NCBI RefSeq assembly: GCF_013282155.1
Contig: NZ_BLWI01000001.1
Span: forward strand, 124,001 to 188,000
From: Sulfitobacter sp. HGT1
GTDB taxonomy: Bacteria > Pseudomonadota > Alphaproteobacteria > Rhodobacterales > Rhodobacteraceae
Reading direction: 5' to 3'
Length of the DNA: 64,000 nt
Made by a program: the position numbers and the translations under genes
Shown here: one piece after another, positions 1-64,000 of the stretch
Numbering within the stretch: the first letter of the stretch is position 1
Layout of the letters: each line of letters begins with the position of its first letter
The notes under the pieces: model-generated
What the model saw: only the letters and a program-made list of their open reading frames with translations
Database searches by the model: none
What the model was told of the DNA's origin: nothing

Positions 1-1
1 T

Positions 2-3000
2 TTGGCAGTCTTCGACCACGCCGACCCTGATTTTCCGATTGCGATTGCGGCCATCAACAGCGCGCGCAGCGTCACACTGACCGGACCGAAACCCGAGCTA
101 CAGCGCTTTGGCAAATGGGTAAGAAAAACCTATCGTTTTGCATGTGTACAGCTTGATCTGGATTCCCCTTACCATTCGGTCTTGCTGGACCCTTACGAGG
201 CGCAGTTTCGTCATGCCTTGGGGGATTTTCAGCCGTCGGACGCTTTGGTCCGCTATTTCTCGTGCACCAGAGGGTACGAAGTGGCCGGAGCCGACTTGGG
301 GGCCGGATATTGGTGTGACAATCTGCGGCAACCCGTCTTGTTCCAATCCGCTGTTGAAAGCGCGATTGCGGCTGGCTTTGATTGTTTCCTTGAAATCGGT
401 GCCAGCCCTGTTTTGGCAAGCTACATCAGCGATAGCGCAAAAGCTGCGACAGGCGATGTCGTGGTCACCCGCACGCTTTCAAAAACAGACCCCAAGGGGG
501 TGAACCCCGTTGCGCGGGCCTTTGCGCGCGCGGTCCTGAGCGGCTGCGCGTTTGACGAAAGCAAAAGCTTTGCCCCCCTCAAGGGTCCGGCCATCGACCT
601 GCCACGCTATCCTTGGCAAAACACCCAGCTCAGGGCGACCGACAGCCCTGAAATCCAACGGCAGCTGGGGTTGAACAGCAGCTATCACACCCTTCTCGGG
701 GCTTCGGTTGCGTCTGATATCGGGGTGTGGCGACGTGATCTGGATGAACACGTCATACCCGCCTTGAAGGATCATAAACTGGGCGAGACCGTTTTGTTAC
801 CAGCCACTGCCATGGCAGAGATGGCCATTGCCGCAGCGCGTCAGGTTTCGGGCAATTCCTTGGTTGAGATCACGGATCTGGATCTGGTTGCGCCCGTGAT
901 TTTGTCAGGTGGCCAAGGGATTGAACTGCAAATGACCGCCAACCGCTCCACAGGTCAGATCGCGCTGCACTCTCGGGCACGGTTCAGTCAGGAACCGTTC
1001 AGGGAAAATATGCGGGCGCGGTTTTCTGTGCTTTCTACCGCACCCACGCCACCAAGCGCGCGCGCGCCGTTGCCCGTCACAGACGCCGAGAACCGGGGCC
1101 GTTTTATCTATGAAAACGCGGCGCGGTGTGGTCTGAATTATGGCCCCGCCTTTCAAGGCATCGCTGCTGTGCGTGTCGGCAATGGCATGGCCGAGGTGGT
1201 CTTGGCGGAGGGATTAACCCTGCGTCCCGGTTTTGTCCCGATCGGGGTCGATCCTGTCCAGATGGATTGTTTGCTTCATGGCATTCTTGAGATCAGCGGG
1301 ATTGGCCGGGGGTCGGATTTCGACCGCGCCGCGATGGGATTTGTGCCGATCCGTGTGGAGCGGATAAAAGTATTTGCGCCCGGCGAAGCGCTCAGCACAG
1401 GACGTATTGAGGTGCGCACGGTCGGCACCAAGTCTGCGCTTGTGGACGTCACCGGTTTTGACGCCGATGGGCAGCCGGTTGTGTGTTTTGAAGGTTTGCG
1501 CCTGCAAGCTTCGTTCTTGCTGGCACCCGTCGAATTTGACCAGCACGCCTATCATGTCACGGCCCGCCCGATCCTACCTTGTGTCGCAGCACTGGATGAC
1601 GGGGCCGTTGTGGCGTCGATTGCGCAGGCAGTGACACCTCAGGCAGAGGCCGACGATAGTAATCTGCTTTTGACCGCAGCAACGCATCAGGCAATCTGGT
1701 CTGTGGTGCGTGAACACGCAGACGACGACGGCGTTTACAAAATCGCCCACCCTCAGCATCGGGCAGAGCAAACGTTACTGGGAATGCTGGCCGCCTTGGA
1801 TCTTGCCGTTCCTGACGATGTGCCTGACCAGTGGCACCTGTCCAAGGTATCCGAGCTTCCGGAATCCAACGACATTGCCCATGGCCTATTGGAAGAACGC
1901 CCTGATCTGGTCTCCGACCTTTCCGTTTTGTTGCGTCTCCCGGATGCACTGCGACAGGTCTTGGCGACCGGGGCAGGGGCCTTGCCCGAACCTGAAACGC
2001 TTTATGGACGTGAAGCGCTGAAAACCTTGGGGAACATGCACCCAAAGGCCGCCCGGATATTGAGGATTGCGGTGAAAGGGCTGATAGGCTCGGTGCCTTG
2101 TGAAAACCGTGTGCGTGTCGGCGTCGTGGGTCATGACCTTTCGGCGTTACATGCGGTGCAGGGCTCCCATCCGGGTCTGGAAATCGTTGAAATCCGCAGA
2201 CCCTCTTTTGAGGGGGCTTCGGAACAAACTGAATTCGCGTCGGTCCCATGGGATAGCGCGGCGGGCTTTGATATCGTCGTCGTGCTGGCCCCTGCAACCC
2301 TTGTGAAACCGGATGCGGAAGCTTGGCTTCGAAGCGCGGTCAATGCAGGCGGCGCAGTCTTGATCCTGAACCAAAGCCTGCCCGCACTTGCTAAGGCCGC
2401 ATGCGTGACCACGCTGCACCCCGCCGATCAGGCACCAAGGACAGAGCGCCTTCAGCAGCGGTATGAACAGCACCTCGGGGTGCCAATGCAGCGTTTTGCG
2501 CTTCCTGATGACGCAGCCGGTGGCGATCTTTTGTTGGCGCGATTGCCTGCCGCTGCCGCCGATGACGAGATTGATCTGGCAAGCGGGGCCGACCCGTGGC
2601 TCGATGTTTGGCAAAGCCTTTATGGCCCGTGTCAAACGGCTTGGCACAGTCTTGAGCAGGTTACCCCCGCCGATGACACTGCACCTGTGTTGGTGAAACG
2701 ACCACAGGGCGCAAAAGCCACGCTGGCTGAAAGCTTGCTGTGTTTGAAGGCGGTGGTTCTGGAAGCTGCCCAAGCTGGCCGTCCGGTCATTGTTGCCTTG
2801 CCCAACGGGGCGCAGTTTCATGGCGCGCAGCCTGCCGATCCGGAACAATTTGCATTGTGGTGCAGCCTGCGCACCATATCGAACGAATATCCTGCGCTCA
2901 AGATCACTGTGATTGATGCGTGCGATCTGGATGATGCGACAGGTCTGTTGAAAGCGCTTCGCGCGCTTGCCCGATCTGCACCAGCTGAAACCGAGATTGT

Positions 3001-5215
3001 TTTGAGGTCCGACACCACACTGGGCTTGCGTGTTGAACTGGGGCTGCCAAAGCCCGCGCCTGGCCGCGCTTCGGACGAGGATACATCCCTGACACTGGCG
3101 TGCCTCGGTTCGCGGCGTCTGAACGGATTGTCGTGGCAACAAACCCAGCGGGCAAAGCTGGGTTCGAATGAGGTCGAGGTCGAAGTCGCGGCAACCGGGC
3201 TGAACTATCGCGATGTCATGTGGGCATTGGGCTTGCTGCCCGAAGAAGCCTTGGAGGCCGGATTTGTCGGCGCGACCCTTGGGTTGGAATGTGCGGGTAA
3301 AGTGGTGCGCGTTGGTGCTGACGTCTCAAAGGTGGCCGTCGGGGACCCTGTGATCGCTTTCGGGCCATCGTCCTTTGGCACGCATCTGGTGATCGAAGAC
3401 AGTTGGGTTACCGCCGTCCCGCCTGATCTGCCCCTTGATCAGGCGGCAACATTGCCGGTTTCATATTTCACCGCCCAATACGCGCTGGACTATCTCGCGC
3501 GACTTGGGGAGGGCGAAACGGTCTTGATCCACGGTGGTGCCGGTGGTGTTGGCCTTGCCGCCATTGCCGTGGCGCAGCGCGTTGGGGCGCGCGTCATCGC
3601 GACGGCGGGCAGCCCTGTGAAACAAAACCTATTGGCTGAACTGGGGGTGGATCATGTCTTGTCATCCCGGGACATGGTCTTTGTCAGCCAGATCCGCGAA
3701 ATCACTGATGGTCGGGGTTTGGACGTTGTCCTGAATTCGCTTGCCGGCCCCGCGATGGAGGCAAGTCTGGGATTGCTGCGGCCCTACGGACGCTTTCTGG
3801 AGCTTGGCAAACAGGACTATTACGCAAATACATCTGTCGGTTTACGCGCCCTCAAGGACAATATTTCCTACCACGGGATTGACGTCGACAGCTTGCTGGC
3901 CGACCGTCCGGAGATTGCAAAGGCTGTCCTGAAAGATGTGATGGCCCATGTGGCGGATGGCCAGTATCCCCCCTTGCCGATGACGGTTTTTGAGGCGGAG
4001 GATGTGGCAGAGGCTTTCCGGCTCATGCAACGGTCGGGGCAGATCGGCAAGGTTGTCGTGACCCCGCCAAACGTCGGCAGTCTGGCGTCATCGGAACCTG
4101 CTCAATCTCCAATGTTTATGGCACGCCCCGACGGGTGGCATGTCATCGCGGGCGGCTTGGGTGGTCTTGGCTTTGAATGGGCTGAAATTCTTCGGCAACG
4201 GGGTGCCAAGCGGTTGGCGCTGCTCAGCCGGTCTGGCAACCCTGCTGACGACGTCGCCACGCGCATCGAAAAATTGCGCAGCGATGGTGCGGAAGTGCGG
4301 ATTATTGCATGTGATATCACAAACAAGCCGACCCTGTTGTCGGCTCTGGACGCATTGCGCCGCGATGCACCACTGGCAGGCGTTTATCATACCGCGATGG
4401 TCTTGGAGGATCGTCGGCTTCAGGACATCGACGCCGCCTATCTGGATCAGGTGCTAACGGTGAAAACCCTTGGGACGGATAACCTTGATCAGGCGACCCG
4501 GTCGGACGATCTTCAGGCCTTTGTTGCGTTTACGTCGCTGGCGACGCTTGTCGGGAACATTGGGCAATCCGCTTATGTCGCGGCAAATGCCTATCAAGAG
4601 GCGGTGATCAAACGGCGGGTGGCGGATGGATTGGCAGGGCTCGCCGTGGGCTTTGGCGCGATTACGGATGTTGGATATGTGGCTCGGGACGAGGCACTGT
4701 CGAAGATGCTGTATCAGGTAACGGGCAAGCTACGGTTCCCGGCGGCAGTGGCGTTGGGCGCATTAACGCGCCTTCTGGAGCAGCCCTTGCCTGACCCTTG
4801 CGTCACACTTACCCAGATGGGGTGGGCAAGCGCTTTGGGTCAGCTCTCCGTGCTGGGTCATCCAAGTCACGAGCGCCTGCACAGACTGGCCGTGTCATCC
4901 GGTCAGGGGCAAAACTCGGGCACCCTGCGTGCTGATTTGTTGACACTAAGCCATGCGAAAGCGGTGAAACGAACAACCGAGTTTCTCAAGGCCGAAATCG
5001 CGGGGATTTTGCGGGTCTCGGCCAAATCTCTTTCTTCCACGCGGCCACTGGCAGAATACGGGATGGATTCGCTGATGGGGGTCGAGTTGGGCCTTGCGAC
5101 GCAGGACACGTTGGGGGACGATCTTCCGATGTCGGCCTTGGGGGACGACTCTACGATTGAGGGGATCGCCACCATGCTTGTGGACCACATCAAAGCAAGC
5201 GGTGGGGCCCAATGA
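2..5215 (+). CDS. Reducing polyketide/fatty-acid synthase, RkpA-like (5' partial)
   Basis: C-terminal 1737 residues of a modular type I synthase; the ketosynthase and the start of the acyltransferase lie upstream of the window. Domains in order: end of AT (to about 195), dehydratase (about 230-505, with HKLGETVLLP at H258, matching the DH HxxxxxxxxP pattern), a 500-residue linker with a degenerate methyltransferase-like look, enoylreductase (about 1075-1360, NADPH loop GGAGGVGLAA near 1178), ketoreductase (about 1376-1560, GGLGGLG, with S and Y of GQSAYVAANAY), and acyl carrier protein (GMDSL, phosphopantetheine Ser1690). A full reductive set implies a saturated, fatty-acid-like chain. There is no thioesterase, so release must come from another protein; the next gene, overlapping by 4 bp, is an alpha-oxoamine synthase. 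The order synthase, oxoamine synthase, SDR and KpsS-like protein recalls Sinorhizobium rkpA/G/H/J. Function is inferred from domains and context. Confidence 0.9.
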   Translation: MAVFDHADPDFPIAIAAINSARSVTLTGPKPELQRFGKWVRKTYRFACVQLDLDSPYHSVLLDPYEAQFRHALGDFQPSDALVRYFSCTRGYEVAGADLGAGYWCDNLRQPVLFQSAVESAIAAGFDCFLEIGASPVLASYISDSAKAATGDVVVTRTLSKTDPKGVNPVARAFARAVLSGCAFDESKSFAPLKGPAIDLPRYPWQNTQLRATDSPEIQRQLGLNSSYHTLLGASVASDIGVWRRDLDEHVIPALKDHKLGETVLLPATAMAEMAIAAARQVSGNSLVEITDLDLVAPVILSGGQGIELQMTANRSTGQIALHSRARFSQEPFRENMRARFSVLSTAPTPPSARAPLPVTDAENRGRFIYENAARCGLNYGPAFQGIAAVRVGNGMAEVVLAEGLTLRPGFVPIGVDPVQMDCLLHGILEISGIGRGSDFDRAAMGFVPIRVERIKVFAPGEALSTGRIEVRTVGTKSALVDVTGFDADGQPVVCFEGLRLQASFLLAPVEFDQHAYHVTARPILPCVAALDDGAVVASIAQAVTPQAEADDSNLLLTAATHQAIWSVVREHADDDGVYKIAHPQHRAEQTLLGMLAALDLAVPDDVPDQWHLSKVSELPESNDIAHGLLEERPDLVSDLSVLLRLPDALRQVLATGAGALPEPETLYGREALKTLGNMHPKAARILRIAVKGLIGSVPCENRVRVGVVGHDLSALHAVQGSHPGLEIVEIRRPSFEGASEQTEFASVPWDSAAGFDIVVVLAPATLVKPDAEAWLRSAVNAGGAVLILNQSLPALAKAACVTTLHPADQAPRTERLQQRYEQHLGVPMQRFALPDDAAGGDLLLARLPAAAADDEIDLASGADPWLDVWQSLYGPCQTAWHSLEQVTPADDTAPVLVKRPQGAKATLAESLLCLKAVVLEAAQAGRPVIVALPNGAQFHGAQPADPEQFALWCSLRTISNEYPALKITVIDACDLDDATGLLKALRALARSAPAETEIVLRSDTTLGLRVELGLPKPAPGRASDEDTSLTLACLGSRRLNGLSWQQTQRAKLGSNEVEVEVAATGLNYRDVMWALGLLPEEALEAGFVGATLGLECAGKVVRVGADVSKVAVGDPVIAFGPSSFGTHLVIEDSWVTAVPPDLPLDQAATLPVSYFTAQYALDYLARLGEGETVLIHGGAGGVGLAAIAVAQRVGARVIATAGSPVKQNLLAELGVDHVLSSRDMVFVSQIREITDGRGLDVVLNSLAGPAMEASLGLLRPYGRFLELGKQDYYANTSVGLRALKDNISYHGIDVDSLLADRPEIAKAVLKDVMAHVADGQYPPLPMTVFEAEDVAEAFRLMQRSGQIGKVVVTPPNVGSLASSEPAQSPMFMARPDGWHVIAGGLGGLGFEWAEILRQRGAKRLALLSRSGNPADDVATRIEKLRSDGAEVRIIACDITNKPTLLSALDALRRDAPLAGVYHTAMVLEDRRLQDIDAAYLDQVLTVKTLGTDNLDQATRSDDLQAFVAFTSLATLVGNIGQSAYVAANAYQEAVIKRRVADGLAGLAVGFGAITDVGYVARDEALSKMLYQVTGKLRFPAAVALGALTRLLEQPLPDPCVTLTQMGWASALGQLSVLGHPSHERLHRLAVSSGQGQNSGTLRADLLTLSHAKAVKRTTEFLKAEIAGILRVSAKSLSSTRPLAEYGMDSLMGVELGLATQDTLGDDLPMSALGDDSTIEGIATMLVDHIKASGGAQ

Positions 5216-6531
5216 GATCCCGTAAACCTCCCCTTTCTGCTGCCGACCGTGCCCGCGCGCTTAGCGCTGTCCGTGGCATGGGCCAAGCAAGCCCCAGCCC
5301 GACCAAAAGCCCCGCCTTTGATGCGGCGGCGGGCTATAAAGAGCGTCAGGTTCTGCGCCAGATGTCTTCGGCACATGGCATCGGGGACCCGACGTTCCGC
5401 CAGCTTGAGGGGCGACCGTCTGTGGTCAGCGATTTTGAGGGCAGGGACGTCTTGAACTTCGGGTCCTACGATTACCTCGGGCTTAATGCTGATCCCCGGC
5501 CCGGCAATGCCGCCAAGGATGCGATTGATCGCTATGGGGTCTCTGCTTCGGCCAGCCGTCTTGCCGGGGGGCAACGCCCGATACACCGGGAACTGGAAAC
5601 GGCGCTGGCCCGTCATTACGGCGTCGAAGATGCCATGACTTTTGTGTCGGGGCACGCGACCAATGTGTCGGTCATTTCGACAATCACGCAAAAAGACGAC
5701 CTGATTATCTATGACGCGTATATTCACAACAGTGCCTCGGTGGGGGCCGAATTATCCGCCGCGTCCCGCCGCAGCTTTCCTCACAATGATCTGGATGCAC
5801 TAGAAGCCCTGCTGGAGGAAAATGCAGGCCAATACCGCGCAACGCTGGTTGTGGTTGAAGGCCATTATTCGATGGATGGCGACATCCCCGACCTTAAGCG
5901 TTTGCTTGCCCTGAAGGCGCAGTTCGGGTTCTGGCTGATGGTGGACGAGGCCCATGGTCTTGGCTGTGTCGGAGCCACGGGAAAAGGCATTCGTGAAGTT
6001 TACAACGTGGCCGGAACCGAAGTTGATATCTGGATGGGCACGCTAAGCAAAACGCTAGGATCGACAGGCGGGTACGTGGCGGGCAGTGCCGCACTGATTG
6101 ACATCATCAAATACGAGGCACCGGGGTCGGTGTATTCTGTGGCCCTGTCGCCGCCGCTTGCTGCTGCGGCAGCCTGTTCCCTTTCGATCATGACGGCAGA
6201 GCCCGAGAGGGTCGCGAAACTCCATGCGCTCGGCAGGTTTTTCTTGGAAAGTGCCGCCGCCCACGGGCTCAATACGGGGACAAGTATCGGATCGTCTATC
6301 ATCCCCGTTATCATAGGCAATTCGGCCATCGCCGTGACGCTCAGCATGAAGCTGTTGGAGCGCGGCATACATGTGCTGCCCATCGCCTTTCCGGGCGTGC
6401 CGATGAACGCCGCGCGATTGCGGTTTTTTCTGACCTGCGACCACACCGAGGCGCAGATTTCCCATGCGCTGGCGGAAACCGCCAATCTCTTGGCGCAGCT
6501 GCGCAACAGCCCTTTGGCTGACATCAATTAG
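5212..6531 (+). CDS. Alpha-oxoamine synthase (AONS/serine palmitoyltransferase family), RkpG-like
   Basis: PLP enzyme of 439 residues that should condense an acyl thioester with an amino acid, losing CO2, to give an alpha-aminoketone. The PLP lysine lies in GTLSKTLGSTGG (K280), and VDEAHGLGCVG supplies the usual Asp and His. About 70 extra N-terminal residues precede the family core (LNFGSYDYLGL), so it is longer than BioF (about 390). The start overlaps the synthase stop as ATGA, so the two are translationally coupled. With no thioesterase on the synthase, the simplest reading is that this enzyme unloads the ACP-bound chain, as serine palmitoyltransferase does in sphingolipid synthesis. The amino-acid substrate cannot be read from sequence. 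A biotin role is unlikely, since no bio genes are nearby. Confidence 0.88.
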   Translation: MRSRKPPLSAADRARALSAVRGMGQASPSPTKSPAFDAAAGYKERQVLRQMSSAHGIGDPTFRQLEGRPSVVSDFEGRDVLNFGSYDYLGLNADPRPGNAAKDAIDRYGVSASASRLAGGQRPIHRELETALARHYGVEDAMTFVSGHATNVSVISTITQKDDLIIYDAYIHNSASVGAELSAASRRSFPHNDLDALEALLEENAGQYRATLVVVEGHYSMDGDIPDLKRLLALKAQFGFWLMVDEAHGLGCVGATGKGIREVYNVAGTEVDIWMGTLSKTLGSTGGYVAGSAALIDIIKYEAPGSVYSVALSPPLAAAAACSLSIMTAEPERVAKLHALGRFFLESAAAHGLNTGTSIGSSIIPVIIGNSAIAVTLSMKLLERGIHVLPIAFPGVPMNAARLRFFLTCDHTEAQISHALAETANLLAQLRNSPLADIN

Positions 6532-6550
6532 GAAGTTCAATAAATACGAT

Positions 6551-7387
6551 ATGGTTGGAACAAGTCCCCCCCTTCTGACACTTTGGATGTCCGGAGACCT
6601 TGATTGGCTTTCGGTTGCCTGCCTTAAATCGGCGGTGCGCTGCGGTCACGAGGTGCATCTGTACAGCTATGGCGAGGTTCCAAACCTTCCCCAAGGCGTG
6701 GTGCATAAAGATGCGCGCACGGTTGTCCCCGAAGATGAAATCTTTTTCTACGATGGCGTGGACCAGCCCGGCCGCTTTGGGTCTTCTGCACCCTTTTCGG
6801 ATGCTTTCCGTTACCGTTCCCAGCAACAACAGCGCGGCGTGTGGATGGATAGCGATATGTATTTCCTGCGCGAGATGGACCTGTCGCCGCCCATGATCCT
6901 GGCTTGGGAAACGCCCGAAAACCCGGACCCGCTGGCGACGTGGCAAAAAAACCTTGTCGGCAATGCCTTGATGAAGCTTCCGCCGAAATCGCCGCTCACG
7001 AAAGATCTCGTAAAGCTGACTTCGCGGCCCTATAAAATGCCGCCCTGGATTTCGAAAGACCTTGAAAGACGGGTGTTGGAAAAACTGCAAGGCAAACCAT
7101 TTTTCCCCGGCGCGGTCACCTATGCAACTGTGGGGCCGGTCGCGCTAACCTACTACGCGCAAAAGCGGAAGGTCTTTCCAAGTGTCAGACCCAGCCATCA
7201 TTTCTATCCGGTATTCTTTCAAGACGTCGACCGGTTCGGAGAGCAGGACGCGGCTTTTGTGGCCTCTTTATCGCCGGAAACCGGTGCAATTCACCTGTGG
7301 AACAGCGCTTTCAAACGCAGGTTCAACGCCGGCCTTCCCGAGGGAAGCTTTGCCGCACGATTGATGGAGGAAAGCCTGAATGCTTAA
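6551..7387 (+). CDS. DXD-type glycosyltransferase (GT32/GT8-like)
   Basis: Protein of 278 residues from the ATG at 6551. An in-frame ATG 87 bp upstream lies inside the preceding gene, and its extension is not glycosyltransferase-like. The N-terminus (LLTLWMSGDLDWLSVACL) followed by GHEVHLYSYG, and the metal/nucleotide-sugar motif WMDSDMYF, resemble capsular and LPS transferases with a sugar-binding DXD domain. A late HLWNSAF may be the family's C-terminal histidine region. It should be cytoplasmic, with a sugar-nucleotide donor. It overlaps the start of glf by 8 bp, so it probably acts in the same glycan pathway; galactose is a reasonable guess for the donor but is not shown by the sequence. 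Confidence 0.65.
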   Translation: MVGTSPPLLTLWMSGDLDWLSVACLKSAVRCGHEVHLYSYGEVPNLPQGVVHKDARTVVPEDEIFFYDGVDQPGRFGSSAPFSDAFRYRSQQQQRGVWMDSDMYFLREMDLSPPMILAWETPENPDPLATWQKNLVGNALMKLPPKSPLTKDLVKLTSRPYKMPPWISKDLERRVLEKLQGKPFFPGAVTYATVGPVALTYYAQKRKVFPSVRPSHHFYPVFFQDVDRFGEQDAAFVASLSPETGAIHLWNSAFKRRFNAGLPEGSFAARLMEESLNA

Positions 7388-8543
7388 GCCGAAGAATATC
7401 CTGATTGTTGGTGCGGGGTTTACCGGCGCGGTGGTCGCACGCAAACTGGCCGAAGCGGGGCATATGGCGACGGTGATTGACGAGCGGGGCCATGTTGCCG
7501 GCAATTGCCATACCGCGCGTGATGAAGAAACCGGTGTGATGGTCCATGTTTATGGGCCGCATATTTTTCACACGGATAATGCGCGCGTCTGGGAGTTCAT
7601 CAACCATCACTGCGAGATGATGCCCTACCGCCATCAAGTGCGTGCAAATGTCGGCGGCAAGATCTTTTCGATGCCGATCAATCTGCACACGATCAACCAG
7701 TTCTTTTCGACTTCGATGTCCCCCAAAGAGGCGCAAACCTTTGTTCAGGGGCTTGCCGAATGCGATGTCGACGACCCCACAACATTTGAAGAACAGGCGC
7801 TCAAATTTGTGGGGCGTGATATCTACGAAGCATTTTTCCGGGGCTATACGCTCAAGCAGTGGGGGCTAGAACCCAAACGCCTGCCTGCTTCCATCCTCAA
7901 ACGCCTGCCGCTGCGCTTTACCTATGACGACAACTATTTCGCCCACGGGTTTCAGGGCATCCCGCGCGACGGATACACAGCGGCGGTGGACTCCATTCTT
8001 GATCACCCGAACATCGTTGTCCGTCTGTCTACGACTGCTGAAAATCTTGATGGCGATGCGGGGTATGATCACGTTGTCTATACCGGGTCTTTGGACCGGT
8101 ATTTTGATCACACGCTTGGGCGGCTGGCATATCGGACTTTGCGCTTCGAAAAAGAGGTAAAGGATGCGCCCTATCAAGGGACCGCTGTGCTGAATTATTG
8201 CGATGTGGACGTGCCGTTCACCCGCATTACAGAGCATATGTATTTCGCCCCTTGGGAGGCCGGGAAATTTGACAAGTCGGTGATTTACACGGAGTTCAGC
8301 GAGACTGCCAAAGCCGGAGATATCCCTTATTATCCTGTGCGTCTGGTCGATGATATGGCGATGCTCGACAGCTATGTCAGCCTCGCAAACGCGACGTCTG
8401 GCGTTACCTTTGCGGGGCGATTGGGGACCTATGCGTATCTCGATATGGATGTTTCAATCGCACGCGCATTTGATGTAGCAGAACATATCGAAACTGCATT
8501 TGCGCAGGATAGAAAACCCGACGCATTCGTACACGAAATGTAA
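7380..8543 (+). CDS. glf: UDP-galactopyranose mutase
   Basis: FAD enzyme that converts UDP-galactopyranose to UDP-galactofuranose, the donor for Galf glycans. The 387 residues match the family length. The dinucleotide-binding loop GAGFTGAV is at residues 11-18, followed by the ID/E-RR-type motif (VIDERGHVAGNCH) and YGPHIFHT, all hallmarks of bacterial Glf. It overlaps the preceding glycosyltransferase, and the next gene, a GlfT2-like transferase, starts 4 bp after its stop. Producer and user of UDP-Galf are therefore in one operon. Confidence 0.96.
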   Translation: MLKPKNILIVGAGFTGAVVARKLAEAGHMATVIDERGHVAGNCHTARDEETGVMVHVYGPHIFHTDNARVWEFINHHCEMMPYRHQVRANVGGKIFSMPINLHTINQFFSTSMSPKEAQTFVQGLAECDVDDPTTFEEQALKFVGRDIYEAFFRGYTLKQWGLEPKRLPASILKRLPLRFTYDDNYFAHGFQGIPRDGYTAAVDSILDHPNIVVRLSTTAENLDGDAGYDHVVYTGSLDRYFDHTLGRLAYRTLRFEKEVKDAPYQGTAVLNYCDVDVPFTRITEHMYFAPWEAGKFDKSVIYTEFSETAKAGDIPYYPVRLVDDMAMLDSYVSLANATSGVTFAGRLGTYAYLDMDVSIARAFDVAEHIETAFAQDRKPDAFVHEM

Positions 8544-8547
8544 TTTA

Positions 8548-10356
8548 ATGAGTAAACTTGATTTGATGAGTAACGTTGAAGCCTATGCCATCCAGAATGT
8601 TATCGCGCCTGACTTTGATCGCCCGCCAACGCTGTATCTGAACGAACCGGACACCGCGCCGGGGTGTCGGGGCGACCTGCCGTGGACCCTGAAGGCAAAT
8701 GAACTGCTTTCAACCGACACATACCTTAACGCGCTGTTCACCCATGTCTGGGGCCAGCACACAAGCATCGGCAATATCGGCCTTAGGGTTCAGTCGGATG
8801 CGGCAGTTTCGATTGAAATCTTTGCGGTCCACGCTGAACAAGGGCCGGTGCAAATTGCACGGTGGTCGGGTTCAGGGCAGCATATCATCTGGCTGAACGA
8901 CCTGCCCGAAGACACGGTGCGGCTGACTTTCACGCTCAAGGCCGATACCAAGACGCGCATTTCGATGCTTGGCTGGGTCACGGACACCGCCCCGCTCCGC
9001 ACCGCGACGCTTTCGATCGGGTTGTGTACATTCAACCGAGAACCGTTTTTGGCGCGGACGGTTGAAGCGCTGGTTCAGCAGCGCGCAAAAACGCCCGCCA
9101 TTGATCGCATTTGGGTCATCAATCAGGGGGCCTCGTTTACCGATCCGGACCTGCTAGAGAATGCCAATCTGGACTTTGTGAACGTTCTTGAGCAACCCAA
9201 CCTGGGCGGTTGCGGTGGTTTTGCGCGCAGTATGCTGGAAAGCATAACCGCAGAAGATCCGACGACGCATCATGTATTGATGGATGACGATATCGTCCTT
9301 GATCCCAGAATGCTCGACCGGATCGCGCTGTTTTTGGGGTATTGTCACGAGGCTCTGGCGCTTGGCGGGCAGATGCTGGAGATTGAGACCCCGACCCGGT
9401 TGCACGAGGCTGGCGGGCGGTTGCATCCGCTTTGGTTTGTGGAATCCCTTGGCCATCACCTTCGGATGGATACCCCCCAAGGGCTGGCGTTTTTCAACGA
9501 AACTCCGTTGATCGACTATAATGCATGGTGGTTTTGTACCATTCCCACCGATGTGATCCGCGCCATCGGCCTGCCACCGCGGCTTTTTATTCGTGGTGAC
9601 GACATCGAATATGGCAGCCGCATGGCCGCGGCAGGTGTCAAAACGATCCCGTTGCCGGGGTGCGTGGTCTGGCACGAAAGCTTTGCCTACAAGCAAAGCG
9701 ATTGGTTGCTGTATTACGACCTGCGCAACCGTCTTTTGCTGGGAGTTTTGCACCCGCACACTGCGGCCCCGCCCGACACGCTTTATCTGCTGGGGTACTG
9801 CCTGAGCGTTTTGCTCAAGCACCAATACCGGTCGGTGGAGACCTTGCTCAAGGCTATTTCGGATGCCATCGAAGACCCGCGCGTGTCTTTTGCCGTTGAT
9901 GAAACCACCCGCCACCAAGCCTTGCTATCCTGGCTCAAGGGTATTCCTGAGCCAAAGGTCTATGCGGCGGAGGCGATGCCGGAAAGCGAGGAAGGGACAT
10001 TGGTGCCACTTGATCCATCGGTTCTGGCGATGGTCAAAATGTCTGTGAAGGGTTTTGTCACCTTGCACCTGTCGCGGCTTTTGCCACGTCGCAAGCCGCT
10101 GCGGTTTCAGACAATGCCGCAGGCCACGGCGGTCGGTGCGCGCGACTATCTGGCCTGTCGCAATCCCGATGGCACCGAATTTACCCTTTACCAAAGCAAC
10201 CTGTTTGAGCTTTGGCGTCTGTTTTTCAAAACCCTGTACGTGTGTTTGCGACACCAGTTGCGGCACAAGGAAATGACAACAACCTATGCTGCCCAGCTTG
10301 AAAGCCTGCGCAGCCAAGAGACGTGGCGCAAGGTTTTTGGCATTGATCAGCCCTGA
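8548..10356 (+). CDS. Galactofuranosyltransferase, GlfT2-like (GT2)
   Basis: Protein of 602 residues; start at ATG 8548, 4 bp after glf. The N-terminal 150 residues resemble the beta-sandwich of mycobacterial GlfT2. The GT-A domain follows: LSIGLCTFNRE opens it, LMDDDIVLDP holds the metal-binding acidic residues (D246-D248), and RGDDIEYGSRM and VVWHESF follow in the order seen in GlfT2. In that family one enzyme alternates linkages to build a galactan from UDP-Galf. The C-terminal 150 residues (RLLPRRKPLRF and after) may bind membrane or acceptor, as proposed for GlfT2. Adjacency to glf makes the donor assignment strong; the acceptor is unknown. Confidence 0.87.
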   Translation: MSKLDLMSNVEAYAIQNVIAPDFDRPPTLYLNEPDTAPGCRGDLPWTLKANELLSTDTYLNALFTHVWGQHTSIGNIGLRVQSDAAVSIEIFAVHAEQGPVQIARWSGSGQHIIWLNDLPEDTVRLTFTLKADTKTRISMLGWVTDTAPLRTATLSIGLCTFNREPFLARTVEALVQQRAKTPAIDRIWVINQGASFTDPDLLENANLDFVNVLEQPNLGGCGGFARSMLESITAEDPTTHHVLMDDDIVLDPRMLDRIALFLGYCHEALALGGQMLEIETPTRLHEAGGRLHPLWFVESLGHHLRMDTPQGLAFFNETPLIDYNAWWFCTIPTDVIRAIGLPPRLFIRGDDIEYGSRMAAAGVKTIPLPGCVVWHESFAYKQSDWLLYYDLRNRLLLGVLHPHTAAPPDTLYLLGYCLSVLLKHQYRSVETLLKAISDAIEDPRVSFAVDETTRHQALLSWLKGIPEPKVYAAEAMPESEEGTLVPLDPSVLAMVKMSVKGFVTLHLSRLLPRRKPLRFQTMPQATAVGARDYLACRNPDGTEFTLYQSNLFELWRLFFKTLYVCLRHQLRHKEMTTTYAAQLESLRSQETWRKVFGIDQP

Positions 10357-10365
10357 TGCGACCCA

Positions 10366-11205
10366 TTAGCTATCGGGCTTTTTCAAGACAGCTGCAAAAT
10401 CTGCGCGCAAGCCGGTTTCATATTCTTCGTATTCCCGGCTGCCCGGCATATCCGCCCATTTGTGCGCATAAAGGCTGAACGGCCACGGTACTTTTGCAAG
10501 CACGATTTCACGTCTGGGCAGGTCTGCCTTGAGGGATGCGAAGGTGTTGGGGGTGATGTCTTTGTAGCTGATGAAATCCAGCCCCGAAGCCAAAGCGGCT
10601 GTGCGCAATTCGCCTTCGATTTCCCTGTGATTGCCCTGTCGGTATCCTCCGCTCAACGAGATAACCCCGCCAGGGCGGAGCACTTTTGCCGCTTCTTGAA
10701 CAAAAGTCGTCAATCCAAAATAGGTCGGTGCGCCGACGCTTATCACCAGATCAAAACTTTCCGGTTCAAACGCGATGCGATTTGATTTGCCTCTTTGGAT
10801 ATCTGCCGTGACCAGTGGCGCGGTGCGTTTGCGGGCAAGGGCAACGGCGGACAGGCTACGCTCGGTTCCCGTCAGGTTTGCCTCAGGAAACAGGCGTGAA
10901 AGAAGAACCAGACCACCGCCCTGGCCACACCCGACATCAAGGATATCTTTGGGGTGAATGCCCAGCTCTTTGATCTGGGTTCTTCCGGCCTGATGATACA
11001 TCATCGCGCAATGTGCTTCGCCGGGAAATTCGGGGTATTCGACAAAATCCGGATCAAAAGGCAGGTAGCCCCCGTTAAAGAACCAGTGTTTTCGTGCGGG
11101 CGACAGGCGGTATAAAACCTCATACGCAACCAGATCAAAAAGGTGAAAGCCAAAGCCGAAAAGTCGCTTGATCGGGGTCGATTGCGCGCGAAGAAAGTCT
11201 GGCAT
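10366..11205 (-). CDS. Class I SAM-dependent methyltransferase
   Basis: Protein of 279 residues with motif I DVGCGQGGGLVLLSRLF and a typical post-motif order (ADIQRG, FDLVISVGAPTYFG, LRPGGVISLSGGY). It reads opposite to its neighbours and ends 10 bp from the GlfT2-like stop. Location suggests methylation of a sugar or of the lipid part of the glycan, but motif I alone does not define a substrate. An ubiquinone-type or small-molecule methyltransferase cannot be excluded. Confidence 0.78.
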   Translation of the reverse strand: MPDFLRAQSTPIKRLFGFGFHLFDLVAYEVLYRLSPARKHWFFNGGYLPFDPDFVEYPEFPGEAHCAMMYHQAGRTQIKELGIHPKDILDVGCGQGGGLVLLSRLFPEANLTGTERSLSAVALARKRTAPLVTADIQRGKSNRIAFEPESFDLVISVGAPTYFGLTTFVQEAAKVLRPGGVISLSGGYRQGNHREIEGELRTAALASGLDFISYKDITPNTFASLKADLPRREIVLAKVPWPFSLYAHKWADMPGSREYEEYETGLRADFAAVLKKPDS

Positions 11206-11275
11206 CCAAAGCTCTTTTCATGATTACTACCCCTTCAATAGCTTCAAGCCGGGAAGCTCGCAATGAGAAGGCCAC

Positions 11276-12619
11276 ATGGTTACCGAGTTCAAATCCGAGG
11301 GGGTGTCACAGTCAAAGCGCAGCTTTGTTTTCTTACAGGGGCCAACGTCCCCGGTGATGCGTGATCTTGGTCAGGCATTGATGGCGCGCGGGCATAGGGT
11401 ATTGAAAATAAACCTGTGTCCGGGGGACTTACTGTTTTGGCACGGACGCGACACGTTGATGTACAGGGGCAGTCTGGCACAATGGCCCGCGTTTCTGGCA
11501 GCACATCTGAGAGCGCAAGGCGCAACCGATATCGTCTATTTCGCAGACCGCTTTCCATATCACCGCATCGCGCAGGACGTGGCGCGAGGGATGGGCGTGC
11601 GGCCCGTGTCGATGGAATACGGCTATCTGCGGCCGGACTGGCTTATCCTCGAAGAAGGGGGGCAATCGACCTATTCGCATTTCCCGAACTCGAACCAGTT
11701 CATCCGCGACCGTGCCAAAGCGATTGCCGGTTTCGAGATGGCGCAGCTTCACGAAATCCCCGAAGTGACAGAGGCAGTCTTGGAAACCGGTTTCCATCTT
11801 TCAAATGCGTTTCTTGCATGGCTTTTGACACCGAATTACGCCCCTGATCGGTACTATCCGGTGATCCGCGAATTTTCTTCCTATGTCCCGCGTCTGATCC
11901 GCCGCGCATTTGCAGCGAAACCGGCAAACAGGTTGACCAACCACCTGCGCGGAGTCGATGCGCCGAAATTTCTGGTCCCGTTGCAAATGCAAAATGACTA
12001 TCAACTGCGCGACAACGCCCCGCCGGGGTATCAGCATGGCTTTATCCGCGAGGTGATGGAGAGCTTTCAAAATGCGGCCCCCGCAAACGCCCGGTTGATC
12101 TTCAAGCTGCATCCCATGGACAACGGGCTTGAGAATTGGGGGCGGCGGATACCCGAAATGGCCCGCTCTCTCGGGCTGGCTGATCGGGTGCATTTTCTGG
12201 ATGGCGGGGATCTGACGGCTTTGTTCGGGATGGTTTCAGGCTGCGTTGTCATCAACTCAACCATGGGGCTGCGGGCGATAAAAGAAAACGTCCCGACCAA
12301 GGTCATGGGCGTCGCGGTATATGATATCGACGGGCTGACGTACCAAGGGGCGCTAGACGGTTTTTGGGAAAATCCGGTGCCACCTGATCCTGCTTTTCTG
12401 GAAATTTTTATTCGCGCGATCGGCAAGGGCATCCATGTGCGCGGTACTGTCTATGGGCGCAGCGGGCGCGCCGCATTCGTTGAAAATGCCGTCGCCCGTC
12501 TTGAGGCCACTGAGCTGCACGAAGCCGGCCTCTATGTCTCCCCGCCACCGCGTCTGGCGCGGGCAAGGGCGTTGGGGATCGACCTGTCTGACAGCCCTGA
12601 CTGGAAACCCGCATCATGA
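11276..12619 (+). CDS. KpsS/RkpJ-like capsule polysaccharide protein
   Basis: Protein of 447 residues. The opening (FVFLQGPTSPVMRDLGQAL, then GHRVLKINLCPGDLLFW) is characteristic of KpsS/LipB/RkpJ-type capsule proteins, as are KLHPMDNGLENW and VVINSTMGLRA near the C-terminus. Family knowledge: KpsS in group 2 capsules is a cytoplasmic Kdo transferase that starts the lipid linker, and RkpJ is needed for rhizobial K-antigen. It is coupled to the next SDR by a 4-bp ATGA overlap. Whether it transfers Kdo here is unknown; no kpsC, kpsT or kpsM is visible in the window. Confidence 0.82.
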   Translation: MVTEFKSEGVSQSKRSFVFLQGPTSPVMRDLGQALMARGHRVLKINLCPGDLLFWHGRDTLMYRGSLAQWPAFLAAHLRAQGATDIVYFADRFPYHRIAQDVARGMGVRPVSMEYGYLRPDWLILEEGGQSTYSHFPNSNQFIRDRAKAIAGFEMAQLHEIPEVTEAVLETGFHLSNAFLAWLLTPNYAPDRYYPVIREFSSYVPRLIRRAFAAKPANRLTNHLRGVDAPKFLVPLQMQNDYQLRDNAPPGYQHGFIREVMESFQNAAPANARLIFKLHPMDNGLENWGRRIPEMARSLGLADRVHFLDGGDLTALFGMVSGCVVINSTMGLRAIKENVPTKVMGVAVYDIDGLTYQGALDGFWENPVPPDPAFLEIFIRAIGKGIHVRGTVYGRSGRAAFVENAVARLEATELHEAGLYVSPPPRLARARALGIDLSDSPDWKPAS

Positions 12620-13410
12620 AACCACAGCAGCACATTGTGATCACCGGCGCATCACGCGGGCTTGGCGCGGCCCTTGCAAGGCGGCTGGCGGGTCAGGGCA
12701 TCCACCTTGATCTATGCGCGCGCGATATCTCGGAGGTGAGCGCGCTTTCAGAGGCGTTGATCGCTTTGGGAAGCACCGTTGCCTGGGCAGGCGTCGATGT
12801 GGCTGACACCCCAAGCGTCACAGAATGGATCGATACCATTTACGCGCAATCGCCAATTGATATGCTTATTCTCAATGCGGGCATTTTTGACGGTAAGGGT
12901 GAGGATGGCGCGTTGGAAACGCCTGCCCGCGCCGCTGCTCTGATAGGGACGAATTTAACCAGCGCCGTTGTGACCGCCCTGACGGTCGCCCAGAAGATGC
13001 GCGACCAAAACCATGGTCACATTGTCTTTGTCAGTTCGTTGGCAAGTTTTGCGGCCCATGCAGACGCGCCGACCTATTCCGCAAGCAAGGCCGGTGTCAC
13101 GACTTTCGCGCGCGCATTGCGCGAGGATCTTGCGCCGTCCAAGGTGCGCGTGACCCTTGTTCACCCCGGCCACATCGCCACGCGGCAGGCGCAGCAACAT
13201 ATCGGCGCGATGCCCGGTCTGATCCCAGCCGAGGTCGCGGCAGACCGGATCGTCACAGGCATCAGGCGCGGAAAAAGCGAAATCAACTTTCCGTGGACAT
13301 TTCGCTTGGGGTTGGCATGTTTGGCAATCCTGCCTTGGCGGCTGCGCGCGAAAATCAATCAACCGTTCCGGTTTCAGGTGCGCAATGCCCCACCTTCAGA
13401 GCGGGGCTAG
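12616..13410 (+). CDS. Short-chain dehydrogenase/reductase, RkpH-like
   Basis: Classical SDR of 264 residues: cofactor motif TGASRGLG (residues 10-17), NAG in LILNAGIF, catalytic S in VSSLASF and Y/K in YSASK. The C-terminus carries a hydrophobic stretch (LGLACLAILPW), which suggests membrane contact. Context with an alpha-oxoamine synthase suggests reduction of the 3-keto group of an aminoketone, the step done by 3-ketosphinganine reductase in sphingolipid synthesis and proposed for RkpH. This is an inference from position; the fold alone fits many substrates. Its 3' end overlaps the convergent epimerase gene by 15 bp. Confidence 0.85.
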   Translation: MKPQQHIVITGASRGLGAALARRLAGQGIHLDLCARDISEVSALSEALIALGSTVAWAGVDVADTPSVTEWIDTIYAQSPIDMLILNAGIFDGKGEDGALETPARAAALIGTNLTSAVVTALTVAQKMRDQNHGHIVFVSSLASFAAHADAPTYSASKAGVTTFARALREDLAPSKVRVTLVHPGHIATRQAQQHIGAMPGLIPAEVAADRIVTGIRRGKSEINFPWTFRLGLACLAILPWRLRAKINQPFRFQVRNAPPSERG

Positions 13411-14373
13411 GGTTTCTCCGGCGGCCAGGCGGGCTTTGAAATCGGCGATCAGCATCGACAACCCTTCGTGAATTTCGATCTTCGGACCCCATCCAAGGGT
13501 ATGCCTTGCTTTGGCAATATCAGGGCAGCGCCGCATTGGGTCATGCTGGGGCAACGGCCCAAACTCCAAAGCGCCATCAAGGCCGGCCACGTCCAAAACC
13601 ATCTCTGCAATCTCACGCACGGTATATTCGCGAGGATTGCCCAGGTTCATGATCTCGCCGCGCGCGCTTGGGGTTCGCGCCATGGCGATAAGCCCGTCGA
13701 CCAGATCATCAACGTAGCAAAGCGACCGTGTCTGGGTGCCGTCACCGAACACCGTAAGCGGATTGCCTTGCAGCGCCTGGATCGCAAAATTCGATACCGC
13801 ACGCCCATCGTCGAACGCCATTCCCGGGCCATAAGTGTTGAAAATACGCGCAATGCGCAGATCAAGACCTTTAACCCGCGCGAGGTCCGTCAGATAGGTT
13901 TCGGCGGCGCGTTTGCCTTCGTCATAACAGGCGCGAATACCTTGGGTGCTGACATTCCCCCAATATGTTTCTGACTGGGGATGTACTTGGGGGTCGCCGT
14001 ACACTTCGCTGGTCGACGCCTGGACAAAGATCAGACCGTTTTCGACGGCCATCTCGCCCAGATGCATCGCCCCCAGAACAGAGGTTTTCCAGGTCTGCAA
14101 CGGATCACGCTGGTAATGTTTCGGCGATGCGGGGCAGGCGAGATTAAACAAGACATCGCCGTGCAGATCTATGGGGCTGGAAATATCATGCTTGATAAAA
14201 CACGCGTTGCCTTGGCCGCCTGTGGGCTGCGCAGCAATGTCGTGGTGCCCCGTTGAAAGATCGTCCACCACAGTGACAATAGCGCCCTGATGCAGCAGTG
14301 CCCTTGTCAGATGCGTGCCGACAAATCCGGCACCGCCCGTCACGATGCATTTCTTCCCCGCAAGCGACATCAT
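13396..14373 (-). CDS. UDP-glucuronate decarboxylase (UDP-xylose synthase)
   Basis: Extended SDR of 325 residues with VTGGAGFVGTHL and the signature RACYDEGKRAAE, in which Y and K are catalytic. That sequence, plus IARIFNTYGPGM, is typical of UDP-glucuronate decarboxylases, which make UDP-xylose from UDP-glucuronate. Start taken at 14373, which overlaps the GT90 stop (ATGA); ATG at 14370 is equally possible. GT90 enzymes often transfer xylose, so this pair forms a donor-and-transferase set. A plain UDP-glucose 4-epimerase is less likely. Confidence 0.85.
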   Translation of the reverse strand: MMSLAGKKCIVTGGAGFVGTHLTRALLHQGAIVTVVDDLSTGHHDIAAQPTGGQGNACFIKHDISSPIDLHGDVLFNLACPASPKHYQRDPLQTWKTSVLGAMHLGEMAVENGLIFVQASTSEVYGDPQVHPQSETYWGNVSTQGIRACYDEGKRAAETYLTDLARVKGLDLRIARIFNTYGPGMAFDDGRAVSNFAIQALQGNPLTVFGDGTQTRSLCYVDDLVDGLIAMARTPSARGEIMNLGNPREYTVREIAEMVLDVAGLDGALEFGPLPQHDPMRRCPDIAKARHTLGWGPKIEIHEGLSMLIADFKARLAAGETLAPL

Positions 14374-15419
14374 GCAGGCAGCCCCGCAAGCGTGCGAAGA
14401 CGGTCTGTGGTTTCGCCGACCACGGCGTCCCAAGTCATGCTTTCGGCAAGCTGTTGTCCTGCGCGCGCAATCTCTTGGGCTTTGTCGTCATTCGCCAGAA
14501 CCCAGTCGATTTGCCCTGCCAGATCGGATAAATCCTTTTTCACCGGAACAAAGTTTTCGTAAGGTCGCAGCCGGTCATAATACCACTGGCGAAACCCCAT
14601 TTGGCTTTCCACCTTAAGCACGCAATTCCCCATCAAAAGCCGTTGAAACATGTTGTCCCAGGTGTTGGAAAACCCGTCGATGTCGATGGCGAATTTCCGT
14701 CCGCCCCATGTCCGCGCCTCGATCCGGTCGGCCATAAAACCCGCAGTGCCAAGGATATGTTTTTCGAGCGGTGTGATCGCGCTGACAAAGCGAAAATCAA
14801 GCGCGGTGTCTTTTGCGTGCAGCGCCATGCGAAGCCGCTGGCGTATCAGGGGATTGTCTTTCTGCGCAGGATCAACCGAGAATATCCCGGCCCCCGTCAA
14901 ACGGCCTCTCCAGACCAGGTCGTCGCTGCGGTCCTTCCAGGGTGTCTGCCCCCGCGCCATCCAGTCGCGAATATTCTGATAGCCATGGTCGCGGAAGAAA
15001 TAGAAATCCGGGACCAGAACTTTGGTCGGGTCGCAGGATGAAAACGAACATTGCGCAAGCGAGGGAAGCTGCCCGTCCGAAAGATGAAACCTGACTTCGG
15101 TCATGTCCGATCCGGCCAGATACATCCATCCAATCGCAGTTGGTGCCCTTTCAACGATCAGGCGTCGCCGATCGTCCTGCGGCCCCATTTTAGGGACATG
15201 CAGGACATAATCATGGCCGTCACGCGCGATACGCACGTCCAGACCGGGAATAAGGCTGTCGTCAGCGCGCCAGAAAACCTGCCCCTGAAAACCAGTCGCC
15301 AGTTTCACCTTTTCAGAGAGACCGTGTTCGAGCGTTTCAATTGCTTCTGAAGGTCCGGATTTTGTTGGCTTTGCAGATGCGGGTTCCCGCGCCTGCCAAT
15401 AGTTAAAAAGGGCTTTCAA
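14370..15419 (-). CDS. Glycosyltransferase family 90 (CAP10-like)
   Basis: Protein of 349 residues. PWKDRSDDLVWRGRLTG, RTWGGRKFAIDIDGFSNTW and LLMGNCVLKVESQMGFRQWYY are in the order of the CAP10/GT90 domain. Known GT90 members include fungal beta-xylosyltransferases for capsule, and bacterial LPS or capsule glucosyl or xylosyl transferases. Its stop overlaps the UDP-xylose synthase start, which favours UDP-xylose as donor. The pair is transcribed away from the galactofuranose operon. Acceptor unknown. Confidence 0.85.
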   Translation of the reverse strand: MKALFNYWQAREPASAKPTKSGPSEAIETLEHGLSEKVKLATGFQGQVFWRADDSLIPGLDVRIARDGHDYVLHVPKMGPQDDRRRLIVERAPTAIGWMYLAGSDMTEVRFHLSDGQLPSLAQCSFSSCDPTKVLVPDFYFFRDHGYQNIRDWMARGQTPWKDRSDDLVWRGRLTGAGIFSVDPAQKDNPLIRQRLRMALHAKDTALDFRFVSAITPLEKHILGTAGFMADRIEARTWGGRKFAIDIDGFSNTWDNMFQRLLMGNCVLKVESQMGFRQWYYDRLRPYENFVPVKKDLSDLAGQIDWVLANDDKAQEIARAGQQLAESMTWDAVVGETTDRLRTLAGLPA

Positions 15420-15521
15420 TCTTGGTTATGATCCTAATGTTGGCAGCTTTCGTGACCGTTAAATAATATCCGTTTAATGTTTTTCGGATCACCGTCAGCC
15501 TGAAGTAGGGGATGCGTCAGG

Positions 15522-15800
15522 TCATCCGTTCGGTTGCATTATGCGGCGCGCGGCCAGCGATGCAAGCACCGCATTTCGCGCGTCTGCCCTGTGATACGCC
15601 GGCAAGAAGAGCGCGATACCCGGAAAGGCGATCAGCTAGAAGGCCATCAACAGCATGGTCAGGCAGTAGGGCAAGGCACCTAACATGACCTCGTTCAGGC
15701 TTCCCGGTTTGCGCGCGCCCTGCCGCAATTGCGCCCGAAAACAGCTTGGGGTCATATCCCAGTTTGCCGGCTTGGGGCATGGCCGCGGTGTGGCAGAAAC
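15522..15800 (-). pseudogene. Relic of a TRAP transporter large permease (DctM)
   Basis: Read on the minus strand, two pieces of a DctM-like protein survive in different frames. PQAGKLGYDPKLFSGAIAAG (about 15715-15780) matches the family's mid-region. The C-terminal piece NEVMLGALPYCLTMLLMAF runs into an in-frame TAG at 15636-15638 and then continues LIAFPGIALFLPAYHRAD to a stop at 15522-15524. About 200 internal residues are missing and the frame has shifted, so this is a deletion relic. It is not related by position to the intact DctM at 23190. Confidence 0.75.
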
Positions 15801-16231
15801 ATTGTCGCCGTTGCGATATTGGCTTGTACCAGACCCACCCTGCAAACCAGCAATCCTGCGCGATAGCTCGGCCATCAGCGCGCGGTAGGGGCGGGTCTTG
15901 CTGGAGTATGAAGTGACCGGAATCCTGCTCAGGTCTGTTTGATCGTTTGCGGTTGACCGGTACCAGTGCAAGTCAAACGGGGGCAGGGCGATGTTCTCAA
16001 CGGAAAACTCGGACACCGGCCCCATATACGCAAAGAACATACCATTGCGGTTTTCAACGGGTAAACCGGCCCGGCGGGGTCGCCCTGAGGTTTTTGCATC
16101 GAGGGAAAACGCGGGCGGTTCTTGTTTCAATGCAATCCGCGTCGCCAGAACCAATTGCCCGGCGTCACTGTGCACCGGTGCCAATCTCTCTTCCGACAGG
16201 TTCACGGGCACAGTCTCGCCACGCCGCTGTG
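15800..16231 (-). pseudogene. Relic of a Rieske-type ring-hydroxylating oxygenase
   Basis: A minus-strand reading frame here includes PVENRNGMFFAYMGP and LPPFDLHWY, a stretch typical of the large subunit of Rieske oxygenases, just downstream of the iron-sulfur domain. The CxH and CxxH ligands and the rest of the catalytic domain are absent, and the frame runs directly into TRAP-permease remnants. I read this as a leftover of the downstream end of the CoA-transferase operon. The match is short and rests on recognition by eye, so confidence is moderate. Confidence 0.5.
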
Positions 16232-17467
16232 TTAGCGGGCTGATCCCACGATGCCATCCGAAACAAGCTTGGCTATTTCGGCGGGGGTAAGGTTCAGGCG
16301 TTCGGTCAGAACCTCTATCGTATTTTCGCCCAAGAGGGCGGGGGCTGCGGCCTTGTTTGGTCCTGCCCCGTCAAATCGGATCGGCCCGCGCACCAGCCGC
16401 ATTTCACCGATTTCCGGATGCACCACCGTTTCCACAAGGCCGCGCTTGGCAACGTGATCCTGTTCCAGCGCTTCACCGATGGACAGGATCGGCGCACTGG
16501 GCACGTCGAATTCTTCGAGCCGTTGAAGCCAGTATTCGGTGGTGTTTTGGGTCATGCGCGCATGGATGATCGGTTGCAATGCGGTGCGGTTGGCCAGTCG
16601 CGCTTCGTATAGGGCAAAACGGGCGTCTTTGATCAGGTCTTCGCGGTCCAGGCTGCGTGCGAAATTATGCCAGAAACGTTCGGTCAGGCAGGCCACGATG
16701 ACATGCCCGTCAGATGTCGGGAACGACCCATAGGGTACGATGCTGGGATGTTGGGTGCCAACGGGTTCGGGGCTTTTTCCGGTGACGAAATAGATCTGCG
16801 ACAAATACCCTTGCAACGCGATGAGACTGTCGAGCATCGCCACCTCGATATGCCTGCCGCGCCCGGTTGTGTTGCGTTCGTGCAGCGCTGCGAGCAATCC
16901 GAAAAGCGAAAAGATGCTTCCGGCCAGATCGCCCAAGGGAATGCCCAGCTTGTTTGGTGCCTGACCCGGTTCGCAATTCACGCTCATCACCCCGGACAGC
17001 GCTTGGGCCACAATGTCAAAGGCGGGTTTGTCGCCATGCGGGCTGTCGGTGCCAAACCCGGTGATCGAGCAATAGAGCACCCGTTCGTTCACGGCGCGCA
17101 AAGCGTCATACCCCAATCCCAGCCGGTCCATCACGCCGGGGCGGAAGTTCTCGAGAACGATGTCGCTTTGCTGCGCCAGATCCTTTGCGATCTGCATCCC
17201 TTCGGGGGATTTCAGATCAAGGGAAATGCTTTTCTTGCTCCGGTTTAGTGCCATGTAATAATGGCTCATCCCGTGTTGGAAAGGCGGGAAGTTACGGGTC
17301 TCGTCGCCGGTTGAAATCGGCTCTATCTTGATGACTTCGGCCCCCAGATCGGCCAGCACCATGCTTGCGTAAGGGCCCGACAGGATCCGTGAAAAGTCGA
17401 GGACCTTGATCCCTGCCAAAGGGCCGGCCTGCGGCCCAGTCGGGGTCTGCTCTTGGGTGTCACTCAT
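16232..17467 (-). CDS. CaiB/BaiF family III CoA-transferase
   Basis: Enzyme of 411 residues that moves CoA between carboxylic acids. The opening IKVLDFSRILSGPYASMVLADLGAEVIK (key residues RILSGP and ADLGAEV) is the family signature. The PAFDIVAQALSGVM segment carries the Asp expected to form the anhydride intermediate. It overlaps the upstream thioesterase by 8 bp and lies in the operon started by the IclR regulator, with the oxygenase/TRAP relics after its stop. Substrate unknown. Confidence 0.93.
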   Translation of the reverse strand: MSDTQEQTPTGPQAGPLAGIKVLDFSRILSGPYASMVLADLGAEVIKIEPISTGDETRNFPPFQHGMSHYYMALNRSKKSISLDLKSPEGMQIAKDLAQQSDIVLENFRPGVMDRLGLGYDALRAVNERVLYCSITGFGTDSPHGDKPAFDIVAQALSGVMSVNCEPGQAPNKLGIPLGDLAGSIFSLFGLLAALHERNTTGRGRHIEVAMLDSLIALQGYLSQIYFVTGKSPEPVGTQHPSIVPYGSFPTSDGHVIVACLTERFWHNFARSLDREDLIKDARFALYEARLANRTALQPIIHARMTQNTTEYWLQRLEEFDVPSAPILSIGEALEQDHVAKRGLVETVVHPEIGEMRLVRGPIRFDGAGPNKAAAPALLGENTIEVLTERLNLTPAEIAKLVSDGIVGSAR

Positions 17468-17891
17468 GGTTTTCTCCCGATTGTTTTGAAATCTTCATGA
17501 CGGCGGACGCGCTTGCGATCGCCTTGTCACCGCAGGTGATATCCGCATCGACAAAGATCAAAGACCGCGTTGCCTGACGGATCACGGGGCGGATTTCCAG
17601 AAAATCACCAACGCGGGCAGCACCCAGAAAACGCGTCTCCATCTGGACGGTGACCGTTGGTCGCCGGTCTGCGGCGTTCCATGCGCTAAGCGCGATCACC
17701 TGATCCAGAAGGCTGGTGATGACGCCGCCATGAACAATGCCCAGATGGTTTTTATGGGTCTCGTTGGTTTGCAGCGCATAGCTGTGTTTTTGCGCCGTTT
17801 GCGCCGACCGCAACAGCGGGCCGATCAGCGCCATAAACCCGTCAATCTTCAATGCCCGCCAGCCGTCTGGTGCAGTGCGATGTGCCGTCAC
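17460..17891 (-). CDS. PaaI-like hotdog acyl-CoA thioesterase
   Basis: Protein of 143 residues from a GTG at 17891, which sits 3 bp after the regulator stop. HGGVITSLLDQ is the PaaI/4HBT signature in which the Asp or Gln region is catalytic. Family members hydrolyse aromatic or short-chain acyl-CoA and so free CoA when a pathway stalls. Tight linkage to the CoA-transferase and IclR genes places it in the same catabolic unit. Confidence 0.85.
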   Translation of the reverse strand: MTAHRTAPDGWRALKIDGFMALIGPLLRSAQTAQKHSYALQTNETHKNHLGIVHGGVITSLLDQVIALSAWNAADRRPTVTVQMETRFLGAARVGDFLEIRPVIRQATRSLIFVDADITCGDKAIASASAVMKISKQSGENHE

Positions 17892-17894
17892 GAT

Positions 17895-18680
17895 CTAACT
17901 CCCGGTATCGATCTGAATGTTTTCGATGTGTTCCCGAATGGCCTTCATCGCCTTGACCAGTTTCGGGATTTCCTTGTCTTTCAGGCGTTCCGATATGCCA
18001 ATGGCGACGATTGAACGGGTCATCTTGCCGTTTGCGCCAAAGACCGGAACCGCAACAACGGTAACGCCGGAAATATAGCTGCCCTGATCAACCGCATAGC
18101 CAAGTTCGCGCGCCTGCCTGACCTGTTCGCGCCACAACTCGTGCGAGGGCGGGTGATCCCATGCCAGCTTGTCAAACGCGGTTTTCAGCTCGTCTTCGTC
18201 CGTCATGTTGAAGGCGGCGAACAGGCGTCCGCTGGCGCTGATCAGGGCGGGAAAACGGCTGCCCAGATCGACCTGAAGCCGAAACGGTATGTCTGATTGA
18301 GAAAGCGCAACGACCACCATTTGCCCCGGCTCGGAAAGCTGGGTGGCGATCCCGGTCACACCGAATTTCTGCGACAGCTCGGACAGTTTGGGCTGGATCA
18401 ACGTCGAGAAAGTGTTGCGCTGAAGTGCTGCTCTGGCGAGGGGCAGAATGCCGATTCCGATCGTGTAGCGTTTCAGATTCGAATCAAATTCCACCAGCCC
18501 CTCATCCTCGAGAACACGCAGAATATGCAGGCAGGTGCTTGGGATCAGATCAAGCTCCCTCGCGATGGGATTGACCCCGATCGGTTCGTTCGATCGTGCC
18601 AGAAGCCTCAATATAGCAAGGGCGCGGGTCACTGCCGGCACCTGTCGCTTGGTGGCTGATTTCTTGTCTTCGCTGGTCAT
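17895..18680 (-). CDS. IclR-family transcriptional regulator
   Basis: Regulator of 261 residues from ATG 18680 (an ATG 54 bp upstream adds a tail not seen in the family). The N-terminal winged helix (ALAILRLLARSNEPIGVNPIAREL, recognition region STCLHILRVLEDEGLV) is followed by the ligand-binding GAF-like domain (GSRFPALISASGRLFAAF, then DQGSYISGVTVVAVPVF). It is divergent from the acyl-CoA ligase and heads the thioesterase/CoA-transferase operon, so it likely controls both directions through the inverted repeats at 18705-18776. The inducer is probably the acid or its CoA ester. Confidence 0.92.
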   Translation of the reverse strand: MTSEDKKSATKRQVPAVTRALAILRLLARSNEPIGVNPIARELDLIPSTCLHILRVLEDEGLVEFDSNLKRYTIGIGILPLARAALQRNTFSTLIQPKLSELSQKFGVTGIATQLSEPGQMVVVALSQSDIPFRLQVDLGSRFPALISASGRLFAAFNMTDEDELKTAFDKLAWDHPPSHELWREQVRQARELGYAVDQGSYISGVTVVAVPVFGANGKMTRSIVAIGISERLKDKEIPKLVKAMKAIREHIENIQIDTGS

Positions 18681-18704
18681 TTCAGTCCCCTGTCTGACTC
18701 GGAT

Positions 18705-18776
18705 ATTGTTGTACATATACAATAAAGGAATCATATTGACAACAATTGATTGTGATCCCTACCATTGTCAACAATG
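18705..18776. promoter_or_regulatory. Divergent promoter with three ATTGT/ACAAT inverted repeats
   Basis: Between the IclR gene and the acyl-CoA ligase are three dyads on the same theme: TTGTACATATACAA (18709-18722), ACAATTGATTGT (18742-18753) and CATTGTCAACAATG (18763-18776). A TTGACA (18736-18741) with TACCAT 18 bp later could be the ligase promoter, overlapped by the second dyad. Position and repeat form fit an IclR operator cluster. Binding is inferred. Confidence 0.6.
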
Positions 18777-18827
18777 CAGGCCACACCTTCAGAGCGGCCC
18801 GCCAGAAACTTTGGGGAGGAGACGGGA

Positions 18828-20387
18828 ATGACCCGGTTGACGGAATTCACGTCCTACGCGGACGCTCAAAAGCACTACTCGAAAGAGAAGCTTTGGGAGC
18901 TGTTCGACGGCGACACGACGCGGTTCAATATCGGGCATGAATGCCTTGACCGGCATGTAGACGGACAAAACATAGCGCTTCGGATCGCGCATTCTGACGG
19001 TGCCGACGAAGTGCTGACCTTTGAGGAAGTCTCGCGGCGCTCCTCGCAGATCGCCCATTATCTGGATGCGAAAGGTGTCAAGAAAGGCGACCGGGTCGCG
19101 GTGATGATCGAACCCTCGCTGGCCTTTTACAGCGCCATGTTCGGGGTAATCAAAAGCGGTGCCGTTGCGGTGCCCATGTTTTCGCTTTTCGGGCCGGACG
19201 GAATTCAGCTGCGGGTGGGCGACTGCAAACCTGTGGTGTTCTTTACCAATGCTGAAAAGGCCCCTGACGCGATATCGGGGGGTGCCAGCAATGTGACGGT
19301 GGTCGATCACGATTTCCTCGAGGGGCTAAATGACCTGCCCGCCACCTATGACTGGGATACGTCGGGCCGCGATCTGGCGGTTTTGCAATATACCTCGGGG
19401 ACGACCCGCGCCCTGCCTGCTGCTGTCAAACACAGCCACCAGTCGATCGTGACGCTGATGGTTGCCGCGCTTTATGCCACAGGTATTCGCCCGAACGATC
19501 GGTTCTTTTGCCCGTCATCACCCGCCTGGGGGCACGGCCTTTGGCATGGCACGCTTGCGCCGCTGGCGATGGGGGTGTCGACAGGGACATTCAGCGGCAA
19601 ATTCGATGCAGTCCGCCTGCTGCGCGCCTTGCATGATTTCCGCATCACCAACCTGACGGCAGCAGCGACGCATTACCGGATGATGCGGAATTCCGGCAAG
19701 GCCGAGAGTTTTTCCTATTGCTTTGAAAAGCTGTCTTTCACCGGCGAGCCGATTGACTCTGAAACCGCGAATTACGTCGAACAGGTTTTCGGGACCAAGG
19801 TGCGTTCGATGTACGGCACGACCGAAATCGGCGTGATCATCGCAAACTATCCGGGTGCCGATGATCTTGAGGTCCGCGAAGGCGCGATGGGCAAAGCAGT
19901 TCCGGGTGTCGAGGTCGAAGTGCAACGCCCCGATGGAACACCGGCTGATCCGGGCGAGACCGGCGAACTGATGGTCAAGAAGCGCGGCGAATGGTTTCCG
20001 ACCAAAGACCTGGGCCGTGTGGATGAGGATGGCTATTTTTACCACGGTGGCCGGGCCGACGATGTGATCATTTCCGCCGGCTGGACAATTGGTGCGGTCG
20101 AGGTCGAGGACGCCGTCCTGAGCCATCCGGCAGTTGCCGAATGTGCCGTCATCGGTGCCCCCGATGAGCTTCGCGGTTTGGTGGTCAAAGCTTTCATCAT
20201 CCTCAAAGGCCCCGAAACACCCGGCTTGGCCAAAAGCATCCAAGATCACGTGCGCGCCAGATTGGCCCGCCATGAATACCCCCGCCAGATCGCGTTCGTC
20301 ACGGAGCTTCCGAAGACGCCGGCGGGAAAAGTGAACCGAAAAATTCTGAGAGATCAGGAAGCCGAAAAACTGGCTGCTGCGGAATGA
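18828..20387 (+). CDS. AMP-forming acyl-CoA ligase
   Basis: Adenylate-forming ligase of 519 residues from ATG 18828, chosen because GGGGAGGAG sits 7 bp before it. Core motifs are YTSGTTR, MYGTTEIG, TKDLGRVDEDGYFYHGGRADD, and the C-terminal lysine in TPAGKVNRKILR. The phosphate loop departs from the usual YTSGTTGxPK, reading YTSGTTRALPAAVKH. The order of motifs resembles medium-chain or aromatic acid ligases. It would activate the acid imported by the TRAP system three genes downstream. Confidence 0.92.
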   Translation: MTRLTEFTSYADAQKHYSKEKLWELFDGDTTRFNIGHECLDRHVDGQNIALRIAHSDGADEVLTFEEVSRRSSQIAHYLDAKGVKKGDRVAVMIEPSLAFYSAMFGVIKSGAVAVPMFSLFGPDGIQLRVGDCKPVVFFTNAEKAPDAISGGASNVTVVDHDFLEGLNDLPATYDWDTSGRDLAVLQYTSGTTRALPAAVKHSHQSIVTLMVAALYATGIRPNDRFFCPSSPAWGHGLWHGTLAPLAMGVSTGTFSGKFDAVRLLRALHDFRITNLTAAATHYRMMRNSGKAESFSYCFEKLSFTGEPIDSETANYVEQVFGTKVRSMYGTTEIGVIIANYPGADDLEVREGAMGKAVPGVEVEVQRPDGTPADPGETGELMVKKRGEWFPTKDLGRVDEDGYFYHGGRADDVIISAGWTIGAVEVEDAVLSHPAVAECAVIGAPDELRGLVVKAFIILKGPETPGLAKSIQDHVRARLARHEYPRQIAFVTELPKTPAGKVNRKILRDQEAEKLAAAE

Positions 20388-20424
20388 TCCGCGACGCCGG
20401 CCCAATATTTTCAAGGAGAACGAA

Positions 20425-21561
20425 ATGAACGAGATGACACGTAAATTCCCGAAGATCACGGATGAAGGTCTGGAAGACCTGCGCAAGCGCGTCGGCGTAA
20501 AAATCGAAAGAACGGTCGAGCCATGGTGCTATGAGGCGACCCGCGACAACATCCGCCACTATGCCCACGGCATCGGCGACGACAATCCGCTGTGGTGCGA
20601 CCCTGAGTACGGCAAAACCACAAAATACGGTGATGTTCTGGCACTGCCGAGCTTCCTGTTTGCCACCAGCCGGATCATCTCGGGGTATGTGGGCGGTCTG
20701 CCGGGCGTTCACGCCATGTGGTCGGGCGCAAACTGGACATGGCACAAGCCGATCCTGCGCAACACGGAGTTCCGCACCGAGGCTTATCTGAAAGACCTGA
20801 TCGAGCATAACACCCGCTTTGCAGGTAAGGCGATCCAGCAGATTTATCACGTTGATTTCTATGACGCGAAGACCGGCGAGATGCTGGCCGAGGCCGATAG
20901 CTGGTGTTTCCGCACCGACCGCGATCAGGCCCGCGAAAACGGCACCAAATACACCGAGGCCAAAAAGAACGGTCGCAAGGTCTATACGCAGGAAGAACTG
21001 GATAAATACTATAAGTATTACGAGCAGGAAACGATCCGCGGTGCCGAAACCCGTTATTGGGATGACGTCAACGAAGGCGACGAACTGCCCACAATGGTCA
21101 AGGGCCCGATGACGGCGACCGGTTTTATTGCTTACGCGCAGGGCTGGGGTGGTTTGTACATCCGTGCCAACAAGCTGGCCTGGCAATTGCAGCAAAAACA
21201 CCCAAGCGCGGGGATCAAGAACAAGTTCGGCATTCCCGACTGCCCCGAGCGCGTGCATTGGGAAGAAGAATTTGCCCTCGAAGTCGGTGCGCCGGGTGCC
21301 TATGACTATGGCCCCGAGCGGACGTCGTGGCTGACGCACCAGATCACCAACTGGATGGGCGATGACGGTTTCCTTGCCAAGTCGAAATGCGAAGTCCGCC
21401 GTCACAACCCCGAAGGCGACATCATCCTGATCCACGGCACCGTTGTTCGCAAGTTCGAGGAAGACGGCCGCTTCTTGCTGGAAATCAAGCAACGTGCGGA
21501 ACAGCAAGACGGCGAAATGTCGGCTGTTGGGTCTGCCATCGTGGAATTGCCCAAACGCTGA
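20425..21561 (+). CDS. MaoC-type acyl dehydratase (double hotdog)
   Basis: Protein of 378 residues with two hotdog halves, the first opening YEATRDNIRHYAHGIGDDN and holding the hydratase-like D and H. The second half runs from about residue 200 (RYWDDVNEGDELP). Family members hydrate or dehydrate enoyl-CoA or beta-hydroxyacyl-CoA esters. It lies 37 bp after the ligase and has AAGGAGAACG before its start. It probably acts on the CoA ester made by the ligase; the actual substrate is unknown. Confidence 0.83.
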   Translation: MNEMTRKFPKITDEGLEDLRKRVGVKIERTVEPWCYEATRDNIRHYAHGIGDDNPLWCDPEYGKTTKYGDVLALPSFLFATSRIISGYVGGLPGVHAMWSGANWTWHKPILRNTEFRTEAYLKDLIEHNTRFAGKAIQQIYHVDFYDAKTGEMLAEADSWCFRTDRDQARENGTKYTEAKKNGRKVYTQEELDKYYKYYEQETIRGAETRYWDDVNEGDELPTMVKGPMTATGFIAYAQGWGGLYIRANKLAWQLQQKHPSAGIKNKFGIPDCPERVHWEEEFALEVGAPGAYDYGPERTSWLTHQITNWMGDDGFLAKSKCEVRRHNPEGDIILIHGTVVRKFEEDGRFLLEIKQRAEQQDGEMSAVGSAIVELPKR

Positions 21562-21595
21562 GGTCCACCACGCTTCAACAGCTGGGGAGGCTTCG

Positions 21596-22123
21596 TTGAA
21601 ATTTCTGGGAAAACTTCTGACCAAGATAGAGGACACCCTTCATATCGGAGGGTGCCTCGGCCTCGTCGCCGTGGCGGCGTTGATCAATGCAGATATTCTG
21701 CTCCGGCTTTTCTTTAACAGGCCGGTGCAGATCCAGTTCGAATTGACCGAACTGTACTTGATGCCGGCACTTGCCACGTTGTCCTTGTCGCGGGTTTTCC
21801 GTGACGGCGGGCATCTGGCGCTGGATTTTGTGCCCGAACATCTACCCGGAGTTTTTGGAAGGGTTGTCGCCAAATTGCGATTGCTTTTGCCTGTGCTGTT
21901 CTTTGGCGCGGTCACATGGATGTCGGGGAAATTTGCTTTCAAAGCCATCTCGAATGGGGATGTCGAATACGGAGCAATCGATTGGCCGCTTGGGTGGGCC
22001 TACGCCGTGATCCCTTTGGGATGCAGCGTTCTGGTTCTGCGGCTGCTCCACGATGCTTTCACGCGAAAGCCGTGGTCAGTACCCACAACAAACCCAATGG
22101 GAGGAAAACCAAATGAAACATAA
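21596..22123 (+). CDS. TRAP transporter small permease DctQ
   Basis: Four-helix membrane protein of 175 residues. The start is taken as TTG 21596 because GGGGAGG lies 5 bp upstream and the sequence from there (KFLGKLLTKIEDTLHIGGC) fits DctQ N-termini. Helices lie at about 17-35, 55-75, 95-115 and 130-155. It overlaps the binding-protein gene by 11 bp. Confidence 0.85.
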   Translation: MKFLGKLLTKIEDTLHIGGCLGLVAVAALINADILLRLFFNRPVQIQFELTELYLMPALATLSLSRVFRDGGHLALDFVPEHLPGVFGRVVAKLRLLLPVLFFGAVTWMSGKFAFKAISNGDVEYGAIDWPLGWAYAVIPLGCSVLVLRLLHDAFTRKPWSVPTTNPMGGKPNET

Positions 22124-23114
22124 GAATAAACTGATTTCAGCCGTGGCAAGCGCGTTTGTATTTGCCGGAATGGCTGCCCACGCGGAAGCGCTGCGCCTTG
22201 GTGATTTTCAATCCACCAGCCACATCGTTTCTGTCGAAGGCACGACCAAGTGGATGGCCGCTGTGACCGAAGCCACAGATGGCGCGATCACCTTCGAGCA
22301 TTTTCCATCACAGCAGGCGGCAAAATCCAAAGCCCAGCTGGATGCTGTCAACAACGGCATTCTGGACGTCGCATTGCTTGGCGCGTCCTATCACGCGGAC
22401 GTCTTGCCACTGAACTCTGTCGTGGGGCTGCCCGGCTATTATGGCTCGGCTGAACAGGGCACAGTTGCGCTGCAAACGATGCTGCAAGACGGCCCGCTGC
22501 GCGACGAAATTCTGGCGTCGGGTGTTACACCGGTCTTTGGTTTCGTTTTGCCGCCCTATCAGGTGCTCGCCAAAAAGCGGCTTGGGATGCCAGCGGATTG
22601 GGACGGGCTTGACGTGCGCACCTCGGGGTCGACGCAAGCGATGACCGCGCGTGCGCTTGGCGGTGTTGGCATCTCAATTCCGGGGCCAGAGGTATATACC
22701 GCCGTGGAGCGTGGCCGTCTGGATGCGGTGTTGTTCCCGCTGGCATCGGTACCCGGCTACAAGCTGAACGAAGTCGTTAGCCACATTTCAACCAACGGGT
22801 CGTTCGGCGGCTACAGCTTTATCATGGTGGTCCGTACCGATCTTTTCGACGGCCTGCCTGAGGACGTTCAGGCCAAGATGCTTGCGCTTGGAAATGAAAC
22901 CGCCGTTCACGTTGCACAAGCACAAGACGCGTCCGTCGAAGGGCTGATCGAAAGCTGGAAAGCGGAAGGCATCGACACCTATACGTTCACCGAAGAAGAG
23001 CTTGCGACGATCACGGATGCTTTGGTGGCTGTCAGCGTCGATTGGGCAGAGCGCCTGCAAGATGACAAGGCTGCCGCCGTTCTTGAAAGCTACAGCGCGC
23101 TGACCCGCGAATAA
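22113..23114 (+). CDS. TRAP transporter substrate-binding protein DctP
   Basis: Periplasmic protein of 333 residues with a signal peptide (KHKNKLISAVASAFVFAGM, cut near AHAEA). GLDVRTSGSTQAMTARALG holds the Arg that pairs with the ligand carboxylate in this family. Start at 22113 follows GGAGG within the end of DctQ. The ligand is probably an organic acid processed by the adjacent ligase and dehydratase. Confidence 0.93.
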   Translation: MKHKNKLISAVASAFVFAGMAAHAEALRLGDFQSTSHIVSVEGTTKWMAAVTEATDGAITFEHFPSQQAAKSKAQLDAVNNGILDVALLGASYHADVLPLNSVVGLPGYYGSAEQGTVALQTMLQDGPLRDEILASGVTPVFGFVLPPYQVLAKKRLGMPADWDGLDVRTSGSTQAMTARALGGVGISIPGPEVYTAVERGRLDAVLFPLASVPGYKLNEVVSHISTNGSFGGYSFIMVVRTDLFDGLPEDVQAKMLALGNETAVHVAQAQDASVEGLIESWKAEGIDTYTFTEEELATITDALVAVSVDWAERLQDDKAAAVLESYSALTRE

Positions 23115-23189
23115 CATCGCGTTCCGAAACACTTATCCGGGCGGTCGCTGCGGCGGCCGCCTGCCACAGACGGAGCGGAAATTCATCAG

Positions 23190-24479
23190 ATGCTTACATT
23201 CGGTATCATACTTATTATTCTTGCCGTTCTCATGGCGGCACGCGTGCCAATCGCTTTTGCGATGGGTATCACCGGCACGCTTGGTCTTGCGGCGCAGCTT
23301 GGGTTCAAACCTGCATTGGCGGTGTTGGAACGTACCTTCTTTGACTCGTCTTCCTCCTTTATATTGGTTGCCATCCCGCTGTTTATCCTGATGGCCGAAT
23401 TGCTGACCGCAGGGGATGTGACCCGCCGGGCCATCATTGCCTGCCAGTCCTGGATCGGCCACGTCAAAGGCGGACTGGCCATCGCTACTGTCGCGGCTTC
23501 GGTTCTTCTGGCGGCGCTGGTTGGCAGTTCCACGGCGTCGACGGCTGCGATGGCGGCTTCTGCATTCCCCGAGATGCGTCGACATAACTACTCTGATCGT
23601 CTTGCGGCGGCGGTTGTCAGCGTCGGCGGCACATTGGCCGTGGTCGTCCCGCCCTCTATCGTGCTGGTGGTCTATGGCGTTTTGACAGAAACCTCGATCG
23701 GCAAGCTGTTCATCGCGGGGATCATCCCCGGCCTTTTGACCGCTGTCGGTCTGGGCGTGGTGATCAAGATCATTGCCGAGACCACGGACCAAGCTCCCAA
23801 AGGCGAACCCTTTGTGCTTAACAAAGCCATCAAGCAAAGCCGGCACGTGATCCCGATGGTGTTGCTGATGATCGCCGTTATCGGTGCAATCTACGGCGGT
23901 ATCGCATCGCCCTCCGAGGCGGCGGCCCTTGGGGTCATGGGGTCGCTGGTCATCGTTCTGGCGCAGCGCACCTTAAACTTTGTGCAGTTCAACAGATCGG
24001 TCAGCAGCGCCATCCGCGCCACGGTGATGATCGTCACGATCGTCGCCTGTTCGGCGATTTTCTCGAACTACCTGGCCTTTACCCGCATCACGCACAGCTT
24101 GCTGGAATTCGTGGCAACAACAGACATGCCGCGCGAAGTCATCATCGGCGTCATCATTGTCGCCCTGCTGGTCATGGGCATGTTCATGGACCAGCTTGCC
24201 ATTTTGTCACTGGCCATGCCGCTGGCCTTTCCGACGGCGATGGCGCTCGAATGTAACCCGGTGTGGTTCGGCATCGTGGTGACCAAAACGGTGGAGATCG
24301 GCCTTTTGACGCCGCCGCTGGGGTTGAACGCCTATGTGGCCGCCGCACAAACCAAGGTTCCGCTCGGCACGATCTTCAGGGGGATACTGCCCTTTCTCGG
24401 GATGGAGATCATCATCCTCGTTTTGTTGCTCGCCTTCCCCCAGATCACCCTGTTCCTGCCCGACCTCATGAGCCGCTGA
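23190..24479 (+). CDS. TRAP transporter large permease DctM
   Basis: Permease of 429 residues with the DctM pattern: LVAIPLFILMAELL, LVGSSTASTAAMAASAFPEMRR, VSVGGTLAVVVPPS, and the closing LLTPPLGLNAYVAA. It should have 12-14 helices and couple uptake to Na+. It completes the ligase-dehydratase-DctQPM operon. It is intact, in contrast with the relic at 15522-15800. Confidence 0.95.
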   Translation: MLTFGIILIILAVLMAARVPIAFAMGITGTLGLAAQLGFKPALAVLERTFFDSSSSFILVAIPLFILMAELLTAGDVTRRAIIACQSWIGHVKGGLAIATVAASVLLAALVGSSTASTAAMAASAFPEMRRHNYSDRLAAAVVSVGGTLAVVVPPSIVLVVYGVLTETSIGKLFIAGIIPGLLTAVGLGVVIKIIAETTDQAPKGEPFVLNKAIKQSRHVIPMVLLMIAVIGAIYGGIASPSEAAALGVMGSLVIVLAQRTLNFVQFNRSVSSAIRATVMIVTIVACSAIFSNYLAFTRITHSLLEFVATTDMPREVIIGVIIVALLVMGMFMDQLAILSLAMPLAFPTAMALECNPVWFGIVVTKTVEIGLLTPPLGLNAYVAAAQTKVPLGTIFRGILPFLGMEIIILVLLLAFPQITLFLPDLMSR

Positions 24480-24572
24480 TCCGTGGTATCACATCCTCAA
24501 ACGCCCGCTCCATCGGGGGCCATGCCGCGCCTTGGCCGCAGCGATATATTGCGCGCCTCGCTTTGCGGATAA

Positions 24573-24595
24573 CGGTTGACCTTGGCGGTCAACCG
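24573..24595 (+). terminator. Hairpin after the TRAP operon
   Basis: Perfect 9-bp stem (24573-24581 with 24587-24595) and a 5-base loop, about 95 bp after the DctM stop. No clear T-run follows, so it may be a weak or rho-assisted terminator or a stability element. The rest of 24480-24720 shows no gene. Confidence 0.45.
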
Positions 24596-24720
24596 CTTGC
24601 TTGATTGCGGGGCGAACTCACTGTACATCACCGCGACGCGTCGGATGAATACAGCAGAAAATCTGGCTTTCCAAAGGCGGCTGAACAGGTCGCCTTTTTC
24701 ATATTTGTCAGGGGCTTTTC

Positions 24721-25644
24721 ATGACCATCACCCATCTTGTTACACATTCCGGCGGTTTTCATGCAGATGAATTGCTGTCCTCTGTGATCCTGACGCGGTT
24801 GTTTCCCGATGCCGAACTGGTGCGCACCCGCGATGCGGCATGGACCACCCCTGCGCCAGACAAAATCATCTATGACGTCGGCCGCCATTACGATGCCGAC
24901 GCGCAGATATTCGACCACCATCAACGCCCCAACCCCCTGCGGGAAGATGGCCAGCCCTACAGTTCGTTCGGGCTGATCTGGGCGCATTACGGGCGCGACT
25001 ATCTGCGCGCCTTCGGGGTGCCTGAGGTCGATGTGGAAGGCATCCACAAAAGCTTTGATACCGGTTTTGTTGTGCCGATTGATCTGGTGGATAATGGCGA
25101 TCTGGCCCCGGCAACGGCTGGCCAACTGGCGGGGCTGACCTTGCCGACACTCCTCGGCACGCTCAAGCCGGTTTTTGATGACCGCAGCCCCGATGCCGAC
25201 GATCAAGCCTTTGCCGCAGCGCTGCCAATTGCGCGCGCCTTTATCGAAGGGTCGCTGGCTGGCAAAGCCGCCAAGCGCCGCGCCGAAGCCGTTGTGATGG
25301 GGGCCATCGAAACTGCCGGCCCTGCGCGCGTTCTGGAACTGCCGATGGGGATGCCGTTTCGCAGCGCCATCGAAACTGCCGGTGCCGATCATCTGTTGTT
25401 CGTCGTGCACCCGCGCGACACCGATTGGGCGATCACGGGCATTCGGCTGAGCGGCGACAGCTTTGACCAGCGCGCCGATCTGCCCACCGCATGGGCGGGC
25501 CTGACCGATGCCGAGCTTGAGCAAGCATGTGGCGTGACGGGCGCAAAATTCTGCCACAACGGTTTGTTCATCGCCGTCGCCGCCACCCGCGAAGCCGCGC
25601 TCGAGATGGCGGGTTTGGCAGTCAGTGACGCAGAAAAAGCCTGA
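24721..25644 (+). CDS. MYG1 family protein (DHH-like phosphoesterase fold)
   Basis: Protein of 307 residues. LVTHSGGFHADELLSSVIL, YDVGRHYDADAQIFDHHQ and SSFGLIWAHYG are the conserved opening blocks of MYG1/UPF0160, whose D/H clusters resemble DHH phosphoesterases. Eukaryotic MYG1 is a 3'-5' RNA exonuclease; the bacterial role is not established. The gene stands alone, 127 bp before selA, and is not obviously part of the selenium genes. Confidence 0.9.
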   Translation: MTITHLVTHSGGFHADELLSSVILTRLFPDAELVRTRDAAWTTPAPDKIIYDVGRHYDADAQIFDHHQRPNPLREDGQPYSSFGLIWAHYGRDYLRAFGVPEVDVEGIHKSFDTGFVVPIDLVDNGDLAPATAGQLAGLTLPTLLGTLKPVFDDRSPDADDQAFAAALPIARAFIEGSLAGKAAKRRAEAVVMGAIETAGPARVLELPMGMPFRSAIETAGADHLLFVVHPRDTDWAITGIRLSGDSFDQRADLPTAWAGLTDAELEQACGVTGAKFCHNGLFIAVAATREAALEMAGLAVSDAEKA

Positions 25645-25771
25645 GCCGCTGCGACCTGCGCGCCGCCGCATCTGACTGACAGGTGCGGCGAGTGATGTTT
25701 GGTGTCTGATCACGCTTGCCCTTGCCCGCCACGGGGATAGACTGACCGTCCAGCAAGAGGCAGGGATTTCC

Positions 25772-27157
25772 GTGAAAGACCAACTTAGGCAACTGCCCCA
25801 GATCGAGGTGATGCTGACCTTTCCCAGCATTCAGGCATGCGTTGAAACCTATAGCCGGCCAGAGGTCATCGGCGCTCTTCGCGCTGCGCTGGACGCCTTG
25901 CGCAACGCGATCGGCAAAGGCGCTGAGGTGGACCTGCCTGATTTCGCGGGGGGCGGCTTTGCTGACGGTATCCGGCTGGCGATAGACCGAGCGCGTCATA
26001 TGAATTTGCGACCCGTGGTGAACGCGACGGGTATCATCATCCACACCAATCTTGGCCGTGCGCGTCTTGCCCCTCAGGCAGTGCAGGCCATGCAGGATGT
26101 CGGCGCGAACGCGTCCAACCTTGAACTGAATTTGGCCACGGGCAAACGCGGCTCTCGGTATGATCATGCCGAGGCGCTGATTTGCGAACTGACGGGGGCA
26201 GAGGCCGCGTTGATTGTGAACAACTGCGCCGCCGCCGTTGTGTTGGGGTTAATGGGGACGGCGATGGGCCGCACGGTTGTCGCGTCACGGGGCGAGCTGA
26301 TCGAAATCGGCGGATCGTTCCGCCTGCCGGATGTGATTGCCCAAAGCGGTGCCATCCTGCGCGAGGTCGGCGCGACCAACAAAACTCGGCTAAGCGATTA
26401 TGCCGATGCGATTGATGACGACACTGCCGTTTTGTTGAAAAGCCACACCAGCAATTTCAAGATCGTGGGATTTACCTCCGCACCCGACAGGCGCGATCTG
26501 GCGAAGCTGGCCAAAGACCGGAACCTGATCCTGATGGAGGACTTGGGCAGTGGTGTCCTGATTGATCTGTCGCCTTATGGGATGACCGATGAACCTGTTG
26601 TCAGTGATATCCTCAAGGCGGGCGTTGATGTGGTGATGTTTTCCGGCGACAAGTTGCTGGGTGGCCCCCAAGCCGGGATTATCGCGGGCAAAGCCGATGT
26701 GATCGCCAAGCTGCGGTCCCATCCGTTGCTGCGGGCCTTGCGGATCGACAAGCTGTCGCTTGCAGCACTCGAGGCGACGTTGCGTTTGTACCGTGCCCCG
26801 CATGATCCGTTCAAAACGATCCCTGTGCTTCAGATGCTGTCCGAACCCCTGGACGATGTGCAAACGCGGGCCAATAGGCTTGTCGCGCTGCTAAACGGGG
26901 TGGCTGCCGCGTCTGTTGTTCCGTCGGCGGCTTTTGTCGGGGGCGGATCGTTGCCGCAGCAGGAACTGCCCAGTTTTTGTGTGAGGGTCGACCACCCCGA
27001 TATGGCGGCTGATGCGCTTGCTGTTGCGTTGCGGTCTGCATCTGTGCCGGTGATCGGTCGCCTGCACCAAGGGCAGTTACTGCTCGACATGCGCACCGTG
27101 GCCGACACAGAACTGCCGCCGATCGTGGATGCAATCGGCCAAGCCTGCGCCACATGA
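25772..27157 (+). CDS. selA: L-seryl-tRNA(Sec) selenium transferase
   Basis: PLP enzyme that turns Ser-tRNA(Sec) into Sec-tRNA(Sec) with selenophosphate. The 461 residues from a GTG start match SelA. VVNATGIIIHTNLGRA, NLELNLATGKRGSR and the PLP lysine K294 in FSGDKLLGGPQAG are diagnostic. It overlaps selB by ATGA, and selC lies just beyond, so the decoding genes form one unit. selD is not in the window. Confidence 0.97.
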   Translation: MKDQLRQLPQIEVMLTFPSIQACVETYSRPEVIGALRAALDALRNAIGKGAEVDLPDFAGGGFADGIRLAIDRARHMNLRPVVNATGIIIHTNLGRARLAPQAVQAMQDVGANASNLELNLATGKRGSRYDHAEALICELTGAEAALIVNNCAAAVVLGLMGTAMGRTVVASRGELIEIGGSFRLPDVIAQSGAILREVGATNKTRLSDYADAIDDDTAVLLKSHTSNFKIVGFTSAPDRRDLAKLAKDRNLILMEDLGSGVLIDLSPYGMTDEPVVSDILKAGVDVVMFSGDKLLGGPQAGIIAGKADVIAKLRSHPLLRALRIDKLSLAALEATLRLYRAPHDPFKTIPVLQMLSEPLDDVQTRANRLVALLNGVAAASVVPSAAFVGGGSLPQQELPSFCVRVDHPDMAADALAVALRSASVPVIGRLHQGQLLLDMRTVADTELPPIVDAIGQACAT

Positions 27158-29040
27158 CATCGGCTTGCGTCATTGTGATCGGGCATGTGGATCATGGCAA
27201 AACCACAGTTGTACGGGGCTTGACCGGCATGGAAACGGATACCTTGCCGCAGGAAAAGCAACGCGGGTTGTCGATCAACCTTGGCTTTGCCTATTGCCGT
27301 TATCCGTCCGGCACCGTTGATCTGATCGACGCGCCCGGCCACGAGGATTTCATCCGCGCGATGGTCGCCGGTGCCAGCGGTGCGCAGGCGGCGCTGTTGG
27401 TCGTTTCCGCCGTCGATGGCGTCGCCCCCCAAACGATAGAGCATCTGCGCATTGCGAGACTTCTGGGCGTCCCTGTGCGTTTTGTCGCGGTGACCAAGGT
27501 CGATTTACTGCCCGCCGGTGATCTGGAAACGCGGCTTGAGGCGATCCGTGAAACTCTGCGCGGGTTGGGCCTTGGGGATGTGCCGTTGATACCCGTTTCT
27601 ACCTACTTAGAGACTGGTATGCAGACTCTGCACAAGGGGTTGGAGGGCCTGCTGGGCGACGTCCCTGTCGCGCAACATCCGAAAGCCGGCTTTCTGCCCA
27701 TCGACCGGGTTTTCACCATGCCGGGTCTGGGGACGGTCGTGACCGGAACACTGCTGGGCGGCAACCTGTCGCTGTCTGACGCGGTGAAACTGCTGCCGCA
27801 AGATCGGCCTGTGACCCTCCGAGGCGTGCAGGTGCGCGGCACCGCGCTGGACCATGCCACCCGCGGTGAACGGACGGCGGTCAATCTGCGGGGCATTGCA
27901 GCCGATGATATCACGCGGGGGGATGTGCTCTGTGCTGGCGCTGACTTTGCGGCGGCGCGCTGCATGGATGTCCGGTTGAGCTTGCTTGATGATGCGCCGT
28001 CCCCCCTGAAACATATGTCGGACGTCAGGGTTCTGTTCGGCACAACCCATACTGTCGCGACCCTGCGCCTGATGGGCGGCGGGCAGGTCGTGCAAGGTAA
28101 TTCAGCCTTTGCGCAGCTGCGTTTTGACAAGCCGGTTGCGGCATTTGCAGGCCAGCGCATGATCTTGCGCGCCTTGTCACCGGCCCAGACGATTGGCGGG
28201 GCCGTGGTGCTTGATCCGCATTCGCTTGGGGTCAAATCTGGCGATGCTGCGCGTCTGGCGGTGATGCAGGCGGCGGCAGGTGGAAGGACAGGCGACATCG
28301 TTGCTGCGCTTTGTGTTCAGGGCAGGGGCTGTGCTGATCTGTCTGAGGCAGCGCGGATTGCACGGCAGAACCCGGCAAGCGTTTTGGCAGCGCTCGGGGC
28401 CGAAGTCACGCAGATCGCCCCCGGATGGATCGCCTTGTCCGACATCATCCAGACAGCACAGGCTGACCTGTTGCAAAGCCTGAAAACGTTTCATGCAGAA
28501 CACCCGATCAAGCGGTTTGCACCGCGCGGCATGTGGGCGAACCGCAAGCAATCGCCGCGGCTCTCGCACTATGTGGAGCAGAGTTTGGCCAACGAAGGCG
28601 CGATCCGCTTGGCCGGTGATCAGATCGCCTTGACCAGCCATGACCCCTCCGCGGCACTAACCAAAACCCAACGCGACCGGCTGGAGGAAATCGAAAAGCA
28701 GTTCAAAGACGGGGGCACCGTGCCGCCCGGTCTTGGCACCGTCTTGGAAACCGGCGACGATCCTGACCTGCTTGCGATTTTGATGGCGGACGAGACCTTG
28801 GTCGCGCTGACCAATGTCGCGCTTAATCAGCAGGTGGTTTTTCACAGCCGGACCCTTGTGCAATCGGCCCAGACCCTGCGCGATGCGTTCCCGCCGCCGA
28901 TGTCTTTCACAACGGGACAGGCGCGCGCGGCGCTGCACACCAGTCGCAAGTTCATCGTGCCGCTGTTGGAGCATTTCGACACCATCGGGGTCACGCAGCG
29001 GCAAGGTGACACTCGCCAGATGGCACCGCTTGCTGATTGA
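27154..29040 (+). CDS. selB: Selenocysteine-specific elongation factor
   Basis: GTPase of 628 residues that carries Sec-tRNA to UGA codons marked by a SECIS hairpin. G1 loop GHVDHGKTT (residues 10-18), DAPGHEDFI and TKVDLL mark the EF-Tu-like part. The C-terminal region (about 380-628) has the winged-helix repeats that bind SECIS RNA. It is directly followed by the tRNA-Sec gene and, two genes later, by a UGA-containing reading frame it would decode. Confidence 0.97.
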   Translation: MTSACVIVIGHVDHGKTTVVRGLTGMETDTLPQEKQRGLSINLGFAYCRYPSGTVDLIDAPGHEDFIRAMVAGASGAQAALLVVSAVDGVAPQTIEHLRIARLLGVPVRFVAVTKVDLLPAGDLETRLEAIRETLRGLGLGDVPLIPVSTYLETGMQTLHKGLEGLLGDVPVAQHPKAGFLPIDRVFTMPGLGTVVTGTLLGGNLSLSDAVKLLPQDRPVTLRGVQVRGTALDHATRGERTAVNLRGIAADDITRGDVLCAGADFAAARCMDVRLSLLDDAPSPLKHMSDVRVLFGTTHTVATLRLMGGGQVVQGNSAFAQLRFDKPVAAFAGQRMILRALSPAQTIGGAVVLDPHSLGVKSGDAARLAVMQAAAGGRTGDIVAALCVQGRGCADLSEAARIARQNPASVLAALGAEVTQIAPGWIALSDIIQTAQADLLQSLKTFHAEHPIKRFAPRGMWANRKQSPRLSHYVEQSLANEGAIRLAGDQIALTSHDPSAALTKTQRDRLEEIEKQFKDGGTVPPGLGTVLETGDDPDLLAILMADETLVALTNVALNQQVVFHSRTLVQSAQTLRDAFPPPMSFTTGQARAALHTSRKFIVPLLEHFDTIGVTQRQGDTRQMAPLAD

Positions 29041-29079
29041 TCTTTCACCTGTCCGCGCCCCCCGCTAGGGTCGCCGGAC

Positions 29080-29174
29080 GGAGGTGACTGGAGTCTGGTG
29101 GCTTCCCTGGTCTTCAAAACCATGGACGCGCCGAAAAGGCGTGTGGTGGGTTCGATTCCCATCCACCTCCGCCA
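29080..29174 (+). tRNA. selC: tRNA-Sec (anticodon UCA)
   Basis: 95-base tRNA with encoded CCA. Acceptor arms GGAGGTG (29080-29086) and CACCTCC (29164-29170); anticodon TCA at 29114-29116 in loop CTTCAAA; long variable arm with stem near 29126-29141; T-loop TTCGATT. The length, extra arm and UCA anticodon are those of selenocysteine tRNA. It lies 39 bp after selB. Confidence 0.95.
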
Positions 29175-29237
29175 AGCGGCTGGACATTGCGCTGCAATCG
29201 CCATCAATATGCAAATGCATACTTGGGAGGGTGGCCG

Positions 29238-30827
29238 ATGATAGATGCAGCGCGTTCTTTCACACTGAATAATCTGGACGGGGCGGCGCATGCCTTTGAT
29301 GGCACAGGCCCTGCGTTGGTTTGTTTCGTGAAAGAGGATTGCGAGACCTGCAACATCGCGGGCCCTGTGATCGAGGGAATGTTCAAGGCCTATGGCAGCG
29401 GCATCGACATGGTTGTGCTGGGCCAGTCCGGTGACAATAACGGGGTGTTTGCCCGGCGTCATGGCCTGACCATGCCCGTGCTGGCGGATGCTGGATGCAA
29501 GGCGTCGTTTGATTGGGACATCGAAATCGTGCCCGCCGTGTTCTGGATTGATGAGGCTGGCAAGGTCGTCACCAAGTTCGAAGGCTTCGTGCGCGACGAC
29601 TGGCAAGCGTTGTCCGATCAGATCGCGGCCGAAACAGGTCAACCCAATGCGCAGATCGACTGGGACAGTCTGCCGCCGTGGCGGCCCGGTTGCGGGTCCA
29701 AACACTTTGACCCCGAGATTTACGACAAGCTGCGTGCCGAAGCGGACGGCAGCGTCTTGCGCGCCCGCAAGGTCGAGGTTGCCAGCGGCGATGACGTGGC
29801 AGAGTTCATGTTCGATCAGGGCTTTTCGGACGGGTTGCCGCTGGTGCCACCGACGCCCGAACGGGTGATGCGGATGCTGGCCGGGACCCACCGCGACCCG
29901 CAAGAGGTGATCGCGACCGTGCCGCCCAACATGGGTGTCGCCACGGTTGAAAAGATCGCGATCAACGCGGTGATGGCGGGCTGCAAGCCTGAATATCTGC
30001 CCGTAGTCATCGCGGCAGTCGAAGCCGTTTGTACCGATGAATTCAACATTCACGGGGTGACGGCAACCACGATGGGGGCCGCGACGGTGATGGTCGTCAA
30101 CGGCCCCGTGGTCGAGAAAATCGGGATGAATGCGGGCCTTGGCGCGATGGGGGCCGGCAACCGTGCCAACGCCACCATCGGGCGCGCGCTGCGTCTGGTG
30201 ATCCGCAATGTGGGCGGTGCGACGACAGGGGGCGTTGAACGGTCGACGCTTGGCAATCCAATGAAATACACCATGTGCTTTGCCGAAAACGAAGCCGTGT
30301 CGCCGTGGGAGCCGCTGCATGTCGAGCGCGGTTTCAAGGCGGAAGATTCCGTCGTCACCGTCTTTGCCATGACAGGTGGCCCGGTGCATATCGTCGACCA
30401 GACCTCGCGCAAGCCGGACCAGATTGCCGGATCATTGGGGCAGGGGCTGGAAGGGGTGTTCATGCCCAAACTGCACAACCTGCCCGTCGACGCACTGCTG
30501 GTGGTGTGCCCTGAACATATCAACACGCTGACCGTTGAGGGTGATTATTCCAAGGACCGTCTGCGCGACCGCATTCAGGAAGTCACATCGCGCCCCCTGC
30601 GTGAAATGGTCCAGAATGATCATTCCGGCGCGGGGATCCCTGTTGCGGATGCCGAAAAGATGGGGCCGGAAAAACTGGCGCAGCTGGCCCCGAAATTCGC
30701 CGGCAAGGAATATATTCATATCGTTGTCGCAGGCGGCGAGGCCGGCAAGTTCTCGTCGGCCTTCCATGGCTGGGCCACGGGCGCGGTCGGGTCAATTTCC
30801 GTTTCCAGAAAGATCGATCTGGGCTAG
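29238..30827 (+). CDS. Thioredoxin-domain protein with a large conserved C-terminal domain, UGSC neighbour
   Basis: Protein of 529 residues from ATG 29238, which follows GGGAGGG. Residues 1-130 look like a thioredoxin or peroxiredoxin fold with a CETC redox pair (C35, C38) after LVCFVKED, and VPAVFWID as the cis-Pro region. The remaining 400 residues are rich in glycine and conserved-looking blocks (FSDGLPLVPPTPERV, MGVATVEKIAINAVMAGC, GVTATTMGAATVMVVNGP) whose activity I cannot name. It lies between selC and the UGSC selenoprotein, 24 bp ahead of the latter. A redox partnership with the selenoprotein is a natural guess, not shown. Confidence 0.85.
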   Translation: MIDAARSFTLNNLDGAAHAFDGTGPALVCFVKEDCETCNIAGPVIEGMFKAYGSGIDMVVLGQSGDNNGVFARRHGLTMPVLADAGCKASFDWDIEIVPAVFWIDEAGKVVTKFEGFVRDDWQALSDQIAAETGQPNAQIDWDSLPPWRPGCGSKHFDPEIYDKLRAEADGSVLRARKVEVASGDDVAEFMFDQGFSDGLPLVPPTPERVMRMLAGTHRDPQEVIATVPPNMGVATVEKIAINAVMAGCKPEYLPVVIAAVEAVCTDEFNIHGVTATTMGAATVMVVNGPVVEKIGMNAGLGAMGAGNRANATIGRALRLVIRNVGGATTGGVERSTLGNPMKYTMCFAENEAVSPWEPLHVERGFKAEDSVVTVFAMTGGPVHIVDQTSRKPDQIAGSLGQGLEGVFMPKLHNLPVDALLVVCPEHINTLTVEGDYSKDRLRDRIQEVTSRPLREMVQNDHSGAGIPVADAEKMGPEKLAQLAPKFAGKEYIHIVVAGGEAGKFSSAFHGWATGAVGSISVSRKIDLG

Positions 30828-30851
30828 CATTATATTTAGAGGAGGACATGA

Positions 30852-31373
30852 ATGACCATAATTCTCGACCCGACGGATGAACGCGTCCCGGTCGTGCGTC
30901 AGATTACCGAACGAACCGGATCGGTGCAGGGGGTCGTGGGGCTGCTGAACATCAGCAAACCGCGCGGCAATATCCTGCTGGACGAACTGGACCGTTTGAT
31001 AGCCGAAGGCGCGCCGGGCGTTGAAATCCGCCGCTATACCAAACCGACCTTCGCCAAGCCGTGCCCCGACGCATTGCGCCATCAAATTCGCGACGAATGC
31101 GATTTTATGATCGAGGCATTGGCGGACTGAGGATCATGTACCACGTGCAGTATGCACGATACAGTCTGGTTTGAAATCCAGGGGATCCCGTCCGTTTCCG
31201 TCGCCTCGAGCGCGTTTGGCCAAGCTGCGGAAACGCAGCGCAAAGCGTTAGGTATGGAGGGCGCAAGATACGTGTTGGTGCCGCATCCCATTCAGGATGC
31301 CACCGACGACGAAATGCGCATCAAAGCCCGCGAAGCCTATGACCAGATCATGGCAGCGCTAAGCGATAAATAA
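30852..31373 (+). CDS. UGSC-family selenoprotein, Sec at residue 93 (UGA 31128-31130)
   Basis: Read straight through the in-frame TGA at 31128-31130 this is a 173-residue protein; without it the frame breaks into 92 and 80 residues that share one frame. The codons after GAC are TGA GGA TCA TGT, giving U-G-S-C, then TTC and SMHDTVWFEI. That is the UGSC motif for which the family is named (first noted in marine metagenome selenoprotein surveys). AGGAGGAC precedes the start. selA, selB and tRNA-Sec lie immediately upstream, and a SECIS-like hairpin follows the UGA. The Sec-Gly-Ser-Cys motif suggests redox chemistry; the reaction is unknown. A conventional gene-finder would stop at 31130 and split or truncate it. 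Confidence 0.93.
31128..31163 (+). promoter_or_regulatory. Bacterial SECIS-like hairpin after the Sec codon
   Basis: A 6-bp stem (31144-31149 with 31153-31158) carries a tight loop GTA at 31150-31152; a lower 4-bp helix (31137-31140 with 31160-31163) is separated by a CCA/A internal loop. Counting the U of UGA as 1, the loop G and U are at 23 and 24, where the E. coli fdhF element has its SelB-contacting G and U. It lies within the coding sequence, as bacterial SECIS elements do. Confidence 0.75.
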
Positions 31374-31374
31374 C

Positions 31375-31414
31375 GAAAAAAGCGGCGCAGGGGAAACCTT
31401 GGGCCGCTTTATAA
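31375..31414. terminator. Bidirectional terminator between the selenoprotein and nagA
   Basis: AAAGCGGC (31379-31386) pairs with GCCGCTTT (31403-31410), with further pairing inside. An A-run upstream and TTT downstream give a U-tract in both directions. It separates two convergent genes and overlaps the nagA stop. Confidence 0.8.
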
Positions 31415-32539
31415 TTCAGTGACCCAGCACGCTTTGGACAGGTCGTTGTCAAGCCACACCAGATCATCGACGCGGTCAAGCGACGGTGCGCGGCGCAACA
31501 TCTGCGCAGGGATCGTCGTCGCGCGGGCCAGCGCCTTTTCCAGCGGTTCCTTGACCTGCTCGACCAGCACGCGGATCGCCTGTGGCATTGTCAGATCAGC
31601 GCCGGCGAGGGTGCCATCGGCAAGGGTAAGCCTGCCCTGGCTGCGCATAATTTCGCGGCCGTTCAGCGTGAAGCTGGTGATGTCCGACCCCGCCGTGGCC
31701 ATCGCATCGGTCACCAGAAACACGTCGCTTGGGCCCATGTTGGCAGCGAGCGCGTTGCGGATTATCGCGGGATGAACATGCACAGCATCTGCAATCAAAC
31801 CACTGGCCACCCCGCCATGATCCAGCGCGGCACCGACCAGACCGGGCGCGCGGCCCTGGGCCTGGCTCATGGCATTGAACAGATGGGTGGCGCAGCGTGC
31901 GCCAGCGTCAAAGGCGGCCATCGCGGTATCGTAATCGCAATCGCTGTGGCCAAGCGATACGATGATGCCCGCATCTGCCATCGCCCTGATCTGCGCGTTT
32001 GTCACGCTTTCGGGGGCGACCGTCATCATCAGGTTGGGAATGTGGTTGGCGGCATCCAACAGCCCGCGAAGATCACTGTCTTGCATCGGGCGGATCAGCG
32101 TACCGTCATGCGCGCCCTTGCGGGCAACGCTCAGATGCGGCCCCTCAAGGTGCAGGCCAGCGATGCCGGGTATTTTCTGGTCCAGCGCGGTCGTAACGGC
32201 GCTGATCGCTGCGGCGGTCTGATCGGGGGTGTCGGTGATCAGTGTGGGCAGGATCGCCAATGTGCCCAACCCCCGATGCGCCGCTGCGATGGTGGCAAGG
32301 GTTTCGACAGTGGGGGCATCGTTGAACATCACACCGCCGCCGCCATTGACCTGCAAATCCACAAATCCGGGTGACAGGGTGCCGCCGTCCAGCGCCTTTA
32401 TCTCGCAGTCGGAGGGCAGGTCTTGCGGTTTGACGATGCGGGTTTCGCCATTTGAAAGCGCCTGCAATGCGTGAGCGTCCCACATGGCGGTGCCATCAAA
32501 AATCCGCGCCCCGACATAGGCCGTCACGGCGCGGGTCAT
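31409..32539 (-). CDS. nagA: N-acetylglucosamine-6-phosphate deacetylase
   Basis: Amidohydrolase of 376 residues; start set at ATG 32539, which overlaps the kinase stop by 4 bp (an upstream ATG adds a tail from inside the kinase). LSPGFVDLQVNGGGGVMFND, GLHLEGPHLS, VSLGHSDCDYDTAMAAF, TNLFNAM-like CATHLFNAMSQ and LVTDAMAT match NagA metal and substrate sites. It makes GlcN-6-P, which would need NagB, not in the window. Confidence 0.95.
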   Translation of the reverse strand: MTRAVTAYVGARIFDGTAMWDAHALQALSNGETRIVKPQDLPSDCEIKALDGGTLSPGFVDLQVNGGGGVMFNDAPTVETLATIAAAHRGLGTLAILPTLITDTPDQTAAAISAVTTALDQKIPGIAGLHLEGPHLSVARKGAHDGTLIRPMQDSDLRGLLDAANHIPNLMMTVAPESVTNAQIRAMADAGIIVSLGHSDCDYDTAMAAFDAGARCATHLFNAMSQAQGRAPGLVGAALDHGGVASGLIADAVHVHPAIIRNALAANMGPSDVFLVTDAMATAGSDITSFTLNGREIMRSQGRLTLADGTLAGADLTMPQAIRVLVEQVKEPLEKALARATTIPAQMLRRAPSLDRVDDLVWLDNDLSKACWVTEL

Positions 32540-33411
32540 TCGGCCGCAGCAGTCATCGCCAGGGCAAAGGCACCATCGACGGCGCGCCCCTTTGCCGAGA
32601 CCAGATTGGCGGTCATATGTTCGGGCAGATAGGGCGCGTAATGTGGCCCGACCCCGCCCGACAGGCACAGGATGTCATTGGTCTGATACTCAAGCGCGCC
32701 GATCGCATTTTTCAGATAATCCGCACCGCGCTGCATCAGCATCGTGCCAATGGCATCGCCCGCCGCCGCCGTTTCCACAACGTCCGGTGCAAGGGTGCCG
32801 AAATCGCCGGGGCGCGCCTTGAGGCTGAACTGCACGATCCCCGCCGCCCCGCCGAGCTTTTCCAGCATCCGGTCAGACAGGGCGCTTGGCGGGACGATCC
32901 CATCGACCACCAGCAACGTCTGTTCTAGCGCGCCATGCCCCAGCCATGCGCCCGACGCCTGATCCGACACCTGATAACACCAACCGCCGATGCAGGTCTG
33001 AACGGCGCTGCGTTGCCGTGCAATGATCGTGCCGGTTCCAAGCGCCACGACATATCCGTCATCCGCGCCGATGGCCCCGACAATGGTGGTTGTCGTGTCT
33101 TCGGTGACAATGCTTTTGGCAAAGGGCAGCGCATCTGTGACCCGCTTGCCAATTTCCGGCCCTGTGAACCCGGCCAGCCCCAGATGGGCGACAGCATGGT
33201 TCATCTGTTCCAGATCCTGACCGGCATCTTTTACGGCAGCGCGGGTCGCTTCCAGAATATGGGCGATTGCTTCGTCGAAATTGGTACTGACGTTGGCGCG
33301 GCCGCCTTTGGCCTCTGCCAGAATGCCATCTTGGGCGGTGCCAACCACAACGCGACAGCCGGTCCCGCCGCCGTCGACGCCAATAAGAATAGGGGGGTAT
33401 TGATCCATCAT
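32536..33411 (-). CDS. BadF/BadG-type ATPase, probable N-acetylglucosamine kinase
   Basis: Sugar-kinase/ASKHA protein of 291 residues: phosphate-1 loop IGVDGGGTGCRVVVG, then TEDTTTTIVGA and VALGTGTIIA as later ATP loops, and CLSGGVGPHY near the end. BadF-type proteins next to nagA are usually GlcNAc kinases, giving GlcNAc-6-P for NagA. Translational coupling to nagA supports this over a benzoyl-CoA reductase activator. Confidence 0.85.
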   Translation of the reverse strand: MMDQYPPILIGVDGGGTGCRVVVGTAQDGILAEAKGGRANVSTNFDEAIAHILEATRAAVKDAGQDLEQMNHAVAHLGLAGFTGPEIGKRVTDALPFAKSIVTEDTTTTIVGAIGADDGYVVALGTGTIIARQRSAVQTCIGGWCYQVSDQASGAWLGHGALEQTLLVVDGIVPPSALSDRMLEKLGGAAGIVQFSLKARPGDFGTLAPDVVETAAAGDAIGTMLMQRGADYLKNAIGALEYQTNDILCLSGGVGPHYAPYLPEHMTANLVSAKGRAVDGAFALAMTAAAE

Positions 33412-33515
33412 AGGGCTTGTCTAAGATACCTGTTTTGTCGGGGAAAGGATATTTTCCCTGTTGGAGTAAAAGCGTTCGCGCAAATCCATTTACAAATTGC
33501 CCGCCTCAATGCTAA

Positions 33516-33527
33516 GTTAGCGCTAAC
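33516..33527. promoter_or_regulatory. 12-bp palindromic operator GTTAGCGCTAAC
   Basis: A perfect palindrome GTTAGCGCTAAC lies in the 170 bp between the divergent kinase and edd genes, 55 bp before edd. A central CG with TTA/TAA arms is the LacI-family form, and closely resembles what I recall for CceR, the carbon regulator of Rhodobacter. The regulator itself is not in the window. Confidence 0.7.
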
Positions 33528-33581
33528 ATTAGTCGAGCAATCACAATTGTGGTAGCCTGAACTGATCACAAGGGGATTATT

Positions 33582-35381
33582 ATGCTGAACGAAACCGTCG
33601 CGCGCGTCACCAACCGCATCATCGAAAGAAGCGCCGCTGGCCGTCAGGCATATCTGGGCCGGATGCACGGGGCCGCCGAAGCAGGTCCGGCACGGGCGCA
33701 TTTGTCGTGCAGCGGGCAGGCACATGCCTATGCGGGCGCGGGGCCGGATCAAAACGCGTTGGCAACGCAATCCTCCGGCAATATCGGTATCATCACCACC
33801 TATAACGACATGCTGTCGGCGCATCAGCCGTTTGAACGGTTTCCCGAAATCATCCGCGATGCCGCCCGCGCGGCAGGGGGCACGGCACAGGTTGCAGGCG
33901 GGGTTCCTGCGATGTGCGACGGCGTCACCCAAGGCACGCCGGGGATGGAGCTGAGCCTGTTTTCACGCGATATCATCGCAATGGCAGCGGGTGTCGGCCT
34001 TAGCCACAACACGTTTGATTCCGCGGTTTTCCTTGGGGTGTGCGACAAGATTGTGCCGGGGCTGGTGATTGCCGCACAGGCGTTTGGCCATTTGCCTGCG
34101 GTGTTTTTGCCAGCGGGGCCGATGACCTCGGGCATCTCGAACGATGAAAAGGCCGTTGTGCGCCAGAAATTCGCATCAGGCGAAGCAACCCGCGAAGAGC
34201 TGATGGCGTCGGAAATGGCGGCCTATCATGGTCCGGGAACCTGCACGTTTTACGGCACCGCCAACACCAACCAGATGTTGATGGAATTCATGGGCCTGCA
34301 CCTGCCCGGCGCATCCTTTGTGAACCCAAACACACCGCTGCGCGATGCGCTGACTGTTGCGGGCGCACAGCGCGCTCTAGCGATCAGCCACTTGGGCGAC
34401 AGCTATACGCCGGTCTGCGATGTGCTGGATGAAAAGGCCTATGTAAACGGCATCGTCGGCTTGCACGCGACGGGCGGATCGACGAACCTGCTGATCCATC
34501 TGGTTGCGATGGCGCGTGCCGGTGGCATCATTCTGGACTGGCAGGATTTCTCGGATCTGGCCGAGGTGACGCCATTGCTGGCGCGGGTCTATCCAAACGG
34601 TCTGGCGGATGTGAACCATTTCCATGCCGCAGGCGGTTTGGGGTATATGATCGGTCAATTGCTGAGCGGCGGTTTGCTGCATGAGGATGTGAAAACCATC
34701 GCCGGTGACGGGCTTGCCCGCTATACCCGCGACCCCAAGCTGAAAGACGGCGCGGTTGAATGGGTCGATGGCCCGACCGAGACCTTGAACGACAAGATCC
34801 TGCGTCCGGTGGGTGACCCTTTCCAGCCGACAGGCGGGCTCAAGCGGTTGTCAGGATCATTGGGCAACGCCGTGACCAAAGTTTCAGCGGTCAAGCCCGA
34901 GCACCATATTGTCGAAGCACCGGCACGGGTGTTTCACGATCAGGAATCAGTGAAAGAAGCCTATAAGAAAGGTGAATTCACCAGCGATGTCGTTGTTGTT
35001 GTCCGGTTTCAGGGGCCAAAAGCCAACGGGATGCCCGAATTGCACAGCCTGACGCCGGTACTGGCGAACCTGCAAGCCAAGGGGCTGAAGGTCGCGTTGG
35101 TGACAGATGGCCGGATGTCCGGTGCATCGGGCAAGGTTCTCAGCGCGATCCATGTCTGCCCCGAAGCGCTGGATGGTGGCCCGATTGCCCGCATTCAGGA
35201 TGGTGACATTATCCGTGTGGATGCCCGTGATGGTGTGCTTGAGGTCATAACCCCCGGTGCGCTTGACCGCCCCGTCACGACCGCTGACCTGTCGGGGAAT
35301 GAATACGGTCAGGGGCGCGAACTGTTCGCGAATTTCCGCAGGACTGTCGGGGCTGCCGATACCGGTGCCAGCAGTATTTGA
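33582..35381 (+). CDS. edd: Phosphogluconate dehydratase
   Basis: First Entner-Doudoroff enzyme, 6-phosphogluconate to KDPG, 599 residues as expected. Blocks GNIGIITTYNDMLSAHQPF, GGVPAMCDGVTQG, FLGVCDKIVPG and GPGTCTFYGTANTNQM hold the cysteines of the iron-sulfur cluster. The Edd length and the SAHQP block separate it from IlvD. Followed 21 bp later by eda. Confidence 0.97.
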   Translation: MLNETVARVTNRIIERSAAGRQAYLGRMHGAAEAGPARAHLSCSGQAHAYAGAGPDQNALATQSSGNIGIITTYNDMLSAHQPFERFPEIIRDAARAAGGTAQVAGGVPAMCDGVTQGTPGMELSLFSRDIIAMAAGVGLSHNTFDSAVFLGVCDKIVPGLVIAAQAFGHLPAVFLPAGPMTSGISNDEKAVVRQKFASGEATREELMASEMAAYHGPGTCTFYGTANTNQMLMEFMGLHLPGASFVNPNTPLRDALTVAGAQRALAISHLGDSYTPVCDVLDEKAYVNGIVGLHATGGSTNLLIHLVAMARAGGIILDWQDFSDLAEVTPLLARVYPNGLADVNHFHAAGGLGYMIGQLLSGGLLHEDVKTIAGDGLARYTRDPKLKDGAVEWVDGPTETLNDKILRPVGDPFQPTGGLKRLSGSLGNAVTKVSAVKPEHHIVEAPARVFHDQESVKEAYKKGEFTSDVVVVVRFQGPKANGMPELHSLTPVLANLQAKGLKVALVTDGRMSGASGKVLSAIHVCPEALDGGPIARIQDGDIIRVDARDGVLEVITPGALDRPVTTADLSGNEYGQGRELFANFRRTVGAADTGASSI

Positions 35382-35402
35382 ATTGAATAAAGGACGATTT
35401 CC

Positions 35403-36044
35403 ATGACCCCACAACAAGCAAGCGCCGCCGCCTATGACATCTGCAAACTGGCCCCCATCGTGCCGGTTCTGGTTGTTCATGACGTGGCCCATGCCCGCCC
35501 GCTGGCCGAGGCGCTGGTCGCCGGTGGCCTGCCTGCGCTTGAGGTAACCTTGCGCACCGATTGTGCGTTGGACGTGATCGCGCAAATGGCCAAAGTCGAG
35601 GGCGGCGTTGTAGGCGCAGGCACATTGCTGACGCCGGATGATGTCAAACGTGCGGTGGATGCAGGCGCGAAATTCGGCGTCTCGCCCGGGGCGACCGACA
35701 AATTGCTGCAAGCCGCCGAAGACCTTGGCCTGCCGATGTTGCCCGGTGCCGCTACCGCATCTGAGGCGATGCGCCTGCTGGAACGCGGCTATGACATGCT
35801 CAAGTTTTTTCCGGCCGAAGCTTCGGGGGGCGCACCTGCGTTGAAATCCCTCGCGTCGCCGCTGCCGCAGATCCGGTTCTGCCCAACAGGCGGCGTCAGC
35901 CCTGCCAATGCCGAAAGCTATCTGTCTTTGCCCAATGTGGTTTGCGCCGGTGGCAGCTGGGTCGCCCCCGATGCGCTGGTGCGCCAAGGCGACTGGGCCG
36001 CAATCACCGAACTGGCCCGCGCGGCAAGCAAGCTGGGGCGCTAA
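35403..36044 (+). CDS. eda: KDPG aldolase
   Basis: Class I aldolase of 213 residues, splitting KDPG into pyruvate and glyceraldehyde 3-phosphate. K134 in DMLKFFPAEA is the Schiff-base lysine; LEVTLRT and CPTGGVSPAN complete the barrel site. Its stop overlaps the convergent MarR-type gene by 4 bp. With edd it makes the sugar route typical of this order. Confidence 0.97.
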   Translation: MTPQQASAAAYDICKLAPIVPVLVVHDVAHARPLAEALVAGGLPALEVTLRTDCALDVIAQMAKVEGGVVGAGTLLTPDDVKRAVDAGAKFGVSPGATDKLLQAAEDLGLPMLPGAATASEAMRLLERGYDMLKFFPAEASGGAPALKSLASPLPQIRFCPTGGVSPANAESYLSLPNVVCAGGSWVAPDALVRQGDWAAITELARAASKLGR

Positions 36045-36565
36045 AGCGACGCGGCAGCGCGGCTGGCCTGATCATATTGGCCTGAAATAGCACGCAAACG
36101 GGCGGCGATCTCGCGTAGGTCGTCGCCTTTCATATCTGTGCGGTCCAGATTGTCGATCAGGCAGGTGTTGCGCACGGCGCGGTAAGCCTCAATCAGTTCG
36201 GCACCTTTGGGTGACGTTCTGTAAAATACTTCCTTGCCCCGTTTATCGGCCTCAAGCAGCCCTGATTTCAGCAGCTTGCGCAGCGCATAGTTCACCGTAT
36301 GGGTATCTTCGATGTTCAGCATAAAACAGATATCGGTGAGCCGTTTTTCACGGCCCCGGTGATTGGTGTTGTGCAGCACCAGAATTTCCAGAGGCGTCAG
36401 ATCGGAATTGCCCGCCGCCGTCATGCAGCGCGACATCCAGCGGCTAAAGGCATTATAGGCAATGATCATCCCGTATTCGAGCTCGGATGCCTCCCAGCCT
36501 TCGCCCTCGGCCAGGTGGCGTGATGATACAATCCGGCGGGAAGGCTGTGATTTCGGTTCTGACAT
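36041..36565 (-). CDS. MarR-type winged-helix regulator
   Basis: Protein of 174 residues with a MarR-like core: LTPLEILVLHNTNH, then LTDICFMLNIEDTHTVNYALRKLLKSGLL as recognition helix region, then the wing GKEVFYRTSPKG. The divergent spacer 36566-36760 contains an imperfect dyad TCGTTA-CGT-TAGCGA at about 36593-36607 that may be its own operator. Target genes are not evident. Confidence 0.82.
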   Translation of the reverse strand: MSEPKSQPSRRIVSSRHLAEGEGWEASELEYGMIIAYNAFSRWMSRCMTAAGNSDLTPLEILVLHNTNHRGREKRLTDICFMLNIEDTHTVNYALRKLLKSGLLEADKRGKEVFYRTSPKGAELIEAYRAVRNTCLIDNLDRTDMKGDDLREIAARLRAISGQYDQASRAAASL

Positions 36566-36760
36566 AAGGCATCCACGGCTGATTATTGTTGTCGTTACGT
36601 TAGCGATTTGTGTGCGTCATGCAACGTTTCGAACATTCGGCGGTCCAAAAATGGTCGCATTTCCGGCATAGGTCAAACCGCGTTGCCGCCGCGCAATTCC
36701 GAATCTGATCCTCCCCCTCGGCCATGGCGTCTAATTGGGGCTAATCCTGGAGAGACACCC

Positions 36761-37678
36761 ATGCTCAAGGTCCTTACCGCCGCCGCGGTTTTGCTGTTTT
36801 CGCTCCCTCAGGCAACGGCAGCGGAGGCGCGCGCATATCTTGGCTATGGCCGGTTGATCACCAACGACTTTCTGGGCGATCTTCAAGACCGTGAACGCAC
36901 CGGTTCCGTGACCTCTTCGCGGGTTTGGGGGCCGGAATGGACCGGCACGCTGCCCCGGCAATTTGGCAAACTGATCGAATTGCGTTTGGGGATCGAGGTG
37001 CTGGCACCCGATAATCTGACCACCCCTGCCGCCGGGTCGCGCCCTTGGGCCGGGGCCTTGTCTGTCGGGATGCACAGCCATTTCCAGCACAAAGGCACAG
37101 AATTTGCAGTGGGCGCGTCGCTTTTTGTGACCGGGCCGCAGACGCGTCTGGGGATGTTGCAGCGCGAATTTCACGACTTGATCGGGGATAACCCCCCGAC
37201 GGCGCTGACATTGAACAACCAGATCGGCAACGGGTTTCACCCCACGGTGCTGATCGAGGCGGGGCGCAGCGTCGGGTTGGGCGAAAACCGGACTTTCCGC
37301 CCCTTTATCCAAGGGCAGGCAGGCATTGAAACAATGATGCGCGCCGGGTTTGATTTGACGTTCGGATCGGTCGGAACGGATGCCCTTTTGGTGCGCGACG
37401 GCACGTCGGGCCACCGCTACCGCGTGATCCAGAACACCCGCAATACCGGTTTCAGCTTTGTTGCCGGTGCCGATATTGCCTATGTCCGCGAAAGTACGTT
37501 TTTGCCCGAAAGCCGTGGATATACCCTGACCGATCACCGCGACCGCGTGCGTCTTGGCATGCATTGGCAAGGCAAGGATGCGTCGGCGTTTTACGGGGTT
37601 ACGTGGCTGGGCAAGGAATATGAAACCCAACCGGACGATCAGATCGTAGGATCGTTGCGTATCAATTTATCGTTCTGA
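36761..37678 (+). CDS. LpxR-like lipid A deacylase (DUF2219), outer membrane
   Basis: Protein of 305 residues from ATG 36761 (GGAGAGA before it) with a signal peptide (LKVLTAAAVLLFSLPQATAAEA). GRLITNDFLGDLQDRERTG is the hallmark of LpxR, where the N-D pair lies in the active site, and GMHSHFQ holds a histidine. The terminal phenylalanine (RINLSF) is typical of an outer-membrane barrel. LpxR removes the 3'-acyloxyacyl group of lipid A using Ca2+. Activity here is inferred. Confidence 0.83.
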   Translation: MLKVLTAAAVLLFSLPQATAAEARAYLGYGRLITNDFLGDLQDRERTGSVTSSRVWGPEWTGTLPRQFGKLIELRLGIEVLAPDNLTTPAAGSRPWAGALSVGMHSHFQHKGTEFAVGASLFVTGPQTRLGMLQREFHDLIGDNPPTALTLNNQIGNGFHPTVLIEAGRSVGLGENRTFRPFIQGQAGIETMMRAGFDLTFGSVGTDALLVRDGTSGHRYRVIQNTRNTGFSFVAGADIAYVRESTFLPESRGYTLTDHRDRVRLGMHWQGKDASAFYGVTWLGKEYETQPDDQIVGSLRINLSF

Positions 37679-37860
37679 AGGCGCTACATCTAGCGGGCTT
37701 ATGCCCTTGCTGCCCTACATGGGGGATATCCGGCGGTACCTGGGGAAAAATTAAGACTTTTTGCAACGCGTTGAATTGACTGAAAGAAATGGCCTTTGCA
37801 GATGCGCGGCTTTTTGCTACTCTAAAACTAATAAAAAAACGACGAGGCAGCAGAACAGTG

Positions 37861-38934
37861 GTGAAAACGGGCTTTCGGGGCACGTTTGTCATAAGCTGGT
37901 CGCAAACAGAAATAGATGGGCTAGACGCCGCGCCGGTGCGATCTCTTGAGGTAGGGGCGGCATGGGCATGGCGGGGCGACGTGGTACGCGTCGACGGCCC
38001 TTCTGACGTATTGCGACTGGATCAGGCAGATGGAGCAGAAGAACTTCGCAAACGGGCGTCACGTATGGTGCATCGGCTTGTCGGGACGGCTTTGGAAAAA
38101 GAAGTCGCGGTGCCGCGCAAGAACTATGGCGACGACCAATTCGCAAACTTGATGGATAACAGTTTCGTCGTCACGGACGGCGGCAAAAGCTATACCGTGA
38201 CGTTGATCGAAGTCGGCGGCGGTAGCCAGCCGTTGTTGATGTTCCACGACGAAATTCCGCCACGCAACAGCGACCTTTGGATTGTGCACCACACATTGGG
38301 CACCACGTCACTGGATAAGGTCGCGCAGCAAAACGGCGGCGTGATCTGCTTTACGCCCGGCACATTGATCCGCACAGACAACGGCCTGAACCGGATAGAG
38401 GATTTGTGCGAGGGCGATCTGGTTCAAACCAAAGACAACGGCATGCAGCCTGTCCGCTGGATCGGCAAACGCCGGATGAGCGGTGCACGCCTGTTTGCGA
38501 TGCCACATTTGCGCCCCGTCAGATTCCACGCAAATTCGCTGGGTCTGGCAAGGCCGGACCGGGATTTGCTGGTGTCGCCAAGCCACCGCATGTTGATCAA
38601 GGGTGATGTCGCACAAAGCCTGTTCAACACCAACGAGGTTTTGGTCACGGCGCGCGATCTGATCAACGGCTCAAGTGTGACGGTCGATGCACATGCGCGC
38701 GAGGTGACGTATATCCATGTGTTGTTGGATAGCCATCAAATCATGTGGGCGAATGGTGTCGAAACCGAAAGCTTCCACCCGGCATCTGCCGCGCTGGAAA
38801 GTCTGGATGCCAGCGACCGCGCCCGTTTGATCAAGAACTATCCAAGCCTCAGCTTTGATCCGCATACCTATGGCAGCTATGCGCGCCGGAATCTCTCGGT
38901 GTCCGAGGCCGCGATCCTTAAACACGCCGCATAA
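37861..38934 (+). CDS. Hint-domain (hedgehog/intein-like) protein
   Basis: Protein of 357 residues from GTG 37861 (KTGFRGTFVISWSQTEIDG). The Hint domain starts at GGVICFTPGTLIRTDNG, with C as the splice-like nucleophile, and includes PVRWIGKR, LVSPSHRM and HVLLDSHQIMWANGVETESF. Related roseobacter proteins are common and often predicted secreted or capable of self-cleavage. No exteins are present, and a conventional signal peptide is not clear. A longer start at 37789 is possible. Confidence 0.8.
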   Translation: MKTGFRGTFVISWSQTEIDGLDAAPVRSLEVGAAWAWRGDVVRVDGPSDVLRLDQADGAEELRKRASRMVHRLVGTALEKEVAVPRKNYGDDQFANLMDNSFVVTDGGKSYTVTLIEVGGGSQPLLMFHDEIPPRNSDLWIVHHTLGTTSLDKVAQQNGGVICFTPGTLIRTDNGLNRIEDLCEGDLVQTKDNGMQPVRWIGKRRMSGARLFAMPHLRPVRFHANSLGLARPDRDLLVSPSHRMLIKGDVAQSLFNTNEVLVTARDLINGSSVTVDAHAREVTYIHVLLDSHQIMWANGVETESFHPASAALESLDASDRARLIKNYPSLSFDPHTYGSYARRNLSVSEAAILKHAA

Positions 38935-38939
38935 TCAGG

Positions 38940-38964
38940 TCGGGCCGCGCAATCAGCGGCCCGA
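38940..38964. terminator. Terminator between the Hint gene and tlpA
   Basis: 9-bp stem TCGGGCCGC (38940-38948) with GCGGCCCGA (38956-38964), 7-base loop, 6 bp after the Hint stop and 7 bp before the convergent tlpA stop; a short CTTT follows on the plus strand. Confidence 0.65.
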
Positions 38965-38970
38965 ACCCCT

Positions 38971-39540
38971 TTAGCCGCCGGCGCGGCTGTCGACCAACGC
39001 CTTGATAATCGCCTTGGCACTGTCGCTTGACCAATCCGCATCGCCCCGCAGCCGCGCAATTTCGCGCCCCTCAGGGTCCATGATCACGGTGATCGGCAGG
39101 CCAAAGATACCCATCTGGCTGGCAACTGCCTGTTTGGGGTCTTGGTGGCGGGGCAGGCTGTCAACGCCCGCTTCCTCAAAGAACCGTTTGATCCCTTCGG
39201 GCGAATTGCGGCCCGTAGCGAGTGTCAGCACTTCGAAATCATCGCCGCCGAATTCTTTTTGCAAGGCGTTCAGCTGTGGCATTTCCTTGCGGCAGGGCGC
39301 GCACCAGGTCGCCCAGAAATTGACCAGCACATATTTGCCGCGCCAATCCTCAAGCGTGGCCGTGCCCGCGCCATCAGCCAGATCAAACGCAGCCGTAGAC
39401 GTTGCCACAGGCGCGTCATGCACCACCAGTTTTTTCATGTCACCGTCACGCAGCGCCGTGATATCGGCAGTTTGCGCAAAGCTGGGGTTTGCACCGACCG
39501 CTAGGGCCGTATAAACGAGCGCGAGCATTATCTTTTTCAT
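38971..39540 (-). CDS. TlpA-type periplasmic thiol-disulfide reductase
   Basis: Protein of 189 residues from ATG 39540 with CGGAGGG before it; signal peptide to about A22 (GANPSFAQ). [20 protein letters not shown] carries the redox pair C80/C83, and GLPITVIMD the cis-Pro. Family members reduce cytochrome c or CuA-site thiols in the periplasm. It is divergent from argH with only 22 bp between starts. Confidence 0.92.
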
Positions 39541-39562
39541 TTTCCCTCCGAGGGGTTGCCTG

Positions 39563-40954
39563 ATGACCGATACGACTTCGAACAAAATGTGGGGTGGCCG
39601 TTTCGCCGCCGGACCAGACGCGATCATGGAGGCGATCAACGCCTCGATCTCGTTTGACCAGCGCATGGCCGCCCAGGACATCGCCGGGTCGCGCGCCCAT
39701 GCGGCCATGTTGGCTGCACAAGACATCATCAGTGATAGCGATGCTGACGCCATTCGGAAAGGCCTGCTCACGGTCTTGTCAGAGATCGAAGGCGGCACCT
39801 TTGCCTATTCGACCGCGCTGGAAGACATCCACATGAACGTCGAGGCGCGCCTGAAAGAGGTCATCGGCGAACCTGCGGGCCGCCTGCACACAGGCCGGTC
39901 GCGCAACGATCAGGTGGCGACAGATTTCAAGCTGTGGGTGCGCGATCAATTCGACGCCGCCGAAAGTGGTTTGCTGGCTTTGATCCAGGCATTGTTGGGC
40001 CAGGCAGAGGCCGGGGCCGATTGGGTCATGCCCGGTTTCACCCATTTGCAGACCGCACAGCCGGTCACGTGGGGCCATCACATGATGGCCTATGTAGAGA
40101 TGTTTGGCCGCGATCTGGGCCGGATGCGCGATGCGCGGGCGCGGATGAATGAATCGCCCCTGGGTGCTGCTGCGCTGGCCGGCACGTCCTTTCCCATCGA
40201 CCGCGACATGACGGCGCAGGCGTTGGGCTTTGACCGTCCGTCGGCCAATTCGCTGGATGCGGTCAGCGACCGCGACTTCGCCCTCGAATTCCTCGGGGCG
40301 GCGTCCATCTGTGCGATGCACCTGAGCCGTTTCGCGGAAGAACTGGTGATCTGGTCGTCGGCGCAATTCCGTTTCGTGACCCTGTCGGACCGGTTTTCGA
40401 CCGGGTCCAGCATCATGCCGCAGAAGAAAAACCCTGACGCGGCAGAACTGATCCGCGCCAAGATCGGTCGCATCATGGGGGCCAACGTGGCGTTGATGAT
40501 GGTGATGAAGGGCCTGCCGCTGGCCTATTCCAAGGACATGCAGGAAGATAAAGAACAGGTATTCGACGCCGCCGACAACCTGATGCTGGCGTTGGCCGCG
40601 ATGGAAGGCATGGTTAAAGACATGTCCGCCAACCGCGACAGCCTTGCTGCGGCGGCGGGGTCGGGTTTCTCGACCGCGACCGATCTGGCCGACTGGCTGG
40701 TGCGGGTGCTGGGTCTGCCTTTCCGCGATGCGCATCACATCACCGGATCGCTGGTGGCGCTGGCTGAAAAGAACGGCTGTGACCTGCCTGATCTGACGCT
40801 GGACCAGATGAAAACCGCCCATGACGGGATTACCGCAGACGTATTCGACGTGCTGGGTGTGGAAAATTCCGTCAATTCGCGTATGTCTTACGGGGGTACC
40901 GCGCCCGCGCAGGTGCGTGCGCAGGTTGCCCGCTGGAAAGGAATTCTTGGATGA
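39563..40954 (+). CDS. argH: Argininosuccinate lyase
   Basis: Final step of arginine synthesis, argininosuccinate to arginine and fumarate. 463 residues with the fumarase-superfamily signature [11 protein letters not shown] at residues 281-291, plus [13 protein letters not shown] and [11 protein letters not shown]. Start at 39563 follows GAGGGG. Its stop overlaps the next small lipoprotein start as ATGA. Confidence 0.97.
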
Positions 40955-41130
40955 AACGCGCATTTGCCATCTTTGCCCTTCTCGGCTTGGCCGCATGCGG
41001 TGCAGATGGTGAACCGACCCCGCCGCACGTGAACACCGCTGTGACCCTGTCAACTTCGGGCGTGTCGCTTGGGTCCTCCGTGTCGGTGGGCCGCGGGCCG
41101 TTCCGGTTGGGGCTTGGGCTGTCGTCATGA
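40951..41130 (+). CDS. Small lipoprotein, first of a pair
   Basis: 59-residue protein whose ATG overlaps the argH stop. Signal peptide [16 protein letters not shown] ends in a lipobox (LAAC, Cys16), so it should be an acylated envelope protein. The mature part is only 44 residues and ends in [11 protein letters not shown]. No known domain. Tight coupling to argH may only reflect expression. Confidence 0.72.
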
Positions 41131-41297
41131 TGCGGTTGGCATGTATCCTCGTTATGTGTGCTGCGGTTGGGGCCTGTACCAAACCGTCGCCAAAAGAGGC
41201 GGATGACGCGCAGAATGCACGCCAGCAACCGACACCGACAGCGTCAGGCCTGACTGTTTCAGGCTACGCCACAGTCGGCGTGATCAAGAGTTTCTGA
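41127..41297 (+). CDS. Small lipoprotein, second of a pair
   Basis: 56-residue protein starting at ATG 41127 (or 41130), overlapping the first lipoprotein stop. The lipobox VGAC gives Cys17, and the mature part is 40 residues (TKPSPKEADDAQNARQQ then a short beta-like tail GLTVSGYATVGVI). No recognised family. The chain argH, lipoprotein, lipoprotein and DUF2834 gene has no gaps, so one transcript is likely. Confidence 0.7.
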   Translation: MMRLACILVMCAAVGACTKPSPKEADDAQNARQQPTPTASGLTVSGYATVGVIKSF

Positions 41298-41298
41298 G

Positions 41299-41616
41299 AT
41301 GTCGATGCTGCGGATGATCTATCTGGCGCTGGCGATCTGGGGCGCGATCCATCCGATGTATTATTTTGTCACGTGGTTTCGGGCCAATGGCGTTGATATC
41401 ATGGGCATGGTTGACGCGTGGCATGCGAATGCCGCTGCCAGCGGGTTGGTCTGGGATTTGACCATTGCGGCCGTCACCTTGACCGTGTGGATCATCGCCG
41501 AAGTCGCTGTGCGGCGAAATTGGCAGGCGCTGATTGCCATTCCCGCAACCTTTGGTATTGGGGTAAGCTGTGGCCTGCCATTGTACCTTTTCCTGCGGTC
41601 GGCCCCTGTAAAATAG
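41299..41616 (+). CDS. DUF2834 membrane protein
   Basis: 105-residue protein with three hydrophobic segments (about 5-25, 50-70, 78-100) and the family feature IWGAIHPMYYFVTWF. Function unknown for DUF2834. Starts 1 bp after the second lipoprotein stop. Confidence 0.8.
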   Translation: MSMLRMIYLALAIWGAIHPMYYFVTWFRANGVDIMGMVDAWHANAAASGLVWDLTIAAVTLTVWIIAEVAVRRNWQALIAIPATFGIGVSCGLPLYLFLRSAPVK

Positions 41617-41656
41617 CGCCGGAGCCTCCGGCGGGGATATTTGGGAGCCAGAGAAG
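41617..41656 (+). repeat. Short GC-rich intergenic repeat of Rhodobacterales type
   Basis: The spacer before lysA holds GCCGGAGCCTCCGGC, a small hairpin, then GGGGATATTTGGGAGCCAGA. A hairpin followed by GGNATATTTGG-type sequence is frequent between genes in this order and may serve as a terminator. A related copy is at 50442-50490. It lies directly ahead of the lysA start. Confidence 0.6.
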
Positions 41657-42922
41657 ATGGATCATTTCCTGTATCGCGACGGTGCGCTGTTCGCTGAGGA
41701 TGTCGCAATTGCCGAGATCGCGGCTGCGGTGGGAACACCGTTTTACGTCTATTCGACGGCGACGCTTTTGCGGCATTTCAAAGCATTCGATGATGCGTTG
41801 GAAGGGATGGACCATCTGGTGTGTTATGCCATGAAGGCCAATTCCAATCAGGCGGTATTGCGGACGTTGGCACAGGCGGGCGCGGGCATGGATGTGGTGT
41901 CAGCCGGTGAATATCTGCGCGCCAAGGCGGCGGGTGTTCCGGGCGACAAGATCGTGTTTTCCGGCGTAGGCAAAACCGCTGCCGAGATCCGCTTGGCGCT
42001 TGAGGGTGGCATTCGCCAATTTAACGTTGAATCCGAGCCGGAGATGGAAGTGCTGGATGCTGTGGCGCGGTCGCTGGGCAAGGTCGCCCCGATCACCATT
42101 CGCGTGAACCCTGATGTCGATGCCAAGACCCATGCCAAGATTGCCACTGGCAAATCCGAGAATAAATTCGGCATTCCCATTGCGCGCGCCCGCGAGGTCT
42201 ATGCGATGGCCGCTGGTATGGCCGGTTTGCAGGTCATCGGCATTGATGTGCATATCGGCAGCCAGTTGACTGATCTGGCCCCGTTCGAGCAGGCCTATGA
42301 GAAGGTGGCAGAACTGACCGAAGTCTTGCGGGCCGACGGCCATACGATCCAGCGGCTTGATCTGGGGGGCGGTCTGGGTATCCCGTACGAGCGCAGCAAC
42401 GAAGCGCCGCCCTTGCCCAGTGACTATGGTGCGATGGTGCGGCGCAAGCTGGGCCATCTGGGCTGCGAGATCGAGATTGAACCGGGCCGTCTGATTGCAG
42501 GCAATGCCGGGTTGATGGTGAGCGAAGTCATCTATGTGAAGTCCGGCGAGGGGCGCGATTTCCTGATCCTTGACGGCGCGATGAATGATCTGATCCGCCC
42601 TGCGATGTACGAGGCGCATCATGATATCGTCCCTGTGGTTGAACCGGCCGCAGGGGCGGAGCAGCAGCCCTATGACATCGTTGGCCCGGTTTGCGAATCC
42701 GGTGATACTTTTGCCAAGCAGCGCATGATGCCCAAGCTGGCTGCCGGTGATCTGGTCGCGTTCAGAAGTGCTGGCGCATATGGTGCCGTGATGAGCAGCG
42801 AATACAATTCGCGCGCCCTTATTCCCGAGGTATTGGTCAAGGATGATCAATTTGCGGTTATTCGCCCACGCCCGACCTTTGACGAAATGATAAATCGCGA
42901 TACCATCCCTGAATGGCTTTGA
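41657..42922 (+). CDS. lysA: Diaminopimelate decarboxylase
   Basis: PLP enzyme making lysine from meso-diaminopimelate, 421 residues. K60 in CYAMKANSNQ is the PLP lysine; HIGSQLTDL, GGGLGIPY and GPVCESGDTFA are family blocks, with C of GPVCES at the active site. It follows the argH unit, so two amino-acid genes are neighbours here. Confidence 0.97.
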   Translation: MDHFLYRDGALFAEDVAIAEIAAAVGTPFYVYSTATLLRHFKAFDDALEGMDHLVCYAMKANSNQAVLRTLAQAGAGMDVVSAGEYLRAKAAGVPGDKIVFSGVGKTAAEIRLALEGGIRQFNVESEPEMEVLDAVARSLGKVAPITIRVNPDVDAKTHAKIATGKSENKFGIPIARAREVYAMAAGMAGLQVIGIDVHIGSQLTDLAPFEQAYEKVAELTEVLRADGHTIQRLDLGGGLGIPYERSNEAPPLPSDYGAMVRRKLGHLGCEIEIEPGRLIAGNAGLMVSEVIYVKSGEGRDFLILDGAMNDLIRPAMYEAHHDIVPVVEPAAGAEQQPYDIVGPVCESGDTFAKQRMMPKLAAGDLVAFRSAGAYGAVMSSEYNSRALIPEVLVKDDQFAVIRPRPTFDEMINRDTIPEWL

Positions 42923-42961
42923 CCGCGCGCCGCGTGTCAGCCATGCGGGAGAACGGTAGCG

Positions 42962-45553
42962 ATGACCCTTTTCACAACCGATGATCAGCGCCGCGGGCTT
43001 GCGGAAATTCGCTGGCCCCTGAGGCTGACCTGGGCCGGAATGTGGGCGGAGAGCCTTGTTCAGGCGCTGTGGCCGTTGCTGAGCGTTGTTTTGGTGGTGC
43101 TTGCGGCCTTGATGCTGGGGTTTCACGAAACTTTCCCGGTTGAGGGTGTGTATGGTGCTGCCGCTGCGGTTGGCATCGCTGTTCTTGGGGCCGTGGTCTA
43201 TGCCGTGCAGGTTTTCCGCCTGCCCCACCGCACCGAGGCATTGGCGCGGCTGGATGCGAGTTTGCCGGGCCGGCCCATTCAGGCGCTGATGGATGATCAG
43301 GTGATTGGCGCTGGCGATGCCGCGTCGATGGCTGTGTGGCAAGCCCATCAAAAGCGCATGGCAGATCGTGCCGCGACGGCGCGGGCGATCCCTGCGGATC
43401 TGCGGGTCAGCCGCCGCGACCGCTATGCCTTGCGCTATGTCGCTGTGCTGTTTTTCGGGGTGGCGCTGGTATTCGGGTCTGTTTGGCGTGTGGGGTCCGT
43501 TGCGGGGATGGTGCCGGGGGGCGGCGATCTGGCGAATGGTCCGGTCTGGGAAGGCTGGGCAGAGCCGCCGCGCTATACTGGACGGCCCACGTTATATCTG
43601 GCCGATCTTGAGGAAGGGCCGCTGAGCCTGCCAAGCGGCACGTTGATCACCTTGCGGCTTTATGGCGAGGTGGGCGCGTTGCAAGTGGCCGAGACCGTGT
43701 CGGGGCGGGCCGCACCCGCCGATGCCGAACCGGCCTTGGTGTTGGATTTCAAGGTCAATCAAAGCGGAGAGATCAGCATTGACGGGCCCGGGGGGCGCAA
43801 TTGGCGTGTGACCATGCTGCCCGATGCGGCCCCTCGGGTTGAAATCACCGGTGAACCGAAGGTCGCGGCCTTGGGCGAAATGCGTCTGCCCTTTGCCGCC
43901 AGCGACGATTACGGCGTCGAGGCCGGAGAGGCGCGGATATCGCTTGATCTGGCGTCGGTTGACCGGGGCTATGGTCTGGCGATTGAACCGGATGCGCGGC
44001 CCGAACTGATCATTCCGCTGCCCATGCCGATCTCGGGCAACCGGACCAATTTCGAAGAAAACCTGATCGACGATTTTTCCAAGCACCCCTGGGCGAACCT
44101 GCCCGTCAAAATCAGCCTGAGCGTTCTAGACGCGTCAGAGCAGCAATTTGCCACTGAACCCAGCGATATGATCCTGCCGGGGCGGCGGTTTTTCGATCCG
44201 CTTGCGGCGGCCGTGATCGAACAGCGGCGCGATCTGTTGTGGGCCAAAGCGAATGCATCGCGTTTGGTACCGCTGTTGAAAGCGGTGTCTTACCGCCCCC
44301 AGGATGTGTTCCGCTCCGATACCTCGGCCTTGCGGTTGCGCCGCCAGATTGAACGGCTGGAAATCCGTGCCAAATACGGGCTGACGGATGAGCTACAGGC
44401 CGAAATTGCGGATGATCTGTGGGATCTGGCGATCGAGCTGGAAGAAGGGGTGCTGGCAGATGCGTTGGAGCGGATGCGGCGCGCGCAGGAGCGCCTGACC
44501 GAAGCCATGAAAAACGGTGCCTCCAAAGAAGAGATCGCTGAGCTGATGGACGAATTGCGCCGCGCAACCGAGGATTACCTGCAGCAATTGCAGCGTCAGC
44601 AGGCCCAAGAGGGGCAAGACGGCGAGCAGCAGCAGGGTCAGCAGGGCGAAACGATGCAGATGACCCAAGACGATTTGCAACGCATGATGGACCGTATCCA
44701 GGAGCTGATGGAGCAAGGGCGCATGGCCGAGGCCGAGCAAGCGTTGCGCGAGCTGCAAGAGATGATGGAAAACATGCGCGTGACCGAAGGCCAGCCCGGT
44801 CAGGGCGGCAAAAGCCCCGGACAAGAGGCCATGGAAGGTCTGGCCGATACCTTGCGTGAACAACAAGAGCTGAGCGATCAGGCGTTTCGTGATCTTCAGG
44901 AGCAGTTCAATCAGGGCGGCCAGCCAAACCAGCCCGGGGAGGCCCCCGGCCAGCAGCAAGGGCAGGGCCAGCAGCCGGGCCAAGAACCGGGCGAGGGGCA
45001 ACAACAAGGGCAGGGTCAGCAACCCGGCCAGAATGACGGGCAATCCCAGCCGGGTCAGGATCAGGGCTCAATCGCCCAACGCCAGCAAGCCTTGCGCGAC
45101 GAGTTGAGCCGCCAGGAAGGCCGCTTGCCCGGTGGTGGGTCGCCCGAAGGTAAGGCCGCGCGTGACGCATTGGATCGTGCGGGTCGTGCGATGGACGGGG
45201 CAGAGGAAGCCTTGCGCCAGAACGATCTGGCAGATGCCATCGACAACCAGGCCCAGGCGATGGAGGCCCTGCGTGAGGGCATGCGTGCGCTTGGCGATGC
45301 GATGGCGCAAGAACAGCAGCAAGAGGCTGGTCAGGGCACAGCCGAAGGCACCCAAAAGGGCGACAACCGTGATCCCTTGGGGCGCAATCAATCCTCTAAC
45401 GGGGGCGAAAGCACCGAAGGTGATCTGGCGCTGGACAATGATGCCTATGGCCGCGCGCGCGAATTGCTGGATGAAATCCGCCGCCGTTCAGGAGAGGCTG
45501 AGCGCCCCGAGGTGGAGCGCGATTACCTGAATAGGCTTCTGGATCGTTTCTAG
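42962..45553 (+). CDS. TIGR02302 (DUF4175) membrane protein
   Basis: 863 residues with two or three N-terminal helices (about 45-80, 160-180) and a large domain after them. From about 530 on it is rich in Q, G and E; 640-700 is almost only PGQ/QGQ low-complexity sequence, then a coiled-coil-like tail ends at RLLDRF. This is the profile of the alphaproteobacterial TIGR02302 family, which has no known function. It lies between lysA and a convergent zinc-ribbon gene. Confidence 0.88.
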   Translation: MTLFTTDDQRRGLAEIRWPLRLTWAGMWAESLVQALWPLLSVVLVVLAALMLGFHETFPVEGVYGAAAAVGIAVLGAVVYAVQVFRLPHRTEALARLDASLPGRPIQALMDDQVIGAGDAASMAVWQAHQKRMADRAATARAIPADLRVSRRDRYALRYVAVLFFGVALVFGSVWRVGSVAGMVPGGGDLANGPVWEGWAEPPRYTGRPTLYLADLEEGPLSLPSGTLITLRLYGEVGALQVAETVSGRAAPADAEPALVLDFKVNQSGEISIDGPGGRNWRVTMLPDAAPRVEITGEPKVAALGEMRLPFAASDDYGVEAGEARISLDLASVDRGYGLAIEPDARPELIIPLPMPISGNRTNFEENLIDDFSKHPWANLPVKISLSVLDASEQQFATEPSDMILPGRRFFDPLAAAVIEQRRDLLWAKANASRLVPLLKAVSYRPQDVFRSDTSALRLRRQIERLEIRAKYGLTDELQAEIADDLWDLAIELEEGVLADALERMRRAQERLTEAMKNGASKEEIAELMDELRRATEDYLQQLQRQQAQEGQDGEQQQGQQGETMQMTQDDLQRMMDRIQELMEQGRMAEAEQALRELQEMMENMRVTEGQPGQGGKSPGQEAMEGLADTLREQQELSDQAFRDLQEQFNQGGQPNQPGEAPGQQQGQGQQPGQEPGEGQQQGQGQQPGQNDGQSQPGQDQGSIAQRQQALRDELSRQEGRLPGGGSPEGKAARDALDRAGRAMDGAEEALRQNDLADAIDNQAQAMEALREGMRALGDAMAQEQQQEAGQGTAEGTQKGDNRDPLGRNQSSNGGESTEGDLALDNDAYGRARELLDEIRRRSGEAERPEVERDYLNRLLDRF

Positions 45554-45565
45554 GTTGAGATAGCC

Positions 45566-45598
45566 GCCAATCGGGCAGCCGCTAGCTGCCGGATTGGC
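45566..45598. terminator. Hairpin between convergent genes
   Basis: A 14-position stem (45566-45579 with 45585-45598) with one mismatch and a 5-base loop, overlapping the stop of the zinc-ribbon gene. There is little T-run on either side. Placed as a shared terminator of the two convergent genes. Confidence 0.55.
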
Positions 45599-46397
45599 TC
45601 GCCTTTGTGTCAAGCCACTGCAACATGTTTTGCAATCCGCTATCAAGCGAGACGCGTGCCTGATTGATCGTGGCAACATAGCTGGACAGAAAAGGCTCAA
45701 GCTGCGGAACAGCAGCCGATAGTTGCGGCGCAAAAACATAGGCAAGCAACATCAGCAGCGCCAAGACCACAATGATTGTGAACCCGCGCTTAAATCCACC
45801 CTCGCGTTTTGCCGCCGGGGTAACGGTTGAATCTTCGAGATCGGGGTCCGCCGAGCGGCGTTCGTTACCGGTGCGCAGGGTCGAATTGATTTCTTCGATA
45901 TCGGGCAACAGATCGCGCCGCGATGCCAGTGCGGCAGCACTTGCCCCGGCAGGTACCGCTTCGTGTTCTGTTTCCTCGCCACGCATACGCGCCGTGCGGG
46001 CTTTGGCAAGGCGGGCCCGCTGGTCGGGGGTGGGCTCATCCGCACTGTCATCCAGACCCAGATCGGGCTGGCTTTCCAATACCTCGGCCTGCTTGGTGCG
46101 GCGGGCCAGCTTTTCAGCTTCGGCTTCCTGACGCAGAATATCGGCGACCGACGGATCAAGCTGTTTGCGTTCGGGCGCGGGTTTGGCGTGCGAAGCCGGG
46201 GGCGGGGTTGCCGTTTCCTCGTCCGGGGTCGGAGTGTTGTCACCCAACCCTTCGGGGTCTTCGGCAGGCATGTAATCGGGGTGGTGTTGAAACCATGTTT
46301 GCCCGCAGTTGGAGCATTGCACGTCACGCCCGGCTGTTGGCATCACGCTATCGGGCACTTCATATTGTGCATCACAATTGGGACAGATCAGTCTCAT
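45582..46397 (-). CDS. MJ0042-type zinc-ribbon membrane protein
   Basis: 271 residues. The N-terminal zinc ribbon (ICPNCDAQYEVPD, then VQCSNCGQTWF) has four cysteines. A charged linker rich in E, A and P follows, then a helix near 205-225 (FTIIVVLALLMLLAYVF) and a short outer tail. It may be anchored with the ribbon in the cytoplasm. Common in alphaproteobacteria beside ftsE; function unknown. Confidence 0.85.
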   Translation of the reverse strand: MRLICPNCDAQYEVPDSVMPTAGRDVQCSNCGQTWFQHHPDYMPAEDPEGLGDNTPTPDEETATPPPASHAKPAPERKQLDPSVADILRQEAEAEKLARRTKQAEVLESQPDLGLDDSADEPTPDQRARLAKARTARMRGEETEHEAVPAGASAAALASRRDLLPDIEEINSTLRTGNERRSADPDLEDSTVTPAAKREGGFKRGFTIIVVLALLMLLAYVFAPQLSAAVPQLEPFLSSYVATINQARVSLDSGLQNMLQWLDTKASQSGS

Positions 46398-46562
46398 CTT
46401 TCTTCCGTACCCATTGAAAACTCCATCGTTTGCGCGTGACTGTTACCTTATGTTCTAGAAAACCGCAGGAAAAGTGCAAACTTCGATGTATCGCTGTGTT
46501 GGGGTGCATTGAAACCCATGCGGTGCTGAGGCACAACAGTCCAAACCAAGTGGGATAAGCCT

Positions 46563-47240
46563 GTGATCGAATTTGAAAACGTGGCCTATAGTTATGGCGG
46601 CGGCGAACTTTTGTCCGATATCTCGGTCAAGCTGGCCCCGGGGTCGTTTCACTTTCTGACAGGGCCATCCGGGTCCGGGAAAACCACCTTGATGAAGCTG
46701 TGTTATGGCGCGCTGCTGCCAACGGCGGGGCATGTGACGCTGTTTGGCAACGATGTGCGCAGCCTTGACCGCGACGATATTGCCATGGTGCGCCGCCGCG
46801 TCGGTGTCGTGCATCAGGATTGCCAGTTTCTTAATCACTTGCCGGTTGCCGAAAACATCGGGTTGCCGCTGACCGTCTCTGGCAGGCATGACGAAACCGG
46901 TGGCGAAGATCTGTCCGAACTGCTGTCATGGGTGGGTCTGAGCAACCGCGCAGATGCATTGCCGCCGGAACTGTCGGGCGGTGAACGCCAGCGAGCGGCG
47001 CTGGCCCGTGCGGTAATCATGTCGCCCGATGTGGTGCTGGCTGATGAGCCCACTGGCAACGTAGATTGGGAAATGTCGCAGCGGTTGCTCAGGCTGCTGG
47101 TCGAGTTGAACAAGATGGGCAAGACCGTGTTGATCGCGACCCATGATCTGGGTCTGATCCGCGCCACCAAAGCGCAGGTGCAGGCACGGGTCTTGCGGAT
47201 CGCCAACCGGCGCATCCAACTGGCGGGGGCAGATTTGTGA
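46563..47240 (+). CDS. ftsE: Cell-division ATP-binding protein FtsE
   Basis: ABC ATPase of 225 residues from a GTG. Walker A GPSGSGKTT (34-42), signature LSGGERQRAALARA and Walker B VVLADEPTGN. With FtsX it forms the FtsEX complex that drives peptidoglycan hydrolysis at the septum. It overlaps ftsX by 4 bp. Confidence 0.95.
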   Translation: MIEFENVAYSYGGGELLSDISVKLAPGSFHFLTGPSGSGKTTLMKLCYGALLPTAGHVTLFGNDVRSLDRDDIAMVRRRVGVVHQDCQFLNHLPVAENIGLPLTVSGRHDETGGEDLSELLSWVGLSNRADALPPELSGGERQRAALARAVIMSPDVVLADEPTGNVDWEMSQRLLRLLVELNKMGKTVLIATHDLGLIRATKAQVQARVLRIANRRIQLAGADL

Positions 47241-48142
47241 GCGCGCTTCAAGTTGCCATTGCCGCCCTGTGGACCGGGGACCGCCATGCCGACCGCGTGG
47301 TGCCGCCATCCGGTTTTACCGCGCAACTGACCTTGTTCGCGTCAGGGACGATGGCGTTTCTGGCTGTGTTTGCGCTGGCGCTGTCGCTGGCATCGGGTCG
47401 GCTTGCCACGATTTGGGGGCAGGAACTGGCGCGTACCGCCACGATCCGTGTGGTGGCCCCCGTAGATCAACGCGCAGCCCAGACCCAAGCCGCCCTGCGC
47501 ATTCTTGAGACAACCAAAGGCGTCGCCTCGGCACGCGCCCTGACGGATGCCGAACAGCAATCCTTGCTGGCCCCATGGTTCGGGCCTGAACTGGCCATCG
47601 ACGCGCTGCCCGTGCCGCGTTTGATCGAAATTATCGAAGACAGCGATGGCATGGACCCCGAAGGCCTGCGCTTGCGTCTGGCCGCAGAGGTGCCCGGTGC
47701 CGTTCTGGACAACCACAACCGCTGGCGCGCGCCCTTGGTCAAAGCCGCATCCAGATTGAAACTGCTGGGCTGGATATCGACCATCCTGATTACCGCAACC
47801 CTTGCGGCGATGGTCACGCTGGCCGCGAATGCAGCGCTATCCGCAAATGCGCAGGTGATCGCGGTTCTGCGACTGGTGGGTGCCACCGATGGCTATATCG
47901 CCCAAGCCTTCATTCGCCGGTTTACCTTGCGCGCCCTGTCGGGGGCTGCTGCCGGGATGGTGCTGGGGATGCTTGCGGTACTGCTGTTGCCCAGCACGGA
48001 TGACGCAGGCGGATTTCTGACAGGGCTTGGCTTTCAGGGGTGGCATTGGCTGGTTCCATTGCTGATCCCGTTTCTGGCAGGGGCTGTTGCCTTTGCCGCC
48101 ACAGGTGCCGCCGCGCGCCGTACGTTGAAGGAACTTGCCTGA
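47237..48142 (+). CDS. ftsX: Cell-division permease FtsX
   Basis: 301-residue protein, GTG start overlapping ftsE. One N-terminal helix (ASGTMAFLAVFALALSLAS), an outer domain (about 65-165), then three helices (about 170-195, 230-255, 270-290), the FtsX layout. Residues ATIRVVAP after helix 1 open the periplasmic loop. Its stop overlaps the plsC start. Confidence 0.93.
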   Translation: MSALQVAIAALWTGDRHADRVVPPSGFTAQLTLFASGTMAFLAVFALALSLASGRLATIWGQELARTATIRVVAPVDQRAAQTQAALRILETTKGVASARALTDAEQQSLLAPWFGPELAIDALPVPRLIEIIEDSDGMDPEGLRLRLAAEVPGAVLDNHNRWRAPLVKAASRLKLLGWISTILITATLAAMVTLAANAALSANAQVIAVLRLVGATDGYIAQAFIRRFTLRALSGAAAGMVLGMLAVLLLPSTDDAGGFLTGLGFQGWHWLVPLLIPFLAGAVAFAATGAAARRTLKELA

Positions 48143-48870
48143 TGATCCAGTGGATCCGGTCCCTCACATTCATTGCAATCGCCACCATCTCGATGCCGAT
48201 TATCGGATTGGCCTTTGCCCCTTGGGCGATGTTTTCGTTGCGCGGTGCCTATGTGTGTTGCAAAAGCTATTCCCGCTTTGTCATGTGGCTGGCGGAACAT
48301 CTGGTGGGGATGCGCTGCGAAGTGCGCGGTACGCCCCCCACAGGCGAGGTATTGATCGCCGCAAAGCACCAATCCTTTCTTGATATTTTGATGATCTTTC
48401 AGGCGATCCCGCTGGGAAAGTTCATCATGAAAAAGGAAATCCTGTGGACGCCCGTCGTGGGACAATACGCAAAACGCATGAAAATGTATGCGGTTGACCG
48501 TGGCAAGCGCGGTGCCGCGGTGACCAAGATGCTGGAGGATGTCAAAACCGGGCATCTCGAGGCCGGTCAGCTGATTATCTATTCCCAAGGGACACGCGTG
48601 GCCCCCGGCGTATCCGCGCCCTATAAAAAAGGCACGGCGGCCTTGTACGAACAGATGGGGCAAACCTGCATACCCGTCGCCACGAATGTCGGTTATTTCT
48701 GGCCGCGCCGCGGGCTGTATCGCCGCCCCGGTGTCGCAGTCGTCGAATTTCTGGACCCGATCCCGCCCGGTTTGCCGCGGGATGAATTCATGGCGCGCCT
48801 TGAAAACATGGTCGAGGCGCGGTCGGATGAATTGCTGCTAGAGGCACAGGCCGCCAACAAAGGCCGGTAA
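48142..48870 (+). CDS. plsC: 1-acyl-sn-glycerol-3-phosphate acyltransferase
   Basis: 242 residues from ATG 48142, which shares an A with the ftsX stop. HX4D motif KHQSFLD (H76, D81) is the acyltransferase site. The second family motif is usually FPEGTR; here it reads YSQGTR, with E replaced by Q. N-terminal helix at about 5-30. It makes phosphatidic acid. Being last of ftsE-ftsX-plsC links phospholipid supply with division genes. Confidence 0.9.
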   Translation: MIQWIRSLTFIAIATISMPIIGLAFAPWAMFSLRGAYVCCKSYSRFVMWLAEHLVGMRCEVRGTPPTGEVLIAAKHQSFLDILMIFQAIPLGKFIMKKEILWTPVVGQYAKRMKMYAVDRGKRGAAVTKMLEDVKTGHLEAGQLIIYSQGTRVAPGVSAPYKKGTAALYEQMGQTCIPVATNVGYFWPRRGLYRRPGVAVVEFLDPIPPGLPRDEFMARLENMVEARSDELLLEAQAANKGR

Positions 48871-48955
48871 ACCGGCGGTTGGGCCAAGGGGCGTGCGGAG
48901 ATTTTTCGCGCGCCGGACATTTTCAAAACAGTTTTCAAAAAAGTCGGTGGTGGGT

Positions 48956-48979
48956 CAGGTGGGGCGTGAACCCCACCTG
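48956..48979 (-). terminator. Terminator of the lpdA transcript
   Basis: Perfect 9-bp stem CAGGTGGGG/CCCCACCTG (48956-48964 with 48971-48979), 8 bp after the lpdA stop on the minus strand; a T-run (from AAAAAA near 48937-48942) follows at a distance. Confidence 0.6.
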
Positions 48980-48986
48980 CGTTTCA

Positions 48987-50375
48987 TCACATGTGGATTG
49001 CACCGTCACCACAGGCCAGCGCTGCCTCGCGCACGGCTTCGGAATAGGTAGGGTGCGCGTGGCACGTCATCGCCAGATCTTCGGCTGATGCGCCGAATTC
49101 CATCGCGACACAGACTTCGTGGATCAGATCACCCGCCGCTGGCCCGATGATATGCGCGCCCAGAATGCGATCAGTGTCTTTGTCGGCCAGGATTTTGACA
49201 AACCCTTCGCCGGCGAAAACGGCCTTGGCGCGCGCATTGCCCATAAAGCTGAACTTGCCGACCTTATAGGCACGGCCCGCTTCCTTGAGCTGCTCTTCGG
49301 TGGCACCGACATTGGCGACCTCGGGGTGGGTATAGATCACACCGGGGATCACGCCATAGTTCACGTGACCATGCTTGCCCGCCACGACCTCTGCCACGGC
49401 CATGCCTTCGTCTTCGGCCTTGTGGGCCAGCATCGGTCCTTCGATCACGTCACCGATGGCATAGATGCCTTTGACCGAGGTCTGCCAATGATCGTTCACC
49501 GCGATCTGGCCACGTTGTGTCATCTCAACGCCAAGGGCGTCGATGCCCAAGCCGTCGTAATAGGGTTTGCGGCCTGTGGCAACCAAAACAGCATCGGCAT
49601 CAAGCGTGTGTTCGCTGTCGTCCTTGCGCAGTTTGTAGGTGACTTTGGCCTTGGTCTTGGAAGCTTCGGTGCTTTGCACGGCGGCCCCCATGACAAAGTC
49701 GATGCCCTGCTTTTTCAGCAGCCGCATGAAGTTCTTTTGCACTTCGCCGTCCATACCCGGGGTAATCGCATCAAGATATTCAACAACGGTGACTTCGGAC
49801 CCAAGGCGCGCGTAAACGGAGCCAAGTTCAAGACCGATGACGCCGGCCCCGATCACGACCAGCTTCTTGGGCACTTTGTTCAGTGTCAAAGCGCCGGTGG
49901 ATGTCACCACGATTTTCTCGTCGACCTCGACGCCGGGCAGCGATGCAGGCGCAGAGCCTGTCGCGATGATGATGTTCTTGGCTTCATGAATGTCGTCACC
50001 GACCTTGACCTTGCCGGCCTCGGGGATGGTGGCCCAGCCCTTGATCCAGTCGATCTTGTTCTTCTTGAACAGGAATTCGATCCCTTTGGTGTTGGTGTCG
50101 ATGGTGTTCTGCTTATAGGCCAGCATCTGGTTCCAGTCGACAGACGGGCTTTTGCCCTTGAGGCCCATATCTGCGAAATTATGTTCCGCCTCGTGCAGCA
50201 TATGGGTGGCGTGGAGCAGCGCCTTGGACGGAATGCAGCCGACGTTCAGGCAGGTGCCACCAAGGGTTTCACGGCCTTCAACGCAGGCGGTCTTGAGGCC
50301 CAGTTGGGCACAACGAATGGCGGATACATAGCCGCCGGGGCCGGAGCCGATGATGATGACATCGTAGCTGGACAT
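48987..50375 (-). CDS. lpdA: Dihydrolipoyl dehydrogenase (E3)
   Basis: FAD/NAD enzyme of 462 residues that reoxidises lipoamide of the 2-oxoglutarate dehydrogenase complex. [17 protein letters not shown], redox pair [32 protein letters not shown], and [13 protein letters not shown] with the catalytic His all fit. It closes the suc operon, separated from sucB by two MAPEG genes. Confidence 0.96.
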
Positions 50376-50441
50376 GGAAGGTCTCCTTGATGGGGCAGTG
50401 ATTAATGTGGTCAGGCGGTGTGCCGGTTGAGGGGGAGGCTA

Positions 50442-50490
50442 GGGGGCGCTGCCCCCGTGCGCAAGCGCACTCCCCCGGGATTTTGGGCCA
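50442..50490. repeat. Twin hairpins, GC-rich intergenic repeat
   Basis: GGGGGC-GCT-GCCCCC (50442-50456) is followed at once by GTGCGC-AA-GCGCAC (50457-50470), then TCCCCCGGGATTTTGGGCC. It lies between the first MAPEG gene and lpdA. The tail resembles the repeat at 41617. Could attenuate or end transcription within the suc operon. Confidence 0.6.
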
Positions 50491-50499
50491 TTTGGAAAT

Positions 50500-50910
50500 T
50501 CAGAACAGGGCGGCGATCAACATAAGAACCGTTACCCCGAAGCCGATGACCCAGATGATCGAGCGCCCCGGGTGCAGCCCATAGGCATAGGCCGGGACAT
50601 AGGCGATGCGGGCGGCGAGGAATATCCAGGCCAGAAGCGTTGTGTAGCCGGTGCTTTGGTTTGTGGTATGAATGACGAGCGCCGCGATGCCGAACAGGAT
50701 CAGGCCCTCGAACATGTTGGTCATGGCGCGCCCCAGCCGTGCGGTGCGATCCGACATCTGGCGCGTCGGTTCGCGGTCGCGGGCGGACATGGTATAGCCC
50801 GACCCCAGCTCAATATTGGCGGGGATGGCGTAGGCGACAAAGGTCACCACCTGCACCAGTGCTGCAAGAACGAGGACCGTCAGTTCAGGGGGCATCATCG
50901 CAGCGCTCAC
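50500..50910 (-). CDS. MAPEG-family membrane protein
   Basis: 136 residues, four predicted helices. Features PANIELGSGYTMSARDREP, RLGRAMTNMFEGLILFGIAAL and ARIAYVPAYAYG are those of MAPEG proteins, whose eukaryotic members conjugate glutathione to lipophilic compounds. The bacterial role is usually unknown. It lies 3 bp after the second MAPEG gene. The true start may be the internal Met5. Confidence 0.88.
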   Translation of the reverse strand: MSAAMMPPELTVLVLAALVQVVTFVAYAIPANIELGSGYTMSARDREPTRQMSDRTARLGRAMTNMFEGLILFGIAALVIHTTNQSTGYTTLLAWIFLAARIAYVPAYAYGLHPGRSIIWVIGFGVTVLMLIAALF

Positions 50911-50913
50911 GGT

Positions 50914-51297
50914 TTAAAGCGCCAGAAGATACAGCATTGCGGTTGCTGCAAACCCGACGAGCCAGACAAGGGTGCGGAGTGCGGGGATACCAAGGGCATA
51001 GACCGGCAGATAGATGATGCGGGCGACGAGAAACACCTGCGCTGCCAATAGGGTGGCGGGGCTTGTGCGGTCGAGGATGACAAGGATCAGGACCGCAGGC
51101 GCAAAGAGCGCCATGGCCGTGATGGAGTTGGCAAGCGCGCGTTCAATACGCGCGGTCATCCCGCTGACAGTGCGCGTTTCGTCGCGCGACGAGATCAGAT
51201 AGCCGAGGCTCAGTTGCTGCATCCCGCCCAGAACCTGAAGCAGGATCGTCAGCATAACAAGCAAGCCATAGGTCGCGAGGATCGTTGTCTCTGTCAT
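50914..51297 (-). CDS. MAPEG-family membrane protein
   Basis: 127 residues, four helices, with ISSRDETRTVSGMTARIERALANS and ARIIYLPVYALG paralleling its neighbour, so the two are likely an ancient tandem duplicate. Placed between sucB and the other MAPEG gene on one strand. A heterodimer or trimer of the two products is possible. Confidence 0.85.
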   Translation of the reverse strand: MTETTILATYGLLVMLTILLQVLGGMQQLSLGYLISSRDETRTVSGMTARIERALANSITAMALFAPAVLILVILDRTSPATLLAAQVFLVARIIYLPVYALGIPALRTLVWLVGFAATAMLYLLAL

Positions 51298-51348
51298 GGT
51301 ATATCCTTTGCAAAGGGGCGCGCGGACAAAATGCCCGCGCGCCGTTTA

Positions 51349-52857
51349 TTACAGATCCATCAGCAGGCGGCGTGGATCTTCGAGGGCTTCTTTCACCCGT
51401 ACAAGGAAGGTTACCGCGCCTTTGCCGTCGACGATACGGTGATCGTAGCTGAGCGCCAGATACATCATCGGACGGATCACGACCTGACCGTTGATCGCCA
51501 TCGGGCGGTCCTGGATCTTGTGCATGCCCAAGATCCCGGACTGTGGCGGGTTCAGGATGGGCGAGGACATCAGCGAGCCGTAAACACCACCGTTGGAGAT
51601 GGTGAAGGTGCCGCCTTGCATTTCGGCCATCGACAGCTTGCCGTCACGGGCTTTCGCGCCCATTTCGCCAATCGTCTTTTCGATGGTCGCGAAAGACATG
51701 TCTTGTGCGTCTTTGATCACAGGCACCACAAGACCTGTGGGTGTGCCGGCCGCGATGCCCATGTTGACGTAGTTCTTGTACACCACATCGGTGCCGTCGA
51801 TTTCGGCGTTCACCTCGGGGACTTCGTGAAGGGCGTGGATACAGGCCTTGGTGAAGAAGGACATAAAGCCGAGCTTCACGCCATGCTTCTTGAAGAACAG
51901 GTCTTTGTATTCGTTCCGCAGGGCCATAATCTCGGTCATGTCGACCTCGTTATAGGTGGTCAGCATCGCGGCGGTGTTCTGGCTGTCTTTCAGGCGGCGC
52001 GCAATTGTCTGGCGCAGACGGGTCATTTTCACCCGCTCTTCACGCGATGCATCTTGTGGGGCAGAGGGCGCGCGGGGGGCGGCAGCCGGTGCCGGCTTTG
52101 CAGCGGAGGTTCCGGCGGCGACGGCCTTGGCGACGTCATCCTTCATCACGCGGCCATCGCGGCCCGTGCCGGTGACCTGATCCCGAGAGATGCCGGCCTC
52201 GGCCATCGCTTTTTTCGCGGATGGCGCATCTTCGATATCACCGGAGGCGGGGGCAGCGGAGGGTGCCGCTTGGGCCGCTGGCTTGGCTGTTGGGGCAGAG
52301 GCCCCGGCGGCCCCTTCGGTGATGACCGCAAGTTTGCCATTGGCCTCGACGGTTGCACCTTCTTCGAAAAGGATCTCGGTCAGGATGCCAGCGGCGGGTG
52401 CGGGGACTTCGACGCTGACCTTGTCGGTTTCCAGTTCGCACAGCATCTCGTCGGCTTCGACGGTGTCGCCGACTTTCTTGAACCAGGTGCTGATTGTCGC
52501 TTCGGTCACGGATTCGCCAAGGGTGGGGACCATCACATCGACAGTGTCACCACCGGCAGCAGGTGCGTCGGCTTTCGCCGCAGGTGTTGACTTAGCATCC
52601 TTCGCGGCAGGTTTTTCACCGCCTTCGGAAATATTGGCCAGCAGGGCATCAACGCCAACGGTTTCACCTTCGGCGGCAATGATCTCGGCAAGGGTGCCTG
52701 CCACGGGGCTGGGTACTTCGACGGTGACCTTGTCGGTTTCCAGTTCGCACAGCATTTCGTCAACCGCGACGGTGTCGCCTGGTTTCTTGAACCATGTTGC
52801 CACGGTCGCTTCGGTAACGGATTCACCCAGTGTCGGGACGCGTACTTCGCTTGTCAT
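51349..52857 (-). CDS. sucB: 2-oxoglutarate dehydrogenase E2, two lipoyl domains
   Basis: 502-residue dihydrolipoyl succinyltransferase. Two lipoyl domains are visible, with ETDKV at K43 and K146 each; E. coli SucB has one. An Ala/Pro linker, the E1/E3-binding domain (about 218-253, [13 protein letters not shown]) and the catalytic domain ending with [13 protein letters not shown] (catalytic His) follow. It starts 3 bp after the sucA stop. Confidence 0.96.
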
Positions 52858-52859
52858 GG

Positions 52860-55823
52860 TTATTTTCCTTCGATGGTCAGCGCTTCGTCAACGAGGGCTG
52901 CTTGTTGTGCTTTATGTTGAGAGGCCAGACCCGTTGCGGGCGACGCCGATGTGGCGCGACCTGCGTAAACGGGACGGGTGTGCGTGGCATTGATCCGGCC
53001 AAGAACCCATTCGATGTTGGGTTCGATAAAGGTCCAGGCCCCCTGGTTTTTGGGTTCTTCCTGACACCAGACCATTTCAGCGTTCTTGAAGCGTTCCAGT
53101 TCCTTGACCGCCGATTGCGCGGGGAAGGGGTAGAACTGTTCGAACCGAAGCAGATAGATATCGTCGATACCGCGGGCATCGCGTTCTTCGAGCAGGTCAT
53201 AGTACACCTTGCCCGAACACATCACGACGCGCTTGATCTTGTCATCTGCAACCAGCGTGGTGTCCGAATTGCCCTGCTGGGCATCATCCCACAAAACGCG
53301 GTGGAAGCTGGAGCCGGTGGTAAATTCCTCGGTCTTGCTGACGGCCATTTTGTGGCGCAGCAGGGATTTCGGGGTCATCAACATCAGCGGCTTGCGATAG
53401 CTGCGGTGCAATTGGCGGCGCAGCAGGTGGAAATAGTTCGCAGGCGTGGTGCAGTTTGCCACGATCCAGTTGTCGCCGCCGCACATGGTCAGGAACCGTT
53501 CCAGACGCGCGGAGGAGTGTTCAGGCCCTTGCCCCTCATAGCCGTGCGGCATGAGGCAGACGAGGCCGGACATCCGCAGCCATTTGCTTTCACCCGAGCT
53601 GATGAACTGGTCGAACATGATCTGCGCGCCGTTGGCGAAATCGCCGAACTGCGCTTCCCACAAGGTCAGCGCATTTGGTTCGGCCAGCGAATAGCCGTAT
53701 TCAAAGCCCAAAACCGCATATTCGGAGAGCATGGAATCGATGACCTCGTATTCGGCCTGCCCCTCGCGGATATGGTTCAGCGGATAATACCGGTCTTCGT
53801 TTTCCTGATTGATCAGGGCGGAATGGCGTTGCGAGAATGTGCCGCGTGCGGAATCCTGACCGGCAAGGCGGACCTTGTAGCCTTCGGTCAGAAGCGAGCC
53901 GAATGCCAGGGCTTCGGCTGTGGCCCAGTCGAAACCGGTGCCGGATTTGAACATCTCTGCCTTGGCATCCAGCAGGCGCGTCACTGTTTTATGTACCGGA
54001 AAGTTATCGGGTGCAGTTGTCAGCGCCTTGCCGATGTCGGCCATGGTTTCGGGCGCGATTGCCGTTTTGCCGCGCTGGTATTTCTTTTCCTTGGCCTTAT
54101 CGAGATGCGACCACTTGCCATCCAGCCAATCGGCTTTGTTGGGGCGGTATTCTTTGCCGGCTTCGAATTCGGTGTTCATTTTCTCTTGGAACGCCGCTTT
54201 CATGTCCTCGATCTCGCCTTCGGGGATCAGACCGTCTTTGACAAGGCGATCTGTGTACAGCGTCAGCGTGGTCTTTTGCTTTTTGATCTTTTTGTACATC
54301 ACCGGGTTGGTGAACATGGGCTCGTCGCCCTCGTTATGACCAAAGCGGCGGTAACAGATGATATCCAGCACCACGTCTTTGTGGAACTTCTGGCGGAATT
54401 CGGTCGCGACGCGGGCCGCGTGAACGACGGCTTCGGGATCGTCACCATTGACGTGGAAAATCGGTGCCTCAACCACCAGCGCGTTATCGGTCGGATAAGG
54501 ACTGGAGCGGCTGAAATGCGGCGCGGTGGTAAAGCCGATCTGGTTGTTCACCACGATATGCATGGTGCCGCCGGTACGGTGACCGCGCAATCCGGACAGG
54601 GCGAAACATTCAGCCACAACGCCCTGGCCCGCAAAAGCGGCATCGCCGTGCAGCAGGATCGGCATTACCGCTGTGCGTTCCTTGTCGTTCAACTGGTCCT
54701 GCTTGGCGCGTACCTTGCCCAGAACAACGGGGTTCACGGCCTCTAGGTGGGACGGGTTGGCGGTCAGCGACAGGTGAACGGTATTGCCGTCAAATTCACG
54801 GTCAGACGATGCGCCAAGGTGGTATTTCACATCGCCCGATCCATCGACGTCCTCGGGCTTGAAGCTGCCGCCCTGGAATTCGTTAAAGATCGCGCGGTAC
54901 GGTTTTTGCATCACATTGGCGAGAACCGACAAACGACCACGGTGCGGCATACCGATGACGATATCGCGAACGCCCAGCTGGCCACCGCGTTTGATAACCT
55001 GTTCCATCGCAGGGATCAGGGATTCACCGCCATCAAGGCCAAAGCGTTTTGTGCCCATGTATTTGACGTGCAGGAATTTCTCGAAACCTTCGGCTTCGAC
55101 CAGCTTGTTCAGGATGGCCTTGCGGCCATTCTTGGTGAACTGGATTTCCTTGCCATAGCCTTCGATCCGCTCTTTCAGCCAGGCAGCTTCCTCGGGGTTC
55201 GAGATGTGCATGTATTGCAAGGCGAATGTGCCGCAATATGTGCTTTTCACGATGTCGACGATCTGCTTCATCGTGGCGATTTGCAGGCCCAGCACGTTGT
55301 CGATGAAAATCGGGCGGTCCATGTCTTTGGGACCAAAGCCATAGGCGGCGGGGTCCAGCTCGGGGTGGAGCGATTGTTCACGCATGCCAAGCGGATCAAG
55401 GTCGGCGGCCAAGTGGCCCCGAATACGGTAGGCGCGGATCAGCATGAGGGCGCGGATGCTGTCCAGCACGGCGCGTTGCACTTGTGCATCCGACAGCTCG
55501 ATGCCTTTGGCGGCGGCTTTCTCGACGATCCGTTGGCCGGCGGCTTTGGTTTCGACCGGGGCAGGCCATTGGCCTGTCAGCGCGGCGGTCAAATCGTCCT
55601 GCGGCATCGGTGGCCAGTCGCTGCGTGCCCATGACGGGCCAGCGGCTTCGGCTTTTACGTCGGCGTCATCATCATCCATCGCCTTGAAAAACGCCTGCCA
55701 CGCGGCATCGACCGCCGTCGGATCATTGGCATAGCGCGCATACATGGCTTCAAGGTACGTACTGTTTTGCCCCTCAAGAAACGAGGTGTCGTGGAACTGT
55801 TCGTTTTGCGGTTGGTCGGTCAT
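52860..55823 (-). CDS. sucA: 2-oxoglutarate dehydrogenase E1
   Basis: ThDP enzyme of 987 residues that decarboxylates 2-oxoglutarate. N-terminal [47 protein letters not shown] (ThDP pocket), NNQIGFTT and [23 protein letters not shown] are in family order. Between sucD and sucB on one strand. Confidence 0.97.
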
Positions 55824-55900
55824 GGCGATACCTCTGATGAGAGCGCGACGTTTGAATGTAAGGGGTCAGGCAGGGAAAGCCTCGCCTGACCGAAAGGGGT

Positions 55901-56788
55901 TTAGCCCTTGTTGATGGCTTCTTGAACAGCTTCGCCCAGTGTTGCGGGGCTGTCAGCAACAACGATACCAGCGGCTTTCATCGCTTCGATCTTGCTTTCT
56001 GCGTCGCCTTTACCACCAGCAACGATGGCACCGGCGTGGCCCATGCGACGGCCGGGAGGGGCTGTGCGACCGGCAATGAAACCGGCTGTTGGCTTCCAAC
56101 GGCCTTTCTTCTTTTCATCGGCCAGGAACTGTGCGGCTTCTTCTTCGGCGGAACCGCCGATTTCACCGATCATGATGATCGACTGCGTTTCCGGATCGGC
56201 CAGGAACATCTCGAGGATATCGATATGTTCGGACCCTTTGATGGGGTCGCCGCCGATGCCAACAGCTGTGGACTGGCCCAGACCCAGATCGGATGTCTGT
56301 TTCACTGCTTCATAGGTTAGCGTGCCCGAGCGCGAGACAACGCCGCAGGTGCCGCGCTTGTGGATGTGGCCCGGCATGATGCCGATTTTGCACGCGTCAG
56401 GTGTGATGACGCCGGGGCAGTTTGGCCCGATCAGGCGCGACTTGGACCCGTCCAGCGCGCGCTTTACGCGCATCATGTCCAGAACCGGGATACCTTCGGT
56501 GATGCAGATGATCAGTTCCATTTCGGCGTCAATCGCCTCGAGGATGGAATCGGCTGCGAAGGGCGGTGGAACATAGATGACGGTTGCGTTTGCTTCGGTC
56601 ACATGACGCGCTTCGTGGACAGAGTTGAACACGGGCAGGTCGAGATGGGTTTGCCCACCTTTGCCAGGTGTCACGCCGCCAACCATCTTGGTGCCATAGG
56701 CGATGGCTTGCTCTGTGTGGAACGTGCCCTGGGACCCTGTTAGGCCCTGACAGATCACTTTGGTATTTTCGTCGACAAGTACGGCCAT
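55901..56788 (-). CDS. sucD: Succinyl-CoA synthetase alpha subunit
   Basis: 295 residues. [17 protein letters not shown] opens the CoA domain, [10 protein letters not shown] follows, and [17 protein letters not shown] carries the phosphorylated His. Pairs with SucC to make ATP or GTP in the TCA cycle. Unlike the usual adjoining pair, it is 233 bp from sucC. Confidence 0.97.
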
Positions 56789-56948
56789 TGTAATTTCCTA
56801 TCTGTGGTTCGAAATGCTGACGGATCAGCATTGTTGTCTGAGAGGGCGTAGCCCCGTCGATATTGCGGGGCTGACTTAGGCCACTCCAGTTTGAAAATAT
56901 GTCGCGCCGGGGGCGTTTGTGACGTCGCGGCCACTGTAACATGCGCCA

Positions 56949-56978
56949 CAACCGGCATCGCCAACGCGATACCGGTTG
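56949..56978. promoter_or_regulatory. Long hairpin in the sucC-sucD spacer
   Basis: A 13-position stem (56949-56961 with 56966-56978) with one mismatch and a CAAC loop lies about 43 bp after sucC. A second small hairpin TGCTGA-CGGA-TCAGCA is at 56815-56830, near the sucD start. No gene is seen in 56789-57021. It may set relative sucC/sucD expression by processing or attenuation. Confidence 0.5.
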
Positions 56979-57021
56979 CAAGACTTCAAACACATGCTCA
57001 GAAGGCGCTGCGTCACTTTGA

Positions 57022-58215
57022 TTAACCCTTAACGGCTTTCACGATCTTCTGTGCGCCATCTTTCAGGTTATCCGCTGCAATCACGTCCAGACCGGAGTTG
57101 TTGATGATCGCTTTGCCTTCGGCAACGTTTGTCCCTTCAAGGCGAACAACCAATGGCACTTTCAGACCGACTTCTTTTACGGCTGCAACAACGCCTTCGG
57201 CGATAACGTCGCAGCGCATGATCCCACCAAAGATGTTGACCAGGATGCCTTTGACCTGCGGGTCAGAGGTGATGATCTTGAACGCTTCGGTCACTTTCTC
57301 TTTGGTGGCACCGCCGCCAACATCAAGGAAGTTCGCAGGCTCGGCACCGTAGAGTTTGATGATGTCCATTGTGGCCATCGCCAGACCGGCACCGTTCACC
57401 ATGCAGCCGATTTCACCGTCAAGCGCGATGTAGTTCAGGTCGTACTTGGACGCCTCAAGCTCTTTCGCATCTTCTTCGGTGGTGTCGCGCAATTCGGCGA
57501 TATCGGGGTGACGGTACATGGCGTTGCCATCAAAGCTGACCTTGGCATCAAGCACCTTCAGGTCACCACTGTCTGTGACGATCAGCGGGTTGATTTCCAG
57601 CATTTCCATGTCTTTTTCGACAAAGGCTTTGTACAGCTGGCCCATCAGGGCCACGCATTGTTTCACTTGCTTGCCTTCAAGGCCCAGCGTGAACGCGATG
57701 CGACGGCCGTGGAATGCCTGGTAGCCTGTTGCAGGGTCTACCGAAAAGCTGATGATTTTTTCTGGGGTCGATGCGGCGACCTCTTCGATGTCCATGCCGC
57801 CTTCGGTCGAGCAAACGAACCCGACGCGCGATGTCTGGCGATCGACCAGCAGGGCAAGGTACAGTTCGGTTTCAATGCCGGAACCGTCTTCGATGTAGAT
57901 GCGGTTCACTTGCTTGCCAGCAGGGCCGGTCTGATGCGTGACCAAAGTGCGGCCCAGCATTTTTTTGGCTTCTTCTGCGGCTTCTTCGACCGACTTGGTC
58001 AGGCGTACACCGCCTTTGTCGCCAGCGTCGGCTTCTTTAAACGAACCCTTGCCGCGTCCACCTGCGTGGATCTGCGCCTTGACCACCCAAAGGGGGCCGT
58101 CCATTTCGCCAGCGGCTGTTTTTGCATCTTCGGCTTTCAGTACGACGCGGCCGTCAGATACTGGCGCGCCATATGTGCGCAAAAGGGCTTTCGCCTGATA
58201 TTCGTGGATGTTCAT
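57022..58215 (-). CDS. sucC: Succinyl-CoA synthetase beta subunit
   Basis: 397 residues, ATP-grasp type. [52 protein letters not shown] and [13 protein letters not shown] are family blocks. First gene of the suc run on the minus strand, 111 bp after the large inverted repeat. Confidence 0.97.
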
Positions 58216-58325
58216 GAAAAACGGTCCCGTTTTTTGTTCCAGTCAAATCGCGGTATACGATTGAGTCTTGATATTGGGTAAACAGTTTTTCTCAGAAATA
58301 CAGGATTTTTCAAACAAAAGCGACA

Positions 58326-58360
58326 TTTGTGATCACACGTATTTATCGTGTGATCACAAA
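58326..58360. promoter_or_regulatory. 14-bp inverted repeat upstream of sucC
   Basis: TTTGTGATCACACG (58326-58339) and its exact complement (58347-58360) enclose a 7-base loop. Each arm holds the 10-bp palindrome TGTGATCACA (58328-58337 and 58349-58358), and the two centres are 21 bp apart, two helical turns. That form fits a tandem operator for a dimeric regulator. It could also terminate the upstream DUF4344 transcript. Regulator not identified; nothing else is seen in 58216-58411. Confidence 0.65.
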
Positions 58361-58411
58361 AATTGGACAGCAGTCCGGAAATCGGCATTTCGTGTGCGGT
58401 GACGTTGGACG

Positions 58412-59125
58412 TCAGGGGGCAAGTTTACGCAAATAGGGCTCAAATTCGGTGCAGATTATGACCCTGACCAAAGAAGAATCGTAAAAGGCATTCGGCTGGC
58501 CGCAGGGCTCGACCGTGACTTCCAGGTCTTCGGGCAAGGCCAATAGTTCATTCAACGTGGCCACTTCGCCGCTGATGATCTCTTGGGCAAAGCCTTTGTC
58601 CGATCCGGTATAGATGATGCTGTCGCCGGGGCCTGCATCGAATAATTCATCAAATATCGGCCCCCAACTGTCATCTGCCAGTTGATATTCAGCCTCGCAG
58701 GTTTCTGCGCGCGCGGCAGGCAAACCCATGTCGTCGGCAAAATCATCGCGCGTGCCGACATTTGCCCCGTAAAACAGGCACACAAGATTATAGAACCGCT
58801 GCAAACTGGCCCCGTGTACCCCCCACGCCGTTTCGTTCGGATCGGTTTCGTTTTGTGATTCGGCATAAAGCCCCAACGCGCTGTCATAGGCGATGGACAC
58901 CGCGTCTTCTTCCGAGAACGTATTTTCCAGAAACAGGACAGAGGCCATGTCGGCGGCGTCTTCTTCCTGTCCGAAAACGGGCAAGCGCATGATGTCGATC
59001 AGCGCATGGCCCATCTCGTGATAAAAGATCGAGATAAGATTTGCAGAGACAAAATTATCCTCGGCCTCATCAGCACAAGCGCCGAGGGGCAAAAGCAACG
59101 TCAGGGCAAAAATCAGCGATTTCAC
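58412..59125 (-). CDS. DUF4344 putative metallopeptidase lipoprotein
   Basis: 237 residues from GTG 59125, chosen because GTGA overlaps the stop of the hydratase upstream. Lipobox LGAC gives Cys17, so it is envelope-anchored. HEMGH (36-40) followed by QEEDAAD gives a zinc-peptidase-like site (HExxH and a later acidic residue). DUF4344 proteins are predicted metallopeptidases with no known substrate. It sits between a CoA-pathway gene and the suc operon. Confidence 0.83.
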   Translation of the reverse strand: MKSLIFALTLLLPLGACADEAEDNFVSANLISIFYHEMGHALIDIMRLPVFGQEEDAADMASVLFLENTFSEEDAVSIAYDSALGLYAESQNETDPNETAWGVHGASLQRFYNLVCLFYGANVGTRDDFADDMGLPAARAETCEAEYQLADDSWGPIFDELFDAGPGDSIIYTGSDKGFAQEIISGEVATLNELLALPEDLEVTVEPCGQPNAFYDSSLVRVIICTEFEPYLRKLAP

Positions 59126-60159
59126 TTTGGCATCAAGGCCCAATAATCCAGATCAAGCAGAACATCGGGCAGGTATTTGCCATCGTCGCCCTTCAGCTTG
59201 AACGGATCGCCGCCTTTGGTTGCCACCAGACGCAAGCGGATCGCACCAACGCCGGGGGCGGATGTGTCGGCTTTGTCCAACACTTCGGACCACGCGCGGA
59301 TGGTGTCGCCTGACAGGCACGGGTTCGCATGTGCCCCGCCGTTCAGCCCGACAATCATTTGCGCATTGGCCAAACCGTTGAACGACAGCGCCCGCGCCAT
59401 CGAAATTACGTGACCGCCATAGATCAGCCGCGACCCGTCGGGGCGGGCAGAGGTGTCAAAATGAACTTTGGCGGTGTTCTGCCACAGGCGCGTGGCCATC
59501 ATGTGTTCGGCTTCCTCCACCGTTACGCCGTCAACGTGGTCGATCTTTTCACCGACCTCGTAATCGCCCCAGCGGTGCGGTTCGCCGGCCAAGGTGAAAT
59601 CGTAATTGCTGAAATCCAGATCGTCAGGGATATGCAGCTGTCCGACGCTTAGCGCTTTGGGCAGGTTTGGCACCACTTCGGCGGGGGCAGGGGCGTTGAC
59701 ATCGCGTTTGCGCACCATCACCCAGCGGACATATTCCAGCACTTTGCTATCGTCTTGGTTAAAGCCCGAGGTGCGCACATAGACCACGCCGGTTTTGCCG
59801 TTGGAGTTCTGTTTCAGCCCGATCACTTCGGACACAGACCGCAGCGTGTCACCGGGCCAGACGGGGGCGAGCCAGCGCCCTTGGGCATAGCCCAGATTTG
59901 CCACCGCGTTCAGCGATACGTCAGGCACGGTTTTGCCAAAGACGATGTGAAAGGTGATCATATCATCCATCGGGCTAAACGGCAGGCCGCAGCTTTGGGC
60001 GAATTGATCGGAGGAATAAAGCGCGTGACGTGCCGGATACAGCGCATGGTACAAGGCGCGTTCGCCGCCCTTTACCGTGCGCGGTACAGCATGGTGCAGC
60101 GTTTGGCCGACAGTGTAGTCTTCAAAGAAGCGACCGGCGTTTGTTTTCGTGGCAACCAT
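59122..60159 (-). CDS. mch: Mesaconyl-CoA (C1) hydratase, MaoC-type
   Basis: 345 residues of double-hotdog form. NAGRFFEDYTVGQTLHHAVPRT and FHIVFGKTVPDVSLNAVANLGYAQGRW match the Rhodobacter enzyme that interconverts mesaconyl-C1-CoA and beta-methylmalyl-CoA in the ethylmalonyl-CoA pathway. A malyl-CoA-type lyase lies two genes upstream, as in R. sphaeroides. Start overlaps the DUF1737 stop by 1 bp. Confidence 0.88.
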   Translation of the reverse strand: MVATKTNAGRFFEDYTVGQTLHHAVPRTVKGGERALYHALYPARHALYSSDQFAQSCGLPFSPMDDMITFHIVFGKTVPDVSLNAVANLGYAQGRWLAPVWPGDTLRSVSEVIGLKQNSNGKTGVVYVRTSGFNQDDSKVLEYVRWVMVRKRDVNAPAPAEVVPNLPKALSVGQLHIPDDLDFSNYDFTLAGEPHRWGDYEVGEKIDHVDGVTVEEAEHMMATRLWQNTAKVHFDTSARPDGSRLIYGGHVISMARALSFNGLANAQMIVGLNGGAHANPCLSGDTIRAWSEVLDKADTSAPGVGAIRLRLVATKGGDPFKLKGDDGKYLPDVLLDLDYWALMPK

Positions 60160-60362
60160 CAGTGCTCCCCCAGTTTGGTGTCAGGGGTATAGGTGCCTTC
60201 GACTTCTTTCGTGACGGCCTGACCGCAGCGCATGATACCAGCGGCGGCGTCAAATGTCTGGGTCGGCGTGCCGTACAGTTCCCACCCCTTGTTCAGGGCA
60301 TCGGTGACCTTGTGACAAAAGGCGGAGGTGTCCTCTTCGGACAGGAAACGGTAAAGTTTCAT
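60159..60362 (-). CDS. DUF1737 protein
   Basis: 67-residue soluble protein (KLYRFLSEEDTSAFCHKVTDALN, then GWELYGTPTQTFD). The start of the fold is typical of DUF1737, which has no known function. Translationally linked to the hydratase. Confidence 0.85.
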   Translation of the reverse strand: MKLYRFLSEEDTSAFCHKVTDALNKGWELYGTPTQTFDAAAGIMRCGQAVTKEVEGTYTPDTKLGEH

Positions 60363-60407
60363 GCAGATACTCTCAGGTTAATGGCAGATTATTTCAAAGG
60401 AACGGCG

Positions 60408-60965
60408 TTAGGAGAACGGCGAGACGCCGAGCCAGCTATGGATGCCGACGACGATGACGAAAACGACAGCCGTGATCACGATAAGGCGGATATAGGTCGC
60501 CTTGCCTGCGGCTGGCGGCGGGGTCCAATCAGGTTCGGCTTTGTTGATCAGGATCACCGATCCGACGGCCCAGGCCAACATGCCACCGAACAGGATGATC
60601 GACGCAAGATCGCCGTTCACCAGCAAATGCGCTGTAGCCCAGATCTTGACGGCCATCAGTTGCGGGTGACGGGTCTTGTTGGCGGGCCATGCTTTGGCAC
60701 CTTTGGCGGCACTTGATCCATAGACCCAGAAGGCCAGCACCATCAGCAGGTTGTTAATGTGGGTGAGGAAGCTGGGCGGATACCAGACATCAATGAATGC
60801 CGCACCGCGATAGCCGATGATGATCAGCACAAGGGATACGACAAGCGCCACGGCAATCACGCCTTTGCCTTTGTCGCCAAGGGCGGCCCGTTGGTCGGGC
60901 ATCAGCCGTTTAAAGTAATGTGCACCGACCCAAAGGATCATGCCGAGGATCAAAAGTGCCATCAT
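60408..60965 (-). CDS. NnrU-family membrane protein
   Basis: 185 residues with five or six helices. LLILGMILWVGAHYFKRL, WANKTRHPQLMAVKIWATAHLLVNGD and an NKAEPDWTPP loop are typical of NnrU. The family takes its name from a denitrification gene region, but most members have no proven role. Located between the lyase and DUF1737 genes. Confidence 0.88.
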   Translation of the reverse strand: MMALLILGMILWVGAHYFKRLMPDQRAALGDKGKGVIAVALVVSLVLIIIGYRGAAFIDVWYPPSFLTHINNLLMVLAFWVYGSSAAKGAKAWPANKTRHPQLMAVKIWATAHLLVNGDLASIILFGGMLAWAVGSVILINKAEPDWTPPPAAGKATYIRLIVITAVVFVIVVGIHSWLGVSPFS

Positions 60966-60970
60966 GGGGC

Positions 60971-61828
60971 TTACTCCGTTTGTAGGGCCGCGATTGCGTC
61001 CAGTTTTGCCAATGTTTCGCGCGCGGTTGCAACATGCAGGTTCTCTACGATGCGGCCGTCCACGACTGCCACACCCTGACCTGTTGCCTGCATTTCGTCA
61101 AACGCTGCGATTTGGCGGCGCGCAAGGTCTGCTTCGGCCTCGGATGGGGAAAATGCTTCGTTTGCCACATCCAGCTGTGCGGGGTGGATCAGGGTTTTCC
61201 CGTCAAAGCCCATATCGCGGCCCTGGTCACATTCGACGCGGTGGCCTTCGTCGTCTTTGAACGCGTTATACACCCCGTCGATGATCGCAATCCCGTTGGC
61301 CTTGGCGGCCAGCACGCACAGGCCAAGACCGGTCAGCAGCGGCAGGCGGTCGGGGCGGACGCGGGTTTGCAGGTCTTTGTTCAGGTCGTTGGTGCCCATG
61401 ACCATGCATTGCAGCTTCGGGTGCGCGCCGATGGCGGCGGCGTTCAGCATGGCACCGGGGGTTTCCATCATCGCCCAAAGCGGGATGTCATCGGTGATGG
61501 CGGCAAGGGCGTCCAGATCGGCGGGGCTGCCGACTTTGGGCAACAGAATCGCGTCGCAGTCCATCTTGGCGGCGGCGCGGGCGTCGTCGGCACCCCATTC
61601 CGTGTCCAACCCGTTGATACGGATCACTTTGAAACGGCTGCCATAGCCGCCGTCCTTGAGCGCCTGTGCCAGCGTATCGCGGGCGGCGGTTTTTTCTTCG
61701 GGGATAACGGCATCCTCAAGGTCAAAGATGATCGCGTCGGCTGGCAGCCCGCGGGCTTTGTCCAGGGCACGGTCTTTCGAGCCGGGGATATAGAGAACAG
61801 AGCGGAGCGGGCGGGTGATTTTCGACAT
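60971..61828 (-). CDS. Malyl-CoA-type CoA-ester lyase/thioesterase, Mcl2-like
   Basis: 285 residues from ATG 61828 (GGAGGTT before it); an upstream ATG adds a long, unlikely tail. LRSVLYIPGSKDRALDKA, IIFDLEDAV (Mg2+ ligand region) and IRINGLDTEW mark the CitE/malyl-CoA lyase family. The length and its place near mch fit Mcl2, the (3S)-malyl-CoA thioesterase, better than Mcl1 (about 318 residues). It would release malate at the end of the ethylmalonyl-CoA pathway. Mcl1-type activity cannot be excluded. Confidence 0.83.
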   Translation of the reverse strand: MSKITRPLRSVLYIPGSKDRALDKARGLPADAIIFDLEDAVIPEEKTAARDTLAQALKDGGYGSRFKVIRINGLDTEWGADDARAAAKMDCDAILLPKVGSPADLDALAAITDDIPLWAMMETPGAMLNAAAIGAHPKLQCMVMGTNDLNKDLQTRVRPDRLPLLTGLGLCVLAAKANGIAIIDGVYNAFKDDEGHRVECDQGRDMGFDGKTLIHPAQLDVANEAFSPSEAEADLARRQIAAFDEMQATGQGVAVVDGRIVENLHVATARETLAKLDAIAALQTE

Positions 61829-62093
61829 GATATGAACCTCCGAAGAAATAATGTTGCGCGCAGGTCTGCATTTTTTAACGAATACTTCAAGCGCAATCCC
61901 GCCGCAGCGCAGCAAATTGGGCGAATAATTCTTCGAATGGCGGGAATTAACGGATTGTTCAGCTGGATGGAGCACGGTTGCAGGGCATGCGTCGGCATCG
62001 CGGCTCTGTGTCTTCAGGGGAAAATGCCAGCGTGCCCCGATATCCATCATGACCGGTTTTCCTGTGAACTGGTCAGAAAAGGAAAGCGCGATA

Positions 62094-62240
62094 ATGACTA
62101 ATTTCCATAAGGTTTTTCACCTGGCGGGGCTTGCCGCCGCAGGGGCGATCATGATTGCAGCAACGCAGGATTTGTCAGCCGATCCAATGGCGGGGCCAAT
62201 AGCGTCATATTCCTTTGCCGTTATGGTTGATATTCCCTGA
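62094..62240 (+). CDS. Possible small exported peptide
   Basis: 48-residue frame with AAAGGAAAGCG before ATG 62094 and a hydrophobic, signal-like stretch (LAGLAAAGAIMIAA). No family recognised. The rest of 61829-62256 shows no other gene. Could be spurious. Confidence 0.3.
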   Translation: MTNFHKVFHLAGLAAAGAIMIAATQDLSADPMAGPIASYSFAVMVDIP

Positions 62241-62256
62241 TGCGCACTGCCAGACA

Positions 62257-63009
62257 CTAGGTCAAACCATCCCAGATCAGCTTGGTCCCTGTTGTCAGCA
62301 ACAAAACATAGGTGATCGCAAAGAACTGCTTTTGAGAGATGAACCGATGCGCTTTGACCCCGACCCACGCGCCGAGAATGGCAAAGGGCGCAAGCACCAG
62401 GTCCGCTTTCAACGTATCGAGTGTGAAGATACCCAAAAAAGCATAGGGCACGAATTTGACGATGTTGACTGTCCAGAACAGCAACACGGTAGAGGCCTGA
62501 AATTGGGTTTTCGTCAAACCGCGTGACAAAAGATAGATCGCGGCAGGTGGGCCGCCTGCGTGGCTGATAAAACTGGTAAGGCCAGCAACACCGCCCCAAA
62601 ACACACCCGCCCAATCTGGCAACGCGTGTTGTGCGGCGCGAATCCAGCCCGAACTGCGGCCCCATTGCCAGAACACAAACCCGACCGAAATGCTGCCGAT
62701 CATCAGGCGGAAGAAATCCGGCGATGCGATCTTGTACAGTGCCGCGCCCAAAACAACGCCCGGTACGGCACCAAGGACCAGCAACCTGACGTCGTGCAGG
62801 CTCCATTTTCCCCAATAGGGTTTCAGGGTTGTGACGTCGATAAGCATCAGCAGTGGCAACATGATCCCCAGGGCCATCCCCGGTTCGATGACCACAGCCA
62901 GGATGGAGGAACTTGCAAAAGCCGCGCCCGATCCGAACCCGCCTTTCGAGACACCTGCAAAAAGAACGGCAGGCCCGGCGATCAGCAAGAACCAAATATC
63001 AAAGGTCAT
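62257..63009 (-). CDS. TSUP-family (TauE/SafE) permease
   Basis: 250-residue membrane protein with about eight helices. AGVSKGGFGSGAAFASSSIL and WGGVAGLTSFISHAGGPPAAIYLLSRG are the paired half-repeats of TauE/SafE transporters, often linked to export of sulfite or sulfonate. It stands alone; substrate not evident. Confidence 0.9.
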   Translation of the reverse strand: MTFDIWFLLIAGPAVLFAGVSKGGFGSGAAFASSSILAVVIEPGMALGIMLPLLMLIDVTTLKPYWGKWSLHDVRLLVLGAVPGVVLGAALYKIASPDFFRLMIGSISVGFVFWQWGRSSGWIRAAQHALPDWAGVFWGGVAGLTSFISHAGGPPAAIYLLSRGLTKTQFQASTVLLFWTVNIVKFVPYAFLGIFTLDTLKADLVLAPFAILGAWVGVKAHRFISQKQFFAITYVLLLTTGTKLIWDGLT

Positions 63010-63163
63010 CGGGGCACCGCTTTCGGACAGCTATGTCATGGATTGATTAAAGTGACAGTTTGTTGATCCGAGTTGGAACTGATTGGCGAGATGCTGGTTA
63101 TCCTTGCAACCGAGCGATGTTCGCTTGGCGGAAAGTACAGTACCTTAATAGGAGTAAATAGTA

Positions 63164-64000
63164 ATGAAACGTTTTCTTGGAACAACCGCAATTATTCTTT
63201 CTTTGACCGGCCCGGCATTTGCTGCGTCCCATGCCACAAACGGCATTGGCAGCACTGTTGCGCAGCCGTCTGATTTCTTTGCATCCGACCTGATCGGCAT
63301 GCGCATCTATAACGCCGAAACTGAAATCGACGCCAACATGACTGTCGTCACCGGTGCTGAAACCGAATGGGACGATATCGGCGAGATCAATGATATTCTG
63401 CTGGATGAAAACGGCGATGTAAAAGCTGTGATCCTGGGTGTTGGCGGCTTCCTTGGCATGGGCGAACGTGACGTGAGTGTCAGCATGGACAGCATCAAGG
63501 TGCTGAAGGCCGAAGGCGATTCGGACGACCGTTTTCTGGTGGTGACAACATCGAAAGAGATGTTGGAGCAGGCCCCCGAGTTTGACCGTGACATGGACGA
63601 CGACATGGAAAAAGCCGAAGCTGCTGCAACGACCGAAATGTCCGACACAGCGACATCTGCCGAGATGGCCAAAGACGAGCCCGCAAATGATCGTCCAATG
63701 TTGACCCGTCCGGCTGTCGAATATGATGGTTATGCAGAAGCCAACGTCGAGCAAATGCAAGCTCTGACAGCTGAAGACCTGGACGGGGCCTATGTCTATG
63801 GGTCCGACAATGAAACAGTCGGCGAAGTTGGCAGCCTGATCCTGGGTGACGACGGCCAGGTGAAAGAAGTCGTGATCAATGTTGGCGGTTTCCTTGGCTT
63901 GGGCGAAAAGCCGGTCGCGGTGACATGGGATGAATTGCAGGTCCTGAAAAACGCTGAAGGCGATGATTTCCGCATCTACATCGACAGCAGCAAGGAAGCG
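63164..64000 (+). CDS. Secreted protein with two PRC-barrel domains (3' partial)
   Basis: 279 residues to the window edge without a stop; AGGAG before ATG 63164. Signal peptide to about A20 (GTTAIILSLTGPAFA-ASH). Two PRC-barrel units are visible: about 38-115 (LIGMRIYNAETE, IGEINDILLDENGDVKAVILGVGGFLGMGERDV) and about 207-275 (LDGAYVYGSDNE, VGEVGSLILGDDGQVKEVVINVGGFLGLGEKPV). They are joined by an acidic linker (DRDMDDDMEKAEAAAT). PRC barrels are usually cytoplasmic RNA- or photosystem-associated modules; secreted twin forms are known in alphaproteobacteria, function unknown. Confidence 0.88.
   Translation, partial: MKRFLGTTAIILSLTGPAFAASHATNGIGSTVAQPSDFFASDLIGMRIYNAETEIDANMTVVTGAETEWDDIGEINDILLDENGDVKAVILGVGGFLGMGERDVSVSMDSIKVLKAEGDSDDRFLVVTTSKEMLEQAPEFDRDMDDDMEKAEAAATTEMSDTATSAEMAKDEPANDRPMLTRPAVEYDGYAEANVEQMQALTAEDLDGAYVYGSDNETVGEVGSLILGDDGQVKEVVINVGGFLGLGEKPVAVTWDELQVLKNAEGDDFRIYIDSSKEA

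Follow-up and report, generated by a model that had tools for sequence, protein, structure and literature searches.

The window analysed here, 64,000 nucleotides from the 3.8-Mb genome of Sulfitobacter sp. HGT1, carries a UGSC locus that stands near those of Sulfitobacter and Roseobacter. On its forward strand we find selA, the selenocysteine synthase gene (25772-27157; TIGR00474 at 570.7 bits against a cut-off of 267.9, and PF03841), and selB, the gene of the Sec-specific elongation factor (27154-29040; TIGR00475 at 283.4 bits, cut-off 242.25, with the SelB winged helix PF09107). They are followed by a tRNA-Sec with anticodon tca (29080-29174), found by ARAGORN and matched by RF01852 at 74.3 bits (gathering threshold 47). 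Next on the same strand comes an ORF of 546 codons (29187-30827), referred to below as the partner gene, which is defined by the ORF list, its domain matches and its conserved position before UGSC. A Shine-Dalgarno-like GGAGG, read from the sequence at 30841-30845, precedes the gene of a UGSC family selenoprotein of 173 amino acids (30852-31373), assigned through PF24696, NF041046 and homologues. Its Sec codon 93 is an in-frame TGA at 31128-31130, and the apical hairpin of a SECIS-like element, recognized by folding and by codon conservation across homologues, lies at 31144-31158. A sequence-only reading of this DNA had placed selA, selB and tRNA-Sec directly upstream of UGSC; they are indeed upstream, but not directly so, as the partner ORF sits in between. 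On the 3′ side of the UGSC stop codon, an inverted repeat GCGGC...GCCGC with A and T runs on either side (31375-31412) may mark the end of the transcript; it is absent from the output of a terminator scan run with a short-loop rule.

The bacterial selenoprotein gene set of selA, selB, tRNA-Sec and selD is entirely present in the host genome. The selD gene is found on another contig (L082, G000:C19:156338-157225), inside an open frame of 740 codons with no internal stops. This frame is long enough for an NADH dehydrogenase-SelD fusion, a type of protein reported in the accessible part of the 2008 survey of selenoproteins in aquatic metagenomes. A search of the host genome for a Sec-type formate dehydrogenase gave nine matches, none of them with an internal stop.

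Two short reading frames of the same phase had been described as halves of one gene, with Gly-Ser-Cys following the TGA and a read-through product of 173 residues carrying Sec93. All of this holds, the first frame (30852-31130) comprising 92 codons before the TGA and the second going on to 31373. The assignment to the UGSC family holds as well: PF24696 matches residues 4-171 of the product at 160.1 bits (cut-off 25) and NF041046 matches residues 28-170 at 178 bits (cut-off 125), both spanning the join. The complete active-site motif of the window protein reads U93-G-S-C96-T-T-C99.

We scanned 84,980 species genomes and retained the best 80 of 149 relatives which, with the own-genome copy, constitute the 81 loci compared below; these sequences are related, and the locus counts do not represent independent events. 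Homologues ending at the UGA had been set beforehand as one of the refuting tests. There are none among the best 80 of 149: all run past the TGA, with 64-98% identity across the match, and all 81 loci have their TGA at this very codon. After the TGA, differences between the 80 loci and the window amount to 0.19, 0.14 and 0.50 for the three codon positions and thus fall mostly on the third; among 6240 codons, 2221 differ synonymously and 1508 non-synonymously. The corresponding numbers before the TGA are 2759 and 2158 among 7355, so that in these 80 loci, the best of 149, the constraint is about the same on both sides. The joined frames are not due to chance, given the two model matches across the join, the universal TGA and the third-position divergence. 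On DNA alone it is formally possible that the UGA is a true stop, the DNA then encoding either a 92-residue protein followed by decayed sequence or a pair of small independent proteins, and the second frame does have an ATG of its own at 31152. We regard such a stop as highly improbable: every one of the best 80 of 149 homologues extends beyond it, the constraint is equal before and after, and the Cys versions of UGSC are uninterrupted, with no stop.

Bacterial SECIS elements are hairpins with a G in the apical loop, located shortly after the UGA. The window hairpin has six pairs and a GUN loop at 31150-31152, 13 nt past the UGA, and the minimum-energy fold contains such a six-pair hairpin with a GUN loop in 41 of 42 distinct sequences. 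Ser100 is encoded by AGT in all 42, against 127 of 2371 serine codons (5%) in the partner genes of the same loci. Similarly, Cys99 is always encoded by TGC (42 of 42), a codon used for 512 of 681 cysteines in the partner genes. The variable pair of the stem joins the third positions of Thr98 and His102; with ACG/CAC in 32 sequences, ACG/CAT in 6 and ACA/CAT in 4, pairing is always kept, as G-C, G-U and A-U, respectively. The three distant TGA copies (L084, L089 and L093) all have AGT at the loop serine. It is found in none of ten Cys copies, three of which encode serine there through other codons. Folded as a single sequence, the window hairpin is of unremarkable stability (z -0.70, 46 of 200 shuffles being as good). 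Judging from codon usage across homologues, the SECIS-like hairpin is fixed through synonymous sites. Read-through had been called well supported, and we concur, in view of the TGA in 81 of 81 loci, the continued protein-level constraint, the hairpin and the nearby Sec machinery. By every sequence test made, the UGSC ORF is a genuine selenoprotein gene.

The UGSC family had been described by 2008 and, in the accessible part of the survey of that year, is one of the major families of selenoproteins in aquatic metagenomes. The earlier remark that the family is known from such surveys but its reaction is not agrees with the literature, which in the text available assigns UGSC no reaction. The window gene is a plain member of this known and already modelled family (PF24696; NF041046, 'UGSC family (seleno)protein'): it shares both model matches and the [U/C]GSC motif, has Sec as in the close clade, and shows no difference from the models. 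The partner is matched by neither of them. The sequence-only reading expected automatic annotation to miscall such a gene. NCBIfam now provides a model for the family, but among nine plasmid copies in the PLSDB gene table the UGSC name is missing for four, one of which lies in a nearly unannotated record.

Of 398 Pseudomonadota genomes, 5 contain a PF24696 match; within the host's own family, Rhodobacteraceae, the figure is 6 of 295, with 5 of these matches above the cut-off. A clear tRNA-Sec, defined as at least 65 bits (a line set after the scores were seen), occurs in 8 of the same 295 genomes; further down, the list resumes under 55 bits, with what look like other tRNAs cross-matching the model. 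The intact TGA copies belong to three genomes (the host, G505 and G599), all of them among the eight, and the genomes of the copy without a stop (G411) and of a broken copy (G277) have no clear tRNA-Sec. PF24696 finds nothing in the other five of the eight, so Sec must have uses besides UGSC in the family. The G277 copy (L087, G277:C6:12789-13246) consists of two broken frames; Cys stands in place of Sec, and a TGA occurs further downstream. A TGA-containing UGSC gene is also found on p2-T1, a conjugative IncP plasmid of Acidovorax sp. T1 (L093:8640-9164), downstream of two insertion-element transposases; the gene listed there (8640-8930) ends at the TGA.

In a tree of 32 UGSC proteins, whose deep branches are long and unsure, exchanges between Sec and Cys number at least two on well-supported branches and four on the best tree. 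The alignment subsets were A1, with 39 UGSC rows (the window and 38 of the 81 loci), A2 (36 rows), A3 (28 rows) and A5 (12 rows).

The partner gene is tightly linked to UGSC. A relative of it precedes UGSC in 78 of the 81 loci (own and best 80 of 149), at a distance of -4 to 199 bases, and in the remaining three the contig ends within five bases of UGSC; hence the pairing holds in 78 of 78 loci with upstream DNA. By profile searches, the two are adjacent, in either order, in 16 of 16 distant loci of the Cys or Sec type from proteobacteria, actinobacteria and haloarchaea, which were chosen by a match to partner or UGSC. Of the 25 plasmid records that matched the partner, 13 lie outside the loci compared, and a partner without UGSC may occur among them. 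Two of the sixteen, from Variovorax boronicumulans and Vibrio europaeus, encode a UGSC-partner fusion. In the accessible part of the 2008 survey, UGSC is found fused to an 'Unknown_1' domain, which may be the partner domain. Two partner copies surround one UGSC gene in two haloarchaea (L096:8932-11567 and L098:8870-11530) and two follow it in one proteobacterium (L129:3131-5639), a doubling that hints at a three-part complex.

The partner ORF opens at a TTG, and many homologues begin at the ATG at 29238 (residue 18), which is probably the true start. From about residue 20 to 151 it contains a thioredoxin domain with the motif CETC. These N-terminal 130 residues resemble TlpA/ResA-type thioredoxins (ResA and DsbE-like chains, Z about 17), the difference being that here the domain is fused to a large unnamed one, at about residues 200-546. 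No Pfam family covers this remainder in any of 36 members, and a sequence search for its solved relatives gave one row, at E 0.14. Cys266 and Cys364 are invariant over 36 partner sequences, and Arg333 likewise counts among the invariant residues; locus L023 was dropped from the alignment for a stop within the chosen range. The AlphaFold model of the partner is fair (pLDDT 80, pTM 0.59).

We then considered relatives of UGSC outside its own family, taking PrdB and GrdB genes from named Firmicutes records. With a UGSC profile of 52 rows, the broken L087 removed, against four GrdB sequences, hhalign gave 93.3%, E 2.8e-7 (an E-value for a single profile pair) and a score of 55.6. The best of 100 column shuffles scored 21.7 and the reversed alignment 21.4; a score of 45.7 remained once the Sec column had been masked. 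Eight unrelated families of the same loci scored 11.6-28.9, some of their alignments holding only 1 to 4 sequences. The match was lower for the 39 close UGSC rows alone (65%, score 39.4) and weak for UGSC against PrdB alone (50.5%, score 35.0); Cys-type relatives taken from proteobacteria gave a still weaker match (17.9% and a score of 30.2, set against 28.9 for one unrelated family). PrdB and GrdB matched each other at 99.7%. The window protein and the four GrdB sequences align without gaps from U to U+20, in a common register of U, G+1, S/T+2, C+3, C+6, E+15 and G+18.

UGSC aligns in this way with the C-terminal part of GrdB (PF07355, TIGR01917), which has the same U-G-S/T-C-T-x-C, E+15, G+18, I+19 and P+20; in both proteins a P-H/Y-P motif comes after the active-site stretch. 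Whereas GrdB has about 440 residues, UGSC has 173 and no counterpart of the GrdB N-terminal part, and the pyruvoyl partner of the GrdB system is absent from the UGSC pair. PrdB (TIGR04483), of about 240 residues, carries U-G-T-C at the same place of a related domain and likewise has a second subunit, but it does not have the C+6 seen in UGSC. That second subunit, PrdA, is reportedly a proprotein with a pyruvoyl group, and the UGSC partner is not PrdA-like. On profile evidence, the distant relationship of UGSC to GrdB is well supported, and by way of GrdB it would extend, distantly, to PrdB.

Among the 39 UGSC members, none exceeds the cut-off of PF07355 or TIGR04483, and one matches TIGR01917, at E 0.14 and below its cut-off. 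A role for the partner as a pyruvoyl subunit was tried and rejected: its C-terminal domain compares with PrdA at 0.34% and with GrdE at 0.05%, scores that lie within the shuffles, PrdA and GrdE themselves matching at 98.7%. The PrdA and GrdE sets were used separately (best of 40 shuffles, 25.1 and 24.1), since one shuffle of the mixed set was outlying at 132. The pyruvoyl proprotein family PF09338 is matched by none of 36 partner members. Searched with PF07355 and PF09338, the host genome gave no match, the control genomes being equally silent. With family models below cut-off and a partner that is not of the PrdA/GrdE type, UGSC is not a member of GrdB or PrdB, but it may work like these enzymes. 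Publications naming both, as far as their accessible text goes and supplements aside, draw no link between UGSC and glycine reductase; this is no proof of novelty.

The AlphaFold model of UGSC (pLDDT 93, pTM 0.90) alternates strands and helices from residue 28, with Sec93 placed after strand 85-91 and just ahead of helix 94-109. As modelled, it is a Rossmann-like alternating α/β protein. Foldseek ranks flavodoxin-like and lumazine-synthase-like structures at the top, and many Rossmann-like folds match about equally well. The second-ranked structure is 8s7v_H, from the methyl-coenzyme M reductase activation complex (Z 10.7, 129 residues, 3.1 Å), in a tie with unrelated rows. Solved relatives by sequence amounted to four chance-level rows for UGSC (E 0.79-1.1), none with a profile, and to one row for GrdB (E 0.79).

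The thioredoxin fold has a C-terminal strand hairpin. It is absent from the UGSC model, whose alternation of strands and helices leans against the thioredoxin-like fold considered likely for UGSC in the 2008 survey. That assignment, together with a single sentence of a 2026 review naming UGSC among proteins of thioredoxin-like fold (both as far as the accessible text goes), would suit a general thiol/selenol oxidoreductase: a disulfide, peroxide or sulfoxide reductase built on a thioredoxin-like fold, with the partner as electron supplier or protein substrate. The UxxC motif and the thioredoxin domain of the partner are compatible with it as well. We consider this rather unlikely, since the model alternates strand and helix and has no such hairpin, its best structural matches are flavodoxin-like and lumazine-synthase-like, and sequence similarity points to GrdB; such an enzyme would also leave the large conserved C-terminal domain of the partner and the strict linkage unexplained.

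As for the source of electrons, trxB and trxA directly precede the UGSC-partner pair in Arthrobacter, trxB directly follows it in Roseovarius THAF8 and lies within 3 kb of it in Variovorax SRS16, with TrxB over the cut-off in all three. A TrxB-like protein below the cut-off is encoded near the pair in Variovorax boronicumulans and near one G139 copy, and the G143 partner aligns with the thioredoxin domain. Together, with G143 included, 6 of the 16 distant loci have a link to thioredoxin or its reductase. Neither is annotated near six other distant copies (four from haloarchaea, Acidovorax T1 and Vibrio europaeus); four loci, the other G139 copy, G277, L100 and L102, are outside this census. 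According to the accessible text of PMC13188914, glycine reductase uses thioredoxin as its reductant and GrdB has a UxxCxxC motif. On this genomic evidence a thioredoxin electron route is likely for UGSC.

The gene order of the locus invites another explanation. Among the 81 loci (own and best 80 of 149), selB, tRNA-Sec, partner and UGSC follow one another in 55, and in 36 selA stands ahead of them on the same strand. If the pair served selenium or redox homeostasis, say by delivering or sensing selenium, its position in the selA-selB-tRNA-Sec cluster would be accounted for, and AIR-synthase-like domains, as in SelD, occur in 4 of the 102 ORFs that flank the pair in other loci. Against this, neither selA nor selB was matched in the flanking DNA of 17 of the 81 loci, 7 of these with 8 kb upstream, and the Cys forms, those of haloarchaea included, have catabolic genes as neighbours and no annotated sel gene within 10 kb. 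We hold a homeostatic role to be improbable.

The neighbours of the pair are varied, and no substrate follows from them. In 14 chosen loci, 102 ORFs selected by length with no gene finder fell into 97 Pfam families (E 1e-4), none found in more than 6 ORFs; the Sec-type loci have mixed neighbours. A CoA-transferase is encoded within 10 kb in 5 of 10 annotated plasmid loci (10-kb flanks), and several of these loci also encode acyl-CoA dehydrogenases, enoyl-CoA hydratases and TTT/TRAP transporters. Going by such neighbours, our guess for the substrate would be a carboxylate or an acyl-CoA compound. In the window, a cluster upstream of the sel genes (16232-24479) encodes a CoA-transferase, an acyl-CoA synthetase, a TRAP transporter, an IclR-like regulator named by sequence reading, and a protein with no NCBIfam match (20425-21561). 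The sel genes stand between this cluster and the UGSC-partner pair.

We now propose, as the explanation we find moderately probable, that UGSC is a Sec-decoded, minimal GrdB-like catalytic subunit which forms with its partner a two-subunit, thioredoxin-driven reductase. The Sec codon, the SECIS constraint, the two-gene pairing and the GrdB relation are computed observations; from them we infer the physical complex, the subunit roles, the electron route and the reductive chemistry. UGA93 would be decoded as Sec by the products of the selA, selB and tRNA-Sec genes encoded upstream, with the SECIS-like hairpin as a guide. UGSC and the product of the preceding gene would then make up one enzyme, UGSC contributing a UxxCxxC active site as in GrdB and the C-terminal domain of the partner binding the substrate in place of the pyruvoyl subunits PrdA or GrdE. 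The selenolate of Sec93 would attack the partner-bound substrate, Cys96 would resolve the selenium adduct to a selenenyl-sulfide, and the product would depart reduced. The U93-C96 pair could be re-reduced by the thioredoxin domain of the partner or, in some other genomes, by a neighbouring TrxA/TrxB.

More tentatively, and with less confidence than in the enzyme itself, UGSC and its partner could represent a third branch of selenoprotein-B reductases that occurs in bacteria from aerobic lineages and, in the Cys form, in haloarchaea. It would be compact, pyruvoyl-free and thioredoxin-driven, would act on a small organic acid or its CoA ester by reductive cleavage of a carbon-heteroatom bond, and in its Sec form would often travel with its own Sec machinery. 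If borne out, this would bring the chemistry of amino-acid-fermenting anaerobes to marine and freshwater bacteria of aerobic lineages. The family itself was already known; added here are its relation to GrdB, the linked partner with a thioredoxin of its own and the predicted fold. Neither the partner gene nor the GrdB relation had been named in the sequence-only reading. A fixed partner, a likely thioredoxin route and a place beside GrdB turn a protein of unknown function into one that can be assayed.

Finally, the fused UGSC-partner protein of Vibrio europaeus (L101:9419-11104, plasmid pVEu) has lost both the Sec/Cys position and the resolving Cys (ADMGTS), and its gene lies near one for aconitase X. 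As neither residue is there, not every UGSC copy can use Sec/Cys chemistry; this protein is possibly a non-redox or dead offshoot.
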